The notes under the pieces are model-generated. The model saw nothing but the letters and a program-made list of their open reading frames with translations, did no database searches and was not told where the DNA came from. From a bacterium (GTDB lineage Bacteria > Arandabacterota > Arandabacteria > Arandabacterales > Arandabacteraceae): a stretch of DNA of 64,000 nucleotides. Every line of letters starts with the position of its first letter. Positions within the stretch are counted from its first letter, which is position 1. The translations under genes were made by a program, and so were the position numbers. This document shows positions 1 to 64,000 of the stretch, piece after piece. Location: contig JAOZOU010000003.1 in assembly GCA_029933125.1 (NCBI GenBank), positions 186,001 to 250,000 on the forward strand. The letters are read 5' to 3'.

Positions 1-1
1 G

Positions 2-637
2 CCTGACGCTATCTATGAGGCTTGTGATGCGGGCATCGAGGTAATCGTTTGCATAACGGAGGGTATACCAACTCTCGATATGGTCAAAGTTGTTAACTAT
101 CTCAAGACCAAGAAGAGCCGACTGATAGGTCCAAATTGTCCTGGGATTATTACACCAGGTGAAAGCAAGGTAGGTATCATGCCAGGAAGGATCCACAAGC
201 CTGGACATGTTGGTGTTGTATCCCGAAGTGGAACGCTTACGTATGAAGTTGTGTATCACCTCTCAAACAAGGATCTTGGTCAATCAACATGTATGGGTAT
301 TGGGGGCGATCCCATAATTGGCACAAACTTCATTGATGCCCTAAAACTTTTTGAGAGTGATGACCAAACGGAGGCAATTGTACTCATCGGTGAGATAGGT
401 GGAACTGATGAGGAGGAAGCTGCGAAATTTATAAAGGCGTCAGTAACAAAACCAGTTGTAGCTTTTATTGCCGGAAGGACGGCTCCACCTGGGAAGCGCA
501 TGGGTCATGCCGGTGCAATAATCTCAGGGGGTACAGGGACAGCTGAGGAAAAAATTGCAGCATTTGAAGCTGTCGGTGTACCTGTTGCAGAAACTCCAGC
601 TCAAATAAGTGAACTGATTGCGGATAAACTCAAATGA
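2..637 (+). CDS. sucD: Succinyl-CoA ligase alpha subunit, 5'-truncated by window edge
   Basis: The frame is open from base 2, so the start lies outside the window. About 211 residues are visible of the usual 290 or so. The alpha subunit binds CoA and carries the phosphohistidine that passes phosphate between succinyl-CoA and ADP/GDP, with the beta subunit supplying nucleotide binding. Seen here are the ITEGIP segment, the GPNCPG motif, SRSGTLTYE, and GHAGAI with the phosphorylated His at codon 506-508. sucC should lie just upstream, off the window. A promoter for the next gene starts 41 bases after the stop, so sucD probably ends its operon. The CoA-ligase family is certain from these motifs; the direction of the reaction (TCA cycle or fermentative ATP formation) cannot be read. 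Confidence 0.95.
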
Positions 638-678
638 TGGAAACATTCCAGAAAGTTACTTATACATCAACTAAAAGC

Positions 679-707
679 TTGACAAAAATGTTCAGGAGTT
701 GTGCAAT
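679..707 (+). promoter_or_regulatory. Promoter of the histone-like gene
   Basis: TTGACA (679-684), 17-base spacer, TGCAAT (702-707). Transcription would start near 714, giving a leader of about 108 bases. The leader contains TCGGTC (730-735) complementary to GACCGA (778-783), and a CCTCC (739-743) that could pair with GGAGG (788-792), so it may be structured. The spacing and -35 are ideal; the -10 matches 4 of 6. Confidence 0.55.
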
Positions 708-821
708 TTCATTTGAGTGTGATCGGTTGTCGGTCTTCCTCCGGTGCACTCGGTCAAGTTCAACTGACGTGTGGTCGGACCGAGGTGAGGAGGAAAAATC
801 GAGAGAAAGGGGGCTGTCAGA

Positions 822-1040
822 ATGGCACGTACAGTCAGGAGAAAGGCAACCAAGAAGAAGGTGACCAAGAAGAAGACAACAAAGAAGAAGGCAACCAAGA
901 AGACAGCAAAGAAGAAGACCACCAAGAAGAGAACAACCAAGAAGAAGACGACCAAGAAGAAGACAACAAAGAAGAAGACAACCAAGAAGAAGACGACCAA
1001 GAAAAAGACAACCAAGAGAAAGACCACACGCAGGAAATAG
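822..1040 (+). CDS. Lysine-rich histone H1-like / KTKKK-repeat protein
   Basis: A 72-residue, extremely basic protein made almost only of Lys, Thr and Arg. From about residue 9 it is a run of pentads of the form KKKTT, and at DNA level it is an imperfect 15-base tandem repeat. It resembles the C-terminal tail of eukaryotic H1 and bacterial H1-like proteins (Hc1, BpH1, AlgP-type repeats), which bind DNA or RNA without a fixed fold; nucleoid binding is inferred. The start ATG follows an AAAGGGGG ribosome site. Strong support for a real gene is its own promoter upstream and a perfect intrinsic terminator eight bases after the stop. The other open frames across this stretch on both strands are by-products of the repeat. 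Repeat number may vary between strains. Confidence 0.8.
   Translation: MARTVRRKATKKKVTKKKTTKKKATKKTAKKKTTKKRTTKKKTTKKKTTKKKTTKKKTTKKKTTKRKTTRRK
834..1029 (+). repeat. Imperfect 15-bp tandem repeat inside the lysine-rich gene
   Basis: Units of roughly AAGAAGACNACCAAG recur about thirteen times and encode KKKTT-type pentads. The period is a multiple of three, so unit gain or loss keeps the frame open. Not a CRISPR: there are no spacers. Confidence 0.8.
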
Positions 1041-1047
1041 CTCTCGA

Positions 1048-1093
1048 GCGGCAGACTCAGGCAAAGTTGTGGTTTCGAGTCTGCCGCGTTTTT
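1048..1093 (+). terminator. Intrinsic terminator of the histone-like gene
   Basis: An 11-bp perfect inverted repeat, GCGGCAGACTC (1048-1058) and GAGTCTGCCGC (1077-1087), with an 18-base loop, is followed directly by GTTTTTC. Confidence 0.9.
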
Positions 1094-1109
1094 CTCTGCT
1101 AGAATAAGG

Positions 1110-1138
1110 TTGCAGGATAGGCGACCTTGTGTTATAGG
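1110..1138 (+). promoter_or_regulatory. Possible ndk promoter (weak)
   Basis: TTGCAG (1110-1115), 17 bases, TATAGG (1133-1138). Both boxes are imperfect. The case rests on position: it lies between the terminator of the preceding gene and ndk, where a promoter is needed. Confidence 0.3.
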
Positions 1139-1170
1139 TAATCGGTAAGCAGCTGGTTTGCAGTTCATGC

Positions 1171-1197
1171 AGGGTTCCTGATTGGGACCCTTTTTTT
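1171..1197 (+). terminator. Terminator-like hairpin in the ndk leader (possible attenuator)
   Basis: AGGGTTCC (1171-1178) pairs with GGGACCCT (1184-1191) around a 5-base loop, with one G-T pair, and is followed by seven T (1191-1197). The ribosome site of ndk (TGAGGA, 1201-1206) begins four bases later. Since the previous gene already has its own terminator, this one may regulate ndk by premature termination. Confidence 0.65.
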
Positions 1198-1213
1198 GGG
1201 TGAGGATAGCGAA

Positions 1214-1621
1214 TTGGAAAAGACGTTATTCATTATCAAGCCTGACGCAGTCAAGAGGAATAGAATAGGTAGAATCTTATCGATGGTTGAGGAAGCTGGT
1301 CTCAAGATCATTCGGCTAAGCCTCATGCATCTTTCACGAGAGCAAGCGTGTGAATTTTATGCAATGCATAGAGGAAAAGAGTTCTACGAAAAGCTTGTTG
1401 ACTACATGAGCTCGGCACCATGCGTTGTTTGTGTTCTTGAAGGGAATGATGCTGTTAAGCTTCTCAGATCGATATGTGGGGCCACTGATCCGACCTTAGC
1501 TGCTCCTGGAACAATACGCTCAGAGTTTGGCATAAACATAACTATGAATTCTGTCCATGCTTCGGACTCATCTGAGTCTGCAAAACGTGAAGTGAAATTT
1601 TTCTTTCCCGAGGTAGAGTAG
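1214..1621 (+). CDS. ndk: Nucleoside diphosphate kinase
   Basis: A 135-residue protein that transfers the gamma phosphate of ATP to NDPs through a phosphohistidine in the cytosol. The FIIKPDAV start of the family, RTIRSEFG-type region (here GTIRSEFG) and the NSVHASDS active-site segment with the catalytic His are all present, and the length is that of the family. I place the start at TTG 1214, which has TGAGGA seven bases upstream and gives MEKTLFIIKPDA; a frame-open TTG at 1196 lies in the T-run of the preceding hairpin and is unlikely. The next gene follows after five bases, so the two are probably co-transcribed. Confidence 0.95.
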   Translation: MEKTLFIIKPDAVKRNRIGRILSMVEEAGLKIIRLSLMHLSREQACEFYAMHRGKEFYEKLVDYMSSAPCVVCVLEGNDAVKLLRSICGATDPTLAAPGTIRSEFGINITMNSVHASDSSESAKREVKFFFPEVE

Positions 1622-1626
1622 ATATC

Positions 1627-2511
1627 ATGCCCGTCAGAAAGATTTTTGTTGCCGGGGCTGGCACTGTTGGTCAGGGTATCGCCGAAGCTGCGGCATCGGC
1701 GGGTATAGAGGTAGTGCTTTCCGATATTGATGAGAGACATCTTGACATTGCTATCAATGGAATTGAGGCAAGCCTAAATAGTCTGATTGAAAGATGGGCG
1801 ATTACTGCAAGCGAAAAGAGAACGATACTTTCAAGAATTCAACCTGTTGTTGGATTGAAAAACTCTGAGGATTGTGAGTTCGCAATTGAAGCTGTGCCCG
1901 AGCAATTGGATATCAAGAAACAGGTATTCCGAGAGTTTGATCGGAATTTTGATGCCCAGACGATTCTGGTCTCAACAACCTCTACTTTGAACATAACGGA
2001 GATAGGTAGAGTTACCAGGCGTCAGGACAGGGTTGTTGGCATGCATTTTCCATTTCCCATTGTCAAAACTGCTGTTGTCGAGGTAGTAAGAGCACTCAAG
2101 ACATCCGATAGGACATTTGAGGCAGCAAAGGATCTTGTTGTTCAGATGGGAAGGGAAGTCGTTGAGGTGAATGAGTATCCGGGCTATATAACGACTCGAG
2201 TAATGGTGCCTTTCATCAATGAGGCTATTCATGCTCTTATGGAAGGAATTGCTACAGCGGAAGCAATCGATAAGGCGATAAAGCTGGGTTTTGGTTTCCC
2301 CATTGGGCCACTGGAACTGGCTGATACTTTGGGGCTCGACGATCTCATGATTTTAATGGAAAGCCTATACAAAGAACTTGGAGATCTCAAATATAAGCCT
2401 TGCCCCTTATTGCGCAGAATGGTTAGAGATGGATATGTTGGCAAGAAGGTTGGGAAGGGCTTCTTTACCTACATGAATGGCTCAGGAAACCATGCGGATA
2501 CTGGTTCTTAA
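1627..2511 (+). CDS. 3-hydroxyacyl-CoA (3-hydroxybutyryl-CoA) dehydrogenase
   Basis: A 294-residue single-function enzyme of the Hbd/FadB-N family, converting 3-hydroxyacyl-CoA and NAD(P) to 3-oxoacyl-CoA or the reverse. The N-terminus has the Rossmann motif GAGTVGQG (residues about 10-17) with Asp-Ile-Asp after the second strand, which suggests NAD preference. The catalytic His stands in GMHFPFP, a variant of the usual GMHFFNP, and the C-terminal helical domain includes GFGFPIGPLELAD and the GKGFFTY end. It overlaps the acetate kinase start by 20 bases, indicating translational coupling. Together with acetate kinase it suggests a butyrate- or crotonyl-CoA-linked fermentation, though no thiolase or crotonase lies in the window. 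The HFPFP change makes substrate chain length uncertain. Confidence 0.88.
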   Translation: MPVRKIFVAGAGTVGQGIAEAAASAGIEVVLSDIDERHLDIAINGIEASLNSLIERWAITASEKRTILSRIQPVVGLKNSEDCEFAIEAVPEQLDIKKQVFREFDRNFDAQTILVSTTSTLNITEIGRVTRRQDRVVGMHFPFPIVKTAVVEVVRALKTSDRTFEAAKDLVVQMGREVVEVNEYPGYITTRVMVPFINEAIHALMEGIATAEAIDKAIKLGFGFPIGPLELADTLGLDDLMILMESLYKELGDLKYKPCPLLRRMVRDGYVGKKVGKGFFTYMNGSGNHADTGS

Positions 2512-3709
2512 TTCAGGTAGTTCGTCAGTCAAATACAAGTTCTTTGATACCGGCAAGCGGCTCTGTCTTGCCGAAGGACAGGTCGAAAGAATTGGACTTC
2601 CTGGATCACTGCTCCACCACAAGCGCTTTGATGGCGATCGTATCAGGACAGGCGTTGAGGCCCTCGATCACGGCAAAGCCATTGAGATAGTTATCGCAGT
2701 TTTGATGAGTGAGAACCATGGGGTTATATCAGAAAAGGGGGAGATCGAAGCTGTCGGTCATCGAGTTGCCCATGGTGGTGAGAGATTGACTGAGTCGGCT
2801 CTCATCACCGATGAGGTGAGGAAGGCGATCCATGACTGTATTGAGCTTGCCCCTCTACACAATCCTCACAATTTGCGTGGGATAGATGCTTGTAAGCAGC
2901 TTCTTCCCGATATACCACAGGTTGCTGTCTTCGATACAGCTTTTCATCATACCATGCCGGCATCGTCTTACATCTATGCCGTCCCGTACATTCTTTACCG
3001 CCGCTATGGAATACGCAGGTATGGCTTTCACGGAACAAGCCATCGCTATGTGGCTGGACGCACCGCAGAGCTCATGCGGAGAGAACTTGCTTCGCTCAAT
3101 GTCATTACATGCCACCTTGGAAATGGTTGCAGCGTTGCAGCAATCAAGAAGGGTAAATCCATTGATACCTCCATGGGTTTTACGCCTCTTGAGGGACTTG
3201 TCATGGGAACAAGATGTGGTGATATCGATCCGGCATTGGTGCTTTACGTAATGAGCAAGGAGAACCTGACAGTTGCCGAAGCCACAGCTATGTTAAACAA
3301 GCACAGCGGGCTTGTAGGGATCTCTGGAATATCTAGCGACATGCGAGAGATTGAGAATCAAGCCGAAAGGGGAGAGGAGCGTGCAAAGCTGGCGCTTGAG
3401 GTATTTACTTACAGGGTCAAGAAGTACATAGGAGCATACGCTGCAGCCATGGGCGGTGTTGATGCTGTTACATTTACCGGTGGCATCGGATCAAATTCGG
3501 CTATCGTACGCGCCAAGAGCCTTGATGGGCTTGAGTTCCTTGGAATCAATCTCGATGTGGAGAGAAATAGGGGTGCGATTGGAGTCGATTCTGAGATATC
3601 ATCATCGCAATCTCGAACCAAGGTCTATACTGTATTCACAAATGAAGAATTGGTAATTGCCCTGGATACTGAGAGGATTGTATCTTCACTCGAGCACCAG
3701 AGGAGGTAG
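2492..3709 (+). CDS. ackA: Acetate kinase
   Basis: A 405-residue ASKHA-fold kinase that makes ATP and acetate from acetyl phosphate. The family features are present: NSGSSSVKYK at the start, HRVAHGGE with the substrate-binding Arg, FDTAFHHTMP with the catalytic Asp, FHGTSHRYV, HLGNG and GTRCGDIDPA. I choose ATG 2492 because it has AGGA five bases upstream and gives the usual MRILVLNSG start; ATG 2477 in the same frame is further from family length. It starts inside the preceding dehydrogenase gene. No phosphotransacetylase is in the window. It ends in an AGGAGGT that serves as ribosome site for nfnA, so the dehydrogenase-ackA-nfnAB genes form one operon. Butyrate kinase is a less likely alternative. 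Confidence 0.93.
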   Translation: MRILVLNSGSSSVKYKFFDTGKRLCLAEGQVERIGLPGSLLHHKRFDGDRIRTGVEALDHGKAIEIVIAVLMSENHGVISEKGEIEAVGHRVAHGGERLTESALITDEVRKAIHDCIELAPLHNPHNLRGIDACKQLLPDIPQVAVFDTAFHHTMPASSYIYAVPYILYRRYGIRRYGFHGTSHRYVAGRTAELMRRELASLNVITCHLGNGCSVAAIKKGKSIDTSMGFTPLEGLVMGTRCGDIDPALVLYVMSKENLTVAEATAMLNKHSGLVGISGISSDMREIENQAERGEERAKLALEVFTYRVKKYIGAYAAAMGGVDAVTFTGGIGSNSAIVRAKSLDGLEFLGINLDVERNRGAIGVDSEISSSQSRTKVYTVFTNEELVIALDTERIVSSLEHQRR

Positions 3710-3714
3710 GCTTT

Positions 3715-4563
3715 ATGTTCAAGATCTTGAGGAAGGAGGTCTTGACACCACAGACGAAGCTCTTCGTTGTCGAGGCACCACTGATTGCTACAAAGGTTGA
3801 ACCAGGTCAGTTTGTTGTTCTTCGCATTGATGAGAAGGGCGAGCGAATTCCCCTCACAGTTGCCGATTTTGATCGTGAAAAGGGAACCCTGACCCTCATC
3901 TTCCAGGAGGTTGGTAAAACCACTTATCATCTCGGGACCTTGAATGAGGGCGATGCGATTCTTGATCTTGTTGGACCTCTTGGAAGACCCAGTGAAATTG
4001 AAAATTTCGGGAAGGTCGCATGTGTTGGTGGGGGTATCGGTATTGCACCTGTCTATCCAATCGCAAGAGCTCTTAAAGCAGCTGGCAACGAGGTAATCTC
4101 AATTATCGGTGCAAGATCTAAGGACCTCCTCATACTTGAGAAGGAGATGGCGGAGGTGAGTCATGAGATATATGTTACCACTGATGATGGTTCCTACGGA
4201 AAGAAAGCATTTGTCACACAGGAGCTTGAGAGACTCATAAAGGAGGGATACAGGTTTGCCTTCGCAATAGGGATAGGACCTGTACCAATGATGAAAGCCT
4301 TTGCACTCGTTACCACCAGGTATGCAATACCTGCCAAGGTGAGTCTTAACCCCATAATGGTTGATGGGACAGGAATGTGCGGCGTTTGTCGGGTAAGTGT
4401 AAGTGGAGTAACAAGATTTGCATGTGTTGATGGTCCGGAATTTGATGCAAGCGAAGTAGATTTTGACCTGCTTACTGCAAGACAGAGAATCTACTGTGAA
4501 GAAGAGCGGCAGTCTCTAGAAAGGTATCAACAAAGTAAGTGTGGAGGGTGCGAGCGTGAATGA
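3715..4563 (+). CDS. nfnA: NfnA-like ferredoxin-NADP reductase small subunit
   Basis: A 282-residue flavoprotein of the sulfide dehydrogenase/NfnA family. In NfnAB the small subunit holds FAD and a [2Fe-2S] cluster and reacts with NAD(H), while the complex couples reduced ferredoxin plus NADH to reduction of two NADP+ by flavin-based bifurcation. Visible are the FAD-binding barrel (about 1-95) with GERIPLTVAD, the NAD-binding GGGIGIAPVYP region (about 105-115), and the C-terminal cluster segment DGTGMCGVCRV followed by FACVDGPEFD. A perfect AGGAGGT lies eight bases before the ATG. It overlaps nfnB by eight bases. A role as sulfide dehydrogenase or glutamate-synthase partner is possible, but this gene order is typical for Nfn. 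Confidence 0.88.
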   Translation: MFKILRKEVLTPQTKLFVVEAPLIATKVEPGQFVVLRIDEKGERIPLTVADFDREKGTLTLIFQEVGKTTYHLGTLNEGDAILDLVGPLGRPSEIENFGKVACVGGGIGIAPVYPIARALKAAGNEVISIIGARSKDLLILEKEMAEVSHEIYVTTDDGSYGKKAFVTQELERLIKEGYRFAFAIGIGPVPMMKAFALVTTRYAIPAKVSLNPIMVDGTGMCGVCRVSVSGVTRFACVDGPEFDASEVDFDLLTARQRIYCEEERQSLERYQQSKCGGCERE

Positions 4564-5968
4564 AGAACGGGCAAAGCCCAAGGTAAGTCCTAAGCGAGAG
4601 CCAATGACCCGCCAGGATCCTCACGTAAGGAGGCACAACTTTGAGGAAGTTGCTCTCGGCTATACTGAGGAACAAGCTGTTCGAGAAGCCCAGCGCTGTC
4701 TCTCCTGCAAGAAAAAGCCCTGTGTTAGTGGATGTCCTGTTGAGATTGAGATTCCAGAATTTGTAAAGTTCATAGCCGAGCGCCGCTTTCAAGAAGCAAT
4801 TGACAAGATACATGAGAAGAACAGCCTGCCAGCTATCTGTGGCCGCGTATGTCCACAGGAGGATCAATGCGAGAAGATGTGCATTCTGGGTAAGAAGTGG
4901 GAGCCCCTTGCAATTGGTAGGCTGGAGCGGTTTGTGGCGGATTATGAGATGCGTAAGGGAGAGATCAATATACCTAAACTCCCAACACCTACAGGGAAGA
5001 AGGTTGCAGTTGTGGGCTCAGGACCTGCTGGACTTACTCTAGCAGGCGATCTTGCCAAGATGGGACACCACGTCGTAATTTTCGAAGCGCTTCACGCGCC
5101 TGGTGGGGTTCTTGTCTATGGGATTCCTGAGTTCCGTTTGCCCAAGGAGATTGTGAGAAAGGAGGTTGAGTATATAAAGAAGCTCGGCGTTGAGGTGGTG
5201 ACTAATTTTGTTGTTGGCAAAACACGAACTATTGAGGAGCTCCTCAGAGATGGTTTTGATGCAGTCTTCGTGGGGGCGGGTGCAGGTCTCCCCTATTTCA
5301 TGAACATCCCGGGTGAAAATCTCAATGGAGTCTATTCAGCCAATGAATTCCTTACTAGATCCAATCTCATGAAAGCCTATCTTTTCCCCGAATACGATAC
5401 ACCGATAAAAGTCGGGAGGAGGGTTGCGGTTGTTGGGGGTGGCAACGTTGCAATGGATTCTGCGAGAACTGCTATGCGTCTTGGTGGTGAAGAGGTCTAT
5501 TGCGTCTATCGGAGATCAAGAGCCGAGATGCCTGCACGTGAGGAAGAGATAGAAAATGCCCTTGAGGAGGGTATGATTCTTAAAGAATTGACGAATCCTG
5601 TAAGGATAATCGGGGATGAGAATGGCTGGGTCAGGGAAATCGAATGCATCAAGATGAAACTTGGCGAGCCGGATTCGAGCGGGCGCCGTCGCCCTGTCCC
5701 CATTGAGGGATCGGAATTTCGCCTTGGTGTGGATGTCGTTGTGATTGCCATTGGGCAGGGTCCGAATCCCCTTATCCCTTCAACAACACCAGGACTTAAG
5801 ACAACAAAATGGGGCAACATTATTGCTGAAGAACAGACTGGTGCGACAAGTCTTGAAGGTGTATTTGCCGGGGGTGATATTGTTACGGGAGCAGCAACTG
5901 TTATTCTTGCGATGGGTGCTGGTAGACGTGCGGCAAGAGCCATAGATGAGTATTTAAGAAAGAAATGA
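4556..5968 (+). CDS. nfnB: NfnB-like ferredoxin-NADP reductase large subunit (GltD-like)
   Basis: A 470-residue glutamate-synthase-small-subunit-like flavoprotein, the usual NfnB length. It has the N-terminal 4Fe-4S region with CLSCKKKPCVSGCP (about 48-61) and a second Cys set around CGRVCPQEDQCEKMC, then FAD-binding GSGPAGLT, the NADP domain with GGGNVAMDSAR, and C-terminal GDIVTGAATVILAMGAGR. The start is taken as GTG 4556 because GGAGGG lies seven bases upstream and it overlaps the nfnA stop; an in-frame GTG at 4541 has no such site. With nfnA it would balance ferredoxin, NADH and NADPH pools in an anaerobe. Followed by a separate promoter, so it ends the operon. Confidence 0.9.
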   Translation: MNEERAKPKVSPKREPMTRQDPHVRRHNFEEVALGYTEEQAVREAQRCLSCKKKPCVSGCPVEIEIPEFVKFIAERRFQEAIDKIHEKNSLPAICGRVCPQEDQCEKMCILGKKWEPLAIGRLERFVADYEMRKGEINIPKLPTPTGKKVAVVGSGPAGLTLAGDLAKMGHHVVIFEALHAPGGVLVYGIPEFRLPKEIVRKEVEYIKKLGVEVVTNFVVGKTRTIEELLRDGFDAVFVGAGAGLPYFMNIPGENLNGVYSANEFLTRSNLMKAYLFPEYDTPIKVGRRVAVVGGGNVAMDSARTAMRLGGEEVYCVYRRSRAEMPAREEEIENALEEGMILKELTNPVRIIGDENGWVREIECIKMKLGEPDSSGRRRPVPIEGSEFRLGVDVVVIAIGQGPNPLIPSTTPGLKTTKWGNIIAEEQTGATSLEGVFAGGDIVTGAATVILAMGAGRRAARAIDEYLRKK

Positions 5969-5973
5969 TACGG

Positions 5974-6003
5974 TTGACGTAACTGGATCGATTGTCTTAG
6001 ATT
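5974..6003 (+). promoter_or_regulatory. Promoter for the DUF177-rpmF-fab operon
   Basis: TTGACG (5974-5979), 18 bases, TAGATT (5998-6003). The predicted transcription start falls at about 6010-6011, which is the ATG of the next gene, suggesting a leaderless transcript. Confidence 0.55.
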
Positions 6004-6010
6004 CGATAGT

Positions 6011-6514
6011 ATGCTAAGGATTTTTCTCGATAAAATTGAAGAAGGCGACTCCCACATCGATCTTACAGGTGAGGCTGCCGACCTGACGAGTGGTTTCGAG
6101 GGGGGGTATCTCGTTTCACCTGTTAGAGCTAGTCTTGAGGTGACACGCACAGGCAGCGAGATACTTCTCAGGGGCCACGTTGCTGTCGAGGCTGTGCTTG
6201 AGTGTGCTCGCTGCCTGGATGAATTTGTGATTGAGCTTGAAAGCCCGATAGAGGTAGTTTGCGTGATCGGTTCAAATCCGTCTGATCTTGCAGAGATACA
6301 AGGCTTCATAGGAGTCGAGGCTGCCGCAGATTACATTGACCTGACCGATGAGATCCGCGATCTTCTGCTTGTGCTCATACCGCTCAAACCCCTATGTCGT
6401 GCTGATTGTCTTGGGCTGTGTCCCAAATGCGGTACAAATCTGAACAAAGGTTCATGCTCATGCTCACGAGATGATCACGATAGCAGATGGGATGCTCTAA
6501 AACGCTTAATATAA
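6011..6514 (+). CDS. DUF177 (YceD-like) protein upstream of rpmF
   Basis: A 167-residue protein of the DUF177/YceD family, which in most bacteria sits directly upstream of rpmF and has been linked to 23S rRNA accumulation. It shows the family core of LECARCLDEF (about 71-80) and the C-terminal LCRADCLGLCPKCGTNLNKG zinc-ribbon-like end with further Cys in SCSC. No Shine-Dalgarno sequence precedes the ATG; the promoter -10 box ends only seven bases before it, consistent with leaderless initiation. It is the first gene of the long lipid synthesis block. The molecular function is not established; the family assignment is firm from context and Cys pattern. Confidence 0.85.
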   Translation: MLRIFLDKIEEGDSHIDLTGEAADLTSGFEGGYLVSPVRASLEVTRTGSEILLRGHVAVEAVLECARCLDEFVIELESPIEVVCVIGSNPSDLAEIQGFIGVEAAADYIDLTDEIRDLLLVLIPLKPLCRADCLGLCPKCGTNLNKGSCSCSRDDHDSRWDALKRLI

Positions 6515-6550
6515 ATCCCGTAATGTTTTGAAACCCAAGGAGATAGCGAA

Positions 6551-6727
6551 ATGGCATTACCCAAGAGAAAAGTTTCGAAGACACGTAAACGCAAGCGAAG
6601 AACCCACTGGAAGATAGCCTCGCCGGGTTTGGTGGCATGCCCCAAGTGCAGTGAGCTTATGATGCCACACCGCGTATGTCCCCATTGTGGGTACTACAAG
6701 GGAGCGAAGATCCTCGAGACAGAGTAG
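6551..6727 (+). CDS. rpmF: 50S ribosomal protein L32
   Basis: A 58-residue protein with the L32 layout: start MALPKRKVSKTRKRKRR, a TH-W segment, and a four-Cys zinc ribbon made of CPKC (residues 30-33) and CPHCG (43-47). AAGGAG lies eight bases before the ATG. It sits between DUF177 and plsX, the standard bacterial arrangement. It is the zinc-binding (C+) form of L32. Confidence 0.95.
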   Translation: MALPKRKVSKTRKRKRRTHWKIASPGLVACPKCSELMMPHRVCPHCGYYKGAKILETE

Positions 6728-6762
6728 GCCGAGAGACTAAGCTGCAGGAAGGGGTCAGGGCT

Positions 6763-7782
6763 TTGAAGATTGCGCTTGATGCCATGGGCGGCGACAGGGC
6801 TCCTGGTGTCATTGTCGACGGTGCCTTTGCTGCAACAAAGGAGCTTCCCCAAGAAGTTGGTATTGTTCTGGTTGGCATCACTGAGGCAATTCAGGCTGAG
6901 ATAAAGGCGAGGGGCATAAGCGAGGATCGCCTTGAGATAGTCCATGCAAGCGAAAGTGTCGGGATGGAGGAGCAGCCCTCCCAGGCTCTTCGCAAGAAGA
7001 AGGATTCCTCTATCGCCGTCGGCCTGAGGCTGCTTCGTGATGGCAAAGTTGATGGTTTCATAAGTGCTGGGAACACGGGGGCGGTAGTGGCAAATGCCCT
7101 TTTTATCCTTGGTAGAATCTCAGGCGTGAAGCGTCCAGCGATAGCGACCTACATTCCCACTCAGGCTGGAGGGTGCATCCTGCTCGACGTCGGGGCGAAC
7201 ATCGATTGCAGGCCTGAACATTTACTTCAGTACGGCATAATGGGAGCGTGTTATGCAAGTGAGGTTTTGGGTAGGAACAATCCTCGTGTTGGGCTACTCA
7301 ACGTAGGTGAAGAAAGCAGCAAGGGAACTCAAGCCGTCAGGGATGCCTACAAGCTCATGGCTGCAAGTGATCTAAATTTCGTCGGTAACCTTGAAGGCAG
7401 AGATATCTTTACCGGATCGGTTGATGTTGCTGTGTGTGATGGTTTCGTTGGAAACGTGTTGCTAAAATTTGCTGAGAGTGTTATCAGTATGGTCTATGCG
7501 GTAATGCGTGATGCCCTGAAGTCAAGTCTTAGGGGCAGGTTTGGCGGGCTTGTTCTTAAGCCTGCGTTCAGAGAATTGAAATCTCGTTTCGATTATGCTG
7601 AGTATGGTAGCGCCCCGCTGCTCGGTGTAGACGGGGTTTGTACTATAGCTCATGGCAGCTCCAGTGGGAGAGCGATAAAGAATGCAATCCTTTCAACACA
7701 CAACTACATAAATCATGACATCAGGGATGCGATAAGGGAAAGGCTAGCGAAATATGAGGCGAGATCATCGCAAAAAGCCTAG
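6763..7782 (+). CDS. plsX: Phosphate acyltransferase PlsX
   Basis: A 339-residue enzyme that converts acyl-ACP and phosphate into acyl phosphate, the acyl donor for PlsY in phospholipid synthesis; it is peripheral to the inner membrane. The start is TTG 6763, ten bases after AGGAAGG, giving the family beginning MKIALDAMGGD; the longer open frame to 6676 runs through rpmF. The GNTGAVV and LLDVGANIDCRP motifs and the FVGNVLLKF region are present. It overlaps fabH by 29 bases. Placement between rpmF and fabH is the classical order. Confidence 0.95.
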   Translation: MKIALDAMGGDRAPGVIVDGAFAATKELPQEVGIVLVGITEAIQAEIKARGISEDRLEIVHASESVGMEEQPSQALRKKKDSSIAVGLRLLRDGKVDGFISAGNTGAVVANALFILGRISGVKRPAIATYIPTQAGGCILLDVGANIDCRPEHLLQYGIMGACYASEVLGRNNPRVGLLNVGEESSKGTQAVRDAYKLMAASDLNFVGNLEGRDIFTGSVDVAVCDGFVGNVLLKFAESVISMVYAVMRDALKSSLRGRFGGLVLKPAFRELKSRFDYAEYGSAPLLGVDGVCTIAHGSSSGRAIKNAILSTHNYINHDIRDAIRERLAKYEARSSQKA

Positions 7783-8758
7783 CGGAGTTGGAATCAAAGG
7801 AATAGGTGCCTATGTTCCCGAGGCCTTCTTAACAAACTCCGATCTCGAGCGTATGGTTGATACCAGTGACCAGTGGATCACGGAGCGCACAGGGATAAAG
7901 AAGAGGCACAAAGCCAATCCTGAGCAAGCAACTTCCGACCTTGCTCGGGAAGCTGCTTTGAAGGCGATAGCCGACGCTGGGATAAAACCAACAGATCTTG
8001 ACATCATTATCGTCGGTACAGCGACACCCGACATGTTCTTCCCTTCAACAGCATGTCTTGTCCAGAAGGAGATTGGTGCCACCAAAGCAGCTGCTTTTGA
8101 CATCAGTGCTGCATGTAGTGGCTTCCTCTATGGACTATCGATCGCAGAGGATTTTGTGAGAGCAGGCAAATATGAGAATATCCTCGTCGTTGGGGCCGAG
8201 ACGCTTACAAGGATTCTCGATTGGAGCGATCGGACAACATGCGTCCTCTTTGGCGATGGAGCTGGAGCTGCTGTTGTTGGCAGGGTTGGGGATGGACATG
8301 GAATTATCTCGACCTTCCTTGGCAGTGATGGATCAATGGGTGATCTTCTCAAGCTTCCTGCTGGCGGATCGCGAATGCCGGCGACAGAGGAGACGGTGAG
8401 AAAGCGCTTGCACTATGTGAAGATGGAAGGAAATAAGCTCTTCAAAGCTGCTGTCAAAGCCATGGTGAATGCAGCAACGAAGGTCCTTGACGACTCAGGC
8501 TACAGAAGTCAAGACCTCGATCTTCTTGTTACTCATCAGGCAAACATAAGGATAATCGATGCTACAGCGAAACGAATTGACATATCGGATGAAAAGGTCT
8601 ATAGGAATGTCCACGAGTACGGTAACACCTCAGCTGCATCTATTCCGATTGCGTTGGCTGAGGCGAAGCAGAAAGGCATGCTGCGCGATGGTATGCTGGT
8701 CGAGCTTGTTGCTTTTGGTGGGGGGTTAACGTGGGCAAGCGTTCTCATGGTATGGTGA
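7754..8758 (+). CDS. fabH: 3-oxoacyl-ACP synthase III (KAS III)
   Basis: A 334-residue enzyme that starts fatty acid synthesis by condensing acetyl-CoA or another short acyl-CoA with malonyl-ACP. The catalytic triad is complete: Cys121 in AACSGF, His261 in THQANIRI and Asn291 in YGNTSAAS. The N-terminal GIGAYVPE and TSDQWITERTGI motifs match the family. The ATG start lies within the plsX end and has only a weak AAGG upstream, so translation is probably coupled to plsX. Acyl-CoA preference (straight or branched) cannot be judged from the motifs alone. Confidence 0.95.
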   Translation: MRRDHRKKPSGVGIKGIGAYVPEAFLTNSDLERMVDTSDQWITERTGIKKRHKANPEQATSDLAREAALKAIADAGIKPTDLDIIIVGTATPDMFFPSTACLVQKEIGATKAAAFDISAACSGFLYGLSIAEDFVRAGKYENILVVGAETLTRILDWSDRTTCVLFGDGAGAAVVGRVGDGHGIISTFLGSDGSMGDLLKLPAGGSRMPATEETVRKRLHYVKMEGNKLFKAAVKAMVNAATKVLDDSGYRSQDLDLLVTHQANIRIIDATAKRIDISDEKVYRNVHEYGNTSAASIPIALAEAKQKGMLRDGMLVELVAFGGGLTWASVLMVW

Positions 8759-8764
8759 GTGGCA

Positions 8765-9700
8765 ATGGCTGATATGGCATATATTTTCCCTGGACAGGGT
8801 TCTCAATATGTTGGGATGGGACGCGATCTCTATGACAAGTACAGGGTTGCAAAAGAAACCTTTGAAGTTGCTGATGATGTTGTTGGTTTCGAGCTTTCCG
8901 AGGTTTGCTTTGATGGGCCAGAAGATAAGCTAAGGGAAACGCGTTACACCCAGCTTGCAATCCTTGTTCACAGTGTTGCAGCCTGGAGAGTGATTGAAAC
9001 CCGTGCACCCGAACCAGATTTCGTAGCAGGTCACAGTGTGGGTGAGTATTCGGCTCTTGTTGCGAGTGGCTCGCTTGCCTTTATCGATGCTCTGCGACTG
9101 GTAGGTATAAGGGCTGAGGCAATGTATGAGGCGGGTGTTAAGAGGCCAGGGACAATGGCTGCTATACTTGGAATATCCGATGATTCTCTCGAGCATCTCT
9201 TGAAGGAGGCTGAAAAGGCTGGAACGATTGTCGCTGCTAATTACAATTGCCCTGGGCAAGTTGTTTTGAGTGGTGAAATCGCTGCGGTGGAGAAGGCAGC
9301 TGAGCTCGCACGAGATTTCGGCGCAAAGCGTGCTATGAAGCTCAATGTAAGCGGTGCTTTTCATTCACCTTTGATGGCTGAAGCCCAGGCTAAGCTTGAT
9401 GAGGCTTTAAGTATTACGACTTTCTCAGATCCTAGGGTACCCGTGATAAGTAATGTTACTGCTAGACCGGTAACTACTAAGGAGGAGATACGTGAGGTAC
9501 TGAGCAAACAGCTTATGAGCCCTGTTCTCTGGATGCAGTCAATGCAATTCATTCTGAATCAGGGTGTGAGGCGATTTGCCGAAATTGGACCCGGCAATGT
9601 GCTATGTGGCTTGCTCAGAAGGATAAATTCAGATAGTGTCTGTTTCAGCTGTGCAAGAACCGAAGCTCTTGAGAATTTTCTTCGGGAGGTGGCAGCGTGA
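8765..9700 (+). CDS. fabD: Malonyl-CoA:ACP transacylase
   Basis: A 311-residue transacylase that loads malonyl groups on ACP. It has the opening FPGQGSQYVGMG, the nucleophile Ser91 in GHSVGEYSA and the catalytic His200 in AFHSPLM. I choose ATG 8765, five bases after GGTGAG; GTG 8759 and ATG 8774 are alternatives. It begins just after the fabH stop and its TGA overlaps the GTG of fabG, so these three are translated as a block. Confidence 0.94.
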   Translation: MADMAYIFPGQGSQYVGMGRDLYDKYRVAKETFEVADDVVGFELSEVCFDGPEDKLRETRYTQLAILVHSVAAWRVIETRAPEPDFVAGHSVGEYSALVASGSLAFIDALRLVGIRAEAMYEAGVKRPGTMAAILGISDDSLEHLLKEAEKAGTIVAANYNCPGQVVLSGEIAAVEKAAELARDFGAKRAMKLNVSGAFHSPLMAEAQAKLDEALSITTFSDPRVPVISNVTARPVTTKEEIREVLSKQLMSPVLWMQSMQFILNQGVRRFAEIGPGNVLCGLLRRINSDSVCFSCARTEALENFLREVAA

Positions 9701-10440
9701 TAGACCTTCGAGATAAGGTTGCTGTGGTGACTGGTGGTGGAAGGGGGATAGGAAAGGCAATATGCCTTAAGCTTGCAAACCTTGGAGCCCATATTGGCAT
9801 TGTAGATGTGCTTGAGGCTGAAGCTTCAGATGTTGCTAATGAGATAAGGCAGGAAGGTGGGAAGGCAATAGGCATAGTTTGCGATATATCTCAAACGGAT
9901 AAGGTTGAGGCGATGTTCAACCAGGTGATAGCTGAGCTCGGTGGACTCCACATCCTCGTCAACAATGCTGGTATCACGCGCGACAATCTCATAGTCCGCA
10001 TGTCTGACGATGAATGGTCAAGTGTCATCCGTGTTAATCTGACGGGTGCCTTTAATTGCTCGAGGGTTGTTGCAAAGCATTTCATGAGACAACGCTATGG
10101 GCGAATCGTGAACATTTCGTCAGTTGTCGGATTGATGGGTAATGCAGGTCAGGTCAATTACTCAGCCTCTAAGGCAGGAATCATAGGCCTAACCAAATCC
10201 CTTGCTAAGGAACTGGCTACAAGAGGGGTGACAGCAAATGCCATTGCCCCGGGATTTATGGAGACAGAGATGACTAGGTCGCTGCCCGAGAAGGCTCGCG
10301 AAGCCTTTCTTTCGGCAATTCCCGTGAAAAGAGCTGGGCTACCAGAGGATGTTGCAAATCTGGTTGCATTTCTGGTATCGGATAGTGCAAGCTACATCAC
10401 GGGCCAAGTCATAAACGTTGATGGTGGAATGCTAATGTAG
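9697..10440 (+). CDS. fabG: 3-oxoacyl-ACP reductase
   Basis: A 247-residue short-chain dehydrogenase that reduces 3-oxoacyl-ACP with NADPH. It has the cofactor motif [12 protein letters not shown], the Ser of NISSVVG, and the catalytic Tyr155 and Lys159 in YSASK. The C-terminal [14 protein letters not shown] is typical of FabG rather than of other dehydrogenases. Start is GTG 9697 with GGGAGGTGGC upstream, overlapping the fabD stop by three bases. Sixteen bases separate it from acpP. Confidence 0.94.
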
Positions 10441-10456
10441 GAGAGGAGGTCTGGCT

Positions 10457-10705
10457 ATGTCAGAAGTTGAAACAAAGGTGAAGGAAATAATCATGGACAA
10501 GCTGGGCGTTAGCGAGGACAAGATAACGCCTCAGGCGTCGTTTAGAAACGATCTTGGCGCCGACTCTTTGAGTACGGTTGAGCTCATGATGGAGCTCGAA
10601 GAAGCATTTGGCATAAACATAGAGGATGAAGAGGCTGAGAAGATTCAAACTGTGAAGGATGCAATCGACTACATTCAAGCCAAGATCGCCGAAAAAGCTC
10701 AGTAG
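10457..10705 (+). CDS. acpP: Acyl carrier protein
   Basis: An 82-residue acidic carrier with the phosphopantetheine Ser37 in [23 protein letters not shown] lies upstream of the ATG, one of the strongest ribosome sites in the block, fitting the high abundance of ACP. It is placed between fabG and fabF as in E. coli. Confidence 0.96.
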
Positions 10706-10735
10706 CGAAAGGCACGCGATTGGCGGTGGGTGAAT

Positions 10736-11980
10736 ATGGTGCGCAGGAGAGTTGTAGCAACGGGTATAGGGGCGGTAACTTCGCTTGGACTCACGGCGGA
10801 GGAATTCTGGGAAAACTGCCTCGAGGGCAAATGTGCAATCAAGACGATTAGTGGGTTCGACGCCTCTGAGTTTCCTGTTCGTATTGCTGGTGAAATAACC
10901 AACTTCGACCCGGAGAAGTTCATAGAACGCGTTGAAGCCCGCAAGATGGATAGGTTTGTTCAGTTTGCAGTGGCTGCCACTCAAATGGCGATCGAAGACA
11001 GCGGACTCGATCTCGCTTCCGAAAATCCTGATAGGATGGCCTGTCTCGTTGGTTCGGGAATAGGCGGGATAGCAACCTTCGAAGAGCAGCATTCTAGGCT
11101 TCTTAATCGCGGTCCAACAAGGGTGAGCCCATATTTTGTCCCCATGATGATTATTGACATGGCTCCAGGTATTATCTCGATGCGTTTCAACCTTAAAGGT
11201 CCAAATTTCGGCATTGTCTCTGCATGTGCTTCGGGAGCTCATGCCCTTGGCGAGGCCTTGCGTTTGATCCAGCGTGGTGAAGCGGATGTTGTCATTGCTG
11301 GTGGAGCTGAAGCCGCCGTGACTCCCATGACAGTTGCAGGATTTGCATCAATGAAAGCTCTCTCGACAAGGAATGACGAACCGAGCAAAGCCAGTAGGCC
11401 GTTTGATAAGGATCGCGATGGTTTCGTGCTCGGGGAAGGTTCGGGAATGCTCGTTCTTGAATCTCTTGATCATGCCTTGAAGAGGGGGGCAAGAATCTAT
11501 GCAGAATTTGCTGGCTATGGTGCCACTGCGGATGCCTATCATGTGACTGCACCTGCCCCCGATGGAGAGGGTGCGGCCAGATCAATGAGATTAGCCCTCG
11601 AGGATGCCGGCCTCGAACCCACTGACATTACATATATAAATGCGCATGGCACCTCGACTCAGCACAACGATCGCCTTGAAACCATAGCGATAAAGAGTGT
11701 CTTCGGTGAGCATGCTTATCGTATGCCAGTAGTTTCAACCAAATCTATGATCGGTCATCTGCTAGGTGCAGCAGGCGCAGTAGAACTTGTGACTTGCTTG
11801 CTTTCGATAAGAGATGGTAAGGTACATCCCACCATAAACCTTGAGAATCCCGATCCCGAGTGTGATCTGGACTATGTTTCTGAAGGGTCTCGATCGCTTG
11901 ATGTTCGAACAGTTCTGAGCAATTCTTTTGGCTTTGGTGGCCATAACGCTAGCTTGATAGTAAGGGCTTTTGAGGGGTGA
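10736..11980 (+). CDS. fabF: 3-oxoacyl-ACP synthase II (KAS II)
   Basis: A 414-residue elongation condensing enzyme. The Cys-His-His triad is visible: Cys164 in SACASGAHALG, His in INAHGTSTQHND and His in MIGHLLGAAGA. The C-terminal SNSFGFGGHNAS loop is present. The start is placed at ATG 10736 with GGTGGG upstream; GTG 10730 and GTG 10739 are nearby alternatives. It is the last fatty-acid gene; rnc follows after 12 bases. No fabZ, fabI or fabK is in the window, so the cycle is completed elsewhere. Confidence 0.94.
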   Translation: MVRRRVVATGIGAVTSLGLTAEEFWENCLEGKCAIKTISGFDASEFPVRIAGEITNFDPEKFIERVEARKMDRFVQFAVAATQMAIEDSGLDLASENPDRMACLVGSGIGGIATFEEQHSRLLNRGPTRVSPYFVPMMIIDMAPGIISMRFNLKGPNFGIVSACASGAHALGEALRLIQRGEADVVIAGGAEAAVTPMTVAGFASMKALSTRNDEPSKASRPFDKDRDGFVLGEGSGMLVLESLDHALKRGARIYAEFAGYGATADAYHVTAPAPDGEGAARSMRLALEDAGLEPTDITYINAHGTSTQHNDRLETIAIKSVFGEHAYRMPVVSTKSMIGHLLGAAGAVELVTCLLSIRDGKVHPTINLENPDPECDLDYVSEGSRSLDVRTVLSNSFGFGGHNASLIVRAFEG

Positions 11981-11992
11981 GATCGCTGTAAA

Positions 11993-12772
11993 TTGGATTT
12001 TGATTGGTTGAGGCGTTTTTTCGATCATGATTGTGCTGCCGAGAAGGATCAACCCCTGAAACGGATACATGCGGAGTTTCGCAAGCGTTTTGCTATCAAG
12101 TTCAGAAATCCAAAGCTATTGATGACGGCTCTTACGCACCGCTCCTATGACGCCCAGAGCGAAACTTCTAATGAACGCCTTGAGTTTCTGGGTGATTCCG
12201 TTCTCAATCTGGTGGCTACGGACTATCTTTATCGAGCCATGCCTGACGCTAGTGAGGGAGAGCTCACAAAGGCGAGATCAAGGCTTGTCAACAAGAATGT
12301 CCTCGGAAAGATAGGTAGAAACATAGGCCTGCTTGAGCTTTTACTTTATGCCAGAGATGAGATAAGGGACGATGAAAGAGCTTTTGCGACTCTCAGTGCT
12401 GATACCCTTGAAGCTGTGATCGGGGCCATCTTCTTGGATCAAGGATTGAAGCGGGCTTATGCATTCGTTGTTGAAAGGATTCTTGAGCCGCTTAGTAACG
12501 GAAGGTATAGCGATACCACTATTGATTACAAGAGCAGGCTTCAGGAACTCTGCCAGGCTCGCTTCAAGGTACATCCCGACTATAGGATAGTTAAGAAGGT
12601 TGGGCCTGAGCACCGGAAGATATTCCACGTGGAAGTGCGTATCAAGGGTGAGACCTACGGTTTCGGATCGGGAAGAAGTCGTAAGGAGGCGGAGCAGGTT
12701 GCAGCCAGTCAGGCGCTGCTCAATCTTGCTGATGATGCTGATGAGGCATCATTGAAATCCCTTGACAGCTAG
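11993..12772 (+). CDS. rnc: Ribonuclease III
   Basis: A 259-residue double-strand-specific endoribonuclease that processes rRNA precursors. The signature NERLEFLGDSVLNL lies at about residues 62-75, the second catalytic Asp/Glu set is in LSADTLEAVIGAIF, and a C-terminal dsRNA-binding domain runs from about 178 to 250 (DYKSRLQE to AASQALLNL). Start is TTG 11993 with GGGGTGAG ten bases upstream. rnc following fabF and acpP is a common bacterial arrangement. The promoter of pfkA overlaps its last codons. Confidence 0.93.
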   Translation: MDFDWLRRFFDHDCAAEKDQPLKRIHAEFRKRFAIKFRNPKLLMTALTHRSYDAQSETSNERLEFLGDSVLNLVATDYLYRAMPDASEGELTKARSRLVNKNVLGKIGRNIGLLELLLYARDEIRDDERAFATLSADTLEAVIGAIFLDQGLKRAYAFVVERILEPLSNGRYSDTTIDYKSRLQELCQARFKVHPDYRIVKKVGPEHRKIFHVEVRIKGETYGFGSGRSRKEAEQVAASQALLNLADDADEASLKSLDS

Positions 12773-12791
12773 GAAGTTGCTCAATTAGATT
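12762..12791 (+). promoter_or_regulatory. Promoter of the glycolytic operon
   Basis: TTGACA (12762-12767), 18 bases, TAGATT (12786-12791), overlapping the end of rnc. It would give a leader of about 45 bases before pfkA and allow the glycolytic genes to be expressed independently of the fatty-acid genes. Confidence 0.6.
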
Positions 12792-12842
12792 GATTGGGAT
12801 CCTGCTTAAATGTCCTTGGGAAATTAAGGGAGGTTTGGATTG

Positions 12843-13883
12843 ATGAGGATTGGTGTACTCACTGGCGGAGGAGATTGCCCGGGGCTAAATGCCGTGATTA
12901 GAGCAGTGGTTAGAAAGGCAATTATGCACTATGGCTGGGAAGTTTTTGGAATCAAGAATGGTTGGGCAGGCTACATCAGCAAGGATGCCGAGCAGCTTGA
13001 TCTCTGGAAGGTATCCGGCATTCTTCCGAAGGGGGGAACCATTCTTGGTACCAGCCGTACGAATCCTTTCAAGAAGGAGGGTGTTCCTCAGCAAATAGTC
13101 GAGAATGCTAAGGATATGGGAATCGAGGCAACTGTTGCAATAGGTGGGGAGGATACGATTGGGGTGGCATATAGGCTTCATGAACTTGGAATGCCTACCG
13201 TTGGTGTGCCTAAGACGATAGACAACGATCTTGGTGGCACGGACTTCACATTTGGTTTTGACACAGCCATAAATATAGCCACTGAAGCTATTGACCGCCT
13301 GCATACCACAGCGGAATCCCACCACCGGGTGATTGTCGTCGAAGTAATGGGGAGGCATACGGGGTGGATTGCAGTTTATGCGGGCATTGCTGGTGGAGCT
13401 GATGTCATTCTTGTCCCTGAGAGGCCTTTTGATGTGACTGAGGTATGTGAGCTGATCAAGCGTAGGCATGAGCGTGGCAAGAGCTTCAGTATAGTTGTAG
13501 TTGCAGAAGGTGCGAAATTCAAAACAGAGGTTGACGTAGATGGTAGCCTGATTACTCAAGATGTTGAGGTGGATGAGTTTGGGCATGTAAGACTCGGTGG
13601 GATTGGAAGCGTACTTGGCAGAGAGATTGAGCGCAGGACAGGTTTTGAGACAAGGGTTACAGCACTCGGCTATGTGCAGCGTGGAGGTACACCAACAGCC
13701 TTCGATCGAGTTCTCGCTACGCGCTATGGGGTCAAGGCGTGTGAGCTGATTGATAGGGGTGAATTCGGTAAGATGGTTGCCCTCAGGGGGAACAAGATCA
13801 TTGCAGTGCCGATGAAAGATGCACTTGAGATGAAGAAGGTGGATGCGGAACTCTATGATATCGCTTCCCTCTTCTTTGGATAA
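12843..13883 (+). CDS. pfkA: Phosphofructokinase, predicted PPi-dependent
   Basis: A 346-residue PFK of the group-III type. The opening GVLTGGGDCPGLNAVIRAVV and PKTIDND, MGRHTGW and the sugar-binding region are present. The two positions that distinguish donors are Asp104 in GGEDT and Lys124 in PKTIDND; ATP enzymes have Gly at both (E. coli numbering happens to coincide). By that rule the enzyme uses pyrophosphate and is reversible, serving both glycolysis and gluconeogenesis. AAGGGAGGT lies eight bases before ATG 12843; the open TTG at 12840 is too close. It leads the operon pfkA-fba-gap-pgk-tpiA-secG. Donor specificity is inference from two residues. Confidence 0.9.
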   Translation: MRIGVLTGGGDCPGLNAVIRAVVRKAIMHYGWEVFGIKNGWAGYISKDAEQLDLWKVSGILPKGGTILGTSRTNPFKKEGVPQQIVENAKDMGIEATVAIGGEDTIGVAYRLHELGMPTVGVPKTIDNDLGGTDFTFGFDTAINIATEAIDRLHTTAESHHRVIVVEVMGRHTGWIAVYAGIAGGADVILVPERPFDVTEVCELIKRRHERGKSFSIVVVAEGAKFKTEVDVDGSLITQDVEVDEFGHVRLGGIGSVLGREIERRTGFETRVTALGYVQRGGTPTAFDRVLATRYGVKACELIDRGEFGKMVALRGNKIIAVPMKDALEMKKVDAELYDIASLFFG

Positions 13884-13898
13884 ACACGGAGGTCAAAG

Positions 13899-14825
13899 AT
13901 GGCGCTTGTAACCTCGGATCGGATTCTTAAGCCAGCGAGAGATGGTGGCTATGCTGTTGGAGCTTTCAATACAAGCAATCTTGAAATCTCACAGGCGATC
14001 TTCGAGGCTGCCTCAGAACTGCGAGCACCTGTGATCGTTGCGACCTCTGAATCCGCCATCAAGTATGCGGGTTATGTAAACCTTTTCAACATGATAAAAC
14101 ACCTCGCGGATTACTATGATGTTACTGCAGCACTCCACCTCGATCACGGTAAGGATCTTGAAGTGGTTGTTAAGTGCCTGAGGAATGGATGGACATCCGT
14201 GATGATTGATGCTTCCAAGGAACCCTTTGAGGAGAACATTGCCATAACTTCTGAAGTTGTAAAAATAGCTCATATGGCAGGGGTTCCAGTTGAGGCTGAA
14301 TTGGGGCGTCTTTCCGGTATTGAAGATGCGGTGAAGGTTGCTGATGCTGAGGCATATCTTACAGATCCAGATCAGGCAGCCGAGTTTGTCCAACGGACGC
14401 ATTGCGATTTCCTTGCGGTAGCTATAGGAACTTCTCATGGAGCATATAAGTTCAAGGGTGATCCCAGGATTGACCATGAACGTCTGAGTGCTATTACTGA
14501 GAAGGTCTCCATTCCGCTTGTGCTTCACGGAGCTTCATCGGTACCCGAGGATGTGCTTGCAAGGGCCTCGAAGTTTGGAGCTAAATTGCCTGGTGCCAAG
14601 GGAGTGCCTGAAGAAGCCATCAGTGAGGCAGTAAGCAGGGGTATTTCAAAGATAAATATAGATACTGACCTCAGGCTTGCTTTTACGGGCGCTGTGCGCC
14701 AGTTCCTGAGCGAGAAACCTGAGGTCTTCGATCCAAGAAAGATAATCGGTGAGGCACGAGAGGCTATAAAGGATGTTGTCAGGAGGAAGATACAACTCTT
14801 TGGTAGTGAGGGCAAAGCCGGGTAA
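13899..14825 (+). CDS. fba: Class II fructose-1,6-bisphosphate aldolase
   Basis: A 308-residue zinc aldolase cleaving fructose bisphosphate to dihydroxyacetone phosphate and glyceraldehyde 3-phosphate. Family motifs are YAVGAFNTSNLE, LHLDHGKD with the zinc His, VEAELGRLSGIED, GTSHGAYKF and LHGASSVP with further zinc His, and KINIDTDLR. CGGAGGTC precedes the ATG. It lies 15 bases after pfkA. Related tagatose-bisphosphate aldolases share these motifs, but the glycolytic operon settles the role. Confidence 0.94.
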   Translation: MALVTSDRILKPARDGGYAVGAFNTSNLEISQAIFEAASELRAPVIVATSESAIKYAGYVNLFNMIKHLADYYDVTAALHLDHGKDLEVVVKCLRNGWTSVMIDASKEPFEENIAITSEVVKIAHMAGVPVEAELGRLSGIEDAVKVADAEAYLTDPDQAAEFVQRTHCDFLAVAIGTSHGAYKFKGDPRIDHERLSAITEKVSIPLVLHGASSVPEDVLARASKFGAKLPGAKGVPEEAISEAVSRGISKINIDTDLRLAFTGAVRQFLSEKPEVFDPRKIIGEAREAIKDVVRRKIQLFGSEGKAG

Positions 14826-14839
14826 GCGAGGAGGTTGCT

Positions 14840-15853
14840 ATGGCTATACATTGCGCTATAAATGGATTTGGTCGCATAGGGAGATTGGTGTTCAGGGCTG
14901 CCTTTGACAATCCTGAGTTTGAATTTGTTGCTGTAAACGACATAACTGATGCACCGACCCTTGCCCATCTTCTCAAATTTGACAGTGTACACAGGACCTG
15001 GAATAAAATGATAGAGGCCAGCGACACATCTATTAAGATCGATGGCAAGGAAGTAAAAGTATACAGCAAGAAGGATCCCAGTGAGTTACCGTGGACAGAT
15101 CTCAATATTGATGTTGTGATCGAATCAACGGGGAAATTTAGGAAGCCCGAAGATGCTGAACTTCATCTTAAGGCTGGTGCCAAGCGAGTTCTGCTTTCAG
15201 CACCCTGGAGGGGTGCCAAGGAGGAAAATCTTACAATTGTCATGGGTGTTAATGACGATATCTACGATCCTGATAAGCACAAAATGGTTTCGGTTGCTTC
15301 CTGCACAACAAATTGCCTAGCTCCGATGGTAAAGGTGCTCAATGACAATTTCGGAATTGTCAAAGGTGTGATGACAACCGTTCATGCCTTCACCAATGAT
15401 CAAAGAATTCTTGATCTTCCTCATAAGGATCTGAGAAGGGCACGCTCGGCCTTTCTTTCCATAATACCTACTTCAACTGGAGCAGCGAAGGCGATAGGGC
15501 TTGTCTTACCTGAACTTGAAGGCAAGCTTACTGCCATGTCAATAAGGGTGCCAGTAGCTGATGGTTCCATAGTCGATCTCGGTGTAGAGGTTTCGAGAAA
15601 TGTCACACGTGAAGAGGTGAATGCAGCTTTTGAGAAGGCAAGTGAAACTCCGCCCCTCAAGGGATACCTCGAGTATTCTGAGGATGAGATTGTATCTTCA
15701 GATATCATTGGTAACCCTCATTCTTGTATCTTTGATTCTGAGCTTACTGAAGTTGTTGGCGGTAACCTTGTAAAGGTCTGTGGATGGTATGATAACGAAT
15801 ACGGTTATGCAAATCGTATGGTTGATGTGATGAGGAAGATAGTCAAGGGTTAA
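14840..15853 (+). CDS. gap: Glyceraldehyde-3-phosphate dehydrogenase
   Basis: A 337-residue phosphorylating GAPDH. It has INGFGRIGR at residues 7-15, NAD contact VNDITD, the nucleophile Cys155 in ASCTTNCLAP, the partner His in TTVHAFTND and the C-terminal WYDNEYGY. AGGAGG lies upstream of the ATG and fba ends 15 bases before. The next gene is pgk, its product's consumer. Confidence 0.96.
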   Translation: MAIHCAINGFGRIGRLVFRAAFDNPEFEFVAVNDITDAPTLAHLLKFDSVHRTWNKMIEASDTSIKIDGKEVKVYSKKDPSELPWTDLNIDVVIESTGKFRKPEDAELHLKAGAKRVLLSAPWRGAKEENLTIVMGVNDDIYDPDKHKMVSVASCTTNCLAPMVKVLNDNFGIVKGVMTTVHAFTNDQRILDLPHKDLRRARSAFLSIIPTSTGAAKAIGLVLPELEGKLTAMSIRVPVADGSIVDLGVEVSRNVTREEVNAAFEKASETPPLKGYLEYSEDEIVSSDIIGNPHSCIFDSELTEVVGGNLVKVCGWYDNEYGYANRMVDVMRKIVKG

Positions 15854-15870
15854 AGCCTGTGGGGGAAGGA

Positions 15871-17088
15871 ATGTACTTTGAAAACATCATGACTGTCCGT
15901 GATGTTGATTTGTCCGATAGGCGTGTCCTGATGAGAGTGGATTTCAACGTGCCTCTCAATAAGGATGGGAGTATCTCAGACGATTTCAGAATAAGGTCAG
16001 CTTTGCCAACCATCGAATATGTGCTTGAGCATGGCGGTAGGCCTGTGGTTATGTCCCATCTTGGCAGACCTAACGGCAAGCGGGTTGAATCACTTTCCTT
16101 AAAGCCTGTTGCCAGGGCGCTTGGAGATCTCATGCAAAAGAAGGTTACTCTTGCTCCTGATTGTGTTGGTGAAGAGGTTGAGCGCATGGCTAACTCTCTT
16201 CCGCAGGGTGAGATACTCCTTCTTGAAAATACAAGATACCATTCTGAGGAGACGTCAAACGATCCCGACTTTGCCAAGAAGTTAGCATCCTTGGGTCAAG
16301 TGTTTGTGAATGATGCTTTTGGTACATGTCATCGAGCACATGCCTCAACAGAGGGTGTTGCCCATTATCTTAAGCCAGCGGTTGCAGGTTTCTTACTTGA
16401 GAAAGAGATAAGATTCCTCGGGAAGCTTCTGGGTGACCCTGAAAGACCTTTTGTAGCGATACTCGGGGGTGCTAAGATATCTGGCAAGATTGAGGTACTC
16501 AAGAATCTGGCTTCAAGGGTAGATGCGATGCTTATCGGCGGTGGTATCGCCAATACTTTTCTTAAGGCTGAGGGATATGATACTGGTAAGTCTTTGGTCG
16601 AGGAAGAAGCTCTCGAGGTTGCTCGTGAAATCCATGAGGTTGCTAAAGCGAACAAGGTCAAGCTCGTGATTCCTGAAGATTTCATCGTTGCTGATGCTGT
16701 TGAAGCGGGTGCGGCAAAGATGGAGATCTCAAAATCACAGACTGTGCCATCTGATAAGTTCATTGTTGACATCGGCGCGGCAACCATTAACGGATTCAAG
16801 CATGAGATTGCAATGGCCAGGACAATCTTCTGGAATGGTCCTGTCGGGGTGTTTGAAATAGAAGATTTCTCCCGCGGAACCTTGGAGACTGCTCGTGCTG
16901 TAAGTGAGGCTACACGGTCAGGTGCTATCTCAGTTGTGGGTGGTGGCGATACGGCGAGTGCTATTGCCAGGGCAGGAATAAAGGATGGGGTGACTCATGT
17001 GTCAACGGGAGGGGGAGCTTCACTCGAGTTTGTGGGTGGTAAGGTGCTTCCCGGAATAGCTGTCCTTACAAAACGGGGGAGCGGATGA
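15871..17088 (+). CDS. pgk: Phosphoglycerate kinase
   Basis: A 405-residue kinase making ATP from 1,3-bisphosphoglycerate. The signature RVLMRVDFNVPL lies near residue 20, with SHLGRPNG, the GGAKISGKIEVL hinge region, FWNGPVGVFE and nucleotide loop GGGDTASAI. The start is either ATG 15871, with GGGGGA five bases upstream, or ATG 15889, nearer to the usual length; I prefer 15871. Its stop overlaps the tpiA start in ATGA. Confidence 0.94.
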   Translation: MYFENIMTVRDVDLSDRRVLMRVDFNVPLNKDGSISDDFRIRSALPTIEYVLEHGGRPVVMSHLGRPNGKRVESLSLKPVARALGDLMQKKVTLAPDCVGEEVERMANSLPQGEILLLENTRYHSEETSNDPDFAKKLASLGQVFVNDAFGTCHRAHASTEGVAHYLKPAVAGFLLEKEIRFLGKLLGDPERPFVAILGGAKISGKIEVLKNLASRVDAMLIGGGIANTFLKAEGYDTGKSLVEEEALEVAREIHEVAKANKVKLVIPEDFIVADAVEAGAAKMEISKSQTVPSDKFIVDIGAATINGFKHEIAMARTIFWNGPVGVFEIEDFSRGTLETARAVSEATRSGAISVVGGGDTASAIARAGIKDGVTHVSTGGGASLEFVGGKVLPGIAVLTKRGSG

Positions 17089-17864
17089 ACAGCAAGGGAC
17101 GAAAACCCATCATAGCTGGCAATTGGAAGATGAACAAGACCCTCGAGGAAGCTAAAAAGCTGGCAATCGAGGTTAAGAACAATACGCTTGCTAGGGCTCC
17201 AGAGGTTGAAGTTGTTATCTGCCCTCCTTTTACTGCTCTTACTGAGGTCGCGAGTATCATAAAGGGTAGCCATGTGAAGCTGGGTGCTCAGAATTGCCAT
17301 TGGAAGGATAGCGGGGCATTCACTGGAGAGATATCACCGATTATGCTCAAGGATGTAGGATGCGAGTATGTTATTGTCGGGCATTCGGAGAGGCGTCAGT
17401 ACTTCGGCGAGACTGATGAAATTGTCTCCATGAAAGCCAAGGCTGCTCTTGCCCATGGCCTCTCTCCCATAGTTTGTGTTGGAGAGCATCTGGAACACCG
17501 TGAGAAAGGTATGACCAAGGATATCATTCGGGGTCAAGTCATCGGATCTCTGCGTGGAATAGAGGCAGAGGAAATCCTCAGAGCAGTGGTGGCCTATGAG
17601 CCTGTTTGGGCTATAGGCACAGGCAAGACGGCTACACCTGAGCAAGCACAGGAGGTTCACGCCTTCGTTCGCAATCTTCTCATCGATCTCTATGGATTGG
17701 AGGTTGCATTAAAGGTGAGAATTCAGTATGGTGGTAGTGTTAAGCCTGCTAACATTGCTGCATTGATGTCTGAGGTTGATATAGACGGTGCACTTGTTGG
17801 CGGTGCTAGTCTAGAGGCAATTCAGTTTGCCGAAATAGTATCCTATGAGGCGAAGGGTAAGTAG
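17085..17864 (+). CDS. tpiA: Triosephosphate isomerase
   Basis: A 259-residue TIM barrel with the opening AGNWKMNKT, catalytic His100 in VGHSERR and Glu172 in AYEPVWAIGTGKTATPEQ, and the phosphate loops GGSVKPAN and GGASLE. It overlaps pgk by four bases and directly abuts secG, a frequent arrangement in bacteria. Confidence 0.96.
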   Translation: MNSKGRKPIIAGNWKMNKTLEEAKKLAIEVKNNTLARAPEVEVVICPPFTALTEVASIIKGSHVKLGAQNCHWKDSGAFTGEISPIMLKDVGCEYVIVGHSERRQYFGETDEIVSMKAKAALAHGLSPIVCVGEHLEHREKGMTKDIIRGQVIGSLRGIEAEEILRAVVAYEPVWAIGTGKTATPEQAQEVHAFVRNLLIDLYGLEVALKVRIQYGGSVKPANIAALMSEVDIDGALVGGASLEAIQFAEIVSYEAKGK

Positions 17865-18236
17865 ATGCTGGGTATTCTTACAGTCCTTCATGTGATAGTT
17901 TGTGTCAGCTTGATTATTGTCGTCTTGCTCCAGAGTGGGAGAGGAACGGGACTGGCGAGTGTATTTGGTGGGGGTGGTGGTGGAGCAATAGTTGGCGGTA
18001 AAGGCTTTGGAGGCATTCTTGCTAAGGCAACAGCCTTTTTGGCGGTTGCCTTCATGCTGACCTCCATTGCGCTCACTGTTGTTCCCAGGGGGGGAGGCGA
18101 GGGGAGTATTCTTCTCGAAGAGCAGTCAGGCGCGCCAGCTGCTGAGGCACCTGAGCAGCAGCCTCAGCCAAGGGATGCTCAGCCGAGCCCTGGCGAACCC
18201 AGCCAGGCTCCTGGGGAAAGCCAATCTGGGGAATAG
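17865..18236 (+). CDS. secG: SecG subunit of the Sec translocon
   Basis: A 123-residue membrane protein that starts at the base after the tpiA stop. Two membrane segments (about 2-22 and 48-70) flank a Gly-rich loop (FGGGGGGAIVGGKGFGG) typical of SecG, which assists SecYE and SecA. The C-terminal 45 residues are a hydrophilic Pro/Glu/Gln/Ser-rich tail that most SecG proteins lack; it should lie on the periplasmic side if both segments span. Last gene of the glycolytic operon. Confidence 0.9.
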   Translation: MLGILTVLHVIVCVSLIIVVLLQSGRGTGLASVFGGGGGGAIVGGKGFGGILAKATAFLAVAFMLTSIALTVVPRGGGEGSILLEEQSGAPAAEAPEQQPQPRDAQPSPGEPSQAPGESQSGE

Positions 18237-18245
18237 CGTTTGGGG

Positions 18246-18274
18246 TTGACGATAGACCGGGCTGTGTGTAGCTT
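18246..18274 (+). promoter_or_regulatory. Possible promoter of the tRNA-Leu gene
   Basis: TTGACG (18246-18251), 17 bases, TAGCTT (18269-18274) preceded by TG at 18266-18267. It would start transcription about 18 bases before the tRNA. Confidence 0.4.
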
Positions 18275-18298
18275 AGTAAGCGCCCTAGCGCAACTTAT

Positions 18299-18383
18299 GC
18301 CGGGATGGTGGAACTGGTAGACACGTGCGCTTGAGGGGCGTATGGGTTCGCCCGTGGGGGTTCAAGTCCCCCTCCCGGCACCA
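18299..18383 (+). tRNA. tRNA-Leu (anticodon GAG)
   Basis: Class II tRNA with CCA encoded. Acceptor stem GCCGGGA (18299-18305) pairs with TCCCGGC (18373-18379); discriminator A is at 18380 and CCA at 18381-18383. The anticodon stem TGCGC (18326-18330) pairs with GCGTA (18338-18342) around TTGAGGG, giving anticodon GAG at 18333-18335. The D arm contains the GGTAGACAC typical of tRNA-Leu, there is a long variable arm around TGGGTTCGCCCG, and the T arm is GGGGG-TTCAAGT-CCCCC. The convergent peptidase gene ends at the very next base. Confidence 0.97.
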
Positions 18384-20258
18384 TCACCGATAGAGCGATT
18401 CAAGCTCTTTTATTTTCCCCTCAATGAAGTTGAAACCCGAGGTGAGGACCTGTGGATCTAGCATATCCATGCCAGTATTCTCTAGGATGACCTCAGGAGC
18501 TGGGCGGTCAAATCCTGCTTCGAGCATTGAAATGTACTTATCGACAAAGCCAGGTTCATTAAGGATTTTCTCGACGAAGACAATTGCAAGCGCCTGAGCA
18601 AAAACATAGTTAACATTGTACATGGGAACATCGTAATAGTGGTGGATTAGCGACCACATCCCTTTGTATTCAGGATGCATAGCATAGTAGATGCTGTATG
18701 GTGTTGTCGTCTCATAAGCAAGGCTGTCAAGATCGTCAGCATCTTTTATAGAGCCATTCTCAACACCCTCATAGATTTTGAGCTCCAGATTGGCAAACAT
18801 GTTATTGAGCAGGAGACCTAAGGCATCTTCAAGAAATTGCTCAAGATAATAGGCTTTAAGATCCTTATCCTCAGCCTGACTATAAAGATAATAGCCAATC
18901 ATAAGCTCACTGGTTATTGCAGCCGACTCGGTAAGATATGATGGCCCACTGAAGTAGGTGGGTCTTACGCCTGCATCAGATTCCAGCATATGGTGGACAG
19001 CATGACCACTTTCATGAGCCAATCCACGAACTTCGGATAGGTAACCGTTGTAGGTCTGTGCAAAGAACTGATATGTTCCACCTGGATAGCCGGTTGAGAA
19101 CATCCCCGGCACCCTCTTTTCACCTGTCACAATGTCGAGAAGTCCATTTTGCGGATTAAGTAGTCTTCTAAGGCGAATCATGTATTCTTCACCCATCGGC
19201 TTCATCGCTTCGAGGATTATCTTTCGGGCTTCATCAATTGTGAATCTCGGTTTCTCAAAGTTGGGGGCCTGGACCTGGCGATCCCAGATATAAACTGTAT
19301 CGTAGCCAGTTACAGCCTTTATCCTTGCCTGCCGGACTTTCTCGTATTGTTTTCTCAGATAGGCGTGCTCAGCAATCTTCTCAAAGTAGTTTGCCACATC
19401 ATCGTAGCTCAGGTAGAGATCAAAAAACCTTGAGTCAGGGTAATTGCGAAATCCTCTTATCTGAGCTATCCTGTCGCGCGTTTCAATCGCCTTTATGAGC
19501 GTGAAGGCATAGAGATCGCGTTGTTCAGCCATGCTACGGAAATAGCCGAGCCACGCATCCTTCCTCACCTTGCGATCGTTGCTATTGATGAGAATGCTGT
19601 AGTTAAGATTGACATCCAGCGTGTCTCCGTTGAGAACGATGTCAGGAAAATCCGTTCTGTCTAGGAGTTTCTGATAGAGCTTCTCCGTCCATGCCCCAAG
19701 ATAAGGTGAGAGCGTTGCAAGTAATTCTTCACGAGGCAGATCAAGCGTATGCGGCTTGTAGCGCCGAGCTTCCTCGATTGCAAAAGCATAGAGGCGCAAT
19801 TCAGGCTTCTCGTCAAAGTAGCGTGCAAGCGTTCTATCGTCAAGAGCCTGAGTTTCCGTCTTTAGGAACTGAATTCTGCTCTCGAGGCCACCGGATGTCT
19901 TCTCGAATTTTTCCAGAAAAGCAAAATCATCAGTGTTGATAGCATATCTGAGATAGGCGTAAACCCAAAGCTTCCACCATCTGGGGATAAGAGCATCATT
20001 GAGATAGTATGCTTGATAAAGATTCTCTGCTGAAGAGCTAACCCTGCCCTTGAGGGCTTCGAGCTTACCAATGTCGTCAACCAGAGTCTGAAGATCAGCA
20101 TCAAAGGCTTCGTCATTCGCGTAGAAGTTCTTCTTGAGGTCAAATCTGTAAAGATCTTTCTCATTTGCTGGAATCGGTTCAAAGTCAGAGCTATGAAGCA
20201 GACATGGTGTGAGTGAAAGGATGACAACTGCTAGAGTATAACCCAGAATCTTTCGCAT
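18384..20258 (-). CDS. Secreted M3-family oligoendopeptidase (PepF-like)
   Basis: A 624-residue zinc peptidase. The first 23 or so residues form a signal peptide ([19 protein letters not shown], then LLHSS), so it acts in the periplasm or is a lipoprotein if the Cys at 19 is processed. The body is the all-helical M3 fold with the zinc motif HESGH starting at His415 and the third ligand Glu in the downstream LTESAA segment. M3 enzymes cut short oligopeptides. AAAGGAG lies eight bases before the ATG. Most PepF proteins are cytosolic; export is the odd point. The stop codon abuts the tRNA-Leu gene. Confidence 0.88.
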
Positions 20259-20296
20259 CGCTTTCTCCTTTCAGGCCTGGGTAAATCCGTCTCGAT

Positions 20297-20325
20297 AGTC
20301 TATCCAATTCTATCGCTTTGGGCAA
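20297..20325 (-). promoter_or_regulatory. Promoter of the M3 peptidase gene
   Basis: On the minus strand TTGCCC (complement of 20320-20325), 17 bases, TAGACT (complement of 20297-20302). It is divergent from the promoter at 20331. Confidence 0.5.
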
Positions 20326-20330
20326 GTTGT

Positions 20331-20359
20331 TTGACACTTTGGAGGGTTGACAATATCAT
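20331..20359 (+). promoter_or_regulatory. Promoter of the outer-membrane-like protein gene
   Basis: TTGACA (20331-20336), 17 bases, TATCAT (20354-20359), matching 5 of 6 in the -10. A second TTGACA at 20347 has no good -10. Confidence 0.65.
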
Positions 20360-20405
20360 AGATGAGGCTGCTATCTAGCGAAAGAACCTATGAGGAGGCT
20401 AGTCG

Positions 20406-20837
20406 ATGAAAAAGGTTCTATTGGTGATTGGCTTTATTATGATTGGGTGTGTCAGTTCATATGCTTTCGAATTGGGTATGATTGCTGGCGAGCCAACGGG
20501 ATTGAGTGCCGCAATTAGCTTGGGCGGACAAACGATGGCTTGTGCTGCCGCTTGGTCCTTTGAAAATCCAACCGCAGTCCATCTTCATGTTGACGCGATC
20601 TGGAACCTTGGATTGCTCAAGGATTCTCGATCGCATTTCAAGACCTATGGTGGCGTTGGAGGGCGTTTTAAAGCGGTTGACGAGAAGCCCCGGATTGGCC
20701 TGCGTTTGCCCTTTGGGATAAAGGCGGAGAATGAGCGAATTGTTGTCTTCATGGAAATTGCGCCCATCGTGGACCTTGCACCGGCAAGTGTCTTGAGATT
20801 CAATGCAGGTATAGGGCTTAGATATAGATTCAGATGA
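20406..20837 (+). CDS. Small exported beta-rich protein, probably outer membrane
   Basis: A 143-residue protein with a clear signal peptide (about 1-20, cut after YAF or SYA) and then alternating short beta strands with Gly turns, ending in the aromatic RYRFR typical of outer-membrane barrels. The segment GMIAGEPTGLSAAISLG followed by AWSFEN and VHLHVDAIW resembles small proteins of the DUF3996-type barrel family that I have seen in other Gram-negatives; this is recognition by pattern only. AGGAGG lies eight bases before the ATG. It has its own promoter; era follows 54 bases later. Function is unknown; a porin-like or structural envelope role is possible. Confidence 0.65.
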   Translation: MKKVLLVIGFIMIGCVSSYAFELGMIAGEPTGLSAAISLGGQTMACAAAWSFENPTAVHLHVDAIWNLGLLKDSRSHFKTYGGVGGRFKAVDEKPRIGLRLPFGIKAENERIVVFMEIAPIVDLAPASVLRFNAGIGLRYRFR

Positions 20838-20891
20838 TTTTGGTGGCTTGTGCCAAAGTGCCGAAATGGAATCTGAAGAGGTGAAACCTAA

Positions 20892-21803
20892 GTGGTAGAT
20901 GAGGAGAGATCCAATATCGGAAATTTCGTTTGCGGCTATGTTGCAGTTGCGGGCAAGCCTAATGTAGGAAAATCGACACTCGTAAACAGATTCCTTAACT
21001 TCCCCTTATCCATAATTACACCTAAGCCTCAGACAACCAGGCATAAGATCCTCGGCATACTGAGTGAGGATAACTATCAGATAATCTTTCTGGACAGTCC
21101 AGGCATAATGCATCCTAAGTATGCCCTTCAGGAGCTCATGGTGAAAAGTGCTTGGTCTGCTGTCGAGGAGGCAGATATTGTTCTACTCATGGTTGAACCG
21201 TGGCCTCAGGCGGTTGAGGAGATAGGTGATATGGTTGATCGCCTTAAAGCCCTCAACAAAACAACTGTACTGGCGATCAACAAAATCGATCTTGTCCCCA
21301 AGCCCCAACTTCTGCCGTTGATGGACCAATATAGCAAGTGCTACGGACTTGAAGATATAGTGCCGATTTCTGCTCTCAAAGCCGACGGACTTGACAGACT
21401 CAAGCAGGTTTTAATTGCCAAGCTTCCTAAACAGCCACCCTTCTATCCGCCTGAGGAGCTCACAGATCGCCCTCAACGCTTTTTTGTGAGTGAGATAATA
21501 AGGCAAAAAGTTTATGAACACTTTGGAGAAGAGATACCTTATTCCGTGGCGGTCGTCATAGATGAGTTCATCGAGCGCAAGGAGGGGAAGGATTACATCA
21601 AAGCAACCATCGTCTGTGAGCGTGATAGCCAGAAGGCCATCCTTATTGGGAGCAAAGGTGAGGCCATGAAGCGGCTTGGTAGATCAGCGAGGGAAGAGAT
21701 AGAGACCTTCCTCGGAAAAGGTGTCTATCTTGAGCTTGTTGTTGAGGTGCGCCGCAACTGGCGGAAGGATGAGCGAGCTATTAAGCGTCTTGGTCAAGTT
21801 TGA
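20892..21803 (+). CDS. era: GTPase Era
   Basis: A 303-residue GTPase for 16S rRNA 3'-end maturation and 30S assembly. The G1 motif GKPNVGKST, G3 DSPG and G4 NKID are all present. The C-terminal KH domain carries AILIGSKGEAMKRLG and the RRNWRKDE end. Start is GTG 20892 with GAGGTGA upstream. The length is that of the family. Confidence 0.96.
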   Translation: MVDEERSNIGNFVCGYVAVAGKPNVGKSTLVNRFLNFPLSIITPKPQTTRHKILGILSEDNYQIIFLDSPGIMHPKYALQELMVKSAWSAVEEADIVLLMVEPWPQAVEEIGDMVDRLKALNKTTVLAINKIDLVPKPQLLPLMDQYSKCYGLEDIVPISALKADGLDRLKQVLIAKLPKQPPFYPPEELTDRPQRFFVSEIIRQKVYEHFGEEIPYSVAVVIDEFIERKEGKDYIKATIVCERDSQKAILIGSKGEAMKRLGRSAREEIETFLGKGVYLELVVEVRRNWRKDERAIKRLGQV

Positions 21804-21844
21804 TGTGGGAGACAGTTTTGAGAAATTTCCTTGAGCCTATCCTG

Positions 21845-21874
21845 AAAAAGCGGGGGCAGATCACCTGCCCCCGC
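21845..21874 (-). terminator. Intrinsic terminator of mdh
   Basis: A perfect 10-bp stem GCGGGGGCAG (21850-21859) / CTGCCCCCGC (21865-21874) with a 5-base loop. Read on the minus strand it is followed by TTTTTC, so it ends mdh; on the plus strand the T-run is missing, although era could still use the stem. Confidence 0.88.
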
Positions 21875-21883
21875 CCCAACAAA

Positions 21884-22819
21884 TCATAGTTTTGTCTCAG
21901 CGACAGCTTTCTTGACGGCTTCAAGGGAGTTGTTTAGCATAGCCTTCTCTTCGTCTGTCAGCTTGACCTCGAGCACCTTCTCGACACCACCAGCCCCGAT
22001 AATGACGGGTACCCCAATGAAATAGCCCTCTATGCCATATTCGCCTTCACACAGAGCTGCACATGGGAAGACACGCTTCTTGTCCTTGAGATAGGCTTCG
22101 GCCATCGCTATTGCACTTGCTGCGGGGCTGAAATAAGCACTCCCATTCGCCAGGAGCTTGACTATCTCCGTACCTGCCTTTTGGGTGCGCTCGACTATTG
22201 CATCTATCCTTTCCTTTGGAAGAAGCTCGGTCAGAGGTATTCCTCCGACTGTTGCCAGCCTGGGTAGGGGAACCATTGTCGGACCATGGCCACCTAGCAC
22301 TGTTGCAGTAACATCCTCAACTGAAACCCCGAGCTCCATTGCCACGAAAGAACGGAAGCGCGATGTATCGAGAACACCAGCCATCCCTACAACCATGTGT
22401 TTGGAGAAGCCGGTTATTTTGTAAAAGGCATAAACCATAGCGTCGAGGGGATTGGTAAGGATTATGTTAAAGGAGTTGGCTGAGTATTTCTTTATTTGCT
22501 GAGCCACATTGCTAATGATCTTGATATTGGTATCAAGCAGGTCTTCTCTGCTCATACCTGGTTTCCTCGGTAGGCCAGCTGTGACAATGTTCACATCAGT
22601 ATCTTTGATGTCCTCCCAATTACTTGTGCCTGAAAGCTTAGCATCGCAGCCAAGAATTGGTGTGGATTCGGTGATGTCCAGAGCCTTACCCTTTACGAAA
22701 CTTTCCTTCTCCGGTATGTCAACGATTATGATATCGCCCAGCTCCCGCTGTGCAGCAAGGAGAGCAAGAATACCACCTATCTGTCCGCCACCTATTAGCC
22801 CGATTCGCTTGCGAGCCAT
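21884..22819 (-). CDS. mdh: Malate dehydrogenase (LDH-like type)
   Basis: A 311-residue NAD-dependent enzyme. It has GLIGGGQIGG at the start, Asp after the second strand (VDIPE) for NAD, the substrate loop AGLPRKPGMSRED whose Arg rather than Gln predicts malate over lactate, TNPLDAMVYA, and the catalytic His in GGHGPTMVPL. The residue after HG is Pro where Asp is usual. AAAGGAGGTAGA precedes the ATG. It has its own near-consensus promoter and terminator, so it is a single-gene unit. It links oxaloacetate and malate in the TCA cycle or a reductive branch. Confidence 0.92.
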   Translation of the reverse strand: MARKRIGLIGGGQIGGILALLAAQRELGDIIIVDIPEKESFVKGKALDITESTPILGCDAKLSGTSNWEDIKDTDVNIVTAGLPRKPGMSREDLLDTNIKIISNVAQQIKKYSANSFNIILTNPLDAMVYAFYKITGFSKHMVVGMAGVLDTSRFRSFVAMELGVSVEDVTATVLGGHGPTMVPLPRLATVGGIPLTELLPKERIDAIVERTQKAGTEIVKLLANGSAYFSPAASAIAMAEAYLKDKKRVFPCAALCEGEYGIEGYFIGVPVIIGAGGVEKVLEVKLTDEEKAMLNNSLEAVKKAVAETKL

Positions 22820-22870
22820 ATTCTACCTCCTTTCAAACTGCCTAACGCATGAATCCAAAACCTCTGCGGG

Positions 22871-22899
22871 ATTATATCACTCACTTCTCTTATGGTCAA
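22871..22899 (-). promoter_or_regulatory. Promoter of mdh
   Basis: On the minus strand TTGACC (complement of 22894-22899), 17 bases, TATAAT (complement of 22871-22876). The -10 is perfect, the best in the window. Confidence 0.8.
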
Positions 22900-22945
22900 G
22901 CCAAGCGATTTCGGAAAAGCTCACTGCCCAACTGAAGGGCCAGCG

Positions 22946-24151
22946 TCATGTCCTGAAGCGAACGAAGGTAGGACGTGCCACGACGATAAGGCTCGAGATG
23001 ATAAGCGAGACAATTGTTCCAAGTCTAAGCATTGCAATCACACCGAAAATCTCAGCTAACTTTCCAGCGATGAGATTCCCAAAAGGTAGGGGACCGAGAA
23101 ATACGAGAACATATATGCTCATAACCCTTCCTCTATATCTATCTTCAATTGCACTTTGAACAAGAGTGTTCATCGTTGCCGTGAGAGTAATCATTGCCAG
23201 ACCAGTGAGGAAGCAGATAATATAGGCTATTGTCGGAGTTCTTGAGAATGAGAGAGCGAGAAGGCTTAGAGGAAAAGCAAATACTCCGAATGTTGTAAGC
23301 AGTCCCTTGCGACTTATATTGCCGAAGAAGGCTAAAATGAGGGCTGAAATCAAAGCCCCCGCTCCGATTGCCGTCATCATGCCAGCATAGACTCCGGCTT
23401 GTCCTCCCAGTATTCTATCAGCGAAAACTGGGAGAAGCGTTGCGTAGGAAAATGTGAAAAGACTGGCAAGAGCTATTAGGCTTAGGGCTGTCTGAACTAT
23501 CGGATGTCTCCTTACATAGGCAAGTCCTTCGATGAGATCTTCCCACGGACTTCGCTTAGAATCTGTGCGCCTGTTTGGCAAGCGCATTGATAGATAAGCG
23601 AGAATCACAGCCATAAAGGAGATCGCGTTGATGAGGAAGCAACCTCCTATACCCACTGCATAGATGAGGATGCCGGCAAGAGCGGGACCTATAAGGCGTG
23701 CTGAATTGAATGCTGAGGAGTTGAGGGCAATTGCACTCATCAGATCTTCTCCGCCGACCATGTCCTTGAAGAAGCTGTGGCGGGTTGGAGCATCAAAGGA
23801 TTGAGTCGCTCCTAGCAGGGTCCCAAGCAAAACGATATGCCAATATTGAACTTTCCCCGAAAGGGTTAGTGCAGCAAGTACGAAAGCCTGAAACATAGCA
23901 ACCGTCTGCGACGCAACCAGAATTCTTCGTTTGTCAACACGATCGGCCAATACACCGGCAAACAGAGAAAGAAAGAGCACTGGTACGCGAGTTGCGAATC
24001 CAACCAGGCCAAGTGCAAACGCGGAGTCAGTGAGTTGGTAAACGAGCCATCCCTGTGCGACTCGCTGCATCCAGGTACCTGAAAGGGAAGTGAGCTGACC
24101 CACCAGGAAGAGTCGGTAATTTCTGTACTTAAGAGCTCCAAAGCCTTGCAT
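22946..24151 (-). CDS. MFS transporter, EntS/MFS_3-type exporter
   Basis: A 401-residue integral membrane protein with about 12 membrane segments. The N-terminus ALKYRNYRLFLVGQLTSLSGTWMQ, the ADRVDKRR loop between segments 2 and 3, and ATQSFDAPTRHSF are typical of the MFS_3 subgroup that includes the enterobactin exporter EntS and macrolide exporters. Substrate cannot be read. It starts 38 bases after the M42 peptidase stop on the same strand and lacks a clear ribosome site, so it is probably the second gene of that transcript. Loop GRVMSIYVLVFLG near residue 345 matches the family's second repeat. Confidence 0.85.
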   Translation of the reverse strand: MQGFGALKYRNYRLFLVGQLTSLSGTWMQRVAQGWLVYQLTDSAFALGLVGFATRVPVLFLSLFAGVLADRVDKRRILVASQTVAMFQAFVLAALTLSGKVQYWHIVLLGTLLGATQSFDAPTRHSFFKDMVGGEDLMSAIALNSSAFNSARLIGPALAGILIYAVGIGGCFLINAISFMAVILAYLSMRLPNRRTDSKRSPWEDLIEGLAYVRRHPIVQTALSLIALASLFTFSYATLLPVFADRILGGQAGVYAGMMTAIGAGALISALILAFFGNISRKGLLTTFGVFAFPLSLLALSFSRTPTIAYIICFLTGLAMITLTATMNTLVQSAIEDRYRGRVMSIYVLVFLGPLPFGNLIAGKLAEIFGVIAMLRLGTIVSLIISSLIVVARPTFVRFRT

Positions 24152-24189
24152 TTCTAGAGGTCGGGGATGGATTTCCTAAACCAATTGGG

Positions 24190-25248
24190 CTAACCCCAGG
24201 AACCAATGTTCTTAGCAATCAAGATAAGCAGTTTCACTAGGTTGTCGTAGTCAAGGAGGCTCATCACCTCCGTTGGTGAGTGAACATATCGGATTGGCAC
24301 CGCAAGTGGAATCATGGCAACTCCAAATGTTTGAAGAGCTGCTCCATCGGTTGTGCCGCCAGTGATGGCAACCTGCAAAGGGATGCCAGATGATCTTGCA
24401 ATCTCGGTTATATGCTTCATCAAAGCGCGTGAGGCAAAAGCCATACGATCAAACATTCTCAGGACGGGTCCTTCCTGGAGCTTAACCGCTGAGAGGTGGA
24501 AGTCAACCTGAGGCGAGTCGCCTGTTGTGCAGGAATCGATTGCAATTGCAAAGTCCGGGCGTATCTGATTGCCGAGGGCATATGCACCCCTCAGCCCAAG
24601 TTCTTCCTGAACCGACCACGCAAAGGTGAGTTTCGCATTGAGCTTCTCATTGGCAACAGCTTCGAGGGTCTCGAGGAGACTTGCACACCCCATACGGTCG
24701 TCAAAACCACGAGAGGCGATGAGGTCATTAGCCATTACTGAGAAATGTTTCCTCAGTAGCACAGGTGAGAGCTTTGTGATGCCCAGGGCTTCGGTTTCCT
24801 CACGCGATCTCGTACCAATGTCTATGAGGATGTCTTCAGTTTTCACAACCTCACTCATCTCCTTTGCACGATCTTTCATGAGATGGGGAGGCTTCACGCC
24901 TATGACCCCGGGAACAGGGCGAAGTTTCCCATCCGGATAGATATCGACTGTACGTCCGATAAGAATGCGATCGTCAATGCCACCAACTTTGCGAACTCTG
25001 ATATATCCATTGTCCTCAATGTGGCTTACAACAAGCCCAATTTCGTCCATGTGGGCAACGAAAAGAGCATGCTTCTCTCCGCTACCAATTGTTAACGAAA
25101 GATTCCCGAGAGCATCAACTCTTGGTTCTCCATACGCTTTCACTTTCTCTATAAGCCAGTCGCGAACAGCATCTTCCCAACCTGAGATACCAGGTAAGAA
25201 GATAAGCTCACGCAGAACGTCAACGTGCTTTGAGAATTGGGGTCTCAC
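24190..25248 (-). CDS. M42-family aminopeptidase
   Basis: A 352-residue dinuclear metal aminopeptidase of the M42 (glutamyl aminopeptidase/PepA, TET) family, cytosolic. Metal and catalytic residues show in VAHMDEIG, RGFDDRMG, WSVQEELGLRGA and AIDSC, with the last ligand His in VRYVHSPTEV. The start is GTG at 25248, with GGAGGTG about five bases upstream. A longer frame to 25299 is open but contains the promoter, so it is not translated. It is the first gene of a two-gene unit with the MFS transporter. Confidence 0.9.
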   Translation of the reverse strand: MRPQFSKHVDVLRELIFLPGISGWEDAVRDWLIEKVKAYGEPRVDALGNLSLTIGSGEKHALFVAHMDEIGLVVSHIEDNGYIRVRKVGGIDDRILIGRTVDIYPDGKLRPVPGVIGVKPPHLMKDRAKEMSEVVKTEDILIDIGTRSREETEALGITKLSPVLLRKHFSVMANDLIASRGFDDRMGCASLLETLEAVANEKLNAKLTFAWSVQEELGLRGAYALGNQIRPDFAIAIDSCTTGDSPQVDFHLSAVKLQEGPVLRMFDRMAFASRALMKHITEIARSSGIPLQVAITGGTTDGAALQTFGVAMIPLAVPIRYVHSPTEVMSLLDYDNLVKLLILIAKNIGSWG

Positions 25249-25277
25249 CTTTGCACCTCCGTTGTTGATACCCATGC

Positions 25278-25307
25278 ATTCTATTATGTCAAGCGTCACG
25301 CTGTCAA
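25278..25307 (-). promoter_or_regulatory. Promoter of the M42 peptidase-MFS unit
   Basis: On the minus strand TTGACA (complement of 25302-25307), 18 bases, TAGAAT (complement of 25278-25283), 5 of 6 in the -10. It places transcription start just upstream of the GGAGGTG that serves GTG 25248. Confidence 0.65.
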
Positions 25308-25321
25308 TCGCTCGAGGTCTA

Positions 25322-25350
25322 TTGACATGCCTTCTGGATAGCCGTTAAAT
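25322..25350 (+). promoter_or_regulatory. Promoter of the adenosine-specific-kinase-like gene
   Basis: TTGACA (25322-25327), 17 bases, TTAAAT (25345-25350). It is divergent from the M42 promoter, with only 14 bases between the two -35 boxes. Confidence 0.5.
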
Positions 25351-25416
25351 ATTGCTTGGCCTTTGGCCAGGGCTTTGTGATCAAATTGAGCTATCACCGG
25401 AGGAGGTGCTCGCAAT

Positions 25417-25905
25417 ATGGAACTCAAGACTATTCCGGTTGAGCTACCGAGGGATTCAAACATCATTGCAGGCCAGACCCACTTCATAAAAACCGTTGAG
25501 GATCTCTATGAGATACTTTCAGGTTCTGTCCCGAACATCAAGTTTGGGATAGCCTTCTGTGAGGCCTCTCAGGAGCGGCTGGTAAGGTGGGATGGCAACG
25601 ACGAGGAGCTTACAACGGCTGCCATAGAAGCAGCAAGAGCGGTGGGTGCAGGACATTTCTTTGTTATTTTCATCAGAAATGCCTTTCCCATAAATGTGCT
25701 TGGTGCGATCAAGGTGTGTCCGGAAGTTTGTAGTATCTTTTGTGCCACTGCCAATCCTGTGCAATTCATAATTGCTGAAAGTGGTGAGCAGAGGGGGGTT
25801 GTTGGGGTCATGGATGGTATGATACCCAAGGGGGTAGAGAACGCTGAAAACAAGAAGGTGAGAAAGGATTTTCTGAGAAAGATTGGCTATAAAGTCCCTC
25901 TATGA
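25417..25905 (+). CDS. Adenosine-specific kinase family protein (DUF355)
   Basis: A 162-residue cytosolic protein of the PF04008 family, found in archaea and thermophilic or anaerobic bacteria. Family name and the adenosine link come from structural work on an archaeal member; the physiological role is not settled. Recognised from IIAGQTHFIKTVEDL, KFGIAFCEAS, GHFFVIFIRNAFPINVL, CPEVCSIFCATANP and the VVGVMDG end. GGAGGAGG lies upstream of the ATG. It is a monocistronic unit with a divergent promoter and a hairpin after the stop. Confidence 0.8.
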   Translation: MELKTIPVELPRDSNIIAGQTHFIKTVEDLYEILSGSVPNIKFGIAFCEASQERLVRWDGNDEELTTAAIEAARAVGAGHFFVIFIRNAFPINVLGAIKVCPEVCSIFCATANPVQFIIAESGEQRGVVGVMDGMIPKGVENAENKKVRKDFLRKIGYKVPL

Positions 25906-25916
25906 TACTTGAAAGG

Positions 25917-25936
25917 GTGCAGCCCGAAGGCTGCAC
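25917..25936. terminator. Bidirectional hairpin between convergent genes
   Basis: GTGCAGCC (25917-25924) and GGCTGCAC (25929-25936) form a perfect 8-bp stem. The loop is CGAA on the plus strand and the very stable TTCG on the minus strand. T-runs are short on both sides (TCTT, CCTTTC), so it is a plausible but weak terminator for both the upstream gene and asnA. Confidence 0.6.
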
Positions 25937-25974
25937 TCTTCATCTTAGATTCAGGCTCTCGCTTCACAAGAGAG

Positions 25975-27120
25975 CTATTCAAGTACGTGGATATTACGCT
26001 TTGCGCACATCTCCTTGAGAATCTTGGGCCAGACTGTAACACTAACTTCCCCAAGATGGGCTTTCCTCAGAAGGAGCATGTATGTTCGTGATTGACCAAT
26101 CCCTCCACCAATCGAGAGAGGAAGAGTTCCGTTGATTATGCCCTGATGGTAAGGGCTATCAAGGAGATGAAGCTGGTTGCTCATCTCGAGTTGTTTCCTC
26201 AGGGTTTCAGCATTTACCCTTATCCCCATTGAGGTAAGCTCGTGGCGTCTTCTTGTCACAGGATTCCAGACAAGGATATCACCATTGAGCCCATGCATGG
26301 GTCTGCCATCTTCAGAGACTGTTTCAGTTATCCAGTCATCGTAGTCAGCCGCACGCATCTCATGAGGGAGACCATCCTTGAGTGGGTAGCCCACACCTAT
26401 GATGAAGACAGCAGGATAGTGTTCAGATACAAATCTTGTTTCGCGCTGCTTGCGCGGAAGATCGGGATACATGTCAAGCATGTCCTCGGCGTGAATGAAC
26501 TCAAGCTGGTCGGGAAGACTGGGATACTTATTAGTCTTGAGCTGAGGATACATTTCTTGAACGAAGGTCTCGGCTCCCTTGAGAACCTTCCATATCTTAT
26601 TCACGACCTGCTTGAGATAGTCAAGATTGCGTTCCTTCTCGGTGATCACCTGTTCCCAATCCCACTGGTCAACATAGGCACTGTGGTCGTGGTCGAGGAA
26701 GTAGTCCTTCCGGACCGCTCGCATATCAGTCAGAATCCCCTCACCTGGCTTCATGTCATACTCTTTGAGGGCAACCCGCTTCCACTTGGTTGCTGCCTGG
26801 ACGATCTGAGCATCGATGGGATGCTTATCGTTGTCATTGGAGATGTGGAATTGAATCGGCGTCCTCGATCCATCACGGTCAAGCATGTCATTGACACCGC
26901 TTTCCACATCAACAATGAGCGGAACCTGAACCATCATCAGGTTGAGCTCTTTGCAAAGGTTCTTTTCAATGAAGTCTTTGACAGCATAAAGAGCCTTCAT
27001 TGTTTCTCTGCGGTCGAGTATGGGTTCATAATCATTGGGAAGGATCTTCTCCAGCTCCTCATAACTCCCGATACCCGGACCTGCCAGGTCAGCTTTCTTC
27101 TTAGCAAGCTCATCACTCAT
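25975..27120 (-). CDS. asnA: Aspartate-ammonia ligase
   Basis: A 381-residue class-II aminoacyl-tRNA-synthetase-like enzyme making asparagine from aspartate, ammonia and ATP. Family segments are LNLMMVQVPLIVD, GVNDMLDRDGSRTPIQFHI, ALKEYDMKPGEGILTDMRAVRKD (split here only for quotation), HSAYVDQWDWE and the C-terminal SIGGGIGQSR. It is about 50 residues longer than the E. coli enzyme, partly from an N-terminal extension of 20-30 residues. AAGGGAGG lies eight bases before the ATG. It lies 86 bases downstream of the dehydratase gene on the same strand and may share its transcript; no strong promoter is visible between them. Confidence 0.92.
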   Translation of the reverse strand: MSDELAKKKADLAGPGIGSYEELEKILPNDYEPILDRRETMKALYAVKDFIEKNLCKELNLMMVQVPLIVDVESGVNDMLDRDGSRTPIQFHISNDNDKHPIDAQIVQAATKWKRVALKEYDMKPGEGILTDMRAVRKDYFLDHDHSAYVDQWDWEQVITEKERNLDYLKQVVNKIWKVLKGAETFVQEMYPQLKTNKYPSLPDQLEFIHAEDMLDMYPDLPRKQRETRFVSEHYPAVFIIGVGYPLKDGLPHEMRAADYDDWITETVSEDGRPMHGLNGDILVWNPVTRRRHELTSMGIRVNAETLRKQLEMSNQLHLLDSPYHQGIINGTLPLSIGGGIGQSRTYMLLLRKAHLGEVSVTVWPKILKEMCAKRNIHVLE

Positions 27121-27206
27121 AGTCTCAACCTCCCTTGCTTTTGGCCAAATAAAATATTCAACTAAAAGTATTACGGCAGGCTGCAGTACGCAAGCTATAC
27201 TCTTAG

Positions 27207-28733
27207 CTATTTCTTGAAAATCGATGGACCATAGTCAATCTTACCCATTCGCTCAGAGATGAGCTCCTCCGCCTTGCTCTCATCCTCTTCGATACCACAA
27301 GCGATCTCTGCCAGCTTCGCAAGCTTGCCAAGATTCATGTGCCTGAAGGCCATCAATCTTGCTGCCTCTGTATTCCCGCCTCCGTGCAGGGCCATTGCAG
27401 TCCAGTTCGTACCCCGTGTGAGGTTTTCAATGAGGCGAAGTGCTCTCAAGCGATCCTCCGTTGTCATGCCTTCCTTGGCAGGGGCAAGATACTTGTCAAT
27501 CAGTGCGCCTATCTCAGAATTCTTGAGATCTTTCGCGGATGGAGCTGTTTCTCCAATTCCAGACATAAGCTCCCTTGCATACCGGATCGCATTGAAGGGT
27601 AAGATGGTTGCAAGGAATTTCGAAGTGTGTGCGAGAAGGGAGTTGGGAATCCAGGCTCCTGATTCATGCTGGAAACCCTCAAAGCCAGCCGAAAGCGAAA
27701 GCGAATAGAGCGTCTCAGCGGACATGCCCATCTCCGCCATCTTGCTCCTGACATGACTCATCTTACTTACGTTGATTGAATCTGTGGCAAGTTTGGTTGC
27801 GCCAAGAAGGAGGCTCAAACCACCTGATTTACATGCCCCGGCCGTGAGGCGGTGGACAGCTGTGAAGTACTCCATGAGCTTTGGCGTGAATTGCCATTCC
27901 TCGCACATAAATATGCGCTCGTTGGGAACAAAAACGTCATCGACAATTAGCATTGCCTGGTGGTCCGCATATTTCTTGCCAACATCAATCATTTCGGTCT
28001 CGTCATGGCCGACTCTCAGGTCAACCGGCCAGCGTCCAAGCACATATTTGAGGCCAGGGGTGTCAACCGGCAGCGCACACGCAACAGCGTAGGCTTTGCC
28101 CTCTTCAGGCAGTGTCACTGTAGGGAGAATGACAACCTCATGTGCAAGGAGTATGCCTGTCTGATTGACCTTTGCCCCTCTTATGACGATCCCATCATTG
28201 CGCTTTTCTATGATCCGTAGATAACGATCGGGATCACTTTGCTCGTGAGGCTTAAGCTTACGGTCGCCTTTAGGATCTGTAAGGGCAGCTGTTACTGTCA
28301 GATCCTCTTTTTGTACATGCAAAAGCCATTTCTTGAAACGCTCATGATAATCTGTTCCAAGTGCTTGATCCATTTCATAGGTTGTCGGATAAAGACCCGA
28401 GATGGCCTCAGAGCCTGTACAGCGGAAGGTGCAGCAGCCGAGAATCTCAGCCAACGACCTCGCCAGTCTCGTCTTTTGAATTGCATCCTCCCGCTTCGTC
28501 AGAGGGACGGTATAGAAATTGCAGATCTCACCTGTAAGATGGGACTTGATTGTCAGTAGGTCGCGGAATTTCTCACTGTGGCTTAACTCGTATATGCGCA
28601 TTATGGTTGCAAGGGAGGGTTTCAAGGCGGGGTGGTTGAGGGGATCGGTTATCTTCTCTCCTCTATACCATATTTCCATGGGCCTCCTACGCTTGATACT
28701 CTCAACATACTCCTTGGGAGTCTTCAAAGCCAT
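27207..28733 (-). CDS. abfD: 4-hydroxybutyryl-CoA dehydratase / vinylacetyl-CoA isomerase
   Basis: A 508-residue FAD and [4Fe-4S] enzyme that dehydrates 4-hydroxybutyryl-CoA to crotonyl-CoA by a ketyl radical route. The four cluster ligands of the Clostridium enzyme (Cys99, Cys103, His292, Cys299) align with Cys101, Cys105, His294 and Cys301 here, in CTFRC and VHRLTAGAC. TDPKGDRKL and the GANVVGAKAHQTG-like IRGAKVNQTG are also present. Family relatives that are oxygen-using hydroxylases lack these ligands. The start is ATG 28733 with AAAGGAG upstream; a GTG-type extension to 28763 is not needed. It is oxygen-sensitive, marking the host as an anaerobe. No 4-hydroxybutyrate CoA-transferase is nearby. 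Confidence 0.88.
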   Translation of the reverse strand: MALKTPKEYVESIKRRRPMEIWYRGEKITDPLNHPALKPSLATIMRIYELSHSEKFRDLLTIKSHLTGEICNFYTVPLTKREDAIQKTRLARSLAEILGCCTFRCTGSEAISGLYPTTYEMDQALGTDYHERFKKWLLHVQKEDLTVTAALTDPKGDRKLKPHEQSDPDRYLRIIEKRNDGIVIRGAKVNQTGILLAHEVVILPTVTLPEEGKAYAVACALPVDTPGLKYVLGRWPVDLRVGHDETEMIDVGKKYADHQAMLIVDDVFVPNERIFMCEEWQFTPKLMEYFTAVHRLTAGACKSGGLSLLLGATKLATDSINVSKMSHVRSKMAEMGMSAETLYSLSLSAGFEGFQHESGAWIPNSLLAHTSKFLATILPFNAIRYARELMSGIGETAPSAKDLKNSEIGALIDKYLAPAKEGMTTEDRLRALRLIENLTRGTNWTAMALHGGGNTEAARLMAFRHMNLGKLAKLAEIACGIEEDESKAEELISERMGKIDYGPSIFKK

Positions 28734-28781
28734 TCTGCTAACTCCTTTCTTTCGGGTTACCAACTTGTGAGGTCAGCGGTT

Positions 28782-28810
28782 AGCATAACAAGTGTCCAGG
28801 TTTTAGTCAA
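28782..28810 (-). promoter_or_regulatory. Promoter of the 4-hydroxybutyryl-CoA dehydratase gene
   Basis: On the minus strand TTGACT (complement of 28805-28810), 17 bases, TATGCT (complement of 28782-28787). Divergent from the promoter at 28846. Confidence 0.55.
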
Positions 28811-28845
28811 GGTGTCACTGCGAGCACGAGCATCACCTCAGAGTG

Positions 28846-28874
28846 TTGACAAGAGGGCAAATCACTGATAAAGT
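28846..28874 (+). promoter_or_regulatory. Promoter of the four-gene membrane operon
   Basis: TTGACA (28846-28851), 17 bases, TAAAGT (28869-28874). The leader to ATG 28905 is about 25 bases and contains GGAAGGGAG. Confidence 0.6.
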
Positions 28875-28904
28875 GAGACGAGTTTGTCAAAGGAAGGGAG
28901 ACAA

Positions 28905-30026
28905 ATGAGACTGTGGTACGCCTTTATTATGATTGTGGTTTGCTTCAATGTGTGGTTTGGCTCCGATGCCCTGGCGGTCGAGATAGAAGATTTCGCTGCG
29001 CAGGATACCCCAAGCGATGGTGGTCAAAGCATTGATTTGAGATGGGTGGCTACAGGAAGAGGAAAGGTTTTCATTCTGAGATCTACAGCTAGGGATAGCG
29101 CTTTTTCCGTTGTTGGCGAAGCACTTGCTTCAGATGGTGCTTACACAGACTTTGGAGTTGAGGAAGGTGTTAATTACTACTACAGGTTGGGTTGGATGAG
29201 TGGTGGGGATACGCTCCAGACACACACCGTTGGTCCAGCTGTTGCTAAGAGTAACTGGTTCAGGAAATATCGCAGCAATGCACTTGTAACAACTGCCCTC
29301 ATGTTTTTCCTTGTCATAACATTTGTGAATCGAGCAAAGAAGGGGCATCCTCTTTATATCCGTCGAATCGCGGGCTTGAGCTCGATTGATGAAGCGGTTG
29401 GACGAGCAACTGAAATGGGCAAGAAGATCCTTTATATCCCTGGCATCCTGAGCCTGAGCGAGATACAGACGATTGCGAGTCTTTCGATTCTCAAACATAT
29501 AGCGAAGCTTACAGCGATATATGGCACGGACATTGAGGTTCCCAATAAGGATCCTCTAGTCTTCTCGGCTGCACGTGAGACGGTCAGGGAAGCCTATCTT
29601 GAAGCAGGTAAGCCTGATCAATACAGGGAGGAAATGGTCACATACCTGACCTATGATCAGTTCGCCTATGCGGCGTCTGTTACTGCGAAGATGGTTCGGG
29701 AGAAGCCGGCAACCAACTTCCTGATAGGATCATTTTTTGCTGAATCCCTTATCCTTGCAGAGACGGGTCAGGCAGTTGGAGCTATACAGATAGCTGGTAC
29801 TGCTGATATTCCTCAGCTTCCTTTCTTTGTGACAGCCTGTGATTATACGCTCCTTGGTGAAGAGCTCTTTGCAGCGAGTGCCTATCTTTCCCATGAGCCT
29901 GTGTTACTTGGTAGTATAAAAGCCCAGGACGTGATGAAGGCAATAATTATGGTTGTCGTGGGTATTGGAATTGTTACTTATGCTCTTGGATCAGAGTTCA
30001 TCAAGAATCTCTTGCTCACTCGGTAG
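28905..30026 (+). CDS. Exported membrane-anchored protein, DUF6754-like
   Basis: A 373-residue protein, first of a four-gene operon. A signal peptide (about 1-24, ending ALA) is followed by an Ig/FN3-like beta domain (about 30-105), a membrane segment (about 125-145, NALVTTALMFFLVITFV), a soluble domain (about 150-345) and a C-terminal membrane segment (about 348-368). The soluble domain carries GLSSIDEAVGRATEMG, LYIPG and NFLIGSFFAES and resembles, from memory, the DUF6754 family of unknown function. ATG 28905 follows GGAAGGGAG; an upstream TTG at 28884 in frame has no site. The topology puts the FN3 domain outside and the main domain probably inside. No enzymatic motif was recognised. Confidence 0.75.
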   Translation: MRLWYAFIMIVVCFNVWFGSDALAVEIEDFAAQDTPSDGGQSIDLRWVATGRGKVFILRSTARDSAFSVVGEALASDGAYTDFGVEEGVNYYYRLGWMSGGDTLQTHTVGPAVAKSNWFRKYRSNALVTTALMFFLVITFVNRAKKGHPLYIRRIAGLSSIDEAVGRATEMGKKILYIPGILSLSEIQTIASLSILKHIAKLTAIYGTDIEVPNKDPLVFSAARETVREAYLEAGKPDQYREEMVTYLTYDQFAYAASVTAKMVREKPATNFLIGSFFAESLILAETGQAVGAIQIAGTADIPQLPFFVTACDYTLLGEELFAASAYLSHEPVLLGSIKAQDVMKAIIMVVVGIGIVTYALGSEFIKNLLLTR

Positions 30027-30035
30027 GAGGTAGGA

Positions 30036-30668
30036 ATGAGAAGAACGCTACCACTCTTTCTTACGTTCGTTGTGGGGATGTTTCCGATATTTGCCTTTTT
30101 CGTTCCCCACAGAGCTGTATCCGATCTCAATCAGCAACTTGATACGTGGCTTGTCATCGTCGCTGCCTTTGCCTTGCCGCTCGGTGTCGTCAATCTCGTA
30201 GGGTCGAACATAACCAAGATAAAGCGCAAGCAAAAGGGCTGGCCCTATTCCATAGTGCTCTTAGCAGGGCTTTCAGTTATGGCTTTCTATGGAATAATGG
30301 GTGGTGAGCAGGGGTTCCACCCTAAATTTCAATACATGTTTGTGAATATGGTCTCACCACTTCAGGCTACCATGTTCTCACTTCTTGCTTTCTATGTAGC
30401 CTCAGCTGCTTATCGAGCATTCCGTGCCCGCAACATTGAGGCGACAGTGCTTCTCGCAGCTGCCATAATTGTAATGCTCGGGAGAATACCTTTCGGCGAT
30501 ATGCTCACAGGTGGCAGGATGACTCCTTTGAGCGAGTGGATCATGACGAAGCCCAATGCAGCAGCTCAGCGAGGCATCATCATTGGAGCAGCCTTGGGAG
30601 CGGCTTCAATGCAGATAAGGGTTATCCTCGGTATTGAAAGAACCTATCTCGGCAAGGGGCAGGAGTAG
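30036..30668 (+). CDS. Polytopic membrane protein of the DUF6754-like operon
   Basis: A 210-residue protein with about six membrane segments (roughly 5-23, 38-57, 70-88, 105-126, 135-152 and 177-196) and basic loops such as KIKRKQKG after segment 2. I do not recognise the family. GGTAGGAGG lies upstream of the ATG and it starts nine bases after the preceding stop. It has no transporter signature; it could be an anchor or channel for the flanking proteins. Real on the basis of operon spacing, ribosome site and codon usage like the neighbours. Confidence 0.7.
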   Translation: MRRTLPLFLTFVVGMFPIFAFFVPHRAVSDLNQQLDTWLVIVAAFALPLGVVNLVGSNITKIKRKQKGWPYSIVLLAGLSVMAFYGIMGGEQGFHPKFQYMFVNMVSPLQATMFSLLAFYVASAAYRAFRARNIEATVLLAAAIIVMLGRIPFGDMLTGGRMTPLSEWIMTKPNAAAQRGIIIGAALGAASMQIRVILGIERTYLGKGQE

Positions 30669-30677
30669 GAGGTGAGT

Positions 30678-31547
30678 ATGGATATCCAAAAACTGCTGTA
30701 TATAGATCGCAGGATAATCTATCTTTTGGTAGCGATCGGAGCTCTTATTCCAATAATCAGACCGATAGGCTTGCCTGTGGTTCCAACAGCACCTGTTAAG
30801 GGCCTTTTCAACAAGATAGACACACTTGGCCCTGACGATGCAGTGATGATCTCTTTCGATTATGGACCATCTTCTGAGCCTGAACTCAATCCCATGGCGG
30901 CTGCAATCCTCAGGCACCTTTTTATCCGCAAGGTTCGAGTACTTGTCGTAGCAATATTCCCCCTCGGTGGGGTTTCCATGGCGATACAGCAACTTGAACG
31001 TGTCTCGCAGGAGTTTGATCTTCAATATGGTGTTGACTATGTAAACCTTGGTTACAAGGACGGTGGCCAGGCACCTATGAAAGCCATGGGTGTCAGTATT
31101 CATGATGTTTTCCCGGCTGATGTCGATGGTAGACCAACCGATGAGATGTCACTTATCCAGCAAGTTGTAAACTATGATGACATAGACGTTGTAATAAGCC
31201 TTGCAACCGGAGTGATAGGAGAATGGTGGGCAAATCTCATAAATGCGCAATTTGGTGTTGACGTTGCGGTTGGGTGCACAGCAGTTTCGGCCCCCAAGTA
31301 CTACGCTTACCTTCGGTCAGGCCAAATGATTGGGCTGCTGGGTGGGCTTAAGGGTGCTTCAGAGTATGAGAAACTCCTGATTGACAGATATCCGGAAGCA
31401 CGCGAGCTGTATGGGAAACCAGAGGAGGCCAAGAAGTCTGCAATAACAGGGATGGATGTTCAATCAATTGTCCATGTGATAATCATTGCATTTATCATAT
31501 TCGGTAACACCATGTACTTTGCTCTCAGAAGAAGTCAGAGGAGGTAG
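30678..31547 (+). CDS. Membrane-anchored Rossmann-like protein of the same operon
   Basis: A 289-residue protein with one membrane segment at each end (about 14-34 and 265-285). The central 220 residues look alpha/beta: strand DAVMISFDYGPSSEPELNP, then VRVLVVAIFP, YVNLGYKDG and DIDVVISLATG alternate with helices, as in a Rossmann-type domain. A second part, VAVGCTAVSAPKYYAYLRSG and MIGLLGGLKGASEYE, contains Gly-rich turns. No catalytic motif of a known family is seen. Start is ATG 30678, five bases after AGGAGGTG; GTG 30672 is less well placed. It sits ten bases after the preceding gene. Confidence 0.7.
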   Translation: MDIQKLLYIDRRIIYLLVAIGALIPIIRPIGLPVVPTAPVKGLFNKIDTLGPDDAVMISFDYGPSSEPELNPMAAAILRHLFIRKVRVLVVAIFPLGGVSMAIQQLERVSQEFDLQYGVDYVNLGYKDGGQAPMKAMGVSIHDVFPADVDGRPTDEMSLIQQVVNYDDIDVVISLATGVIGEWWANLINAQFGVDVAVGCTAVSAPKYYAYLRSGQMIGLLGGLKGASEYEKLLIDRYPEARELYGKPEEAKKSAITGMDVQSIVHVIIIAFIIFGNTMYFALRRSQRR

Positions 31548-31550
31548 ATA

Positions 31551-32189
31551 ATGCATCCGTTTGGCGTACCAATTGGTGTTTGGATAAATGCTTTTCTAAC
31601 GCTTTGTATTCTGAGTTTCCTTTATAAAGACAATCCGTTTTTCAGGTTTGCTGAAAGTCTTTTCGCCGGTATGTCACTTGGCTACTATATTGGTATTGTT
31701 ACAGAGAACACTTTGAGACCCAATCTGTTTAGACCCCTGGCACAGAACTTCTGGGGAAATGTTTTGCTGCTGATTCCCATGGCCCTTGGCATCATGCTCT
31801 ATTTTCGCTATATACCCAGTGTTGCCTGGCTTGCGAGAATAGCTCTTGCTGTCTACATCGGCTACTATGTCGGTGTTTATCTCATGCAGAAGCTCCACGG
31901 TGACATTCTCTTCCAGTCGCGTGATACAATTGTTTCTTTAAGAGCTGGAGGAGTTGATACCCTCTGGAATATCATCGTAATGGTTGGGGTTTTTTCAGTT
32001 CTAATCTACTTCTATTTTTCTGCTGAGCATAAAGGGGCTCTTGGTAAGGTTTCTAAACTTGGAATCTATTTCTTGATGATTTCCTTTGGTGCAAGTTTTG
32101 GCTATACCATCATGGCTCGTATCTCGCTGCTTATGGGTAGGTTCTCATTTCTCGTCAACACGTGGTTGCGGCCGATTATCTCCAGCTGA
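31551..32189 (+). CDS. Second polytopic membrane protein of the operon
   Basis: A 212-residue protein with about six membrane segments, rich in aromatic residues, starting MHPFGVPIGVWINAF. The segment ESLFAGMSLGYYIGIVTENT and a conserved-looking DTLWN loop lie between segments. I do not recognise the family. GAGGAGGTAGATA lies upstream of the ATG, three bases after the preceding stop. It ends the four-gene operon; the next gene has a separate structured leader. Confidence 0.7.
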   Translation: MHPFGVPIGVWINAFLTLCILSFLYKDNPFFRFAESLFAGMSLGYYIGIVTENTLRPNLFRPLAQNFWGNVLLLIPMALGIMLYFRYIPSVAWLARIALAVYIGYYVGVYLMQKLHGDILFQSRDTIVSLRAGGVDTLWNIIVMVGVFSVLIYFYFSAEHKGALGKVSKLGIYFLMISFGASFGYTIMARISLLMGRFSFLVNTWLRPIISS

Positions 32190-32239
32190 GGCAATCCATT
32201 CTTTTGGTCTGTGAAGGGATGTGCTTGAGGTGAACTAGC

Positions 32240-32257
32240 AATTCTCTTGAGAGAATT
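32240..32257 (+). repeat. Inverted repeat ending at the start codon of the SAM hydrolase gene
   Basis: AATTCTCT (32240-32247), TG, AGAGAATT (32250-32257); the ATG is the next base. The only ribosome-site-like sequence, GAGGTGA (32226-32232), is 25 bases from the ATG, but 7 bases from it if the repeat folds. It could instead be a repressor operator. Confidence 0.6.
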
Positions 32258-33064
32258 ATGCCTTCCAGAGTGATAGGGCTCATTACAGATTTTGGTTTGA
32301 GGGATTGGTTTGTTGGAGTGATGAAGGGAGTGATATTATCCATCAATCCCTCGGCAGTCATTGTTGATTTAACCGACGAAGTTCCTTCTCATGATATAGC
32401 ATGCGGTTCTTTTGCGATCATTGCATCTTATAGATTCCTGCCACTGGAATCAATAATTGTAGGTGTTGTTGATCCGGGTGTGGGCAGTAAAAGGGCAGTA
32501 ATCTGTGCCCGTGCCGGGAACAGGTATTTTATTGCTCCTGACAATGGAATGCTTGGGCCTCTGTTCGAAAGAGAACCACCCGAGCAAGTTGTTGAAGTGA
32601 CAAATGAGGAATATTTCCTTAAACCTGTGAGCACAACCTTCCATGGACGTGACATCTTTGCGCCCGTTGCAGCACATCTTTCCCTGGGTATCGAAATGAG
32701 TCGCCTTGGCAAACCTATCGATGACTACCAAAGGATGTCTCTTCGTGAAGCTCACTTTGATGGAGAAGTGCTCAGGGTAGATGTGATGTGGGTAGATCAT
32801 TTCGGCAATCTCGTTACCAACTGTTGTGAAAGATTGCTTGGGAAGGTGGTTGAGACTCTTGGGAGAAAACTCTTCATCAGCGAATCAAGGTTGCCACTTC
32901 GCATAGTTGATTTCTATGAGGCTGGAAAAGAGGGTGAGTTGATTGGCATCCTGGGAAGTACAGGTAATCTTGAGATTTCAACCAACCTGGGGAGGGCTGC
33001 CGATCTGCTTGGAGCCGGTGCCGGCACCAGCCTTCACATCATCAAAGCTAAGTGGCATTCTTAA
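32258..33064 (+). CDS. SAM hydroxide adenosyltransferase (DUF62)
   Basis: A 268-residue enzyme of the DUF62 family, related to fluorinase, which in characterised members splits S-adenosylmethionine with water into adenosine and methionine. The catalytic Asp72-Arg79-His129 triad is visible in DPGVGSKR and TFHGRDIF, spaced as in the archaeal enzyme. The opening GLITDFGLRDWFVGVMKG and the C-terminal beta domain with VDHFGNLVTN complete the family. The start is taken as ATG 32258, directly after an inverted repeat; GTG 32270 is possible. It is separated from the preceding operon by 68 bases. Its cellular role is unsettled, as for the whole family. Confidence 0.88.
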   Translation: MPSRVIGLITDFGLRDWFVGVMKGVILSINPSAVIVDLTDEVPSHDIACGSFAIIASYRFLPLESIIVGVVDPGVGSKRAVICARAGNRYFIAPDNGMLGPLFEREPPEQVVEVTNEEYFLKPVSTTFHGRDIFAPVAAHLSLGIEMSRLGKPIDDYQRMSLREAHFDGEVLRVDVMWVDHFGNLVTNCCERLLGKVVETLGRKLFISESRLPLRIVDFYEAGKEGELIGILGSTGNLEISTNLGRAADLLGAGAGTSLHIIKAKWHS

Positions 33065-33116
33065 GTGTTTCGAGTTATTATGTCAGTAGATGGTAATAGT
33101 CGATTGGAGCGATAGC

Positions 33117-33881
33117 ATGAGGAATCTCGAACTGCAGAAGGGAATAATCTATGGGCCTGTAAATTCACGAAGACTTGGACGGTCTCTTGGTATAAATCTC
33201 TCCCCAACTGATCGCAAGGTCTGTTCTTTCAATTGCATCTACTGTCATTATGGGTGGACGAGGGAGCTTGAAACTAACCTGGAAGGCCGCAGGGAAGATC
33301 TTCCGATACCTTCCGCAGTCGAACGAGAGCTCAGGAATGTCTTGGAAAACCTCGATCCTCCTCCCGATTACATAACCTTCTCGGGCAATGGCGAACCCAG
33401 CCTTCATCCCGATTTTCCTGAGATAGTTGACCGTGTTGCTGCTGTCAGGAAAGAGATGGGTATCGAGGCAAAGCTGGCAATACTCTCCAACTCAACAGGC
33501 CTTGACAGCGAGGAGGTAAGGAAGGCTCTTGCAAGACTCGATGTTAGGATAATGAAGCTCGATGCTGGCAATGCTGAGACATTCAGGCGCATCAATCGTC
33601 CGGCTCGCCAGATCGACTTCAATCACATAGTTGAGAACTTGAGCCTTCTGGATGGCATAACCCTGCAGTCTGTCTTCGTAGCAGGTGCTGTAACCAATGC
33701 CGACCCGCCTGATGTTGAGAGCTGGCTTGAGAAGGTTGCTCTCGTAAAACCCATAAGCTTGCAAGTCTATAGTCTTGAGAATCCTCCTGCAATGACAGGA
33801 CTTTGTGAGGTCTCACCTCAGGTTTTAAGAGCTATAGCCGAGAAGGTGCGTAGGCTGGGCATTGATGCTCATGTCTTCTGA
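33117..33881 (+). CDS. Radical SAM protein
   Basis: A 254-residue radical SAM protein with the cluster motif CSFNCIYC (spacing CxxxCxxC) at about residues 37-44 and the SAM-binding GNGEPSLHP segment. The opening KGIIYGPVNSRRLGRSLGINL is typical of a small widespread subgroup of unknown substrate, often annotated as a wybutosine or MoaA-like protein. There is no extra C-terminal cluster (SPASM) domain. ATG 33117 has GGAGCGA five bases upstream; the open ATG 33090 has no site. It converges with the next gene, the two ends overlapping by 13 bases. Confidence 0.85.
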   Translation: MRNLELQKGIIYGPVNSRRLGRSLGINLSPTDRKVCSFNCIYCHYGWTRELETNLEGRREDLPIPSAVERELRNVLENLDPPPDYITFSGNGEPSLHPDFPEIVDRVAAVRKEMGIEAKLAILSNSTGLDSEEVRKALARLDVRIMKLDAGNAETFRRINRPARQIDFNHIVENLSLLDGITLQSVFVAGAVTNADPPDVESWLEKVALVKPISLQVYSLENPPAMTGLCEVSPQVLRAIAEKVRRLGIDAHVF

Positions 33882-34297
33882 ACCAGCTTTGCAAGCGAGG
33901 CCTTTCTGGCAAAATCTTCGAATTCATCTATATCTTTAAGAATCACATCGGAGACATAGCGCACAACCCAATTAGAGGTCATGGATGTGATTGCTATGAT
34001 CTTTACACCGGCTTGCTTCGCCTCCCACATCTCTATAGCACTTCCCATACTGGCTTCAGGTAGATAGGCTATGAGCAAGTCACTCACCCTTGCTGCTTCG
34101 ATGGACTCATTGAGCACCTTAAAGGCTCTTTCATCCACGTAAAAGGGGGACTTTGGATGGAGTGAGACAGGGCAGTAAACATTAGCCGCGGGAAGGTATT
34201 TTTGGATGATATCTCTTATTCTCTTGCGATACATCTGCTCGTGGATATCCTTCCCTTTAAGCGAGCCCTGGATTATGCCGCATATGAATACTTGCAT
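33869..34297 (-). CDS. Nucleoside 2-deoxyribosyltransferase-like protein
   Basis: A 142-residue protein, taken from ATG 34297 which has GGAGCGAAAT upstream. The open frame continues to 34687 but that part is antisense to the DUF4912 gene. The sequence VFICGIIQGS, then VYCPVSLHP, ARVSDLLIAYLPEASMGSAIEMWEA and VKIIAITSM follows the fold of nucleoside deoxyribosyltransferases: a nucleotide-binding first strand, and the catalytic-type Glu in ASMGSAIEMWEA. Whether it acts on nucleosides, NAD-like substrates or as a sensor cannot be told. It diverges from the DUF4912 gene and its 3' end overlaps the radical SAM gene. Confidence 0.7.
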   Translation of the reverse strand: MQVFICGIIQGSLKGKDIHEQMYRKRIRDIIQKYLPAANVYCPVSLHPKSPFYVDERAFKVLNESIEAARVSDLLIAYLPEASMGSAIEMWEAKQAGVKIIAITSMTSNWVVRYVSDVILKDIDEFEDFARKASLAKLVQKT

Positions 34298-34324
34298 CGA
34301 GATTTCGCTCCAACCAAATCTAAG

Positions 34325-34353
34325 TTGAAAGCAAGTCAGCCAAGTATTATAGT
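34325..34353 (+). promoter_or_regulatory. Promoter of the DUF4912-GH57 operon
   Basis: TTGAAA (34325-34330), 17 bases, TATAGT (34348-34353), 5 of 6 at the -10. It lies just upstream of the divergent gene's start. Confidence 0.65.
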
Positions 34354-34403
34354 CTATGCAGACGTCTTTGAACAGCGCCAATGTGTTTGCCTGGAGGGCT
34401 GTC

Positions 34404-35516
34404 ATGAAAAAGGATCTGCTTAAGAAGACAAGAAGAGACCTCCTTGACCTTGCAAGGAAGCTTGGTGTCACAGGTCGTTCTAAGATGAAAAAGGCAGACC
34501 TGGCAGCTGCGATCGCAAAGGCGATGCGGAAGCCAAAGAAGGCTGGCAAGAAGATGGTGACTAGCAAAACGCCTGGCAAGCAACGTAAGGCTCGTGTACC
34601 TGTGAGGCAGACTACTCTGGTCAGGCGCAGCTGGCGGGAACAACAGGCCGTTGTGCAGCATGCCAAGTATGAGGTAAAGGTTGGCAAACTACCGCATGAG
34701 GTAAGAAAGGCTGCCGAGGCTCTTGAGCTTCCGAGCGCATATGGCGAAACGAGAATCGTGCTACTCGTCCGCGACCCTTACTGGGTTCATGTCTACTGGG
34801 AGGTTTCACGCGACGATCTGCTGAAAGCCAAGCAAAGCCTCAGGGAGGAGTGGCCGAAGGCGAAATCTGTTCTAAGGGTTTATGATGTTACAGATGTAGA
34901 TTTCGACGGTACCAATGCAAACTCTTACTTTGACATTGAGATCTCAGGTGGTGCAACAAATTGGTACATAAACACTGGAGTGCCCAACAGAACCTATTGT
35001 GTGGACATAGGTCTAAAAACACCCACTGGCAGATTCCTACCCCTTGCGAGGTCAAACAGGGCGACCACACCTCGGGACGCACCATCAGAGGTAACTGATG
35101 TGGAGTGGATGGTACCCGATTGGGAATTCGAACGTATATATGCTCTCTCAGGAGGCTTGCAATACGGAATGGGTTCAGCTGAGCTCGTTCAGCTGGTGCA
35201 GAAGGCGCTCGGGGGAGAGGTCAGCTCAGGAGCACCGGCAAGCTTTGGGGTATCAAGTATCGTCGGTGAACGCCGAGGGCGTGGATTCTGGTTCAGACTC
35301 GGAACGGAACTCATTGTATATGGTGCGACGCAACCCGATGCGAAGGTTACCTTGCAAGGTAGGCCTGTGCATCTGAGACAGGATGGGACATTTACGGCGA
35401 GATTCGAACTCCCTGATGGTAAGCAGGTTATCCCTGCAATTGCTGAATCTGCAGATGGTTCTGAGAGAATTGAGATCACGCCGACTGTGACAAAGAAGAC
35501 ACGGCGCAAGGGTTAG
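34404..35516 (+). CDS. DUF4912 protein with SAP/Rho-N-like lysine-rich N-terminus
   Basis: A 370-residue protein in three parts. Residues 1-40 (LLKKTRRDLLDLARKLGVTG and on to AAAIAKAM) look like a SAP or Rho-N-terminal helix-extended-helix, a DNA or RNA binding motif. Residues 40-80 are a Lys/Arg-rich linker. The rest is the DUF4912 domain, with YGETRIVLLVRDPYWVHVYWE (residues about 126-146; split in the sequence by no gap), YFDIEISGGATNWYI and the C-terminal GTELIVYGATQPDA part. DUF4912 has been noted beside GH57 branching enzymes, as here, and may bind glycan. ATG 34404 follows CTGGAGGG; the open ATG 34356 overlaps the promoter -10. It is followed 18 bases later by the GH57 gene. Confidence 0.85.
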   Translation: MKKDLLKKTRRDLLDLARKLGVTGRSKMKKADLAAAIAKAMRKPKKAGKKMVTSKTPGKQRKARVPVRQTTLVRRSWREQQAVVQHAKYEVKVGKLPHEVRKAAEALELPSAYGETRIVLLVRDPYWVHVYWEVSRDDLLKAKQSLREEWPKAKSVLRVYDVTDVDFDGTNANSYFDIEISGGATNWYINTGVPNRTYCVDIGLKTPTGRFLPLARSNRATTPRDAPSEVTDVEWMVPDWEFERIYALSGGLQYGMGSAELVQLVQKALGGEVSSGAPASFGVSSIVGERRGRGFWFRLGTELIVYGATQPDAKVTLQGRPVHLRQDGTFTARFELPDGKQVIPAIAESADGSERIEITPTVTKKTRRKG

Positions 35517-35534
35517 TACAGACTAGGTGGACAC

Positions 35535-37175
35535 TTGAAGCAAACGACCAAGGGTTATCTTGCAATAATACTCCATTCTCACCTGCCATTTGTGCGACAT
35601 CCCGAATACGAAGAATCTCTTGAGGAGGACTGGCTCTTCCAGGCCATAACGGAAACCTACATTCCCCTGCTTACAATGCTGGAGAGGCTTGAGAATGATG
35701 GTGTCCCTTATCGGATCACTATTTCCTTAAGCCCAACACTTGTTGCCATGCTCAATGATTGGCTACTTCAGGAGCGCTATGTAAAACGGCTCGAGAAGCT
35801 GAGCGAACTTGCTGCAAAGGAGGTCGAACGCACAAGGTGGGATGAGCGTTTCAATAGATTAGCCCTCATGTATCACTGGATTTTCAACACGACCAAAAGG
35901 CTTTATACCGATACTTACAAGCGTGACCTCGTTTCAGCTTTCCGCAAACTCGCAGAAGGGGGCAATGTTGAGCTCATAACGTGTGCTGCTACACACGGCT
36001 ACCTTCCGTTAATGTCGATAAACCCAAATGCGGTTCGTGCTCAAATTGAAATTGCTTGTGAATATCACGAACGCAACTTTGGGAAAAGACCTCAAGGCAT
36101 CTGGCTTCCTGAATGCGCCTATGAGCCTGGCCTTGATGCCATTCTTAAGGCTTGCGGTCTCAGGTACTTCTTCGTTGACACCCATGGCCTCCTTAATGCA
36201 ACACCAAGACCGCGCTATGGAGTATTCGCGCCGATTTACTGCCCAACAGGTGTGGCTGCTTTTGGGAGAGATATGGAGTCATCCCGGCAGGTGTGGAGTG
36301 CCCATGAGGGCTATCCTGGTGACTGGTACTATCGCGACTTTTATCGCGACATAGGCTTCGATCTCGACTATGACTATGTCAGACCATACCTTCACGGCGG
36401 CGTTTCGCGTGTCTTCACGGGTATAAAGTATTATAGAATCACAGGTCCAGGTGAAAAGCAGCCCTATGATCCTCATGCTGCTCTGCTTCGAGCTGAAGTT
36501 CATGCAGGGAATTTCATGTTCAATCGTGAGAAACAGATAGAGTTTCTGAACGATTTTCTTGGAAGGAAGCCCATTGTAGTTGCTCCCTATGATGCTGAGC
36601 TCTTCGGGCACTGGTGGTTTGAAGGGCCCCAGTGGCTCGAGCTTGTCATGCGCAAGTCAGCTTATGATCAAAAGGTCTATTCGCTTGCAACACCTTCTGA
36701 GTACCTGAAGCTCCATCCAAGGTGTCAGGTAGCAACACCTTCGCTTTCAAGCTGGGGCTGGAAGGGCTACAATGAGGTTTGGTTAGACGGCTCTAATGAC
36801 TGGCTTTACAAGCACTTACATTGGTCAGCTGATAAAATGGTTGAGATAGCCAGAATGGGGGATTGGGGTAATGCTGTGAAGGGTAGAGCTCTCAGGCAGG
36901 CAGCTCGCGAACTTCTACTTGCGCAGGCGAGTGACTGGGCTTTTATTATGAAAACAGCGACCGCAGTTGCATATGCTGTAAGAAGAACGCGTGAGCATAT
37001 TGCAAACTTCATAAGGCTATACGAAGATATAGTGCATGATTCTATTGACATAGAATGGCTCAGCAGGTTAGAAAGTAAGGATAATATTTTTCCCGAGCTA
37101 AACTATGCTGTCTATGCTGAAAGCGATAACGCGCTAGCTGGCTCAAGTGGCGGTCTGCCAGTTTCAAAGAAGTAA
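35535..37175 (+). CDS. GH57 1,4-alpha-glucan branching enzyme (DUF1957)
   Basis: A 546-residue enzyme of the GH57/DUF1957 branching type, which transfers alpha-1,4 glucan segments to form alpha-1,6 branches in glycogen. It has ILHSHLPFVRHPE at the N-terminus, ITCAATHGYLP, the nucleophile Glu193 in WLPECAYEPG and the acid Asp353 in YDAELFGHWW, which coincides with the position in the Thermus enzyme. The C-terminal DUF1957 helical part follows, with SSWGWKGYNEVWLDGSNDW. The TTG start has AGGTGG four bases upstream. It is in an operon with DUF4912, and the activase gene starts 14 bases after it, perhaps on the same transcript. Confidence 0.9.
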   Translation: MKQTTKGYLAIILHSHLPFVRHPEYEESLEEDWLFQAITETYIPLLTMLERLENDGVPYRITISLSPTLVAMLNDWLLQERYVKRLEKLSELAAKEVERTRWDERFNRLALMYHWIFNTTKRLYTDTYKRDLVSAFRKLAEGGNVELITCAATHGYLPLMSINPNAVRAQIEIACEYHERNFGKRPQGIWLPECAYEPGLDAILKACGLRYFFVDTHGLLNATPRPRYGVFAPIYCPTGVAAFGRDMESSRQVWSAHEGYPGDWYYRDFYRDIGFDLDYDYVRPYLHGGVSRVFTGIKYYRITGPGEKQPYDPHAALLRAEVHAGNFMFNREKQIEFLNDFLGRKPIVVAPYDAELFGHWWFEGPQWLELVMRKSAYDQKVYSLATPSEYLKLHPRCQVATPSLSSWGWKGYNEVWLDGSNDWLYKHLHWSADKMVEIARMGDWGNAVKGRALRQAARELLLAQASDWAFIMKTATAVAYAVRRTREHIANFIRLYEDIVHDSIDIEWLSRLESKDNIFPELNYAVYAESDNALAGSSGGLPVSKK

Positions 37176-37189
37176 GGAGGTTGAATCTG

Positions 37190-40100
37190 ATGGCGAAGGC
37201 AACTGAGCAGCTAAAAGCTGCTACCGAAGCCTCGGGCCACGGGGACAAAAAGTATGCTCTCGGGCTTGACCTTGGATCTGTAAGTCTCAATACAGTTGTC
37301 CTTTCTTTAGATGGTGAGGTAGTCGAAGAATCTTATACCCGAACCAAAGGGCTTCCGATGGAGACTACCCTCAGCGTGCTCGAGGATCTCTTTGGTCGCT
37401 ATTCACCTGACTCATTTAAGGTCATAGGTGTTACAGGATCGGGTGGCAAGATTCTGGCTTCACTCCTCGATGGCTACTTTGTCAATGAGATAATCTCCCA
37501 GGCCAAGGCAATGGAGAGGCTTCATCCCGATGTCAAAAGCGTCATTGAGATTGGTGGAGAGGATTCGAAGCTAATTCTCCTGGAATTTGATGAGGAGCTT
37601 GGGGCGACCATCATCAGGGATTTTGCCATGAACACCATCTGCGCAGCTGGTACAGGTTCATTTCTTGATCAGCAGGCGAGCAGGCTCAAGGTGACTATAG
37701 AAGAATTTGGTGAGATGGCTCTCAGGAGCAAGAATCCACCGAGGATTGCCGGTCGCTGCAGTGTCTTTGCAAAGACTGACATGATTCACCTCCAGCAGCA
37801 AGCAACACCAGACTATGACATCGTTGCAGGGTTGTGCTTTGCTATGGCTAGAAACTTCAAGAGCAACATTGCCAAAGGCAAGGAGTTTACCAAGCCTATA
37901 TCCTTCCAGGGAGGGGTCGCTGCAAATAAGGGAATGGTCAGAGCTTTTGAAGAAGTACTCGAACTTAGATCTGGAGAGCTCATCGTACCCAAGTATTTTG
38001 CATCTATGGGTGCGATTGGTGCTGCTCTTACTGCTTTGGCCAAGGAAGCATCACTTGAGCACCCCATCTCACTTGAGAAGCTAAGAGCCCATATAGCTAG
38101 ACACGAGGCTCTTGAGGAAGGGCTTGAGAAACTCGAGCTCGAGGAGACTCGGCGCTACAAGTATCGCAAGAAGAAGAGAGTATATAGACCTGAAGTTACC
38201 TCCGGGAAGATACCTGCATACTTGGGAATAGATGTGGGTTCACTGAGCACCAATGTTGTTGTGATTGACGAGAACAAGCGAGTGCTTGCCAGAAGGTATC
38301 TCATGACAGCTGGGCGCCCTATCGAGGCGGTCAGGCAGGGACTTGAGGAAATTGGAGACGAGATTGGTGATCTTGTTGAAATCAAAGGAGTTTGTACAAC
38401 AGGTTCAGGGAGATATCTCACAGGGGATTTTGTGGGAGCCGATGTTGTTCGCAATGAAATAACCTGTCAGGCCAGGGGAGCTGTCGCCTTTGATCCCACC
38501 GTTGATACCATATTCGAGATTGGTGGCCAAGATTCGAAGTATATCAGCCTCGAGAATGGGGCGGTTGTCGATTTCGAGATGAATAAGGTTTGTGCTGCTG
38601 GCACTGGTTCCTTCCTTGAGGAGCAGGCAGAGAAGCTAGGTATAAACATAAAGGAGGAGTTTGGCGAGATAGCCTTGAAAGCCTCCAATCCTGTTCGATT
38701 GGGCGAACGCTGCACAGTCTTTATGGAATCTGATTTAGTTCACCATCAGCAAAAGGGTGCTGAGAGAGACGACCTGGTAGCGGGGTTAAGCTACTCGATT
38801 GTCTATAACTACCTGAACAGGGTGGTGCAGGGAAAACGCATTGGTAAGAATATCTTTTTCCAGGGAGGACCAGCAGCAAACGATGGTGTAGTCGCTGCAT
38901 TTGAGAAGGTGCTCGGGAAAAAGGTGACAGTCCCTGAGCATCATGATGTCACGGGCGCCATAGGTGCTGCGATAATTGCCCTCGAGAGCAGTGACGGGAA
39001 AACAAATTTCAAGGGATTTGACCTGAGCAAGAAGAAGTATGAGATAACAAGTTTTGAATGCACAGATTGTCCGAACATGTGTGAGATAAGGAAAGTTGTT
39101 GTCGAGGGAGAGGAGCCACTTTACTACGGGTCAAGGTGCGAAAAGTATGAACGCCGCAGACATCGGTCCAAGGGTGAGCACCTTCCTGATCTCTTTGCAG
39201 AAAGGGAGAAGTTGCTCACCAGACTCTATGTTGAGCCAGGCGAGAATGTGAAGTTCGACTCAGTAAAGGTCGGTATCCCAAGGATGCTTCTTTTCCATGA
39301 GCTCTACCCACTCTGGCATGCCTTCTTCAAACATCTTGGGGTCGAAATCGTGCTCTCAGATAGAACCAACAAGCGTATCATTCACGCCGGTATTGAATAT
39401 GTTCCTGCGGAAACCTGTTTCCCCGTGAAGGTTGCCCATGGTCACATCGCCAACCTTCTCGAGAAGGATATCGATTACATCTTCCTGCCGAGCATAATCA
39501 ACCTCAAGCAACGAAATCCCTTCATCGAACAGAGCTTTGCGTGCCCGTATGCTCAGACAATTCCCTACGTCTCGAGATCGAGTTTCGACTTCGAGGCTCG
39601 GGGAGTGAAAGTTCTTAAACCATATGTCTATCTTGCCAGAGGCAGGAAGGAGATAATCAGAGGCTTACGTGAAGTTGGTAAAAGTCTCGGAAGATCTCCT
39701 AAGGATGTCGCAAGGGCAGTTGAGGCCGGACTCAAGGCCCAGGATATGTTCTATGCTGCCTGTCAGCGCCGAGGGAAGGAGATACTTGAGAATCTTGGCG
39801 AGGGTGACCGTGTCTTTGTCATTGTGAGCCGTCCATATAACGGATGCGACAATGGGGTCAACCTCGGACTACCGAAGAAGCTAAGGGATCTTGGTGCACT
39901 GGCAATGCCAATGGATTTTCTGCCACTCGATGAAGTCAATCTTTCCCGCGAATGGGAAAATATGTACTGGCGCTACGGTCAGAAGATAATGTCAGCTGCT
40001 GAGATCATTCGCAAGGATAAACGTCTCTTTGCAATATATATAACTAACTTTGGCTGTGGACCGGACAGCTTTATTTCACATTTCTTCAGAGAGGCTATGA

Positions 40101-41488
40101 GAGGCAAACCGTATCTTCAGATAGAGATTGATGAGCACAGTGCTGACGTTGGTGCCATAACAAGGTGTGAGGCTTTTCTCGACAGCATTGAACACGCTAG
40201 GGTAAAAGAGGTTAAGGAAGAGGTGGTCGTAGTTGACGATTCGGATAGACTCCAGGCTACTTCAGGTGGTGTGACACGAAAGCTTTACATCCCCAGTATG
40301 TCACCTCATGCCTATCCATTTGCTGCAGCATTCACAAGATTCGGGATCCCGGCTGAGGTTCTGCCTGAATCGGACAGCCTCACCCTTGAATATGGAAGGA
40401 GGTTTACCTCGGGTAAGGAGTGCTATCCCTGTATTGTTACCACAGGAGACATGGTCAAGAAGTGTCTTGCCCCTGACTTTGATCCTCAGCGATCGGCTTT
40501 CTTCATGCCTTCGGGTACTGGACCTTGCCGCTTCGGTCAGTACAACAGGCTTCAGCGTCTTGTGCTCAAGGAGCTCGGATTTGAGAATGTACCAGTGATA
40601 TCGCCTAACCAAGGGCGTCAATTCTACGATGAGATTGGCAAGGTTGCGCCTGGCTTTGATCGTGTCGCATGGCGAGGACTCCTGGCTGTTGACTTCCTAG
40701 AAAGGATGACCCGTGAAAGAAGACCTTATGAGAAGGTCAAGGGTGAGTGTGAGAAACTCTTCTGGGAAGGTGTGAACGCGATCTGTGAAGCCATTCTCAA
40801 TGACCGAGATATTTTTGAGGTGCTTGAGCAATGGAAGCAGAAGATGCTTGCGGTTGAGATTGAAGAGGATGACACCAAACCTCTGATAGGCATAGTCGGT
40901 GAGGTTTTCGTGCGCTGTAACCGCTTCAGTAATGACAATATCGTTGCTGAGGTCGAGCGCCTGGGTGGGGAGGCATGGCTACCTCCATTTACTGAATGGA
41001 TTCTATATACCAATTTTACTCGGAAGCGAGGAAATCTCAGGTCACGCGATTTTAAATCCTACTTCATTACATTCCTCAAGGATAAAATCCAAAAGCGAGA
41101 TGAGCATAAGATGAAAGAGATTTTCCGCGGAGCCATCAAGAAACTCGACGAACCTACTACAGAGCAAGTTCTTGAACTGGCTCGTCCCTATATCCACGAT
41201 AGCTTTGAGGGTGAGGCTGTGTTGAGCATAGGTAAGGCGATTGATTTCATTCGGCACGGTGCAAGTGGGATCATAAACGTTATGCCCTTCACCTGTATGC
41301 CTGGAACTGTTGTAACCGGAGTGATGAAGCGTGTACGCCTAGACTTTGACAACATTCCCTTCCTCACCATGGCTTATGATGGCCTGGAGCAATCCAACAC
41401 CCTGACACGTCTTGAGGCTTTCATGCATCAGGCGAGCCAGTATGCCAGCCGGGCAAAGGCGAAGCAAACCCTTAGTGTTGGAATCTAG
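37190..41488 (+). CDS. Giant tandem 2-hydroxyacyl-CoA dehydratase activase with HgdB-like C-terminus
   Basis: A 1432-residue multidomain protein. Two complete ASKHA-fold activase domains (about 20-285 and 345-610) each have LGLDLGS or LGIDVGS at the start, EIGGEDSK or EIGGQDSK, the cluster-bearing CAAGTGSFL and a second Cys in GRCSVF or ERCTVF. In characterised activases such as HgdC a homodimer holds one [4Fe-4S] between subunits; here both halves lie in one chain. The C-terminal 780 residues contain a Cys segment (FECTDCPNMCEI), a DUF2229-like region and an HgdB/BcrC-like part with FGCGPDSFISHF and GPCRFGQY. ATG 37190 has AAGGAGG nine bases upstream. Its substrate is unknown, and no separate dehydratase subunit lies nearby. 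Confidence 0.9.
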   Translation: MAKATEQLKAATEASGHGDKKYALGLDLGSVSLNTVVLSLDGEVVEESYTRTKGLPMETTLSVLEDLFGRYSPDSFKVIGVTGSGGKILASLLDGYFVNEIISQAKAMERLHPDVKSVIEIGGEDSKLILLEFDEELGATIIRDFAMNTICAAGTGSFLDQQASRLKVTIEEFGEMALRSKNPPRIAGRCSVFAKTDMIHLQQQATPDYDIVAGLCFAMARNFKSNIAKGKEFTKPISFQGGVAANKGMVRAFEEVLELRSGELIVPKYFASMGAIGAALTALAKEASLEHPISLEKLRAHIARHEALEEGLEKLELEETRRYKYRKKKRVYRPEVTSGKIPAYLGIDVGSLSTNVVVIDENKRVLARRYLMTAGRPIEAVRQGLEEIGDEIGDLVEIKGVCTTGSGRYLTGDFVGADVVRNEITCQARGAVAFDPTVDTIFEIGGQDSKYISLENGAVVDFEMNKVCAAGTGSFLEEQAEKLGINIKEEFGEIALKASNPVRLGERCTVFMESDLVHHQQKGAERDDLVAGLSYSIVYNYLNRVVQGKRIGKNIFFQGGPAANDGVVAAFEKVLGKKVTVPEHHDVTGAIGAAIIALESSDGKTNFKGFDLSKKKYEITSFECTDCPNMCEIRKVVVEGEEPLYYGSRCEKYERRRHRSKGEHLPDLFAEREKLLTRLYVEPGENVKFDSVKVGIPRMLLFHELYPLWHAFFKHLGVEIVLSDRTNKRIIHAGIEYVPAETCFPVKVAHGHIANLLEKDIDYIFLPSIINLKQRNPFIEQSFACPYAQTIPYVSRSSFDFEARGVKVLKPYVYLARGRKEIIRGLREVGKSLGRSPKDVARAVEAGLKAQDMFYAACQRRGKEILENLGEGDRVFVIVSRPYNGCDNGVNLGLPKKLRDLGALAMPMDFLPLDEVNLSREWENMYWRYGQKIMSAAEIIRKDKRLFAIYITNFGCGPDSFISHFFREAMRGKPYLQIEIDEHSADVGAITRCEAFLDSIEHARVKEVKEEVVVVDDSDRLQATSGGVTRKLYIPSMSPHAYPFAAAFTRFGIPAEVLPESDSLTLEYGRRFTSGKECYPCIVTTGDMVKKCLAPDFDPQRSAFFMPSGTGPCRFGQYNRLQRLVLKELGFENVPVISPNQGRQFYDEIGKVAPGFDRVAWRGLLAVDFLERMTRERRPYEKVKGECEKLFWEGVNAICEAILNDRDIFEVLEQWKQKMLAVEIEEDDTKPLIGIVGEVFVRCNRFSNDNIVAEVERLGGEAWLPPFTEWILYTNFTRKRGNLRSRDFKSYFITFLKDKIQKRDEHKMKEIFRGAIKKLDEPTTEQVLELARPYIHDSFEGEAVLSIGKAIDFIRHGASGIINVMPFTCMPGTVVTGVMKRVRLDFDNIPFLTMAYDGLEQSNTLTRLEAFMHQASQYASRAKAKQTLSVGI

Positions 41489-41508
41489 TGCCTGAGTCTC
41501 GGTTTTTC

Positions 41509-43017
41509 CTATCTGAACAGGAACATCTTTCGGGTCTGGGATGAGTTGAGAGCATCAAGCGTATAGAAGTAGATGCCGCTTGGGACGGGATTACCCGTTA
41601 AGTCGCGACCGTTCCAGACAACCGAGTGACGTCCCTGGCTCACAGGATTTTCAACCAGAATGTTGACGAGCCTACCTGTCACGTCATAAATCGCAAGTCT
41701 GATATGGCAGTCAGCTGGAAGCCAATAGGGAATTGCCGTACTCGAACCAAAGGGATTGGGGTTGTTCTGGTAAAGGAGAGGCCTCTGAGTGAGGTTCGCT
41801 ACCAGAGCGCCACCAGCAAAAATGGAATCGCTTGTTTCCGCGTTTGCTTCAGGGTCGTATGTCCAGCCCGACTTGGCAATGTTATCGACATGGAATACAA
41901 ACCAGCCATTTGGGTTATTGACCTTATCCGATGAGATGCTGGCTATACCATCGCCAGCGGTCACAACTGCATCGTCATCACTTGTAAGACCGCTCCAGTG
42001 ACCTGTCACTGTTGCATCAGCGATCGGCAAATCATTAGCGTCAACAACCTTTACATCAGCTATAGCCCAGGTGCGCTTGCCCTTAGTACTCAGTGACATG
42101 TCTATACTTGCAATGTGAAGGTTTCCACCGCCGCCCATTGGATAATAATCGTTGTTAACCGTGAAGTAGGTTGAGCCATCGGTAAGAACAACAATCTCAC
42201 CGTCAACGATCCTGCCACGGCTGTCTTCAGTTTGATAGACTGTGCTGGTTGCCTTGAGCCTTCTCACGACAGTCTTTGAAGGATGACCGTAGGAGTTCTT
42301 TCCTACTGATATGATTGAAACCTCAGGATCAAGGGTGTCAACGAAGTACTGATTGCTGCTATAGATACTTCCGTGATGGTCAACACGATAGACCTCCACA
42401 TCACCAACCTCTGGGGCAACCGATGTCTCTATGTCAGCGTATCCACCATCGTTTGAACCCGACAGGTCACCGGCAACGAAGTAGTCAAAACTACCATATG
42501 TGACTTTAAGAGCTACGCACAAGTCATTCTCGTCCGAAGCTCCGGCAACGCCATTACCATTGACGGCTACGCATTTGACCTTGACGCCTCCGCCGAGGTC
42601 GATCACCTGGCCGTCGTATATGGTTGTGCGCTTTGATCCAACTGCTGCAACGTAGTCTTGATATGTCTGGCTTGAATAGGATTCACCTCTGTCGTAGGCG
42701 GCCACTTCAACAGGAACGCCACCATTTATTACCTCATCGAGGCCCCCAATGTGGTCAGCATGGTAGTGGGAGGCAACCATATAAGTCAGGGATGATACGC
42801 CTACTGAAGCGAGATAGTCGACTATGTAGGGTCCTTTTCCGTTGTCTCCTCCATCAAAGAGAAGAGTCTGACCTGTGGGGGAGATAAGTAATGTGCAATC
42901 ACCCTGGCCAACATCAAGATGGTGTATTTCGAGATCAGGCTCCGGGGTAAGACCAGCCAGAGAGACTGTTACCGAAAGGCAAACGAATGCAATGGCAATC
43001 AACAGTTTCCTCTCCAT
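41509..43017 (-). CDS. Secreted ComEC-like metallo-beta-lactamase protein with C-terminal sorting domain
   Basis: A 502-residue exported protein. A signal peptide (1-21) is followed by a metallo-beta-lactamase domain (about 28-280) of the ComEC/Rec2 C-terminal type: HHLDVGQGDCTLL, the metal motif HYHADHIGG, VAGDLSG and VDHHGS. Residues 300-410 are beta-rich with an Ig-like part. The last 85 residues (YQNNPNPFGSSTAIPY, then YDVTGRLV, GRHSVVWNGRD and GIYFYTL) are a FlgD-Ig/type-IX-like sorting domain. It is thus a secreted nuclease- or phosphodiesterase-like enzyme, separate from the membrane ComEC at 53107. AAAGGAGGTCTG lies before the ATG. It converges with the activase gene with 20 bases between stops. 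Confidence 0.85.
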   Translation of the reverse strand: MERKLLIAIAFVCLSVTVSLAGLTPEPDLEIHHLDVGQGDCTLLISPTGQTLLFDGGDNGKGPYIVDYLASVGVSSLTYMVASHYHADHIGGLDEVINGGVPVEVAAYDRGESYSSQTYQDYVAAVGSKRTTIYDGQVIDLGGGVKVKCVAVNGNGVAGASDENDLCVALKVTYGSFDYFVAGDLSGSNDGGYADIETSVAPEVGDVEVYRVDHHGSIYSSNQYFVDTLDPEVSIISVGKNSYGHPSKTVVRRLKATSTVYQTEDSRGRIVDGEIVVLTDGSTYFTVNNDYYPMGGGGNLHIASIDMSLSTKGKRTWAIADVKVVDANDLPIADATVTGHWSGLTSDDDAVVTAGDGIASISSDKVNNPNGWFVFHVDNIAKSGWTYDPEANAETSDSIFAGGALVANLTQRPLLYQNNPNPFGSSTAIPYWLPADCHIRLAIYDVTGRLVNILVENPVSQGRHSVVWNGRDLTGNPVPSGIYFYTLDALNSSQTRKMFLFR

Positions 43018-43050
43018 GCTCAGACCTCCTTTGAATTAAGCCACAATCCA

Positions 43051-43080
43051 TTTTTATCGAATTTTGTCAATCGCTGTCAA
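43051..43080 (-). promoter_or_regulatory. Promoter of the secreted metallo-beta-lactamase gene
   Basis: On the minus strand TTGACA (complement of 43075-43080), 18 bases, TAAAAA (complement of 43051-43056). A second TTGACA overlaps at 43065-43070 but has no good -10. Confidence 0.5.
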
Positions 43081-43359
43081 GCTTAACAACCTTTTATCCA
43101 TATAGGTTCTTCGGCTCATCTACAATCGAGGTTGAGACTGGTTTTCCAAGATAGGTGCACTCCCAGAAAACCGGATTAGGAATCAAGAGATTTGCTACGG
43201 CGGCGCAATTGCAGATTGCACGAATTGTTTTCCAAATGCAATCCCGGGGTAAAACCTGAAGCCTGATTTTGGCCTAAAATGCAAGACTATCATGCATTAT
43301 TCGGTGCCCGTGCGTGGCATACGACTTGCAAGTCGCAGAGTGCGGGGAGGAGTTTGGAA
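43081..43359 (+). other. Intergenic stretch before the GalT-like gene
   Basis: About 280 bases without a supported gene. An ATG-initiated frame from 43279 joins the GalT-like gene but its first 27 codons have no family match and no ribosome site. I see no convincing promoter or terminator; several GCAATTGC-like and TGCAAT words occur near 43207-43245 without proper spacing. Confidence 0.5.
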
Positions 43360-44319
43360 TTGACCGAGTTGAGGAGACACCCCTTTATTGGGGAGTGGGT
43401 TATCATCTGTCCTGAGAAGCAAATCGCACTAAGCGATGGGGCGAGCGATGGCTGTGGATATTGTTCTTCCAGCGAATCCGAAGATGGTTTTGGCGAAGGT
43501 GCTCTTGGGAAGGGTGCTTTAAGAATAGTCCCCGCCTCGCCGCCCCTTTTCAATAAGCACTATGAGCTTGAGAAGATGCCGGCTGGGATTTGCGACGCCA
43601 TGAAGCCTGCTGGAGTTCACGAAGTCCTTATTGACAGTCCCAGTCATGAGATAGCTTTTGAGGATCTTTCCGAGATTCAAGCGCTTAAGATCCTCAAGAT
43701 TCTTCAAGGTCGCCTTACCGATCTTAGCGAAGATCAGCGCCTGAAATATACATTCGTCTTCAAGGTGCACAAGTCCAAGCCCCATGCAAGTCATTCGTGC
43801 TGGCAGATTGTTGGTACACCCTTCATCCCTGCCCCTATCAAACAGGAACTTAAGCGATCCCGCTACTACTACGGATACAAGGAAAGGTGTCTACTCTGTG
43901 ACTACATCAAAGAAGAGATCTCCGAGGGTGAAAGAATAGTCATCAATGAAGCCTCCGTAGTTGCACTTGCGCCCTACGCTTCGCGTTTCCCTTACGAGGT
44001 CTGGCTCTTGCCCAGGAGTCATTGCGCTGATTTCCGTCTTGCGGAGGATGATGAGATTCTTGGCGTTGGCAAATCCTTAAGATCCCTTCTCAACGCACTT
44101 CGATATATCAACGGCACATATGGCTATATCATAGGTCTCCACACTGCTCCCTATGCCCGTGAAAGTGATGCCTGGAAGACCCTTGAGCTTGACTATCACT
44201 GGCACTTTGAGATAAGACCCATGGTAGATCCCATAAATGGGTTGAGTGCGAGCGGTGGATTTCATCTCAATCCCATCTCACCTGAGCATGCTGCCAGTCG
44301 ACTAAGAGAGCTCATGTAG
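43360..44319 (+). CDS. Galactose-1-phosphate uridylyltransferase-like protein with altered active site
   Basis: A 319-residue HIT-superfamily protein. The start TTG 43360 (or 43354) follows GGGGAGGAG and gives LTELRRHPFIGEWVIICPEKQ-like residues as in GalT. CGYC near residue 25 and YKERCLLCDYI (about 175) are zinc-type motifs, and DYHWHFEIRP near the end matches the C-terminal half. The GalT active site His-Pro-His-x-Gln reads His-Ser-Cys-Trp-Gln here (codons 43792-43806): the position of the nucleophilic His is Cys. The zinc-binding first His and the Gln remain. It may be an adenylyl- or uridylyltransferase with changed chemistry, or inactive; calling it GalT would be unsafe. No galK or galE is near. 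Confidence 0.75.
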   Translation: MTELRRHPFIGEWVIICPEKQIALSDGASDGCGYCSSSESEDGFGEGALGKGALRIVPASPPLFNKHYELEKMPAGICDAMKPAGVHEVLIDSPSHEIAFEDLSEIQALKILKILQGRLTDLSEDQRLKYTFVFKVHKSKPHASHSCWQIVGTPFIPAPIKQELKRSRYYYGYKERCLLCDYIKEEISEGERIVINEASVVALAPYASRFPYEVWLLPRSHCADFRLAEDDEILGVGKSLRSLLNALRYINGTYGYIIGLHTAPYARESDAWKTLELDYHWHFEIRPMVDPINGLSASGGFHLNPISPEHAASRLRELM

Positions 44320-44363
44320 CATCTCCCTGTGAACATACCCCGTTGTTGCACCTCTATTATCGC

Positions 44364-44391
44364 TTGACTCAGTGAGACTAAGGGCTAAAAT
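44364..44391 (+). promoter_or_regulatory. Promoter of the flavin reductase gene
   Basis: TTGACT (44364-44369), 16 bases, TAAAAT (44386-44391), 5 of 6 in each box. Confidence 0.65.
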
Positions 44392-44420
44392 AGGCGGGAG
44401 AGATAGTTAAGGAGGGCCCT

Positions 44421-44921
44421 ATGGAAGATGTTAGTAAAGCAACAAGTGAATTTGCTGAATCCGTTGCCATAGTTACAGCTAAACGCGGAGACAAGGTCAA
44501 CGCAATGACAGCAGCCTGGACGGTGCCAGTCTCTCATAGGCCAGCTCTCGTGGTTGTTCATATAGCTCCGCAGCGTTTCACTCACGATATGATTGTCGAG
44601 AGTAAGGAATTTGGGCTGAGCATCCTGGCTGATGATCAGGTGGATCTCTCACAGCATGCAGGTACACTGAGCGGGCGCAAGCTTGATAAGTTTGCTTCGG
44701 GGATTCTCAAGTCCAAACAATCAAAAGTAATAGAGGCGCCGGTACTTGAAGGCTGCGCAGCCACTATGGAATGTAAGCTTGAGAAGGCGATATCCATGGG
44801 TGACCATACCATCTTTGTTGGTAGGGTTGTTGCTCTTGAGAAGGATCCTGATAAGAAACCCTTAATCCTTCACAGGGGCGTTTACTACAAGCTTGGCGAG
44901 ACAGTTGGAAGATATTACTAG
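44421..44921 (+). CDS. Flavin reductase-like FMN-binding protein
   Basis: A 166-residue split-barrel protein of the flavin reductase family (FMN-binding, dimeric). Recognised from VAIVTAKRGDKVNAMTAAWTVPVSHRPALV, of which residues 15-22 (VAIVTAKR) and 27-33 (NAMTAAW) bind FMN, from FGLSILADDQ, and from HTIFVGRVVALE followed by the HRGVYYKLGE end. TAAGGAGGG lies seven bases before the ATG. It has its own promoter. The partner oxidoreductase is unknown; in anaerobes such proteins often serve flavin or oxygen/NO detoxification. Confidence 0.85.
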   Translation: MEDVSKATSEFAESVAIVTAKRGDKVNAMTAAWTVPVSHRPALVVVHIAPQRFTHDMIVESKEFGLSILADDQVDLSQHAGTLSGRKLDKFASGILKSKQSKVIEAPVLEGCAATMECKLEKAISMGDHTIFVGRVVALEKDPDKKPLILHRGVYYKLGETVGRYY

Positions 44922-45013
44922 GAGATGAGAGTGAAGGTATCATCGTGAAGATGAGGTCTTCTTATCAATCTTTCCAATCCTTTCGCATATGCTCGTGATG
45001 GAGGCAACAGGGC

Positions 45014-46099
45014 ATGCGAACAATTGCGATCGCCAATCAAAAGGGCGGTTGTGGTAAGACAACGACAGCAATAAATCTTTCAGCCTGTCTGACTCTTAGG
45101 AAACGAAAGGTGCTTCTCATAGATCTTGATCCTCAGGCTCATGCAACTGCAGGAGTAGGTATAGATGTGAATCGAATTGAGCACAGCATCTACGACGTAT
45201 TGCTTGATGCTTACCCTCTGGAGAAAATAGTTCAGAGAATTGAGCCTGGCTTTGATATAGCCCCATCAACCATTCTTGTGAGCGCTCTTGAGCAGAAACT
45301 TGCTGGACAGGATGGGAGGGAAAAGAAGCTAACGGAAGCCCTTCATCGTCTTGAGGGTGATTATGATTATGTGATTGTCGATTGCCCACCAAGCATTGGT
45401 CTCCTAACCTTCAATGCGCTTTGTGCGTGCAATGAGGCAATCATCCCTATTGAAAGTGGTTTCTTTTCGCTCTGGGGGGTTGGGCGTTTGCTAGATATGG
45501 TGGAGCTCGTGCGTGAAGAGCTTGGGCACGAGGTCAGACTCAAGGTTCTTTGCACAATGTTTGATGGTAGGTCAAGATTTTCGAGTGAGATAGTGGAAGA
45601 TGTGCGCAGACATTTCAGACATCGCACGTTTTCGACAGTGATCCACATGAATGTGAAACTCAGGGAAGCATCTAGCTACGGCTTACCAATCACGGAGTAT
45701 GATCGAAGGTCGCGAGGGTTCAGGGAGTATCTTGAGCTTGCTCGTGAGGTTGTTGGTGATGAAGACGAGGTGGAAATTGAGGAAACTGTGGAGAGATCAT
45801 CAGGTGAGTCTCACAAGGAAGATTATGGTCCGGTGAGGGTTCCAGGTGGTATTCTTTTCAAGGTGCATGCACCCGAGGCAAGGAGAGTACAACTTGTTGG
45901 AGATTTCACCTCCTGGCAGGAACCCATAGATCTCAATGATGATGATGAGGATGGCATATGGATAACAATTAAGCGTCTGGATCCTGGGACGTATCAGTAC
46001 AAGTTCATAGTCGACGGTAGGTGGCAACCCGATCCCAGCAATCCTTTGGACACAGATGATGCTCATGGTGGAAGGAATTCTGTCGTGATCGTGGAGTAA
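45014..46099 (+). CDS. ParA-family ATPase fused to a CBM48/AMPK-beta-type glycogen-binding domain
   Basis: A 361-residue protein. Residues 1-250 are a complete ParA/Soj ATPase: deviant Walker [14 protein letters not shown], Walker A' LIDLDPQAH, Walker B VIVDCPPS and the conserved [12 protein letters not shown] and EASSYGLPI segments. After an acidic linker (about 248-272) residues 274-361 form a CBM48 domain, starting [17 protein letters not shown]. Glycogen-contact residues of the AMPK beta subunit have counterparts: Trp in DFTSW, Lys in YQYKFIVDG, Trp in GRWQPDP and Asn in GGRNSVV. The pairing suggests an ATPase that binds the nucleoid and an alpha-glucan. GGAGG lies ten bases before the ATG. 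It is the first of three tightly linked genes; no ParB or parS is seen. Confidence 0.9.
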
Positions 46100-46101
46100 T
46101 T

Positions 46102-46962
46102 ATGAAGCATGACGGTGCCAAGACTGAGAGAGTCAAGCGATTGGGTAGGGGACTTGCGGATGTTTCCCATGTCTTTCTCTCAGGTACATCAGACGAGCGT
46201 GCTGACGCAGCTGAGCCTTCTGATTTTTGGCTACCTGAAAGAAGGCTTATAGCAATCACATCTGGCAAAGGAGTAAGGGGCAAGACCCTCGTTGCCTTTG
46301 GGCTTGCCCATGGGCTTGCCGAGAAAGGTAGGCGAGTTGCATTATTTACCGATGACGAAGCGCTGCTCTCCGATGCCAAGCTAAGTCCGCCTGCCGGGGG
46401 CGAGCCCAAAGGCAAGGGACCTCATTCACTGAGCATCTTCGAGCTTAGCCCGCTACTCACAGTGCTTGAAGATGGAGTTGACGTGAACCAGCTCGAGCGT
46501 GCTGCCGACGGATACGACGTTGTGGTTGTTGAAGTTACGCCTCAGATATCAAGTGAAACTTTAATCTGGAAACTCGCGCGCCTCATCATCGTAATTGCTG
46601 AACCGGGTACCCGCCAGATGCAAGCAGCCTATGCTATGATAAAGCGTTTGGCAACATCGAGGGCAGGATGCAGAATTGGCCTTGTTGTGAATCTTGCAAG
46701 AGATTACGATGAAGCAGAGAGGTGCTTCAGGAAAATTTCACGCGCCTGTAGGGAATTCCTAAAGGTCAATGTTCGCAATTATGGATATGTTGCTTTAAGC
46801 GATGAGGTTGTGAGAGTTCTGGCAGGGGGCAAGCAGCCCAGCTATGTTTGGAGCAATCCTCTGATTGCTCGATGCTTTGAGTCGATTGTAAGAATCTATT
46901 TGATAGATGATAGAGCAGTTCGCAGGAGAAGAAAGGAGGTGAAACAAAAGTCGTGCGTATAG
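46102..46962 (+). CDS. Degenerate MinD/ParA-like ATPase with ParB-like N-terminal motif
   Basis: A 286-residue protein starting two bases after the ParA-CBM48 stop, with GGAG upstream. The N-terminus VKRLGRGLADVSHVFLSG is like the conserved first motif of ParB proteins, where it contacts ParA. From about residue 45 the chain follows the MinD/FlhG/ParA fold: RRLIAITSGKGVRGKTLVAFG has the P-loop form KGVRGKT (KGGxGKT expected), the second motif VALFTDDEA replaces DxDxxxP, and VVVVEVTPQ replaces Walker B DxP. IVIAEPGTRQMQAAYAMIK and IGLVVNLA match the later strands. ATP hydrolysis may be lost. The C-terminus is basic (RRRRKEVKQK). It overlaps the next gene by ten bases. Confidence 0.75.
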   Translation: MKHDGAKTERVKRLGRGLADVSHVFLSGTSDERADAAEPSDFWLPERRLIAITSGKGVRGKTLVAFGLAHGLAEKGRRVALFTDDEALLSDAKLSPPAGGEPKGKGPHSLSIFELSPLLTVLEDGVDVNQLERAADGYDVVVVEVTPQISSETLIWKLARLIIVIAEPGTRQMQAAYAMIKRLATSRAGCRIGLVVNLARDYDEAERCFRKISRACREFLKVNVRNYGYVALSDEVVRVLAGGKQPSYVWSNPLIARCFESIVRIYLIDDRAVRRRRKEVKQKSCV

Positions 46963-47750
46963 AAAAGAAAGCTATCGAAAGTGCTGAGGAGCTGAGCAGT
47001 CTTGTTCGTGAAGTACTCGAGGACGAAATCGAGGGTATGAAGGTTCTGAGCGAGGTCGAACCTCAAGGAGATGAAATAGAGATAGGAATGCTCATCGGGG
47101 ACAAGTCTGGAAGGTTGATGATTGTTGGTGCTAGGGAACACGATGGTGATAGCCTCGTATTGAGCTACGGCAGACATCTCGCCTGGTTCCGCAATGTAAG
47201 AGACACCCTTTCGAAAGAACACAGCAACTTCGACTGGGAACATGACCCCGGGATAATTCTCATGGCTGATCATTTCAGCCCACATGCCTTGTATCTCATT
47301 GCAATGCTGGGGGCAAATCCAAAGAAGTGCTTCTCAATTAAGTGTCTCGGAATGGGTTCAGAAAAGGGCCTTTTTGCTGAATCGCTAGCAGTACCTTCAG
47401 TTGCGCCTGTGGGCATTGAGGTTGGAAAGGTCGATCTTCTTACGAAGACCATTGATCGGGTTGTTACGCTGGCTTCTGATCTTTCAGTTTCAGCTTCATT
47501 TGGTTACGTAAGTGAGTCACTCGATTGGGTACCGGTCGCCAATATCAGGAAGCGCGGAAAGACCATTTGGGTTGAGTCAGGTCCTGGAAAGTGGTCAACT
47601 CTGAGAGTGGAGGACGAAGCGACCCTCGAGAGAGCAGTTGAGAGGGTTGAGGCAAGTTACAAAGAGGTTATGAAGACAAGGGGCGATAGTGCTAGTAGTC
47701 CCGAAGGGGAACTTTCAGAGGCTGAGCGAAAAACCCTCAAATGGGAATAG
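46953..47750 (+). CDS. Unknown protein, possible inactive PD-(D/E)XK (NucS-like) domain
   Basis: A 265-residue cytosolic protein starting at GTG 46953 with AGGAGGTGA upstream. Residues about 40-100 (EIEIGMLIGDKSGRLMIVGA, then SLVLSYGRHLAWFRNV) follow the layout of NucS/DUF91-type nucleases, where one expects D-x(n)-E-x-K; at those places I read Gly, Gly and Arg, so it would be a pseudo-nuclease. PGIILMADHFSPHALYLIAML resembles the next strand-helix of the same fold. Residues 185-240 may form a small separate domain, and the tail is acidic. The family is not firmly recognised. Its ten-base overlap with the MinD-like gene indicates a shared job in the ParA-CBM48 operon. Confidence 0.6.
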   Translation: MRIEKKAIESAEELSSLVREVLEDEIEGMKVLSEVEPQGDEIEIGMLIGDKSGRLMIVGAREHDGDSLVLSYGRHLAWFRNVRDTLSKEHSNFDWEHDPGIILMADHFSPHALYLIAMLGANPKKCFSIKCLGMGSEKGLFAESLAVPSVAPVGIEVGKVDLLTKTIDRVVTLASDLSVSASFGYVSESLDWVPVANIRKRGKTIWVESGPGKWSTLRVEDEATLERAVERVEASYKEVMKTRGDSASSPEGELSEAERKTLKWE

Positions 47751-47792
47751 AGAGGTTCATGCCGTCTGTGAGATGTGCCCTCAGGAAGGTTT

Positions 47793-48632
47793 ATGCCTCA
47801 AGGCCAGACGAGATTTAGACCTGTCGACGGGGTCATAATTTTTGTTACCTCGATCATAGTTTCAATGGGCGTGACCCTGCTCATATCAAATTACCTTTCA
47901 ATAAAGACGAGTGCATTGGTTTCGACACTCGTGCTTGCGGGGCTCGCGCTTGGGCTTCTTGCAGCTCTATGCGGTAATCCCCTTGCGGTTCTGGGTAACT
48001 GGAGGATTGGGGGAGGGCTTGCAGTCCTCACAATCGTTGCTAGTATTGCGCTGGTTCCCATATCACTAGCTATCCAGGCAATGGTTGATTGGCGATTTGG
48101 GATCCCAGCTGAGATGCTGCGAGCACTTCTTGAGCTTCTGCATGCTGAGAGTGTGAGAGAGCTTGTCCATGTCTGGGTTATTGCAGCTCTCACTGTCGCC
48201 ATCGGTGAGGAAATTGTTTTCAGAGGTATTCTCCAGCAATCGCTTCTGGGATGGATGAAAGGTTGGTCAGCCATAGTTGCGACCTCCTTGGTTTTCAGCC
48301 TGCTTCATACTCCTTGGCGCATGGCACCTGTATTTGTACTGAGTCTTTTTTTAGGATGGCTCTATCTTAAGACGAGATCGCTCCTTCCATCGATGCTCGC
48401 TCACCTTACTGTCAACACCTACACTGTTGTTAGCGTGTGGATTGCCGGGCGTTCAGGTGCACAAGATGCTATTGCCTTATACAATGAAAGTGGACCACCC
48501 CCACTGGTGATTGTCGTATTGTCAGTGGTGATCTTTGCACTCTCCTTGTGGCGACTTCACAAGCTCGTAGTAAGAAACGAAATTGCCACATCTGAGGATG
48601 CTCCTACCGATGACATCACAAGAGCGAGTTAG
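47793..48632 (+). CDS. CPBP intramembrane metalloprotease
   Basis: A 279-residue membrane protein with about eight membrane segments, of the CPBP (CAAX protease and bacteriocin-processing; Rce1-like) family. The motifs are EEIVFRGILQ (diglutamate and Arg), FSLLHTP (His) and the second His in MLAHLTVN. Substrate unknown. ATG 47793 has AGGA six bases upstream; GTG 47775 in the same frame is less well placed. It lies 42 bases after the ParA-type operon and overlaps the UroD-like gene by 23 bases, so it could belong to the same transcript. Confidence 0.88.
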   Translation: MPQGQTRFRPVDGVIIFVTSIIVSMGVTLLISNYLSIKTSALVSTLVLAGLALGLLAALCGNPLAVLGNWRIGGGLAVLTIVASIALVPISLAIQAMVDWRFGIPAEMLRALLELLHAESVRELVHVWVIAALTVAIGEEIVFRGILQQSLLGWMKGWSAIVATSLVFSLLHTPWRMAPVFVLSLFLGWLYLKTRSLLPSMLAHLTVNTYTVVSVWIAGRSGAQDAIALYNESGPPPLVIVVLSVVIFALSLWRLHKLVVRNEIATSEDAPTDDITRAS

Positions 48633-49680
48633 AATTGTTCTTGAAGGTGGGATACCTGACCGGGTGCCCATCCATGACGGCTACTGGGATGAGACCCTAG
48701 CCAGGTGGCAAAGGGAGGGCATGCCAGCCGAGGCTTGCATCAGCAGAGAATCTGTCTGGGATTATTTCGACACCGACATAAGAGTGATATCTGTTGATTG
48801 CTCCTTTCAATTGGAAGAGAAGGTCATCTACGAAGACGCTCGTTATGTAGTTAGGCAGACAAAGAACGGTATGATCGAAAGAATCATCAAGGGTGTGACG
48901 TCAACCCCTGGGCTTCTCGGTTTTGCCGTCAATTCAAGAGATGATTGGGAGAGGCTCAAGCCGCGCCTATCTTCGCCTGAGGGGCGCCTTCCTCAGGATC
49001 TTGAGAAACTTTATGCCAGCTTCATTCGAGATAAGCGCTTTGTTGTTGTAGCCGTTCATGATCCCTATGAGGGCTCATGGTCGAAGCTCGGACCATTGAA
49101 TCTTCTCATGAGCATGAAATCACAACCTGACCTTGTGCGTGATGTCTTCCAGACTATCACAGATCTGAACATCGCGGTTTGTGAGGATCTTCTCGGGGCT
49201 GGTTATGAAATCGATGGTGCATGGATATGGGGAGATATTGCCTACTCAAAAGGAACTTTTTTCTCACCCGAGGTTTACAGGAGCGTTCTCTATCCCTATC
49301 ATAAGCGACTCATAGGTTTTTTCAGGGAAAGGGGACTGCCTGTAATCTACCATAGCGACGGGGATTTAAGAAACTTTATACCTCTGCTTCTCGAGGCAGG
49401 TATAAGGTGTCTTCAGCCGCTCGAGGCGAAGGCAAACATGGATCTTTTCGAGCTCAAGGGGCAATATGGGAAAAGGCTGGTCCTGATGGGAAATGTTGAT
49501 TTCGAGCGCATATCAAAGGGTGAAGATGAAGTTCAAAGAGAGATTGAGCTTAAGGTCGGAAAGGGGAAGATGGGCGGTCACTATATCTATCATTCTGATC
49601 ATTCTGTGCCTCCAAAGGTCAGTTTTAGCACTTATTTGCATGTTCTTGAGCTTGTTAGGACCTACGGTTCATACAAATAG
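48610..49680 (+). CDS. Uroporphyrinogen decarboxylase-family protein
   Basis: A 356-residue TIM-barrel protein of the UroD/methyltransferase superfamily. Recognised from TSQERVRIVLEGGIPDRVPI, from WIWGDIAYSKGTFFSPEVY followed by PYHKRLIGFF, and from VIYHSDGDL and LVLMGNVD. Most family members of this form in anaerobes are not heme enzymes but methyltransferases or uncharacterised catabolic proteins; no haem genes are nearby. Start ATG 48610 lies inside the CPBP gene, with GAGG 12 bases upstream. The N-terminal RVP motif typical of UroD substrate binding is changed, which also argues against haem synthesis. Confidence 0.82.
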   Translation: MTSQERVRIVLEGGIPDRVPIHDGYWDETLARWQREGMPAEACISRESVWDYFDTDIRVISVDCSFQLEEKVIYEDARYVVRQTKNGMIERIIKGVTSTPGLLGFAVNSRDDWERLKPRLSSPEGRLPQDLEKLYASFIRDKRFVVVAVHDPYEGSWSKLGPLNLLMSMKSQPDLVRDVFQTITDLNIAVCEDLLGAGYEIDGAWIWGDIAYSKGTFFSPEVYRSVLYPYHKRLIGFFRERGLPVIYHSDGDLRNFIPLLLEAGIRCLQPLEAKANMDLFELKGQYGKRLVLMGNVDFERISKGEDEVQREIELKVGKGKMGGHYIYHSDHSVPPKVSFSTYLHVLELVRTYGSYK

Positions 49681-49856
49681 GCAAACCCAGTTCGACGCCT
49701 ATTGCAGCTCGGAATGGCATTAAGCAATATGAGATAGGCAAATCTTACCCACCCTGCCTACCTCTTGCTTCTTGAGATTCCGCGTGGTTACGCCCTTTCG
49801 TGAGATTCGCCTCTACCTGGCATACGCTATGCAAAGACCAGGTTTGGGTGATCTAA

Positions 49857-51734
49857 ATGCGCTACGTCGTCAGGGTTAGTCTGGTTTTGCTCTTTGTTTC
49901 GGCTCTCTTTGGGATGGCTCATGCAGTGAACCATGCCTACCCCAAAGTCGCAAACATCTTTACGTCCAAACCTACGCCTGATGAGATTGCTGTCCTCAGC
50001 AAGTGGGATCTGGTCTGCCTTGGCACTGATATCCAGGACAACTGCCCCGAGGTAATTGCAGACCTTCGCTCACGCAATCCAGATATCGTGATTATTGCCT
50101 ACTTTCCGGCTGGATTCGTCTGGGACAACTGGCACGACCTTGGGCAGACAGCATACAACTATGGATTGAAAGTTCAGCAAACCAACTGGTGGCTTAGGGA
50201 CAACTATGGAAACCGTGTTGGCAAGGACGGCTATCTTTGGTTTACCAATCTTGCAACTGTCTCGAGGAGTGACTACTCCGGTAGGATCTTTGCCTCTTGG
50301 CTGGCTGACTACATCGTCAATCAGATACTCTCCACCGGCCTCTGGGATGGCATACTCATTGACGGACTTTTCGAAAATGCCACTTGGATCAATAACAATG
50401 ACCAGTTTTTCACGAATCCTTCGGCTGCGATCGATGCAAATGGTGACGGGGTGGCTGATCAGCCTGAAAGCCTTTATGTCTGGTGGAGAGACGGCGTTAG
50501 GATGCTACTTTCGACGATAAGGGCTCGTGTAGGCTATTCTTACATAGTCATAGCAAATGGTAAGAACTATCAGTCCCAATTCCTCAATGGCGGAATACGT
50601 GAAGATTTTCCCCATATGCATGGCGATTGGAATGCCAACATGTTTTCTGACTTTGGATATGTGACGATGTGCCGCAACTGGTCTCATAATCCAATGAACT
50701 GCCCCCTCATCCTGTGTTACTATGATGACCCTCAAAATACCCTTTATGAGCCGAACAGGACAATGAGCTACGAGAGGTTCCTGCGCTTTACCCTTACAAG
50801 CGCTCTTCTGGGTGATGGCTATTATTTCATGGAAGGTCGCCAGGGTGATGCACTTTGGTGGGAAGATTACTATGATCTTGACCTGGGCAATCCACTGGGG
50901 GATGCATGCCTCGACTCGATCTGGAGTGACGTCTATCGGAAGTACTATCCTGTTTGGGTTAGAGAGTTTGAAAATGCTACCATCTATTGTAATCCAGTGA
51001 ACCAGTGGATTCCATTTGAGGATGGGACGTGGCTCGGTCCTCAAGATGGTCGCATAGTTCAGCACAGTGAGCCAAGTTTTCTTTTGCTAGATGCGAGCAT
51101 GTCAAGTGAGGGAAGAACCTTCACCCAGAAGGATCGGGGGATCAGGTATTCTGTTGAGATCAAGAATGATACGGAGCACTCAACCTATTTTAGTCTCTGG
51201 TCTCGCCTAACTCAGCATGGCGACACGGTAGCATATGGAGCCTGTAGGAATTTTCTGATTGGTGCGAAAGATACTCTCAAGACAGACGTATTTTTGAGAT
51301 TTCTTGAGCCTCCGAGTCCTGGTCTCTACTGTCTTGAGGTCTTTTTAGGAAGAAGCCACCTTGTTCCTGTTTGTCATGACACTCTATATTTGCGGCGGAT
51401 AGTGGACTTTGAGAAGAGAATGCATATCAATGACGATAGTGGAGAGGGGGAAGTTCTTACGATCTATCCCCAGCCAAGTGTCTCGTCTCTCGGTGACATC
51501 AGGATGGAGGTGAACCTCGACGATCTCAAATCCGAGCGAGGCAGGGTTGAGATCTACGATGTCAGAGGCAGAAGGATTCTATCTATCGATAATCTTGAGT
51601 TCGAAGATGGACACGCATATAACCTGGGTGCAGATCTGAGAGGGGGTGCCTCACTTGCACCAGGCATTTACTATCTGACCATCACGCTTGGGGAGAAAAA
51701 GATCACTCAAAAGATCGTCCTCCTCTCCCACTAA
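49857..51734 (+). CDS. Secreted putative glycoside hydrolase (GHL15-like) with C-terminal sorting domain
   Basis: A 625-residue exported protein. Signal peptide 1-23 (ends AHA). Residues 30-370 look like a TIM barrel of the hypothetical glycosyl hydrolase GHL15 group: AYPKVANIFTSKPTPDEI, IIAYFPAGFVWDNW, WDGILIDGLFENATW with candidate acidic residues, and YYFMEGRQGDALWWEDYYD. Beta-rich regions follow, and the last 85 residues (VLTIYPQPS, then VEIYDVRGRRIL, LAPGIYYLTI and KKITQKIVLL) form a type-IX-like sorting domain. GGTGAT lies six bases before the ATG. Acts outside the cell; polysaccharide substrate unknown. Monocistronic by spacing (176 bases upstream without a gene). Confidence 0.78.
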   Translation: MRYVVRVSLVLLFVSALFGMAHAVNHAYPKVANIFTSKPTPDEIAVLSKWDLVCLGTDIQDNCPEVIADLRSRNPDIVIIAYFPAGFVWDNWHDLGQTAYNYGLKVQQTNWWLRDNYGNRVGKDGYLWFTNLATVSRSDYSGRIFASWLADYIVNQILSTGLWDGILIDGLFENATWINNNDQFFTNPSAAIDANGDGVADQPESLYVWWRDGVRMLLSTIRARVGYSYIVIANGKNYQSQFLNGGIREDFPHMHGDWNANMFSDFGYVTMCRNWSHNPMNCPLILCYYDDPQNTLYEPNRTMSYERFLRFTLTSALLGDGYYFMEGRQGDALWWEDYYDLDLGNPLGDACLDSIWSDVYRKYYPVWVREFENATIYCNPVNQWIPFEDGTWLGPQDGRIVQHSEPSFLLLDASMSSEGRTFTQKDRGIRYSVEIKNDTEHSTYFSLWSRLTQHGDTVAYGACRNFLIGAKDTLKTDVFLRFLEPPSPGLYCLEVFLGRSHLVPVCHDTLYLRRIVDFEKRMHINDDSGEGEVLTIYPQPSVSSLGDIRMEVNLDDLKSERGRVEIYDVRGRRILSIDNLEFEDGHAYNLGADLRGGASLAPGIYYLTITLGEKKITQKIVLLSH

Positions 51735-51755
51735 TTCCCGTATCAAGCCTTACCT

Positions 51756-51784
51756 ATTGACAAGTTGGCGGGTCCATGCTACTT
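51756..51784 (+). promoter_or_regulatory. Promoter of the small-protein cluster
   Basis: TTGACA (51756-51761), 17 bases, TACTTA (51779-51784) with an extended TG at 51776-51777. Confidence 0.45.
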
Positions 51785-51810
51785 AATTCTCAAGAGAGGG
51801 GGGATGAAGA

Positions 51811-51903
51811 ACGGAAGATCTGCTTAGCTACCTTGTGCTTTTTGTGCTTATTGCTTTTTTCCTGAGTGGATTGTGGTATATGTTTACACAATACGTCTTC
51901 TGA
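51811..51903 (+). CDS. Possible 30-residue membrane miniprotein with ACG in place of a start codon
   Basis: A frame of 30 codons ending at TGA 51901-51903 reads TEDLLSYLVLFVLIAFFL followed by SGLWYMFTQYVF: one membrane helix with aromatic ends. A strong AGGGGGG (51797-51803) ends seven bases before ACG 51811, exactly where a start codon is expected. Other in-frame starts are CTG 51820 and GTG 51835, which are badly placed. Either a non-canonical start is used, or ATG was changed by mutation or sequence error. It lies downstream of a promoter and ten bases before another small membrane protein. Confidence 0.35.
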   Translation, partial: TEDLLSYLVLFVLIAFFLSGLWYMFTQYVF

Positions 51904-51913
51904 GGTAGGATCG

Positions 51914-52096
51914 ATGCTACACATTCTGGAGTTGATACTTGGGTTTGTTCTCATCTACACCGGCATGTCGAGTCTCGGCAAGTCCTCGGGCTTTGCTTCC
52001 TTAGGTTATGGGCTGCTTGCTATTGGTGGTTTGCTATTGGTTATCCACGGTATCTTGCTCTACAATGTGCCTGACTTCTTTGCTGTTGGCATCTGA
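51914..52096 (+). CDS. Small two-helix membrane protein
   Basis: A 60-residue protein with two hydrophobic helices (about 5-20 and 27-48) separated by SSLGKSSG. I do not recognise the family. ATG 51914 has AGGTAGGA just upstream; an in-frame TTG at 51866 has no site. It lies in a cluster of three or four very small genes under one promoter. Confidence 0.6.
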   Translation: MLHILELILGFVLIYTGMSSLGKSSGFASLGYGLLAIGGLLLVIHGILLYNVPDFFAVGI

Positions 52097-52117
52097 TCTG
52101 GAAAGGAGGCTTGGGTT

Positions 52118-52255
52118 TTGGCAATGAGGCTGACCTTGATAATCACCGACTTCGAGAATGTTGACATCGAAGAAGATATAGAGGTCGAGGAAGGCGACAC
52201 AATAAGGGTTTTCTACGATCGCGAGAAGGATGAGTTTGATTGGGAAGTACTTTAG
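52118..52255 (+). CDS. Small acidic protein
   Basis: A 45-residue acidic protein (MAMRLTLIITDFENVDIEED and on to EFDWEVL). Start TTG 52118 lies eight bases after AAAGGAGG; ATG 52124 in the same frame is 14 bases away. The pattern of alternating hydrophobic and acidic residues suggests a small beta structure. No family recognised. It is too short for automatic calling but has a near-perfect ribosome site. Confidence 0.5.
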   Translation: MAMRLTLIITDFENVDIEEDIEVEEGDTIRVFYDREKDEFDWEVL

Positions 52256-52364
52256 GCAATTCCTGCCAAAATCTATTTAAAGCCTGACCCCAAACCTGCC
52301 GAAAACTCCAAAGGAAAGCACTTAACAGGCGATTCTATCCATAGGTCTCGCTCAAGGAGGAAGC

Positions 52365-52739
52365 GTGGACAAGAGGCGGAAGGTACTCGTTGTTGATGAT
52401 CAGGAAAGCATGAGGATTCTGCTTCAGGACCTCCTCGAGGCAATTGGCTACGGCGTTGCACTTGCTGGGGGCGGACAACAGGCACTCCAATTGCTTTCCT
52501 CTGATAGTTTTGATCTCGTTCTCAGTGATCTCAATATGCCTGGTATGGATGGTACAGCACTTCTTAAGGAGATCAAGAAGAGGTACCCTGAGCTTCCAGT
52601 GGTGATAATAACAGGCTATGGTACCTTCCATACCGAGAAACGTGTTATGAGGGAGGGCGCCTCGGGATATATATCCAAGCCCTGCACCCTCGCCAAAATC
52701 GAGAAAACTTTGGCATCCATCCTGAGTCCTCAGATTTGA
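52365..52739 (+). CDS. Single-domain response regulator (CheY-like)
   Basis: A 124-residue receiver domain without an output domain. The acidic pair is in VVDDQ, the phosphorylated Asp55 in VLSDLNMPGMDG, Thr in IITGYG and Lys in YISKP. AAGGAGGAAGC lies before the GTG start. No histidine kinase is nearby, so its partner is encoded elsewhere. The upstream 109 bases hold no clear promoter. Confidence 0.9.
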   Translation: MDKRRKVLVVDDQESMRILLQDLLEAIGYGVALAGGGQQALQLLSSDSFDLVLSDLNMPGMDGTALLKEIKKRYPELPVVIITGYGTFHTEKRVMREGASGYISKPCTLAKIEKTLASILSPQI

Positions 52740-52806
52740 GCTAAGAAGATGCAAATTTCTGCCGATATCTGCAAATGGGAGACGTCAAACCGAATGGAGG
52801 TTATCA

Positions 52807-53007
52807 ATGGTAGGTTGCCCCTATCTTGCAGGTGTCTGGACTTTTAGGTGTCTTGCTCGACCCGATTTCGTAATTCCCTCCATAACTGAGGAAACCCGCT
52901 ACTGTCTTAGTAAACATCCTGAGCGTTGCCCTCACTATGTGTCTCTGATCCGCCAGCAAGAAGGAAAGAAGTACGGAATGTTCAGGCGGAATGTCAACGG
53001 AAGGTGA
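52807..53007 (+). CDS. Small Cys-rich protein of unknown function
   Basis: A 66-residue protein with four Cys (GCPYLAGV, FRCLARP, YCLSKHPERCPHY), which may bind a metal or an iron-sulfur cluster. The RYCLSKHPERCPHY pattern recurs, from memory, in short proteins next to response regulators in anaerobes. GGAGG lies about seven bases before the ATG. It follows the CheY-like gene by 67 bases. Confidence 0.6.
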   Translation: MVGCPYLAGVWTFRCLARPDFVIPSITEETRYCLSKHPERCPHYVSLIRQQEGKKYGMFRRNVNGR

Positions 53008-53106
53008 CAGCTCGTCAACCTATGTTGTCACAAAGCGCATTCTAATGGTGTCAAAGTCCCAGATTTGAAGGCATTTTCCCGCAGCAGATAAGGCACCCTT
53101 CTTGCA

Positions 53107-55455
53107 TTGCTGCACTCGGATGTGAGAGTATTCACAGGGAAGCCTGCAATCATAATAGGGGCAGCAACATGGCTTGGCATCGCACTGTCACCCTCCTGCG
53201 AAGAGCTTGCGTATGTCGCCCTAGGTTTGTTGTGTGCGGCAATAGGTATAGCTCTTGTCATTTCTCTGCCTTTTGCCTCTAGGCTTGCCTTGATTGTTGG
53301 CTTCTTCGCAATCGGGATACTGAGAAGTCCAACAGGCTCGAACCGCATACCTTCTTTGCCTCTGAATCCATCTAATGAGCCAGCTGTGGTGCGGGCTACA
53401 ATCAAGCCTGGGTTTGGATGCCATGAGCAAAGAGCTCCAGCAATTGTTGAAGACGTCAAAGTTGGGCCCATCGATCTTCTTGATAAAAGAGTAGCCCTTG
53501 AGGGGCTATCCATTGATGCAAGGCTAGCCCGTGTGACCGTCGACGTTATCGGCAGACTCTATTCTCCTCTTCCCGCACTCAATCCAGGTGGCTTCGATGC
53601 GAGGAGTTACTACAGAAGACGTGGCTATGCCTGCGGCATCAAAGCTGAGAATTCACAAGCTCTTGAAAGTTCCTTGCAACCCTCATGGCTCGGCAAAATT
53701 CGTAGCAAGTTCGCAGGCATAATTGATGAGACTGATCCCGCTATGTCGGGAATACTGCGTGCGCTTCTTTTAGGGAGCAGAACAAAGCTCAATCCGGATA
53801 TCGCAGAGACAATGAAAAGAGCTGGTATCTATCACGTACTTGCCATCTCGGGCCTGCATGTAGGTGTTGCAGTTCTCCTGATCACGATTTTCGTAAGACT
53901 CTTGGGCTTGCCCAGATCAATGAGAATCCTTGCAGAAGTCGCTCTGGCTTTCTTTTATGTTGTTCTTACGGGCAGTAGACCCTCAGCTCAGAGAGCTTTC
54001 ACCTTCTTTGCCTTACTCGGTCTCTCAAGATTGCTTCAGGTAAGGATCGACATTTCCAATTGCATAGGTGCAGCAGTTGTCTTGCTTCTCCTCGCTCAGC
54101 CATGGCTGGCATGGGACATAGGCTTCCAATTGTCCGTTGCTGCTGCAATGGGAATAAGTATTATACTTCCTGGCTTCGATCTAGCACTTGGATCGGGTGG
54201 ATTGGTGAGGAGACTTATACGCTATGTTGGCCTTTGCTTCATGGCTTCGGTATCTGCTCAGACATTTACTCTGCCGATTCTCGCCTATCACTTTGGAAGA
54301 GTCTCACCTATGGGCCTTTTTCTAAACCCAATTGCTCTGCCTCTTGTTACGCTCGTCGTGGCAGGAGGCCTCGAGGGTTTTGTTGCTTCGCTATTTTCTC
54401 ACTCTCTTGCAAGGATCTTCATAAAAGGGTCAAGTCTCATCTCAGGCTCTCTCATCTCAGCAGCTACACATAGTTTGAAAGCACTTGACCTGACCCTTGT
54501 AACGGGAAGGCCGGACAAGCTTCGCATGGCACTGTGTTTCTTGCTTTTGGTTTTGGTCGTGGCAAAAGGTGGTTCAATGCGTAGGCGGGTGAAGCTTTCC
54601 CTAATTGTCCTGGTTTGGCTAATTTTCATTCTGCCCAATCCTCTGGGCCATACTTGCGATCTTGAAATGACCTTTCTCTATGTTGGACATGGGGATGCCT
54701 GTGTCCTTGAATCGGGCGGTCAGACGCTCCTCGTAGATGCAGGAGGAAGCTACGAGGATTGGGATGCTGGTTCGTATCATATCATTCCGTTTCTCCACCT
54801 CAAAGGCATAAGGCGACTTGATGCGGTAATGATTTCCCATCCCCATTGTGACCACTACGGTGGGCTCCGTAGCCTAATCGGAAGGGTGAAGATTGGAAAG
54901 TTGATCGTGAGCACCTATGAAGGAGACGAAGCTTATAGGCAAGTTCTTGAGGCTGCAAGGGTATCTGGAATAATCATTCGCAAAGTTGAGCAAGGGGATT
55001 CGCTTAAGTTTGGTAGGACCATAATAGAGGTTTTGAGTCCAGCTCCTTCATGGCTAAGGGGAAGTAAGGACGTGAATTCAAGCTCTCTTGTAGTCCGAAT
55101 CGTGTGTGGGGAATTCAAAGCTTTATTTACAGGTGATGTCCCTTGCTCCATCCAGCAGAAGCTAGCCGAGGAAGAAGCGCATTTGGAGGCAATTGTGATC
55201 AAGATTCCTCATCATGGGAGAAGTAACTGCCTCGTGGAATCCTTTCTTGAGATGTCTCATCCAATCCTTGGGATTGTCTCAGCATCTGAGCCAGGAAACT
55301 ACCATGCAAAGGCTATCGCTGGGGTGGAATTAGCTATTCCTGAGGTTCTAAAAACCTATGAAGATGGTGCAGTGAGTGTAAAGGTTGATGGGAGGGAGGT
55401 TGGGGTTAGCTGCTTTGCAAGCAAGCGCAAGATTGGCTTTGCTCTTCTAGATTAG
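53107..55455 (+). CDS. comEC: ComEC/Rec2 DNA-uptake channel
   Basis: A 782-residue polytopic protein with the full ComEC layout: an N-terminal DUF4131/OB-type part (about 90-200) with ALNPGGFDARSYYRRRGY, the Competence channel domain (about 210-510) with HVLAISGLHVGVAV and TGSRPSAQRAF, and a C-terminal metallo-beta-lactamase domain (about 530-782) with FLYVGHGDACVLE, HPHCDHYGG, FTGDV and IPHHGRSN. It imports single-stranded DNA during natural transformation. The TTG 53107 start has no good ribosome site; GTG 53122 is an alternative. Its second metal motif reads HPHCDH, where the Cys replaces Ala/Ser. No other competence genes are in the window. Confidence 0.92.
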   Translation: MLHSDVRVFTGKPAIIIGAATWLGIALSPSCEELAYVALGLLCAAIGIALVISLPFASRLALIVGFFAIGILRSPTGSNRIPSLPLNPSNEPAVVRATIKPGFGCHEQRAPAIVEDVKVGPIDLLDKRVALEGLSIDARLARVTVDVIGRLYSPLPALNPGGFDARSYYRRRGYACGIKAENSQALESSLQPSWLGKIRSKFAGIIDETDPAMSGILRALLLGSRTKLNPDIAETMKRAGIYHVLAISGLHVGVAVLLITIFVRLLGLPRSMRILAEVALAFFYVVLTGSRPSAQRAFTFFALLGLSRLLQVRIDISNCIGAAVVLLLLAQPWLAWDIGFQLSVAAAMGISIILPGFDLALGSGGLVRRLIRYVGLCFMASVSAQTFTLPILAYHFGRVSPMGLFLNPIALPLVTLVVAGGLEGFVASLFSHSLARIFIKGSSLISGSLISAATHSLKALDLTLVTGRPDKLRMALCFLLLVLVVAKGGSMRRRVKLSLIVLVWLIFILPNPLGHTCDLEMTFLYVGHGDACVLESGGQTLLVDAGGSYEDWDAGSYHIIPFLHLKGIRRLDAVMISHPHCDHYGGLRSLIGRVKIGKLIVSTYEGDEAYRQVLEAARVSGIIIRKVEQGDSLKFGRTIIEVLSPAPSWLRGSKDVNSSSLVVRIVCGEFKALFTGDVPCSIQQKLAEEEAHLEAIVIKIPHHGRSNCLVESFLEMSHPILGIVSASEPGNYHAKAIAGVELAIPEVLKTYEDGAVSVKVDGREVGVSCFASKRKIGFALLD

Positions 55456-55546
55456 ATCATCTCAAATAGTCTTGACTCGGGACCGACGAGATTGGTAACC
55501 TTGGCCTGTGATCCCTATTTCCTGGCACGGAAGGAATGGATAACCC

Positions 55547-56206
55547 TTGCGAAGATTGAGAATCGGGGTTCTTGCATCTGGGCGGGGAACTAACCTTCAG
55601 GCTCTTATCGATGCATCCCGCGAGGGAAGGCTCCTTGGAGAAGTCGTAATTGTCTTGAGCGACGTTGCTTCCGCAATGGCTCTTGAGCGAGCACGTAAGG
55701 CTGGGATCCAAGCATGCTATATTGAGCCTGGGCGAAAGGGAGCGCGTTTGGCTTCAGAGAGTGAGGCGCGCTATATTGAGGTTCTCGATGAAGCTAGGGT
55801 CGATCTTGTTGCCCTGGCAGGATTCATGAGGATTCTAAGTCCAGATTTTGTGCGTCACTACAAGCTGAGGATTATGAACATCCATCCATCATTGCTCCCA
55901 TCCTTCCCCGGTCTCAGGGCTCAAAAACAGGCTCTCGAATATGGTGTGAAGATATCTGGCTGCACAGTGCACTTTGTCGATGAGGGTGTCGATACAGGTC
56001 CAATCATCATACAAGCAGCTGTACCTGTGCTGGAAGGCGATACAGAAGCCAGTCTTTCAGAGCGAATTCTCAAAGAGGAGCATCGCATATATACCGAGGC
56101 TATAAATCTCTTTGCTCAGCAACGACTAAGAGTTGAGGGACGCATTGTCCACGTATTGCCCTTAAGGTGTATGAATGCAGGCTATAACCCAGATCAGACT
56201 GAGTGA
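55547..56206 (+). CDS. purN: Phosphoribosylglycinamide formyltransferase
   Basis: A 219-residue enzyme transferring formyl from 10-formyl-THF to GAR in purine synthesis. It has VLASGRGTNLQAL, the catalytic Asn-His-Asp set in IMNIHPSLLPSFPG and HFVDEGVDTGPIIIQ. Start TTG 55547 has AAGGAATGG nine bases upstream. It overlaps purC by 32 bases. First gene of a purine operon purN-purC-purH-guaA. Confidence 0.94.
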   Translation: MRRLRIGVLASGRGTNLQALIDASREGRLLGEVVIVLSDVASAMALERARKAGIQACYIEPGRKGARLASESEARYIEVLDEARVDLVALAGFMRILSPDFVRHYKLRIMNIHPSLLPSFPGLRAQKQALEYGVKISGCTVHFVDEGVDTGPIIIQAAVPVLEGDTEASLSERILKEEHRIYTEAINLFAQQRLRVEGRIVHVLPLRCMNAGYNPDQTE

Positions 56207-57065
56207 GCTTAAGACCTTCGTCTCGGGGAAGGTAAGAGAGGTATATGATCTCGGAGAACACCTTCTCTTAGTCTCCACTGATCGCATATCAGCCTTTGAT
56301 AGAGTGCTTCCGGTTGGAATCCCTGATAAGGGAAAGGTACTCACCGCACTTTCATCATTCTGGTTCCGTAAACTCGAGCACATCAGCAAGCATCATCTGG
56401 TGACCGATGATGCAGGTGAGTTTCCTCGGGAGGTTCAGAAATACACTGACATCATCAGGGACAGATCAATGCTTGTCAAGAAAGCAAAAAGGATAGATAT
56501 AGAATGCATTGTCAGGGGCTATCTTTCAGGTTCAGCGTGGAGAGAGTACCAGGAGACCGGTACGGTTGGCGAATACCGATTGCAGCCTGGACTTGATAAG
56601 AATTCGAAGCTTACCCGGCCCATTTTCACCCCAACCACAAAGACGGCAAGCGGTCATGATGAGGCGATAACGATCCGCAAGATGTGCGACATGGTTGGAG
56701 CAGGACCAGGTGAGTATATAATCGCTAAGAGTCTCAGCCTCTTTGAGGAAGCATCAAGATACGCTGAGATGAAGGGCATAAGGCTTATGGATACTAAGTT
56801 TGAGTTTGGATATTGCAATGGAGAGATAATCCTTATTGACGAGGTTCTTACACCTGATTCTTCTCGTTTTGTATATCAATCCAAGGATGAGGCGAAGGTA
56901 TTGAACCTCGATAAGCAGTTCATTCGAGATTATCTTGAATCTACGGGATGGGACAAGAATTCCGATCCTCCAGTCATCCCACATGACGTAGTGCTTGAGT
57001 GTAGAAGGCGTTACTTACTCCTTTTGGAGATTCTAACGGGGAGCTCACCTCAATGGCTCGAATAG
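56175..57065 (+). CDS. purC: SAICAR synthetase
   Basis: A 296-residue ATP-dependent enzyme joining CAIR and aspartate. Motifs are SGKVREVYDLG, VSTDRISAFD, ECIVRGYLSGSAW and LIDEVLTPDSSRF. It is of the longer type (about 290 residues) common outside gamma-proteobacteria. AAGGTG lies six bases before the ATG. Overlaps both purN and purH, indicating coupled translation. Confidence 0.94.
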   Translation: MQAITQIRLSELKTFVSGKVREVYDLGEHLLLVSTDRISAFDRVLPVGIPDKGKVLTALSSFWFRKLEHISKHHLVTDDAGEFPREVQKYTDIIRDRSMLVKKAKRIDIECIVRGYLSGSAWREYQETGTVGEYRLQPGLDKNSKLTRPIFTPTTKTASGHDEAITIRKMCDMVGAGPGEYIIAKSLSLFEEASRYAEMKGIRLMDTKFEFGYCNGEIILIDEVLTPDSSRFVYQSKDEAKVLNLDKQFIRDYLESTGWDKNSDPPVIPHDVVLECRRRYLLLLEILTGSSPQWLE

Positions 57066-58546
57066 AGACCGCTCTGGTCAGTGTTGCTGATCGCAAAGGT
57101 CTTGTTGAGTTCACTCAGCGTCTCAAGAAGATTGGCATAAGTATTCTCGCCACATCGGGCACAGCAGATTTTCTTCTCAAAAGTGGAGTTAGCGCGGTTG
57201 ATGTAGCTGAGATCACTGGAAAGAGTGGATATCTGGGCGGACTCGTTAAAACCCTTCATCCTGCCGTACATGCTGGCATACTTGCTGACAGAGAGAATCC
57301 AGCTCACATGAAAGAGCTTCAAGAGGCCGGATGGAGAAAGATTGACATGGTGATCGTCAACTTCTATCCCGTGATGAAGTCACAAGAAGATCTCTCCTTT
57401 ATTGATATCGGCGGACCCGCAATGGCAAGAGCAGCAGCAAAGAATTTTAAGTCGTGCATCCCGGTTTCGCATCCCGATTGGTATGAAGAAGTTGCTCGAA
57501 GGCTTGAGAAGGATGGTGATGTGGGATATGAGATGCGATGGCAGCTTGCAAGGGAGACCCTGGAATTAACCGCTAACTATGATAGTCAAATCGTGAGTGC
57601 TACCCATACGATCACTGAGTTCACCCCAAATCTCTTGATATCCATGAAGAAAGCCTGTGATCTTAAGTACGGTGAGAATCCTCATCAGCAGGCGGCTTTT
57701 TACAGTCGTGACGGTGGACTTGGGATTGCTGTCCTAAAGGGGGATCTTTCCTATAACAATATCCTCGATGTTGACTGCTGCCTTGGTCAACTCTCAGAGT
57801 TTGAGCAACCAGCGGCAGTTGTTGTAAAACATGTCAGCCCATGTGGAGTCGCTCAGGCAGCATCTCCAGACCAGGCTTTAGAGGCCGCATATGCCTGTGA
57901 TCCACTTTCCGCATTCGGAGGTGTCATTGGCGTCAACTTCAAGTTCGATGAGATCTGCGCAAAATTCCTTTCCAAGAAATTTGTCGAATGCATTGTTGCA
58001 CCTGATTACGAAGAAGCGGCACTCTTGCTGCTCAAGAAGAAGAAGCGCACAAGAATCCTCACCTACCGTGATAGTTGCAGTGAGCCCAGATTGATGCGTT
58101 CTGCAGTTGGTGGCTTACTGGTTCAAGGAATCGATGACTCCCTTACTTCAGGTGACCTCGACTTTGTATGTGGTGAAAAGCCTTCTCAGAGGATTCTTGA
58201 TGATCTCGTCTTTGCCTGGAAGGTTGCAAAGTTTGTCAAGTCAAATGCCATAGTCTTCGCCTCCGGCATGCGCACACTTGGCATTGGAGGCGGTCAGCCC
58301 AGCCGAGTGGATGCAACCAAGATAGCCATCCGTAAAGCAAGCGAGGCAGGACATGATTTAAGGGGTAGTGTGATGGCAAGCGATGGTTTCTTCCCTTTTC
58401 CTGACTGCATCGAGCTTGCCCATCAAGCAGGCGCTTGCGCAGTGATTCAACCAGGAGGCAGCATAAGGGACAGTGAGGTTGTTGAGGCAGCCAGATCACT
58501 GGGTATCTCAATGGCTTTTACCCATATGCGGCACTTCAGACATTAG
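57053..58546 (+). CDS. purH: Bifunctional AICAR formyltransferase / IMP cyclohydrolase
   Basis: A 497-residue enzyme for the last two steps to IMP. The N-terminal MGS-type cyclohydrolase domain (about 1-190) has TLHPAVHAGILADR and VNFYPV; the C-terminal formyltransferase domain has DLKYGENPHQQA, KHVSPCGVA with the catalytic Lys-His (Ser where Asn is usual), DPLSAFGG and QPSRVDA. It overlaps purC by 13 bases. Confidence 0.95.
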   Translation: MARIETALVSVADRKGLVEFTQRLKKIGISILATSGTADFLLKSGVSAVDVAEITGKSGYLGGLVKTLHPAVHAGILADRENPAHMKELQEAGWRKIDMVIVNFYPVMKSQEDLSFIDIGGPAMARAAAKNFKSCIPVSHPDWYEEVARRLEKDGDVGYEMRWQLARETLELTANYDSQIVSATHTITEFTPNLLISMKKACDLKYGENPHQQAAFYSRDGGLGIAVLKGDLSYNNILDVDCCLGQLSEFEQPAAVVVKHVSPCGVAQAASPDQALEAAYACDPLSAFGGVIGVNFKFDEICAKFLSKKFVECIVAPDYEEAALLLLKKKKRTRILTYRDSCSEPRLMRSAVGGLLVQGIDDSLTSGDLDFVCGEKPSQRILDDLVFAWKVAKFVKSNAIVFASGMRTLGIGGGQPSRVDATKIAIRKASEAGHDLRGSVMASDGFFPFPDCIELAHQAGACAVIQPGGSIRDSEVVEAARSLGISMAFTHMRHFRH

Positions 58547-58563
58547 GGCCGAGGCAACATGCG

Positions 58564-60102
58564 ATGATCCACCACGATCACATAGTCGTTCTGGATTTTG
58601 GCTCTCAATACACCCAGTTGATTGCAAGAAGAATCAGGGAAATGGGAGTGTATTGCGAAATTCTACCTTACTGGAAATCGATCGATGAGATCACGAGACG
58701 CAAGCCCAGGGGGATAATTCTTTCAGGTGGACCCCGAAGTGTTTATGAGCCCGGAGCCCCCCTTCCTGATCCCAAACTTTTGGAGAGCAACATACCCATT
58801 CTCGGCATTTGCTATGGCATGCAAGCCCTTGTCCAAGTTATGGGTGGAACGGTCGCCAGGGCAAGCCAAAAGGAATTTGGTCCGAGCACCCTGGAGGTCA
58901 AAAGGAGAAATCCTCTTTTCAGAGGTTTACGCCGCAGGGCAAGAGTTTGGATGAGCCACAGTGACTATGTGGCCAGACTTCCAAAGGGGTGGACGGTGAT
59001 CGCAAGGACTGAGACCTGTCCTTTTGCTGCTGCCCACGATGCAACAGGTAGGATCTTTGGTGTCCAGTTTCATCCTGAAGTCTCTCATACCCACAGTGGA
59101 ACAAAGGTTTTGAGGAATTTCACGGTCGGCATATGTCGAGCACCTACCACCTGGAGTATGGAGTCATTTGTATCCGAAACCATTCGTTGGATACGCGAGA
59201 AGGTAGGGGAGGAAAACGTCATCTGTGCACTAAGCGGTGGGGTTGATTCTTCAGTAACAGCTGTACTAGTTTCTCGTGCTGTTGGCAAAAAACTTACGTG
59301 TGTTTTCGTAGATAACGGGCTTTTACGAAAGAATGAGGATGAAGCTGTTAGATTCCTGGCAAAGAAGGCTCGCTTGAAGGTTCGCTACATCCGAGCAGCA
59401 GGTAGATTTCTATCCAAACTCAGGGGAATTACCAATCCTGAAGTGAAGCGCCAGATAATTGGGAGAGAATTCATCCGAGTTTTTGAAGAAAGCATGCCGC
59501 GTAAGAGTAGACCGAAATTTCTGGCTCAGGGGACACTTTATCCAGACGTCATTGAGAGTGTTTCCCTTAGAGGTCCATCAGCCACTATCAAGAGCCATCA
59601 TAATGTCGGGGGCCTGCCGCGTAGGATGAAACTACGTCTTATTGAACCTCTTCGCGAGCTTTTCAAGGACGAGGTTAGAGAGGTTGGGAGGTTACTTGGA
59701 ATCCCGAAGGCGATACTTGGCAGACATCCCTTCCCCGGTCCAGGTCTTGCTATTCGCATCATTGGTGAGGTAACAAGGTCGAGACTTGCAACCTTGCGCG
59801 AGGTGGATTGGATTGTGATCGACGAGCTAACCCGAGCTGGGCTCTATGAAGAGATCTGGCAAGCATTTGCGGTACTGCTTCCTGTGCGAAGCGTGGGAGT
59901 CATGGGTGATCGACGTACCTATGAATCAGTGATTGCTATCAGGGCTGTGACGAGTCGGGATGGGATGACTGCCGACTGGGCAAGAATACCTCATAATGTG
60001 CTTGAACGCATCGCAACAAGAATCGTCAATACGGTGGGGCAGGTCAATCGTGTGGTCTATGATATAACTTCAAAGCCACCTGGAACGATAGAGTGGGAAT
60101 AA
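58564..60102 (+). CDS. guaA: GMP synthase (glutamine-hydrolysing)
   Basis: A 512-residue enzyme making GMP from XMP. The N-terminal class-I amidotransferase domain has LDFGSQYTQLIARR, the nucleophile Cys83 in GICYGMQ and the His-Glu pair in QFHPEVSH. The ATP-pyrophosphatase domain has SGGVDSSV and VDNGLLRK, and the C-terminal dimerisation domain ends in SKPPGTIEWE. It follows purH by 17 bases and ends the purine operon. Confidence 0.95.
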   Translation: MIHHDHIVVLDFGSQYTQLIARRIREMGVYCEILPYWKSIDEITRRKPRGIILSGGPRSVYEPGAPLPDPKLLESNIPILGICYGMQALVQVMGGTVARASQKEFGPSTLEVKRRNPLFRGLRRRARVWMSHSDYVARLPKGWTVIARTETCPFAAAHDATGRIFGVQFHPEVSHTHSGTKVLRNFTVGICRAPTTWSMESFVSETIRWIREKVGEENVICALSGGVDSSVTAVLVSRAVGKKLTCVFVDNGLLRKNEDEAVRFLAKKARLKVRYIRAAGRFLSKLRGITNPEVKRQIIGREFIRVFEESMPRKSRPKFLAQGTLYPDVIESVSLRGPSATIKSHHNVGGLPRRMKLRLIEPLRELFKDEVREVGRLLGIPKAILGRHPFPGPGLAIRIIGEVTRSRLATLREVDWIVIDELTRAGLYEEIWQAFAVLLPVRSVGVMGDRRTYESVIAIRAVTSRDGMTADWARIPHNVLERIATRIVNTVGQVNRVVYDITSKPPGTIEWE

Positions 60103-60109
60103 AACAATC

Positions 60110-60136
60110 GGGGCAACCTCCCCGCCTGGTTGCCCC
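60110..60136 (+). terminator. Hairpin after guaA, probable terminator
   Basis: GGGGCAACC (60110-60118) pairs with GGTTGCCCC (60128-60136), a perfect 9-bp stem with a 9-base loop, eight bases after the stop. The following sequence AGGTTTGA is only a weak U tract, so efficiency is doubtful. Confidence 0.55.
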
Positions 60137-60445
60137 AGGTTTGACCAATGAGTTCCCCGCGATCAGGAACGTGCTTCGTTCACTTTTGAACCCAGGGGCG
60201 CTTATGGCGTCTATCCTACGAGGATCGGTCCAAACCCGTGCGAAGTCACGACCCTGGCAGGGAACTCAATCTCCGCTCACGCCTATTCACTTCGCTCAAG
60301 CGGTTATTGTTTATCATTTCTCCCATAATGTTGTCAAGCTTTTTCTTGAGATATATCTCACACGGCCCGGACTCAACTTAGAGGCATTTTGAGCTCTTAC
60401 AAGCCACAAGCTCCCAAAGATTTCCGACAGCCAACCACATTTTGC
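60137..60445. other. Intergenic stretch without a supported gene
   Basis: About 310 bases between the guaA hairpin and the cspA promoter. A 99-codon plus-strand frame (60093-60392) crosses it but starts inside guaA, has no ribosome site and no family match. CTCAAG/CTTGAG words near 60296 and 60354 could form weak stems. A non-coding RNA is possible, but nothing specific is recognised. Confidence 0.4.
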
Positions 60446-60474
60446 TTGACATTCATACCCACTTCAATTAGAGT
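60446..60474 (+). promoter_or_regulatory. Promoter of cspA
   Basis: TTGACA (60446-60451), 17 bases, TAGAGT (60469-60474). The leader is about 44 bases, short for a cold-shock gene, which argues against an E. coli-type thermosensor. Confidence 0.65.
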
Positions 60475-60524
60475 GAGAGAGTAGTTTGTGGCCCGTATTT
60501 GCTTTAAGCAAGAAGGAGGGTTGT

Positions 60525-60731
60525 ATGCCAATGCCACGCGGCAAAGTAAAGTGGTTCAATGAAGCTAAGGGCTACGGCTTCATTGAGCAGGAAGACGGGC
60601 CTGATGTGTTCGTCCACTACACTGCTATTGAAGAGCAGGGCTTCAGGAGTCTCTCTGAGGGACAGGAAGTCGAGTTCGAGATAAAGCAGGGGGACAAGGG
60701 ACCACAGGCAGTGAAAGTAGTCAAGTTGTAA
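60525..60731 (+). CDS. cspA: Cold-shock domain protein
   Basis: A 68-residue OB-fold nucleic-acid-binding protein with RNP1 KGYGFIEQ and RNP2 VFVHYTAI. It acts as an RNA chaperone or transcription antiterminator. GAAGGAGGG precedes ATG 60525; the longer open frame from 60486 includes the ribosome site. Single-gene unit bounded by a promoter and a very strong terminator. Confidence 0.95.
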
Positions 60732-60766
60732 GAGTCGTTTTTACATAAACGATTTCTTAGGCAGCG

Positions 60767-60809
60767 AGATTTCCCGGTTGGCTTCGAGCCAGCCGGGAAA
60801 TCTTATTTT
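60767..60809 (+). terminator. Strong intrinsic terminator of cspA
   Basis: A 17-bp stem (60767-60783 with 60787-60803, one T-G pair, loop TCG) is followed by TATTTTG. A small additional stem CGTTT (60736-60740) / AAACG (60747-60751) lies between the cspA stop and this hairpin. Confidence 0.9.
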
Positions 60810-60820
60810 GACACAAAATG

Positions 60821-60849
60821 TTGCCACCGCATCGGCCTTTTGCTACATT
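60821..60849 (+). promoter_or_regulatory. Promoter of secA
   Basis: TTGCCA (60821-60826), 17 bases, TACATT (60844-60849) with an extended TGC just upstream (60841-60843). The leader to ATG 60870 would be about 14 bases and contains GTGAGG. Confidence 0.5.
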
Positions 60850-60869
60850 TGCTTGTGAGGCGACTCTAG

Positions 60870-63800
60870 ATGCTAACCAGAATTCTCGCCAAGATATTTG
60901 GAACAAAGTCTGAACGTGACCTGAAGCGAATCAGGCCTTCAATAGAAGCAATAAACAGCTTCTACCTGGAGTTCCATAAGTTGTCTGACTCTGAGCTGCG
61001 ATACAAAACAGAGGACCTCAGACAGCGTCTTGCCTCGGGTGAGCAGCTCGATGATCTCCTACCTGAAGCCTTTGCGGCACTCAAAGAGACATCAAGGCGC
61101 CTGCTGGGTGTGAGGTGGGAAGTATGTGAAATCGAAACCACCTGGAACATGGTGCCATTCGATGTGCAGCTCATGGGCGGGATTGTCCTTCATGAGGGCA
61201 AGATTGCCGAGATGGCTACAGGCGAAGGCAAGACCCTCGTGGCAACGATGCCACTCTACCTCAATGGTCTTACTGGCAAGGGCGCACATCTGGTCACTGT
61301 AAATGATTATCTTGCCAAGAGAGATGCGCAGTGGATGGGTAGGCTCTATGAGATGCTGGGCCTTACAGTTGGATGTATCCAGCATGACATGGATCCACCA
61401 GCCAGGAAAGAAGCTTACAGATGTGACGTAACCTATGGTACCAACAATGAATTCGGTTTTGACTACCTCAGGGACAACATGGCAACTCGGCTCGAAGACC
61501 GTGTTCAGCGCGGCCACCACTATGCAATTGTTGACGAGGTTGACAGCATTCTCATTGATGAGGCAAGAACGCCCCTCATAATCTCAGGTCCCGTTTCGGT
61601 TTCGAGGCATAAGTTCGAAAGCTTCAAACCAGTCGTGGAGAAGCTAGCCCGTGAACAGATTCGCCTCGTCAACGGCATGCTCGCTGAGGCAGAGCGAAAG
61701 CTCGAGGCTGGTGATGATTATGAGGCTGGTGTCCTTATGCTTGCGGTTAGGCGCGGAGCTCCAAAAAATAAGAAGCTTTTCAAGCTCATGCAGGATGGAT
61801 CGCTCAGACGCCTGGTCGAGCGTGTCGAGAAGGATTACATGATGGCTAAGCGCATGCACGAGATCGATGAGAAACTCTACTACACGATTGATGAGAAAAC
61901 CAATGTGGTTGATCTTTCGGAGATGGGAAGATCTTTTCTTGAGAAGCATGCGCCTTCAACCCTTTCGAGAAAATCGTCGGCGAAAGGTGGTCTCCGTCCC
62001 GAGATAAGATTGATAAGATCCGATGCCAAAATAGACTTCTCAATCAAAACCAAGAAGATCCTGCTTGATGATTCCACACTCGACTATCTTGCAAATGAAG
62101 CCTATCCGCAGGTTATTGCAACCGATAGCGGGAAGGATTCTCTGTTCCTGCTCCCTGACTCAGCCACAGCCTTTCAGAGAATAGATTCAGAGTGTGATGA
62201 GATGCTCAAGAAGGTGATCATGCGGGAGGCTAAGAGCGAGGCAGGCGATCTTGATCCTGATGAGGTTGAGACATTCATCGAATCGTGGCTTGAGGCCAAC
62301 CCTGACTTGGTGGGTGCGATTCAGACTCGTCTCAGGAACATCTTTGAAAGTGACTTCGGAGAGCGCAGTGAGCGCCTCCACAACATAGCCCAACTTCTCA
62401 AAGCTTATTCACTCTTCGAACGTGATGTGGATTATGTGGTCAAGGATGGGAAGGTGATCATAGTTGACGAGTTTACAGGAAGATTGATGCCTGGGAGGCG
62501 CTTCAGTGATGGCTTGCATCAGGCTCTCGAAGCCAAGGAAGGCGTAAAGGTGGAGAGTGAGACTCAGACCTTTGCTACCATAACCATTCAGAACTACTTT
62601 CGGCTTTATGAGAAGCTTGCTGGAATGACGGGTACAGCTGAGACTGAAGCAGGTGAGTTCTGGGAAATATACAAACTCGATGTTGTTGTTATACCCACCA
62701 ATGAACCTGTAAGACGTGTGGACTATGAGGACGTTATCTTTCTGACCAAGCGGGAGAAGTATAACGCAATCATTGATGAGATTGTGAGAATGCATGAGAA
62801 GGGTCGCCCGGTTCTGGTTGGTACTGTCAGTGTCGAGGTTTCTGAGATTTTGAGTCGGCTGCTCAAGCGCCGCAAGATTGAGCATGCAGTCCTCAATGCA
62901 AAATACCATGAGCAGGAAGCTCGCATTGTTGCTAAAGCTGGTGAGAGGGGTGCAGTTACAATTGCAACCAATATGGCTGGTCGCGGAACAGACATAAAGC
63001 TCGGCGAAGGCGTGGTTGCATGTGAGATGTGTTGCTACAAATGCGAATATGGGGACTGTGAGGCGTGTGCCAAGGAAAGCAACATTGCTGACGAGTGCGT
63101 CAAAGATATGCCCTGCGGTCTTCACATCATAGGAACTGAGAGGCACGAAAGCCGCAGAATCGATCGTCAGCTTCGTGGTCGAAGTGGGCGCCAAGGCGAT
63201 CCGGGTTCATCCAGATTCTATCTTTCTCTTGAAGACGATCTCATGAGACTCTTTGGCAGTGATAGGCTTTCGGGTGTGATCTCGAGGCTCGGTATAAAGG
63301 AAGGTGAAGCAATTCAGCACAGGCTCATAACGAGACAGATCGAAAGAGCCCAGAAGCGCGTGGAGGCAAACAACTTCGCTATAAGAAAGCATCTCCTCGA
63401 ATACGATGACGTCATGAACAAGCAGCGTGAGGTGATATATGCTAAGCGCTTGCTTGCTCTCGAGAGTGAGAACATAAGCGATGAGATAAGATCCACGATA
63501 GAGGCGGTTGTCGAAAGGAAGGTTGAGACATTCGCTCCGAAGGATACGCATCCAGATGACTGGGATATCGAGGGTTTGAAACGCGAACTTGAGAGTCTCT
63601 TCATCTGGAGGTTCGATCTTAAACCCGAAGAGATGTTTGACCATGAAGGCCTTCTTGAGACAGTAAAGAACATCGCCATGGAAGCCTATGATGCAAGGAG
63701 CAGCCTGATAGGTCATGAGACTCTATCTGAGATCGAACGCAGTATCTTACTCTACGTGATAGACAAGCACTGGCGAGATCATCTCTATGATCTGGACGGG

Positions 63801-64000
63801 ATCAAGGCTGGAATGGGGCTTCGGGCTTATGGTCAGAAGGATCCACTCATAGAGTATAAGGCAGAAGCATTCGATCTCTTCGTCAAGATGCTTGATGCAA
63901 TTGATGAAGAGGTTGTTTCTCTCATCTTTCATGGTCGCTTTGTGCGAAGGGAGGAGGAGCCACTCCCAGTTGCAGCAATAAAGCCTGAGATAACTTCTTC
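60870..64000 (+). CDS. secA: Preprotein translocase ATPase SecA, 3'-truncated by window edge
   Basis: The frame runs off the window after 1043 codons. SecA drives protein export through SecYEG. Visible are the N-terminus MLTRILAKIFGTKSERD, MATGEGKT (Lys121), YGTNNEFGFDYLRDNM, the DEAD-type VDEVDSILIDEARTPLI and, in NBD2, MAGRGTDIKLG and ERHESRRIDRQLRGRSGRQGDPG. Two departures from E. coli SecA are clear: a long NBD1 insertion (about residues 268-350, with RGAPKNKKLFKLM and KRMHEIDEKLYYTIDE) like that of Bacteroidetes/Chlorobi SecA, and an eight-Cys insertion at about 63021-63116 between TDIKLGEGV and GLHIIGTE. No stop codon is seen; the usual C-terminal zinc tail lies beyond the window. Confidence 0.97.
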   Translation, partial: MLTRILAKIFGTKSERDLKRIRPSIEAINSFYLEFHKLSDSELRYKTEDLRQRLASGEQLDDLLPEAFAALKETSRRLLGVRWEVCEIETTWNMVPFDVQLMGGIVLHEGKIAEMATGEGKTLVATMPLYLNGLTGKGAHLVTVNDYLAKRDAQWMGRLYEMLGLTVGCIQHDMDPPARKEAYRCDVTYGTNNEFGFDYLRDNMATRLEDRVQRGHHYAIVDEVDSILIDEARTPLIISGPVSVSRHKFESFKPVVEKLAREQIRLVNGMLAEAERKLEAGDDYEAGVLMLAVRRGAPKNKKLFKLMQDGSLRRLVERVEKDYMMAKRMHEIDEKLYYTIDEKTNVVDLSEMGRSFLEKHAPSTLSRKSSAKGGLRPEIRLIRSDAKIDFSIKTKKILLDDSTLDYLANEAYPQVIATDSGKDSLFLLPDSATAFQRIDSECDEMLKKVIMREAKSEAGDLDPDEVETFIESWLEANPDLVGAIQTRLRNIFESDFGERSERLHNIAQLLKAYSLFERDVDYVVKDGKVIIVDEFTGRLMPGRRFSDGLHQALEAKEGVKVESETQTFATITIQNYFRLYEKLAGMTGTAETEAGEFWEIYKLDVVVIPTNEPVRRVDYEDVIFLTKREKYNAIIDEIVRMHEKGRPVLVGTVSVEVSEILSRLLKRRKIEHAVLNAKYHEQEARIVAKAGERGAVTIATNMAGRGTDIKLGEGVVACEMCCYKCEYGDCEACAKESNIADECVKDMPCGLHIIGTERHESRRIDRQLRGRSGRQGDPGSSRFYLSLEDDLMRLFGSDRLSGVISRLGIKEGEAIQHRLITRQIERAQKRVEANNFAIRKHLLEYDDVMNKQREVIYAKRLLALESENISDEIRSTIEAVVERKVETFAPKDTHPDDWDIEGLKRELESLFIWRFDLKPEEMFDHEGLLETVKNIAMEAYDARSSLIGHETLSEIERSILLYVIDKHWRDHLYDLDGIKAGMGLRAYGQKDPLIEYKAEAFDLFVKMLDAIDEEVVSLIFHGRFVRREEEPLPVAAIKPEITS

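Follow-up and report, generated by a model that had tools for sequence, protein, structure and literature searches.

A widespread ParA-type ATPase with a C-terminal CBM48 domain may place or sense a stored sugar polymer in bacteria

Introduction

ATPases of the ParA/MinD family position chromosomes, plasmids, carboxysomes, flagella and chemosensory arrays in bacteria. To our knowledge, McdA has no carbohydrate-binding domain, and BcsQ, the family member of cellulose synthesis, has no CBM. In the characterised systems an N-terminal peptide joins the partner to the ATPase while the cargo-binding bodies of the partners are unrelated, and it is the partner protein, not the ATPase, that holds the cargo (PMC10241942). 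The cargo of McdA-McdB, PpfA/ParC and PomZ is not DNA (PMC10241942). There is reason to distribute glycogen actively: E. coli csrA mutants accumulate it in a heap at the old pole and lose the chromosome, presumably through exclusion (PMC4836754).

Here we describe a ParA ATPase fused to a CBM48 domain, encoded in a 64,000-nucleotide stretch of a bacterial genome (the window). Like McdA-McdB, PpfA/ParC and PomZ, it is a chromosomal ParA-type ATPase with a partner that is expected to bind by its N-terminus (PMC10241942); in contrast to theirs, its cargo is only proposed, and the partners are unrelated. The literature searched, mostly papers available without subscription, described neither a ParA with CBM48 nor a ParA system for glycogen, nor any ParA/MinD member whose ligand is a storage polysaccharide inside the cell, in agreement with a first-pass annotation of the window that knew of no ParA system for glycogen. 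What appears to be new is that a ParA subfamily combines a carbohydrate-binding domain with a partner tag of its own.

Results

The ParA-CBM48 gene (45014..46099, + strand) has an ATG start with GGAGG ahead of it, a good ribosome-binding site, and encodes a fusion ATPase of 361 residues, as judged from Pfam, PDB sequence search, an AlphaFold model and alignments of relatives. A ParA domain (residues 1-250; 45014..45763, +), recognised from the invariant columns of alignment A1 and by alignment with Bacillus Soj (L051), is followed by an acidic linker (about 250-271) and the CBM48 domain (about 272-361). Residues 1-173 match Pfam AAA_31 above the curated cut-off (E=5.9e-54), and residues 2-249 match ParA/Soj in the PDB sequence search with E values down to 3.5e-62. 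The AlphaFold model has a ParA fold at the N-terminus and a disordered linker (254-271, pLDDT<50). When the whole model was used as the Foldseek query, ParA/Soj came first (TMt 0.91).

The deviant Walker A motif with its signature lysine (residues 8-18) is invariant in the 12 relatives of alignment A1, and its form in the subfamily is KGGCGKT. The catalytic Asp region is DLDPQ (37-41) and the Walker B/DxPP motif is DCPPS (123-127); D37, D39, P40, Q41, D123, P125 and P126 are invariant in the same 12 relatives. Arg186 stands at the position of the DNA-binding Arg189 of Soj and is also invariant (alignment A1 and alignment with L051), and the second basic DNA-binding position, an Arg in Soj, is the Lys of NVKL. 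Thus, by Pfam AAA_31, the PDB matches and alignment A1, the Walker-type motifs are intact, and the earlier description of the protein as a complete ParA holds. The protein resembles chromosomal ParA/Soj in the deviant Walker A, the catalytic Asp region, DCPPS, the Arg at the DNA-binding position of Soj Arg189 and the ATPase fold, and differs from it in the KGGCGKT form, the C-terminal CBM48, its separate clade and its existence beside a housekeeping parAB, which lies elsewhere in the window's genome (L022). Between the ParA domain and the genome's own housekeeping ParA, sequence identity is 47%. At the C-terminus, where MinD has its amphipathic membrane-targeting helix, Pfam and the model place the CBM48 instead, and the MinD equivalog score is 56.3 against a cut-off of 212.9. 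Pfam CBP_BcsQ matches the protein (E=2e-14), and the score for NCBIfam BcsQ is 64.5 bits against a cut-off of 157.85. The likeness to BcsQ is that of a ParA/MinD family ATPase associated with a polysaccharide system.

The CBM48, or AMPK-beta-type glycogen-binding domain (45827..46099, +), was identified by Pfam and by a residue census of 58 fusion CBM rows. AMPK1_CBM matches residues 288-359 (E=5e-15) and CBM_48 matches residues 274-337 (E=1.3e-8), both above the curated cut-offs, and about residues 280-361 match LSF1 (E=1.1e-7), AMPK beta (E=4.7e-7) and SEX4/DSP4 in the PDB sequence search. AlphaFold models the C-terminus as a beta sandwich (pLDDT about 75-85). Because the top 50 Foldseek matches of the whole model contained no CBM, the assignment rests on sequence and secondary structure; the first-pass proposal of a CBM48 is upheld by Pfam, the PDB sequences and the modelled sandwich, and the fold search did not add to it. 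As in AMPK beta and in the plant glucan phosphatases SEX4/LSF1, the domain is of the AMPK type with W, K/R, W and N contacts. Unlike in those proteins, it sits on a ParA ATPase rather than on a kinase scaffold or a phosphatase, and the AMPK beta C-terminal domain is absent.

A second, diverged ParA-CBM48, here called type B, is encoded in the window's genome (G000:C76:43497-44546; L021:9477-10547, - strand) and also in relatives; a conserved 117-residue zinc-ribbon-like protein precedes it in L021, L025, L026 and L027.

All four contact residues claimed earlier are present in the window's protein as W301, K330, W337 and N355, which we take to be the equivalents of W100, K126, W133 and N150 of AMPK beta1. 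Among the 53 non-type-B CBM rows, which are about 43 distinct since ten loci were counted twice, the W301 and W337 positions are Trp in 53 of 53, 52 have a basic residue at the K330 position, and the N355 position is N in 39 and D in 14. Type B has lost W337 and N355 in the residue census; W337 is missing from all five type B domains, which retain the fold signature. Conservation of W337 elsewhere is therefore not demanded by the fold.

The full-length fusion was found in G001 (80% identity), G004 (71%), G003 (70%) and G002 (65%), in each case with a flavin reductase gene upstream and ORF2 (see below) downstream; in G006, and probably in G005, contig ends interrupt it. The flavin reductase (44421..44921, +; Pfam Flavin_Reduct, E=5.8e-41; gene order shared in L002-L006) lies directly upstream in the window's clade and outside the module in other phyla. 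A GalT-like hexose-1-phosphate uridylyltransferase (43279..44319, +) is upstream in several relatives and gives context only. A MerR-type regulator stands ahead of ParA in the Nitrospirota, Gammaproteobacteria and Myxococcales/Deltaproteobacteria loci (Pfam). In a scan of named genomes, carriers included Rokuibacteriota, Omnitrophota, Myxococcales, Deltaproteobacteria, Gemmatimonadales, Sedimentisphaerales, Thiogranum and other MAGs. Whole-length fusion matches occur in 88 of 145 Omnitrophota genomes (counted from listed rows), in 10 of 61 Nitrospirota genomes (four with a long linker) and in 5 of 94 from Gammaproteobacteria. None of the best 5000 plasmid records covers 80% of the query. Among phages, one of 193 records matches at least 80% of the query length.

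A phylogeny built from 70 ParA domains places all 39 fused ParAs in one clade (100/100), separate from the housekeeping ParAs. The sole non-fusion within the clade, L037 (Nitrospirae), keeps the operon and the tag without CBM48, and is most simply explained by loss of CBM48 from a former fusion; it had at first been taken as a fusion and was ruled out because it has no CBM48. It appears that ParA-CBM48 is a distinct ParA subfamily of single origin. Since the fusions span many groups and form one clade, these sequences point to an old and widespread subfamily rather than a single curiosity. The survey of homologues proposed in the first-pass annotation thus recovered the fusion in all close relatives searched and in several phyla, not in one assembly.

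ORF2 (46102..46962, +; 286 residues), which begins 2 nt past the stop of ParA-CBM48 (ORF1), is the partner candidate; it is kept downstream in relatives with enough sequence and was singled out by a motif census. This adjoining gene had been missed at first reading. ORF2 has a basic N-terminus, KRLGRGLADVSHVFLS, followed by a MinD/FlhG-like domain. Its start sequence, MKHDGAKTERVKRLGRGLADVSHVFLSG, and that of the ParB of the same genome, VARRALGKGLDALIP, have an LG[RK]GL peptide in common (KRLGRGLAD in ORF2, RRALGKGLDAL in ParB), so ORF2 appears to bear a basic N-terminal peptide of the ParA-activating LG[RK]GL type, as does ParB/Spo0J, the partner of Soj. Unlike ParB/Spo0J, it has an additional [VI][SA]HxFLS motif, and Pfam found no ParB CTPase or HTH domain in it, the matches being mainly of the MinD/CbiA type. 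ORF2 shares these CbiA/MinD-type fold matches with FlhG/MinD; it differs from FlhG/MinD by the N-terminal tag and by its ATP site, as members of the ORF2 family do not consistently keep the signature lysine of ParA/MinD ATPases, and several have lost the P-loop.

The tag (46102..46182, +), a ParB-like LGRGL followed by VSHVFLS, was surveyed at fusion and control loci. Its motif, [VI][SA]HxF[LI]S, occurs in some form at the N-terminus of the gene adjoining ParA-CBM48 in most fusion loci. Among 468 ORFs of fusion loci, 15 fit the strict pattern and 12 more the loose one, and all 27 are neighbours of ParA-CBM48; among 860 ORFs of control ParA loci there were 0 strict matches and 1 loose match. 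These counts are partly in-sample, because the pattern was derived from some of the counted data and widened once after missing the Nitrospirota ISHYFIS, and related loci do not count as independent. Only one occurrence of the tag in the window's genome could be called with any confidence. Its carriers are MinD-like proteins in most lineages. In L030 the tag lies directly ahead of an ORF3-type (NucS-like) domain, in L009/L111 on a Cys-containing protein, and in L008, L039 and L068 on proteins without a family. Many Omnitrophota have in this position a membrane protein that starts MDKKDIYEHLAKIYLD, a looser form of the tag, and that by visual inspection has a single transmembrane segment. From these sequences, the tag is probably a ParA-docking peptide. 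VSHVFLS/ISHFFLSR presumably resembles the membrane-binding N-terminus of MinE, which we take as a lead only.

ORF3 (46953..47750, +; 265 residues) overlaps the end of ORF2 and starts with GTG after GGAGG. It matches no Pfam family and has a conserved C-terminal LSxxE tail (alignment A3). From AlphaFold, Foldseek and alignment A3, a NucS/EndoMS-like N-terminal domain is predicted: the model has the alpha-beta-beta-beta-alpha-beta order of PD-(D/E)XK nucleases, and Foldseek ranks EndoMS/NucS highest (E=1.8e-3, probability 1.00), but with a TM of only 0.28-0.32. By inspection, the catalytic E-x-K was not seen at the expected place in 11 aligned members, and ORF3 is therefore probably not a nuclease. 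The only PDB profile match, a designed repeat protein, was discarded.

With regard to the ligand, 8 of the 9 Omnitrophota genomes that were tested encode a GH57 alpha-glucan enzyme some 2.2 kb upstream of the fusion, with only the tagged membrane protein in between, and strong GH57 genes number just 2-3 per genome there. Because the Omnitrophota share ancestry, this is one conserved arrangement and not eight independent events. Strong matches to glycogen synthase (E<1e-50) are present in 17 of 23 module-carrying genomes, a count that says little because 12 of 14 control genomes have the family too; the L037 genome has glycogen synthase although its ParA is without CBM48. In no genome with comparable coordinates does glycogen synthase adjoin the fusion. 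G066 (a Deltaproteobacteria MAG of 5.4 Mb), whose fusion has the contact residues W/R/W/N, gave no match to GT5 glycogen synthase, GH57 or GH13, and G065 (Myxococcales) gave no GH13, a GH57 fragment below the threshold and a GT5 match that was only partial; both are large assemblies, and the absences hold for the assembled sequence. At the level of sequence, the glucan link for ParA-CBM48 is supported, not proven.

The GH57 branching enzyme of the window (35535-37175) was rejected as evidence because it was not seen in the 14.6-kb locus of G004 (L113). It is adjoined, within 34356-37175, by a Rho_N plus DUF4912 protein that weakly matches glucodextranase-B, and carries BE_C. Elsewhere in the same genome, L028 (G000:C76:288000-302000) holds sugar ABC transporter genes, several CBM48 proteins and a CBM48-GH57 fusion of 1146 residues, and looks like an alpha-glucan uptake locus. 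Six Omnitrophota loci (L149, L153, L154, L156, L160 and L161) have, just downstream of ParA-CBM48, a small membrane protein and a Lys-rich protein with a THYFPHVRAAVIKLK domain at its end, and also an outer-membrane porin-like gene upstream of GH57.

Discussion

We propose, with a probability of roughly 0.4, that ParA-CBM48 is a nucleoid-binding positioning module with an operon-encoded partner that distributes glycogen by way of its CBM48. In this scheme an ATP-bound dimer would sit on, or coat, the nucleoid, and the tag of the partner (basic LGRGL, then [VI][SA]HxFLS) would bind this dimer, stimulate it to hydrolyse ATP and so release it, as ParB, McdB and MinE do with their own ATPases. The two CBM48 tails of each dimer would bind alpha-1,4-glucan, and glycogen, or an enzyme complex on glycogen, would be tethered to the moving ATPase. 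The outcome would be glucan, or glucan-bound enzymes, spread over the nucleoid and not heaped at a pole. The sequences show the fusion, the single clade, the operon, the tag, the conserved contact residues and the GH57 synteny of the Omnitrophota; we infer the ATPase cycling, the function of the tag, the glucan binding and glycogen as the cargo. Positioning is favoured by the intact ParA motifs, the Arg at the DNA-binding position, the single clade (100/100) and a tag that is confined to the partner across phyla and stands on unrelated bodies (MinD-like, NucS-like, in looser form single-pass membrane proteins, and probably others). That the machine is dedicated to a storage polysaccharide, spreading glycogen or glycogen-bound enzymes so that both daughters inherit the reserve, is a more tentative and rather doubtful extension.

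The cargo, or control, role suggested for glycogen in the first-pass annotation is borne out in part: the invariant Trp residues and the Omnitrophota GH57 gene speak for it, while the enzyme-poor G065 and G066 and the paralogues without contact residues speak against it. Since the partner holds the cargo in known ParA systems (PMC10241942), a CBM48 on ParA itself does not alone make glycogen the cargo. With its membrane location, the partner of many Omnitrophota would fit a cargo in the envelope better than a granule, and a type B that kept the fold and lost the contacts counts against glycogen as cargo, as does an L037 operon with the tag and without CBM48. Glycogen as cargo is plausible; glucan as a signal fits nearly as well, and the GH57 neighbour fits both.

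If glucan is a signal, CBM48 would bind glycogen or maltodextrin and change the ParA cycle, and another cargo, such as a partner-bound complex or the membrane assembly of the Omnitrophota, would be positioned by carbon status; we regard this as somewhat unlikely in itself. AMPK offers a precedent, as the CBM of AMPK beta acts on AMPK. The position of CBM48 on the ATPase and not on the partner, a tag on unrelated partners, a MerR-type regulator that is often ahead of ParA and the invariant contact residues all agree with a signal, and the Omnitrophota membrane partner, together with the rule that the partner holds the cargo, favours signal over cargo. On the other hand, no allosteric path is visible in the model because the linker is disordered, and G065 and G066 carry the fusion with few or no glycogen enzymes. 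Those same two genomes, the second with no alpha-glucan enzyme detected and the first with almost none, are what one would expect if the CBM48 were an E-set/Ig-like domain for protein-protein contact, or for another saccharide (e.g. envelope polysaccharide precursors), rather than for alpha-glucan. The persistence in carriers of type B without contact residues and the membrane partner in Omnitrophota point the same way, whereas the GH57 synteny and the surface Trp equivalent to W133 of AMPK, invariant in the 53 non-type-B rows (about 43 distinct) yet dispensable in type B, make a non-glucan ligand unlikely. Little can be said for an ordinary chromosome or plasmid partition ParA with a chance extra domain. 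Its identity of 47% to the housekeeping ParA and an ORF2 N-terminus resembling the LGKGL of ParB would agree with such a protein, but the separate clade, the housekeeping parAB elsewhere (L022), the partner without a ParB domain and the absence from the best 5000 plasmid records already render it very improbable. A chimeric contig, raised as a possible refutation at first reading, or a gene-calling artefact is refuted, as independent genomes repeat the fusion and its gene order and the survey extends across phyla; nothing was found for it.

Taken together, these sequences suggest that ParA-CBM48 may serve to position or sense a stored sugar polymer. If glucan is bound, there would be a direct physical link between an ATPase of spatial organisation and carbon storage, and the sharing of glycogen between daughter cells would become testable. 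Independent of glycogen, the tag is a candidate for a short peptide that recruits unrelated proteins to one type of ParA, and would be useful for assigning partners to 'orphan' ParAs. As a separate observation, the window also encodes, at about 760-1040 (+), a Lys/Thr-rich repeat (KKTTKKKTTKKK) that resembles a histone H1-like tail.
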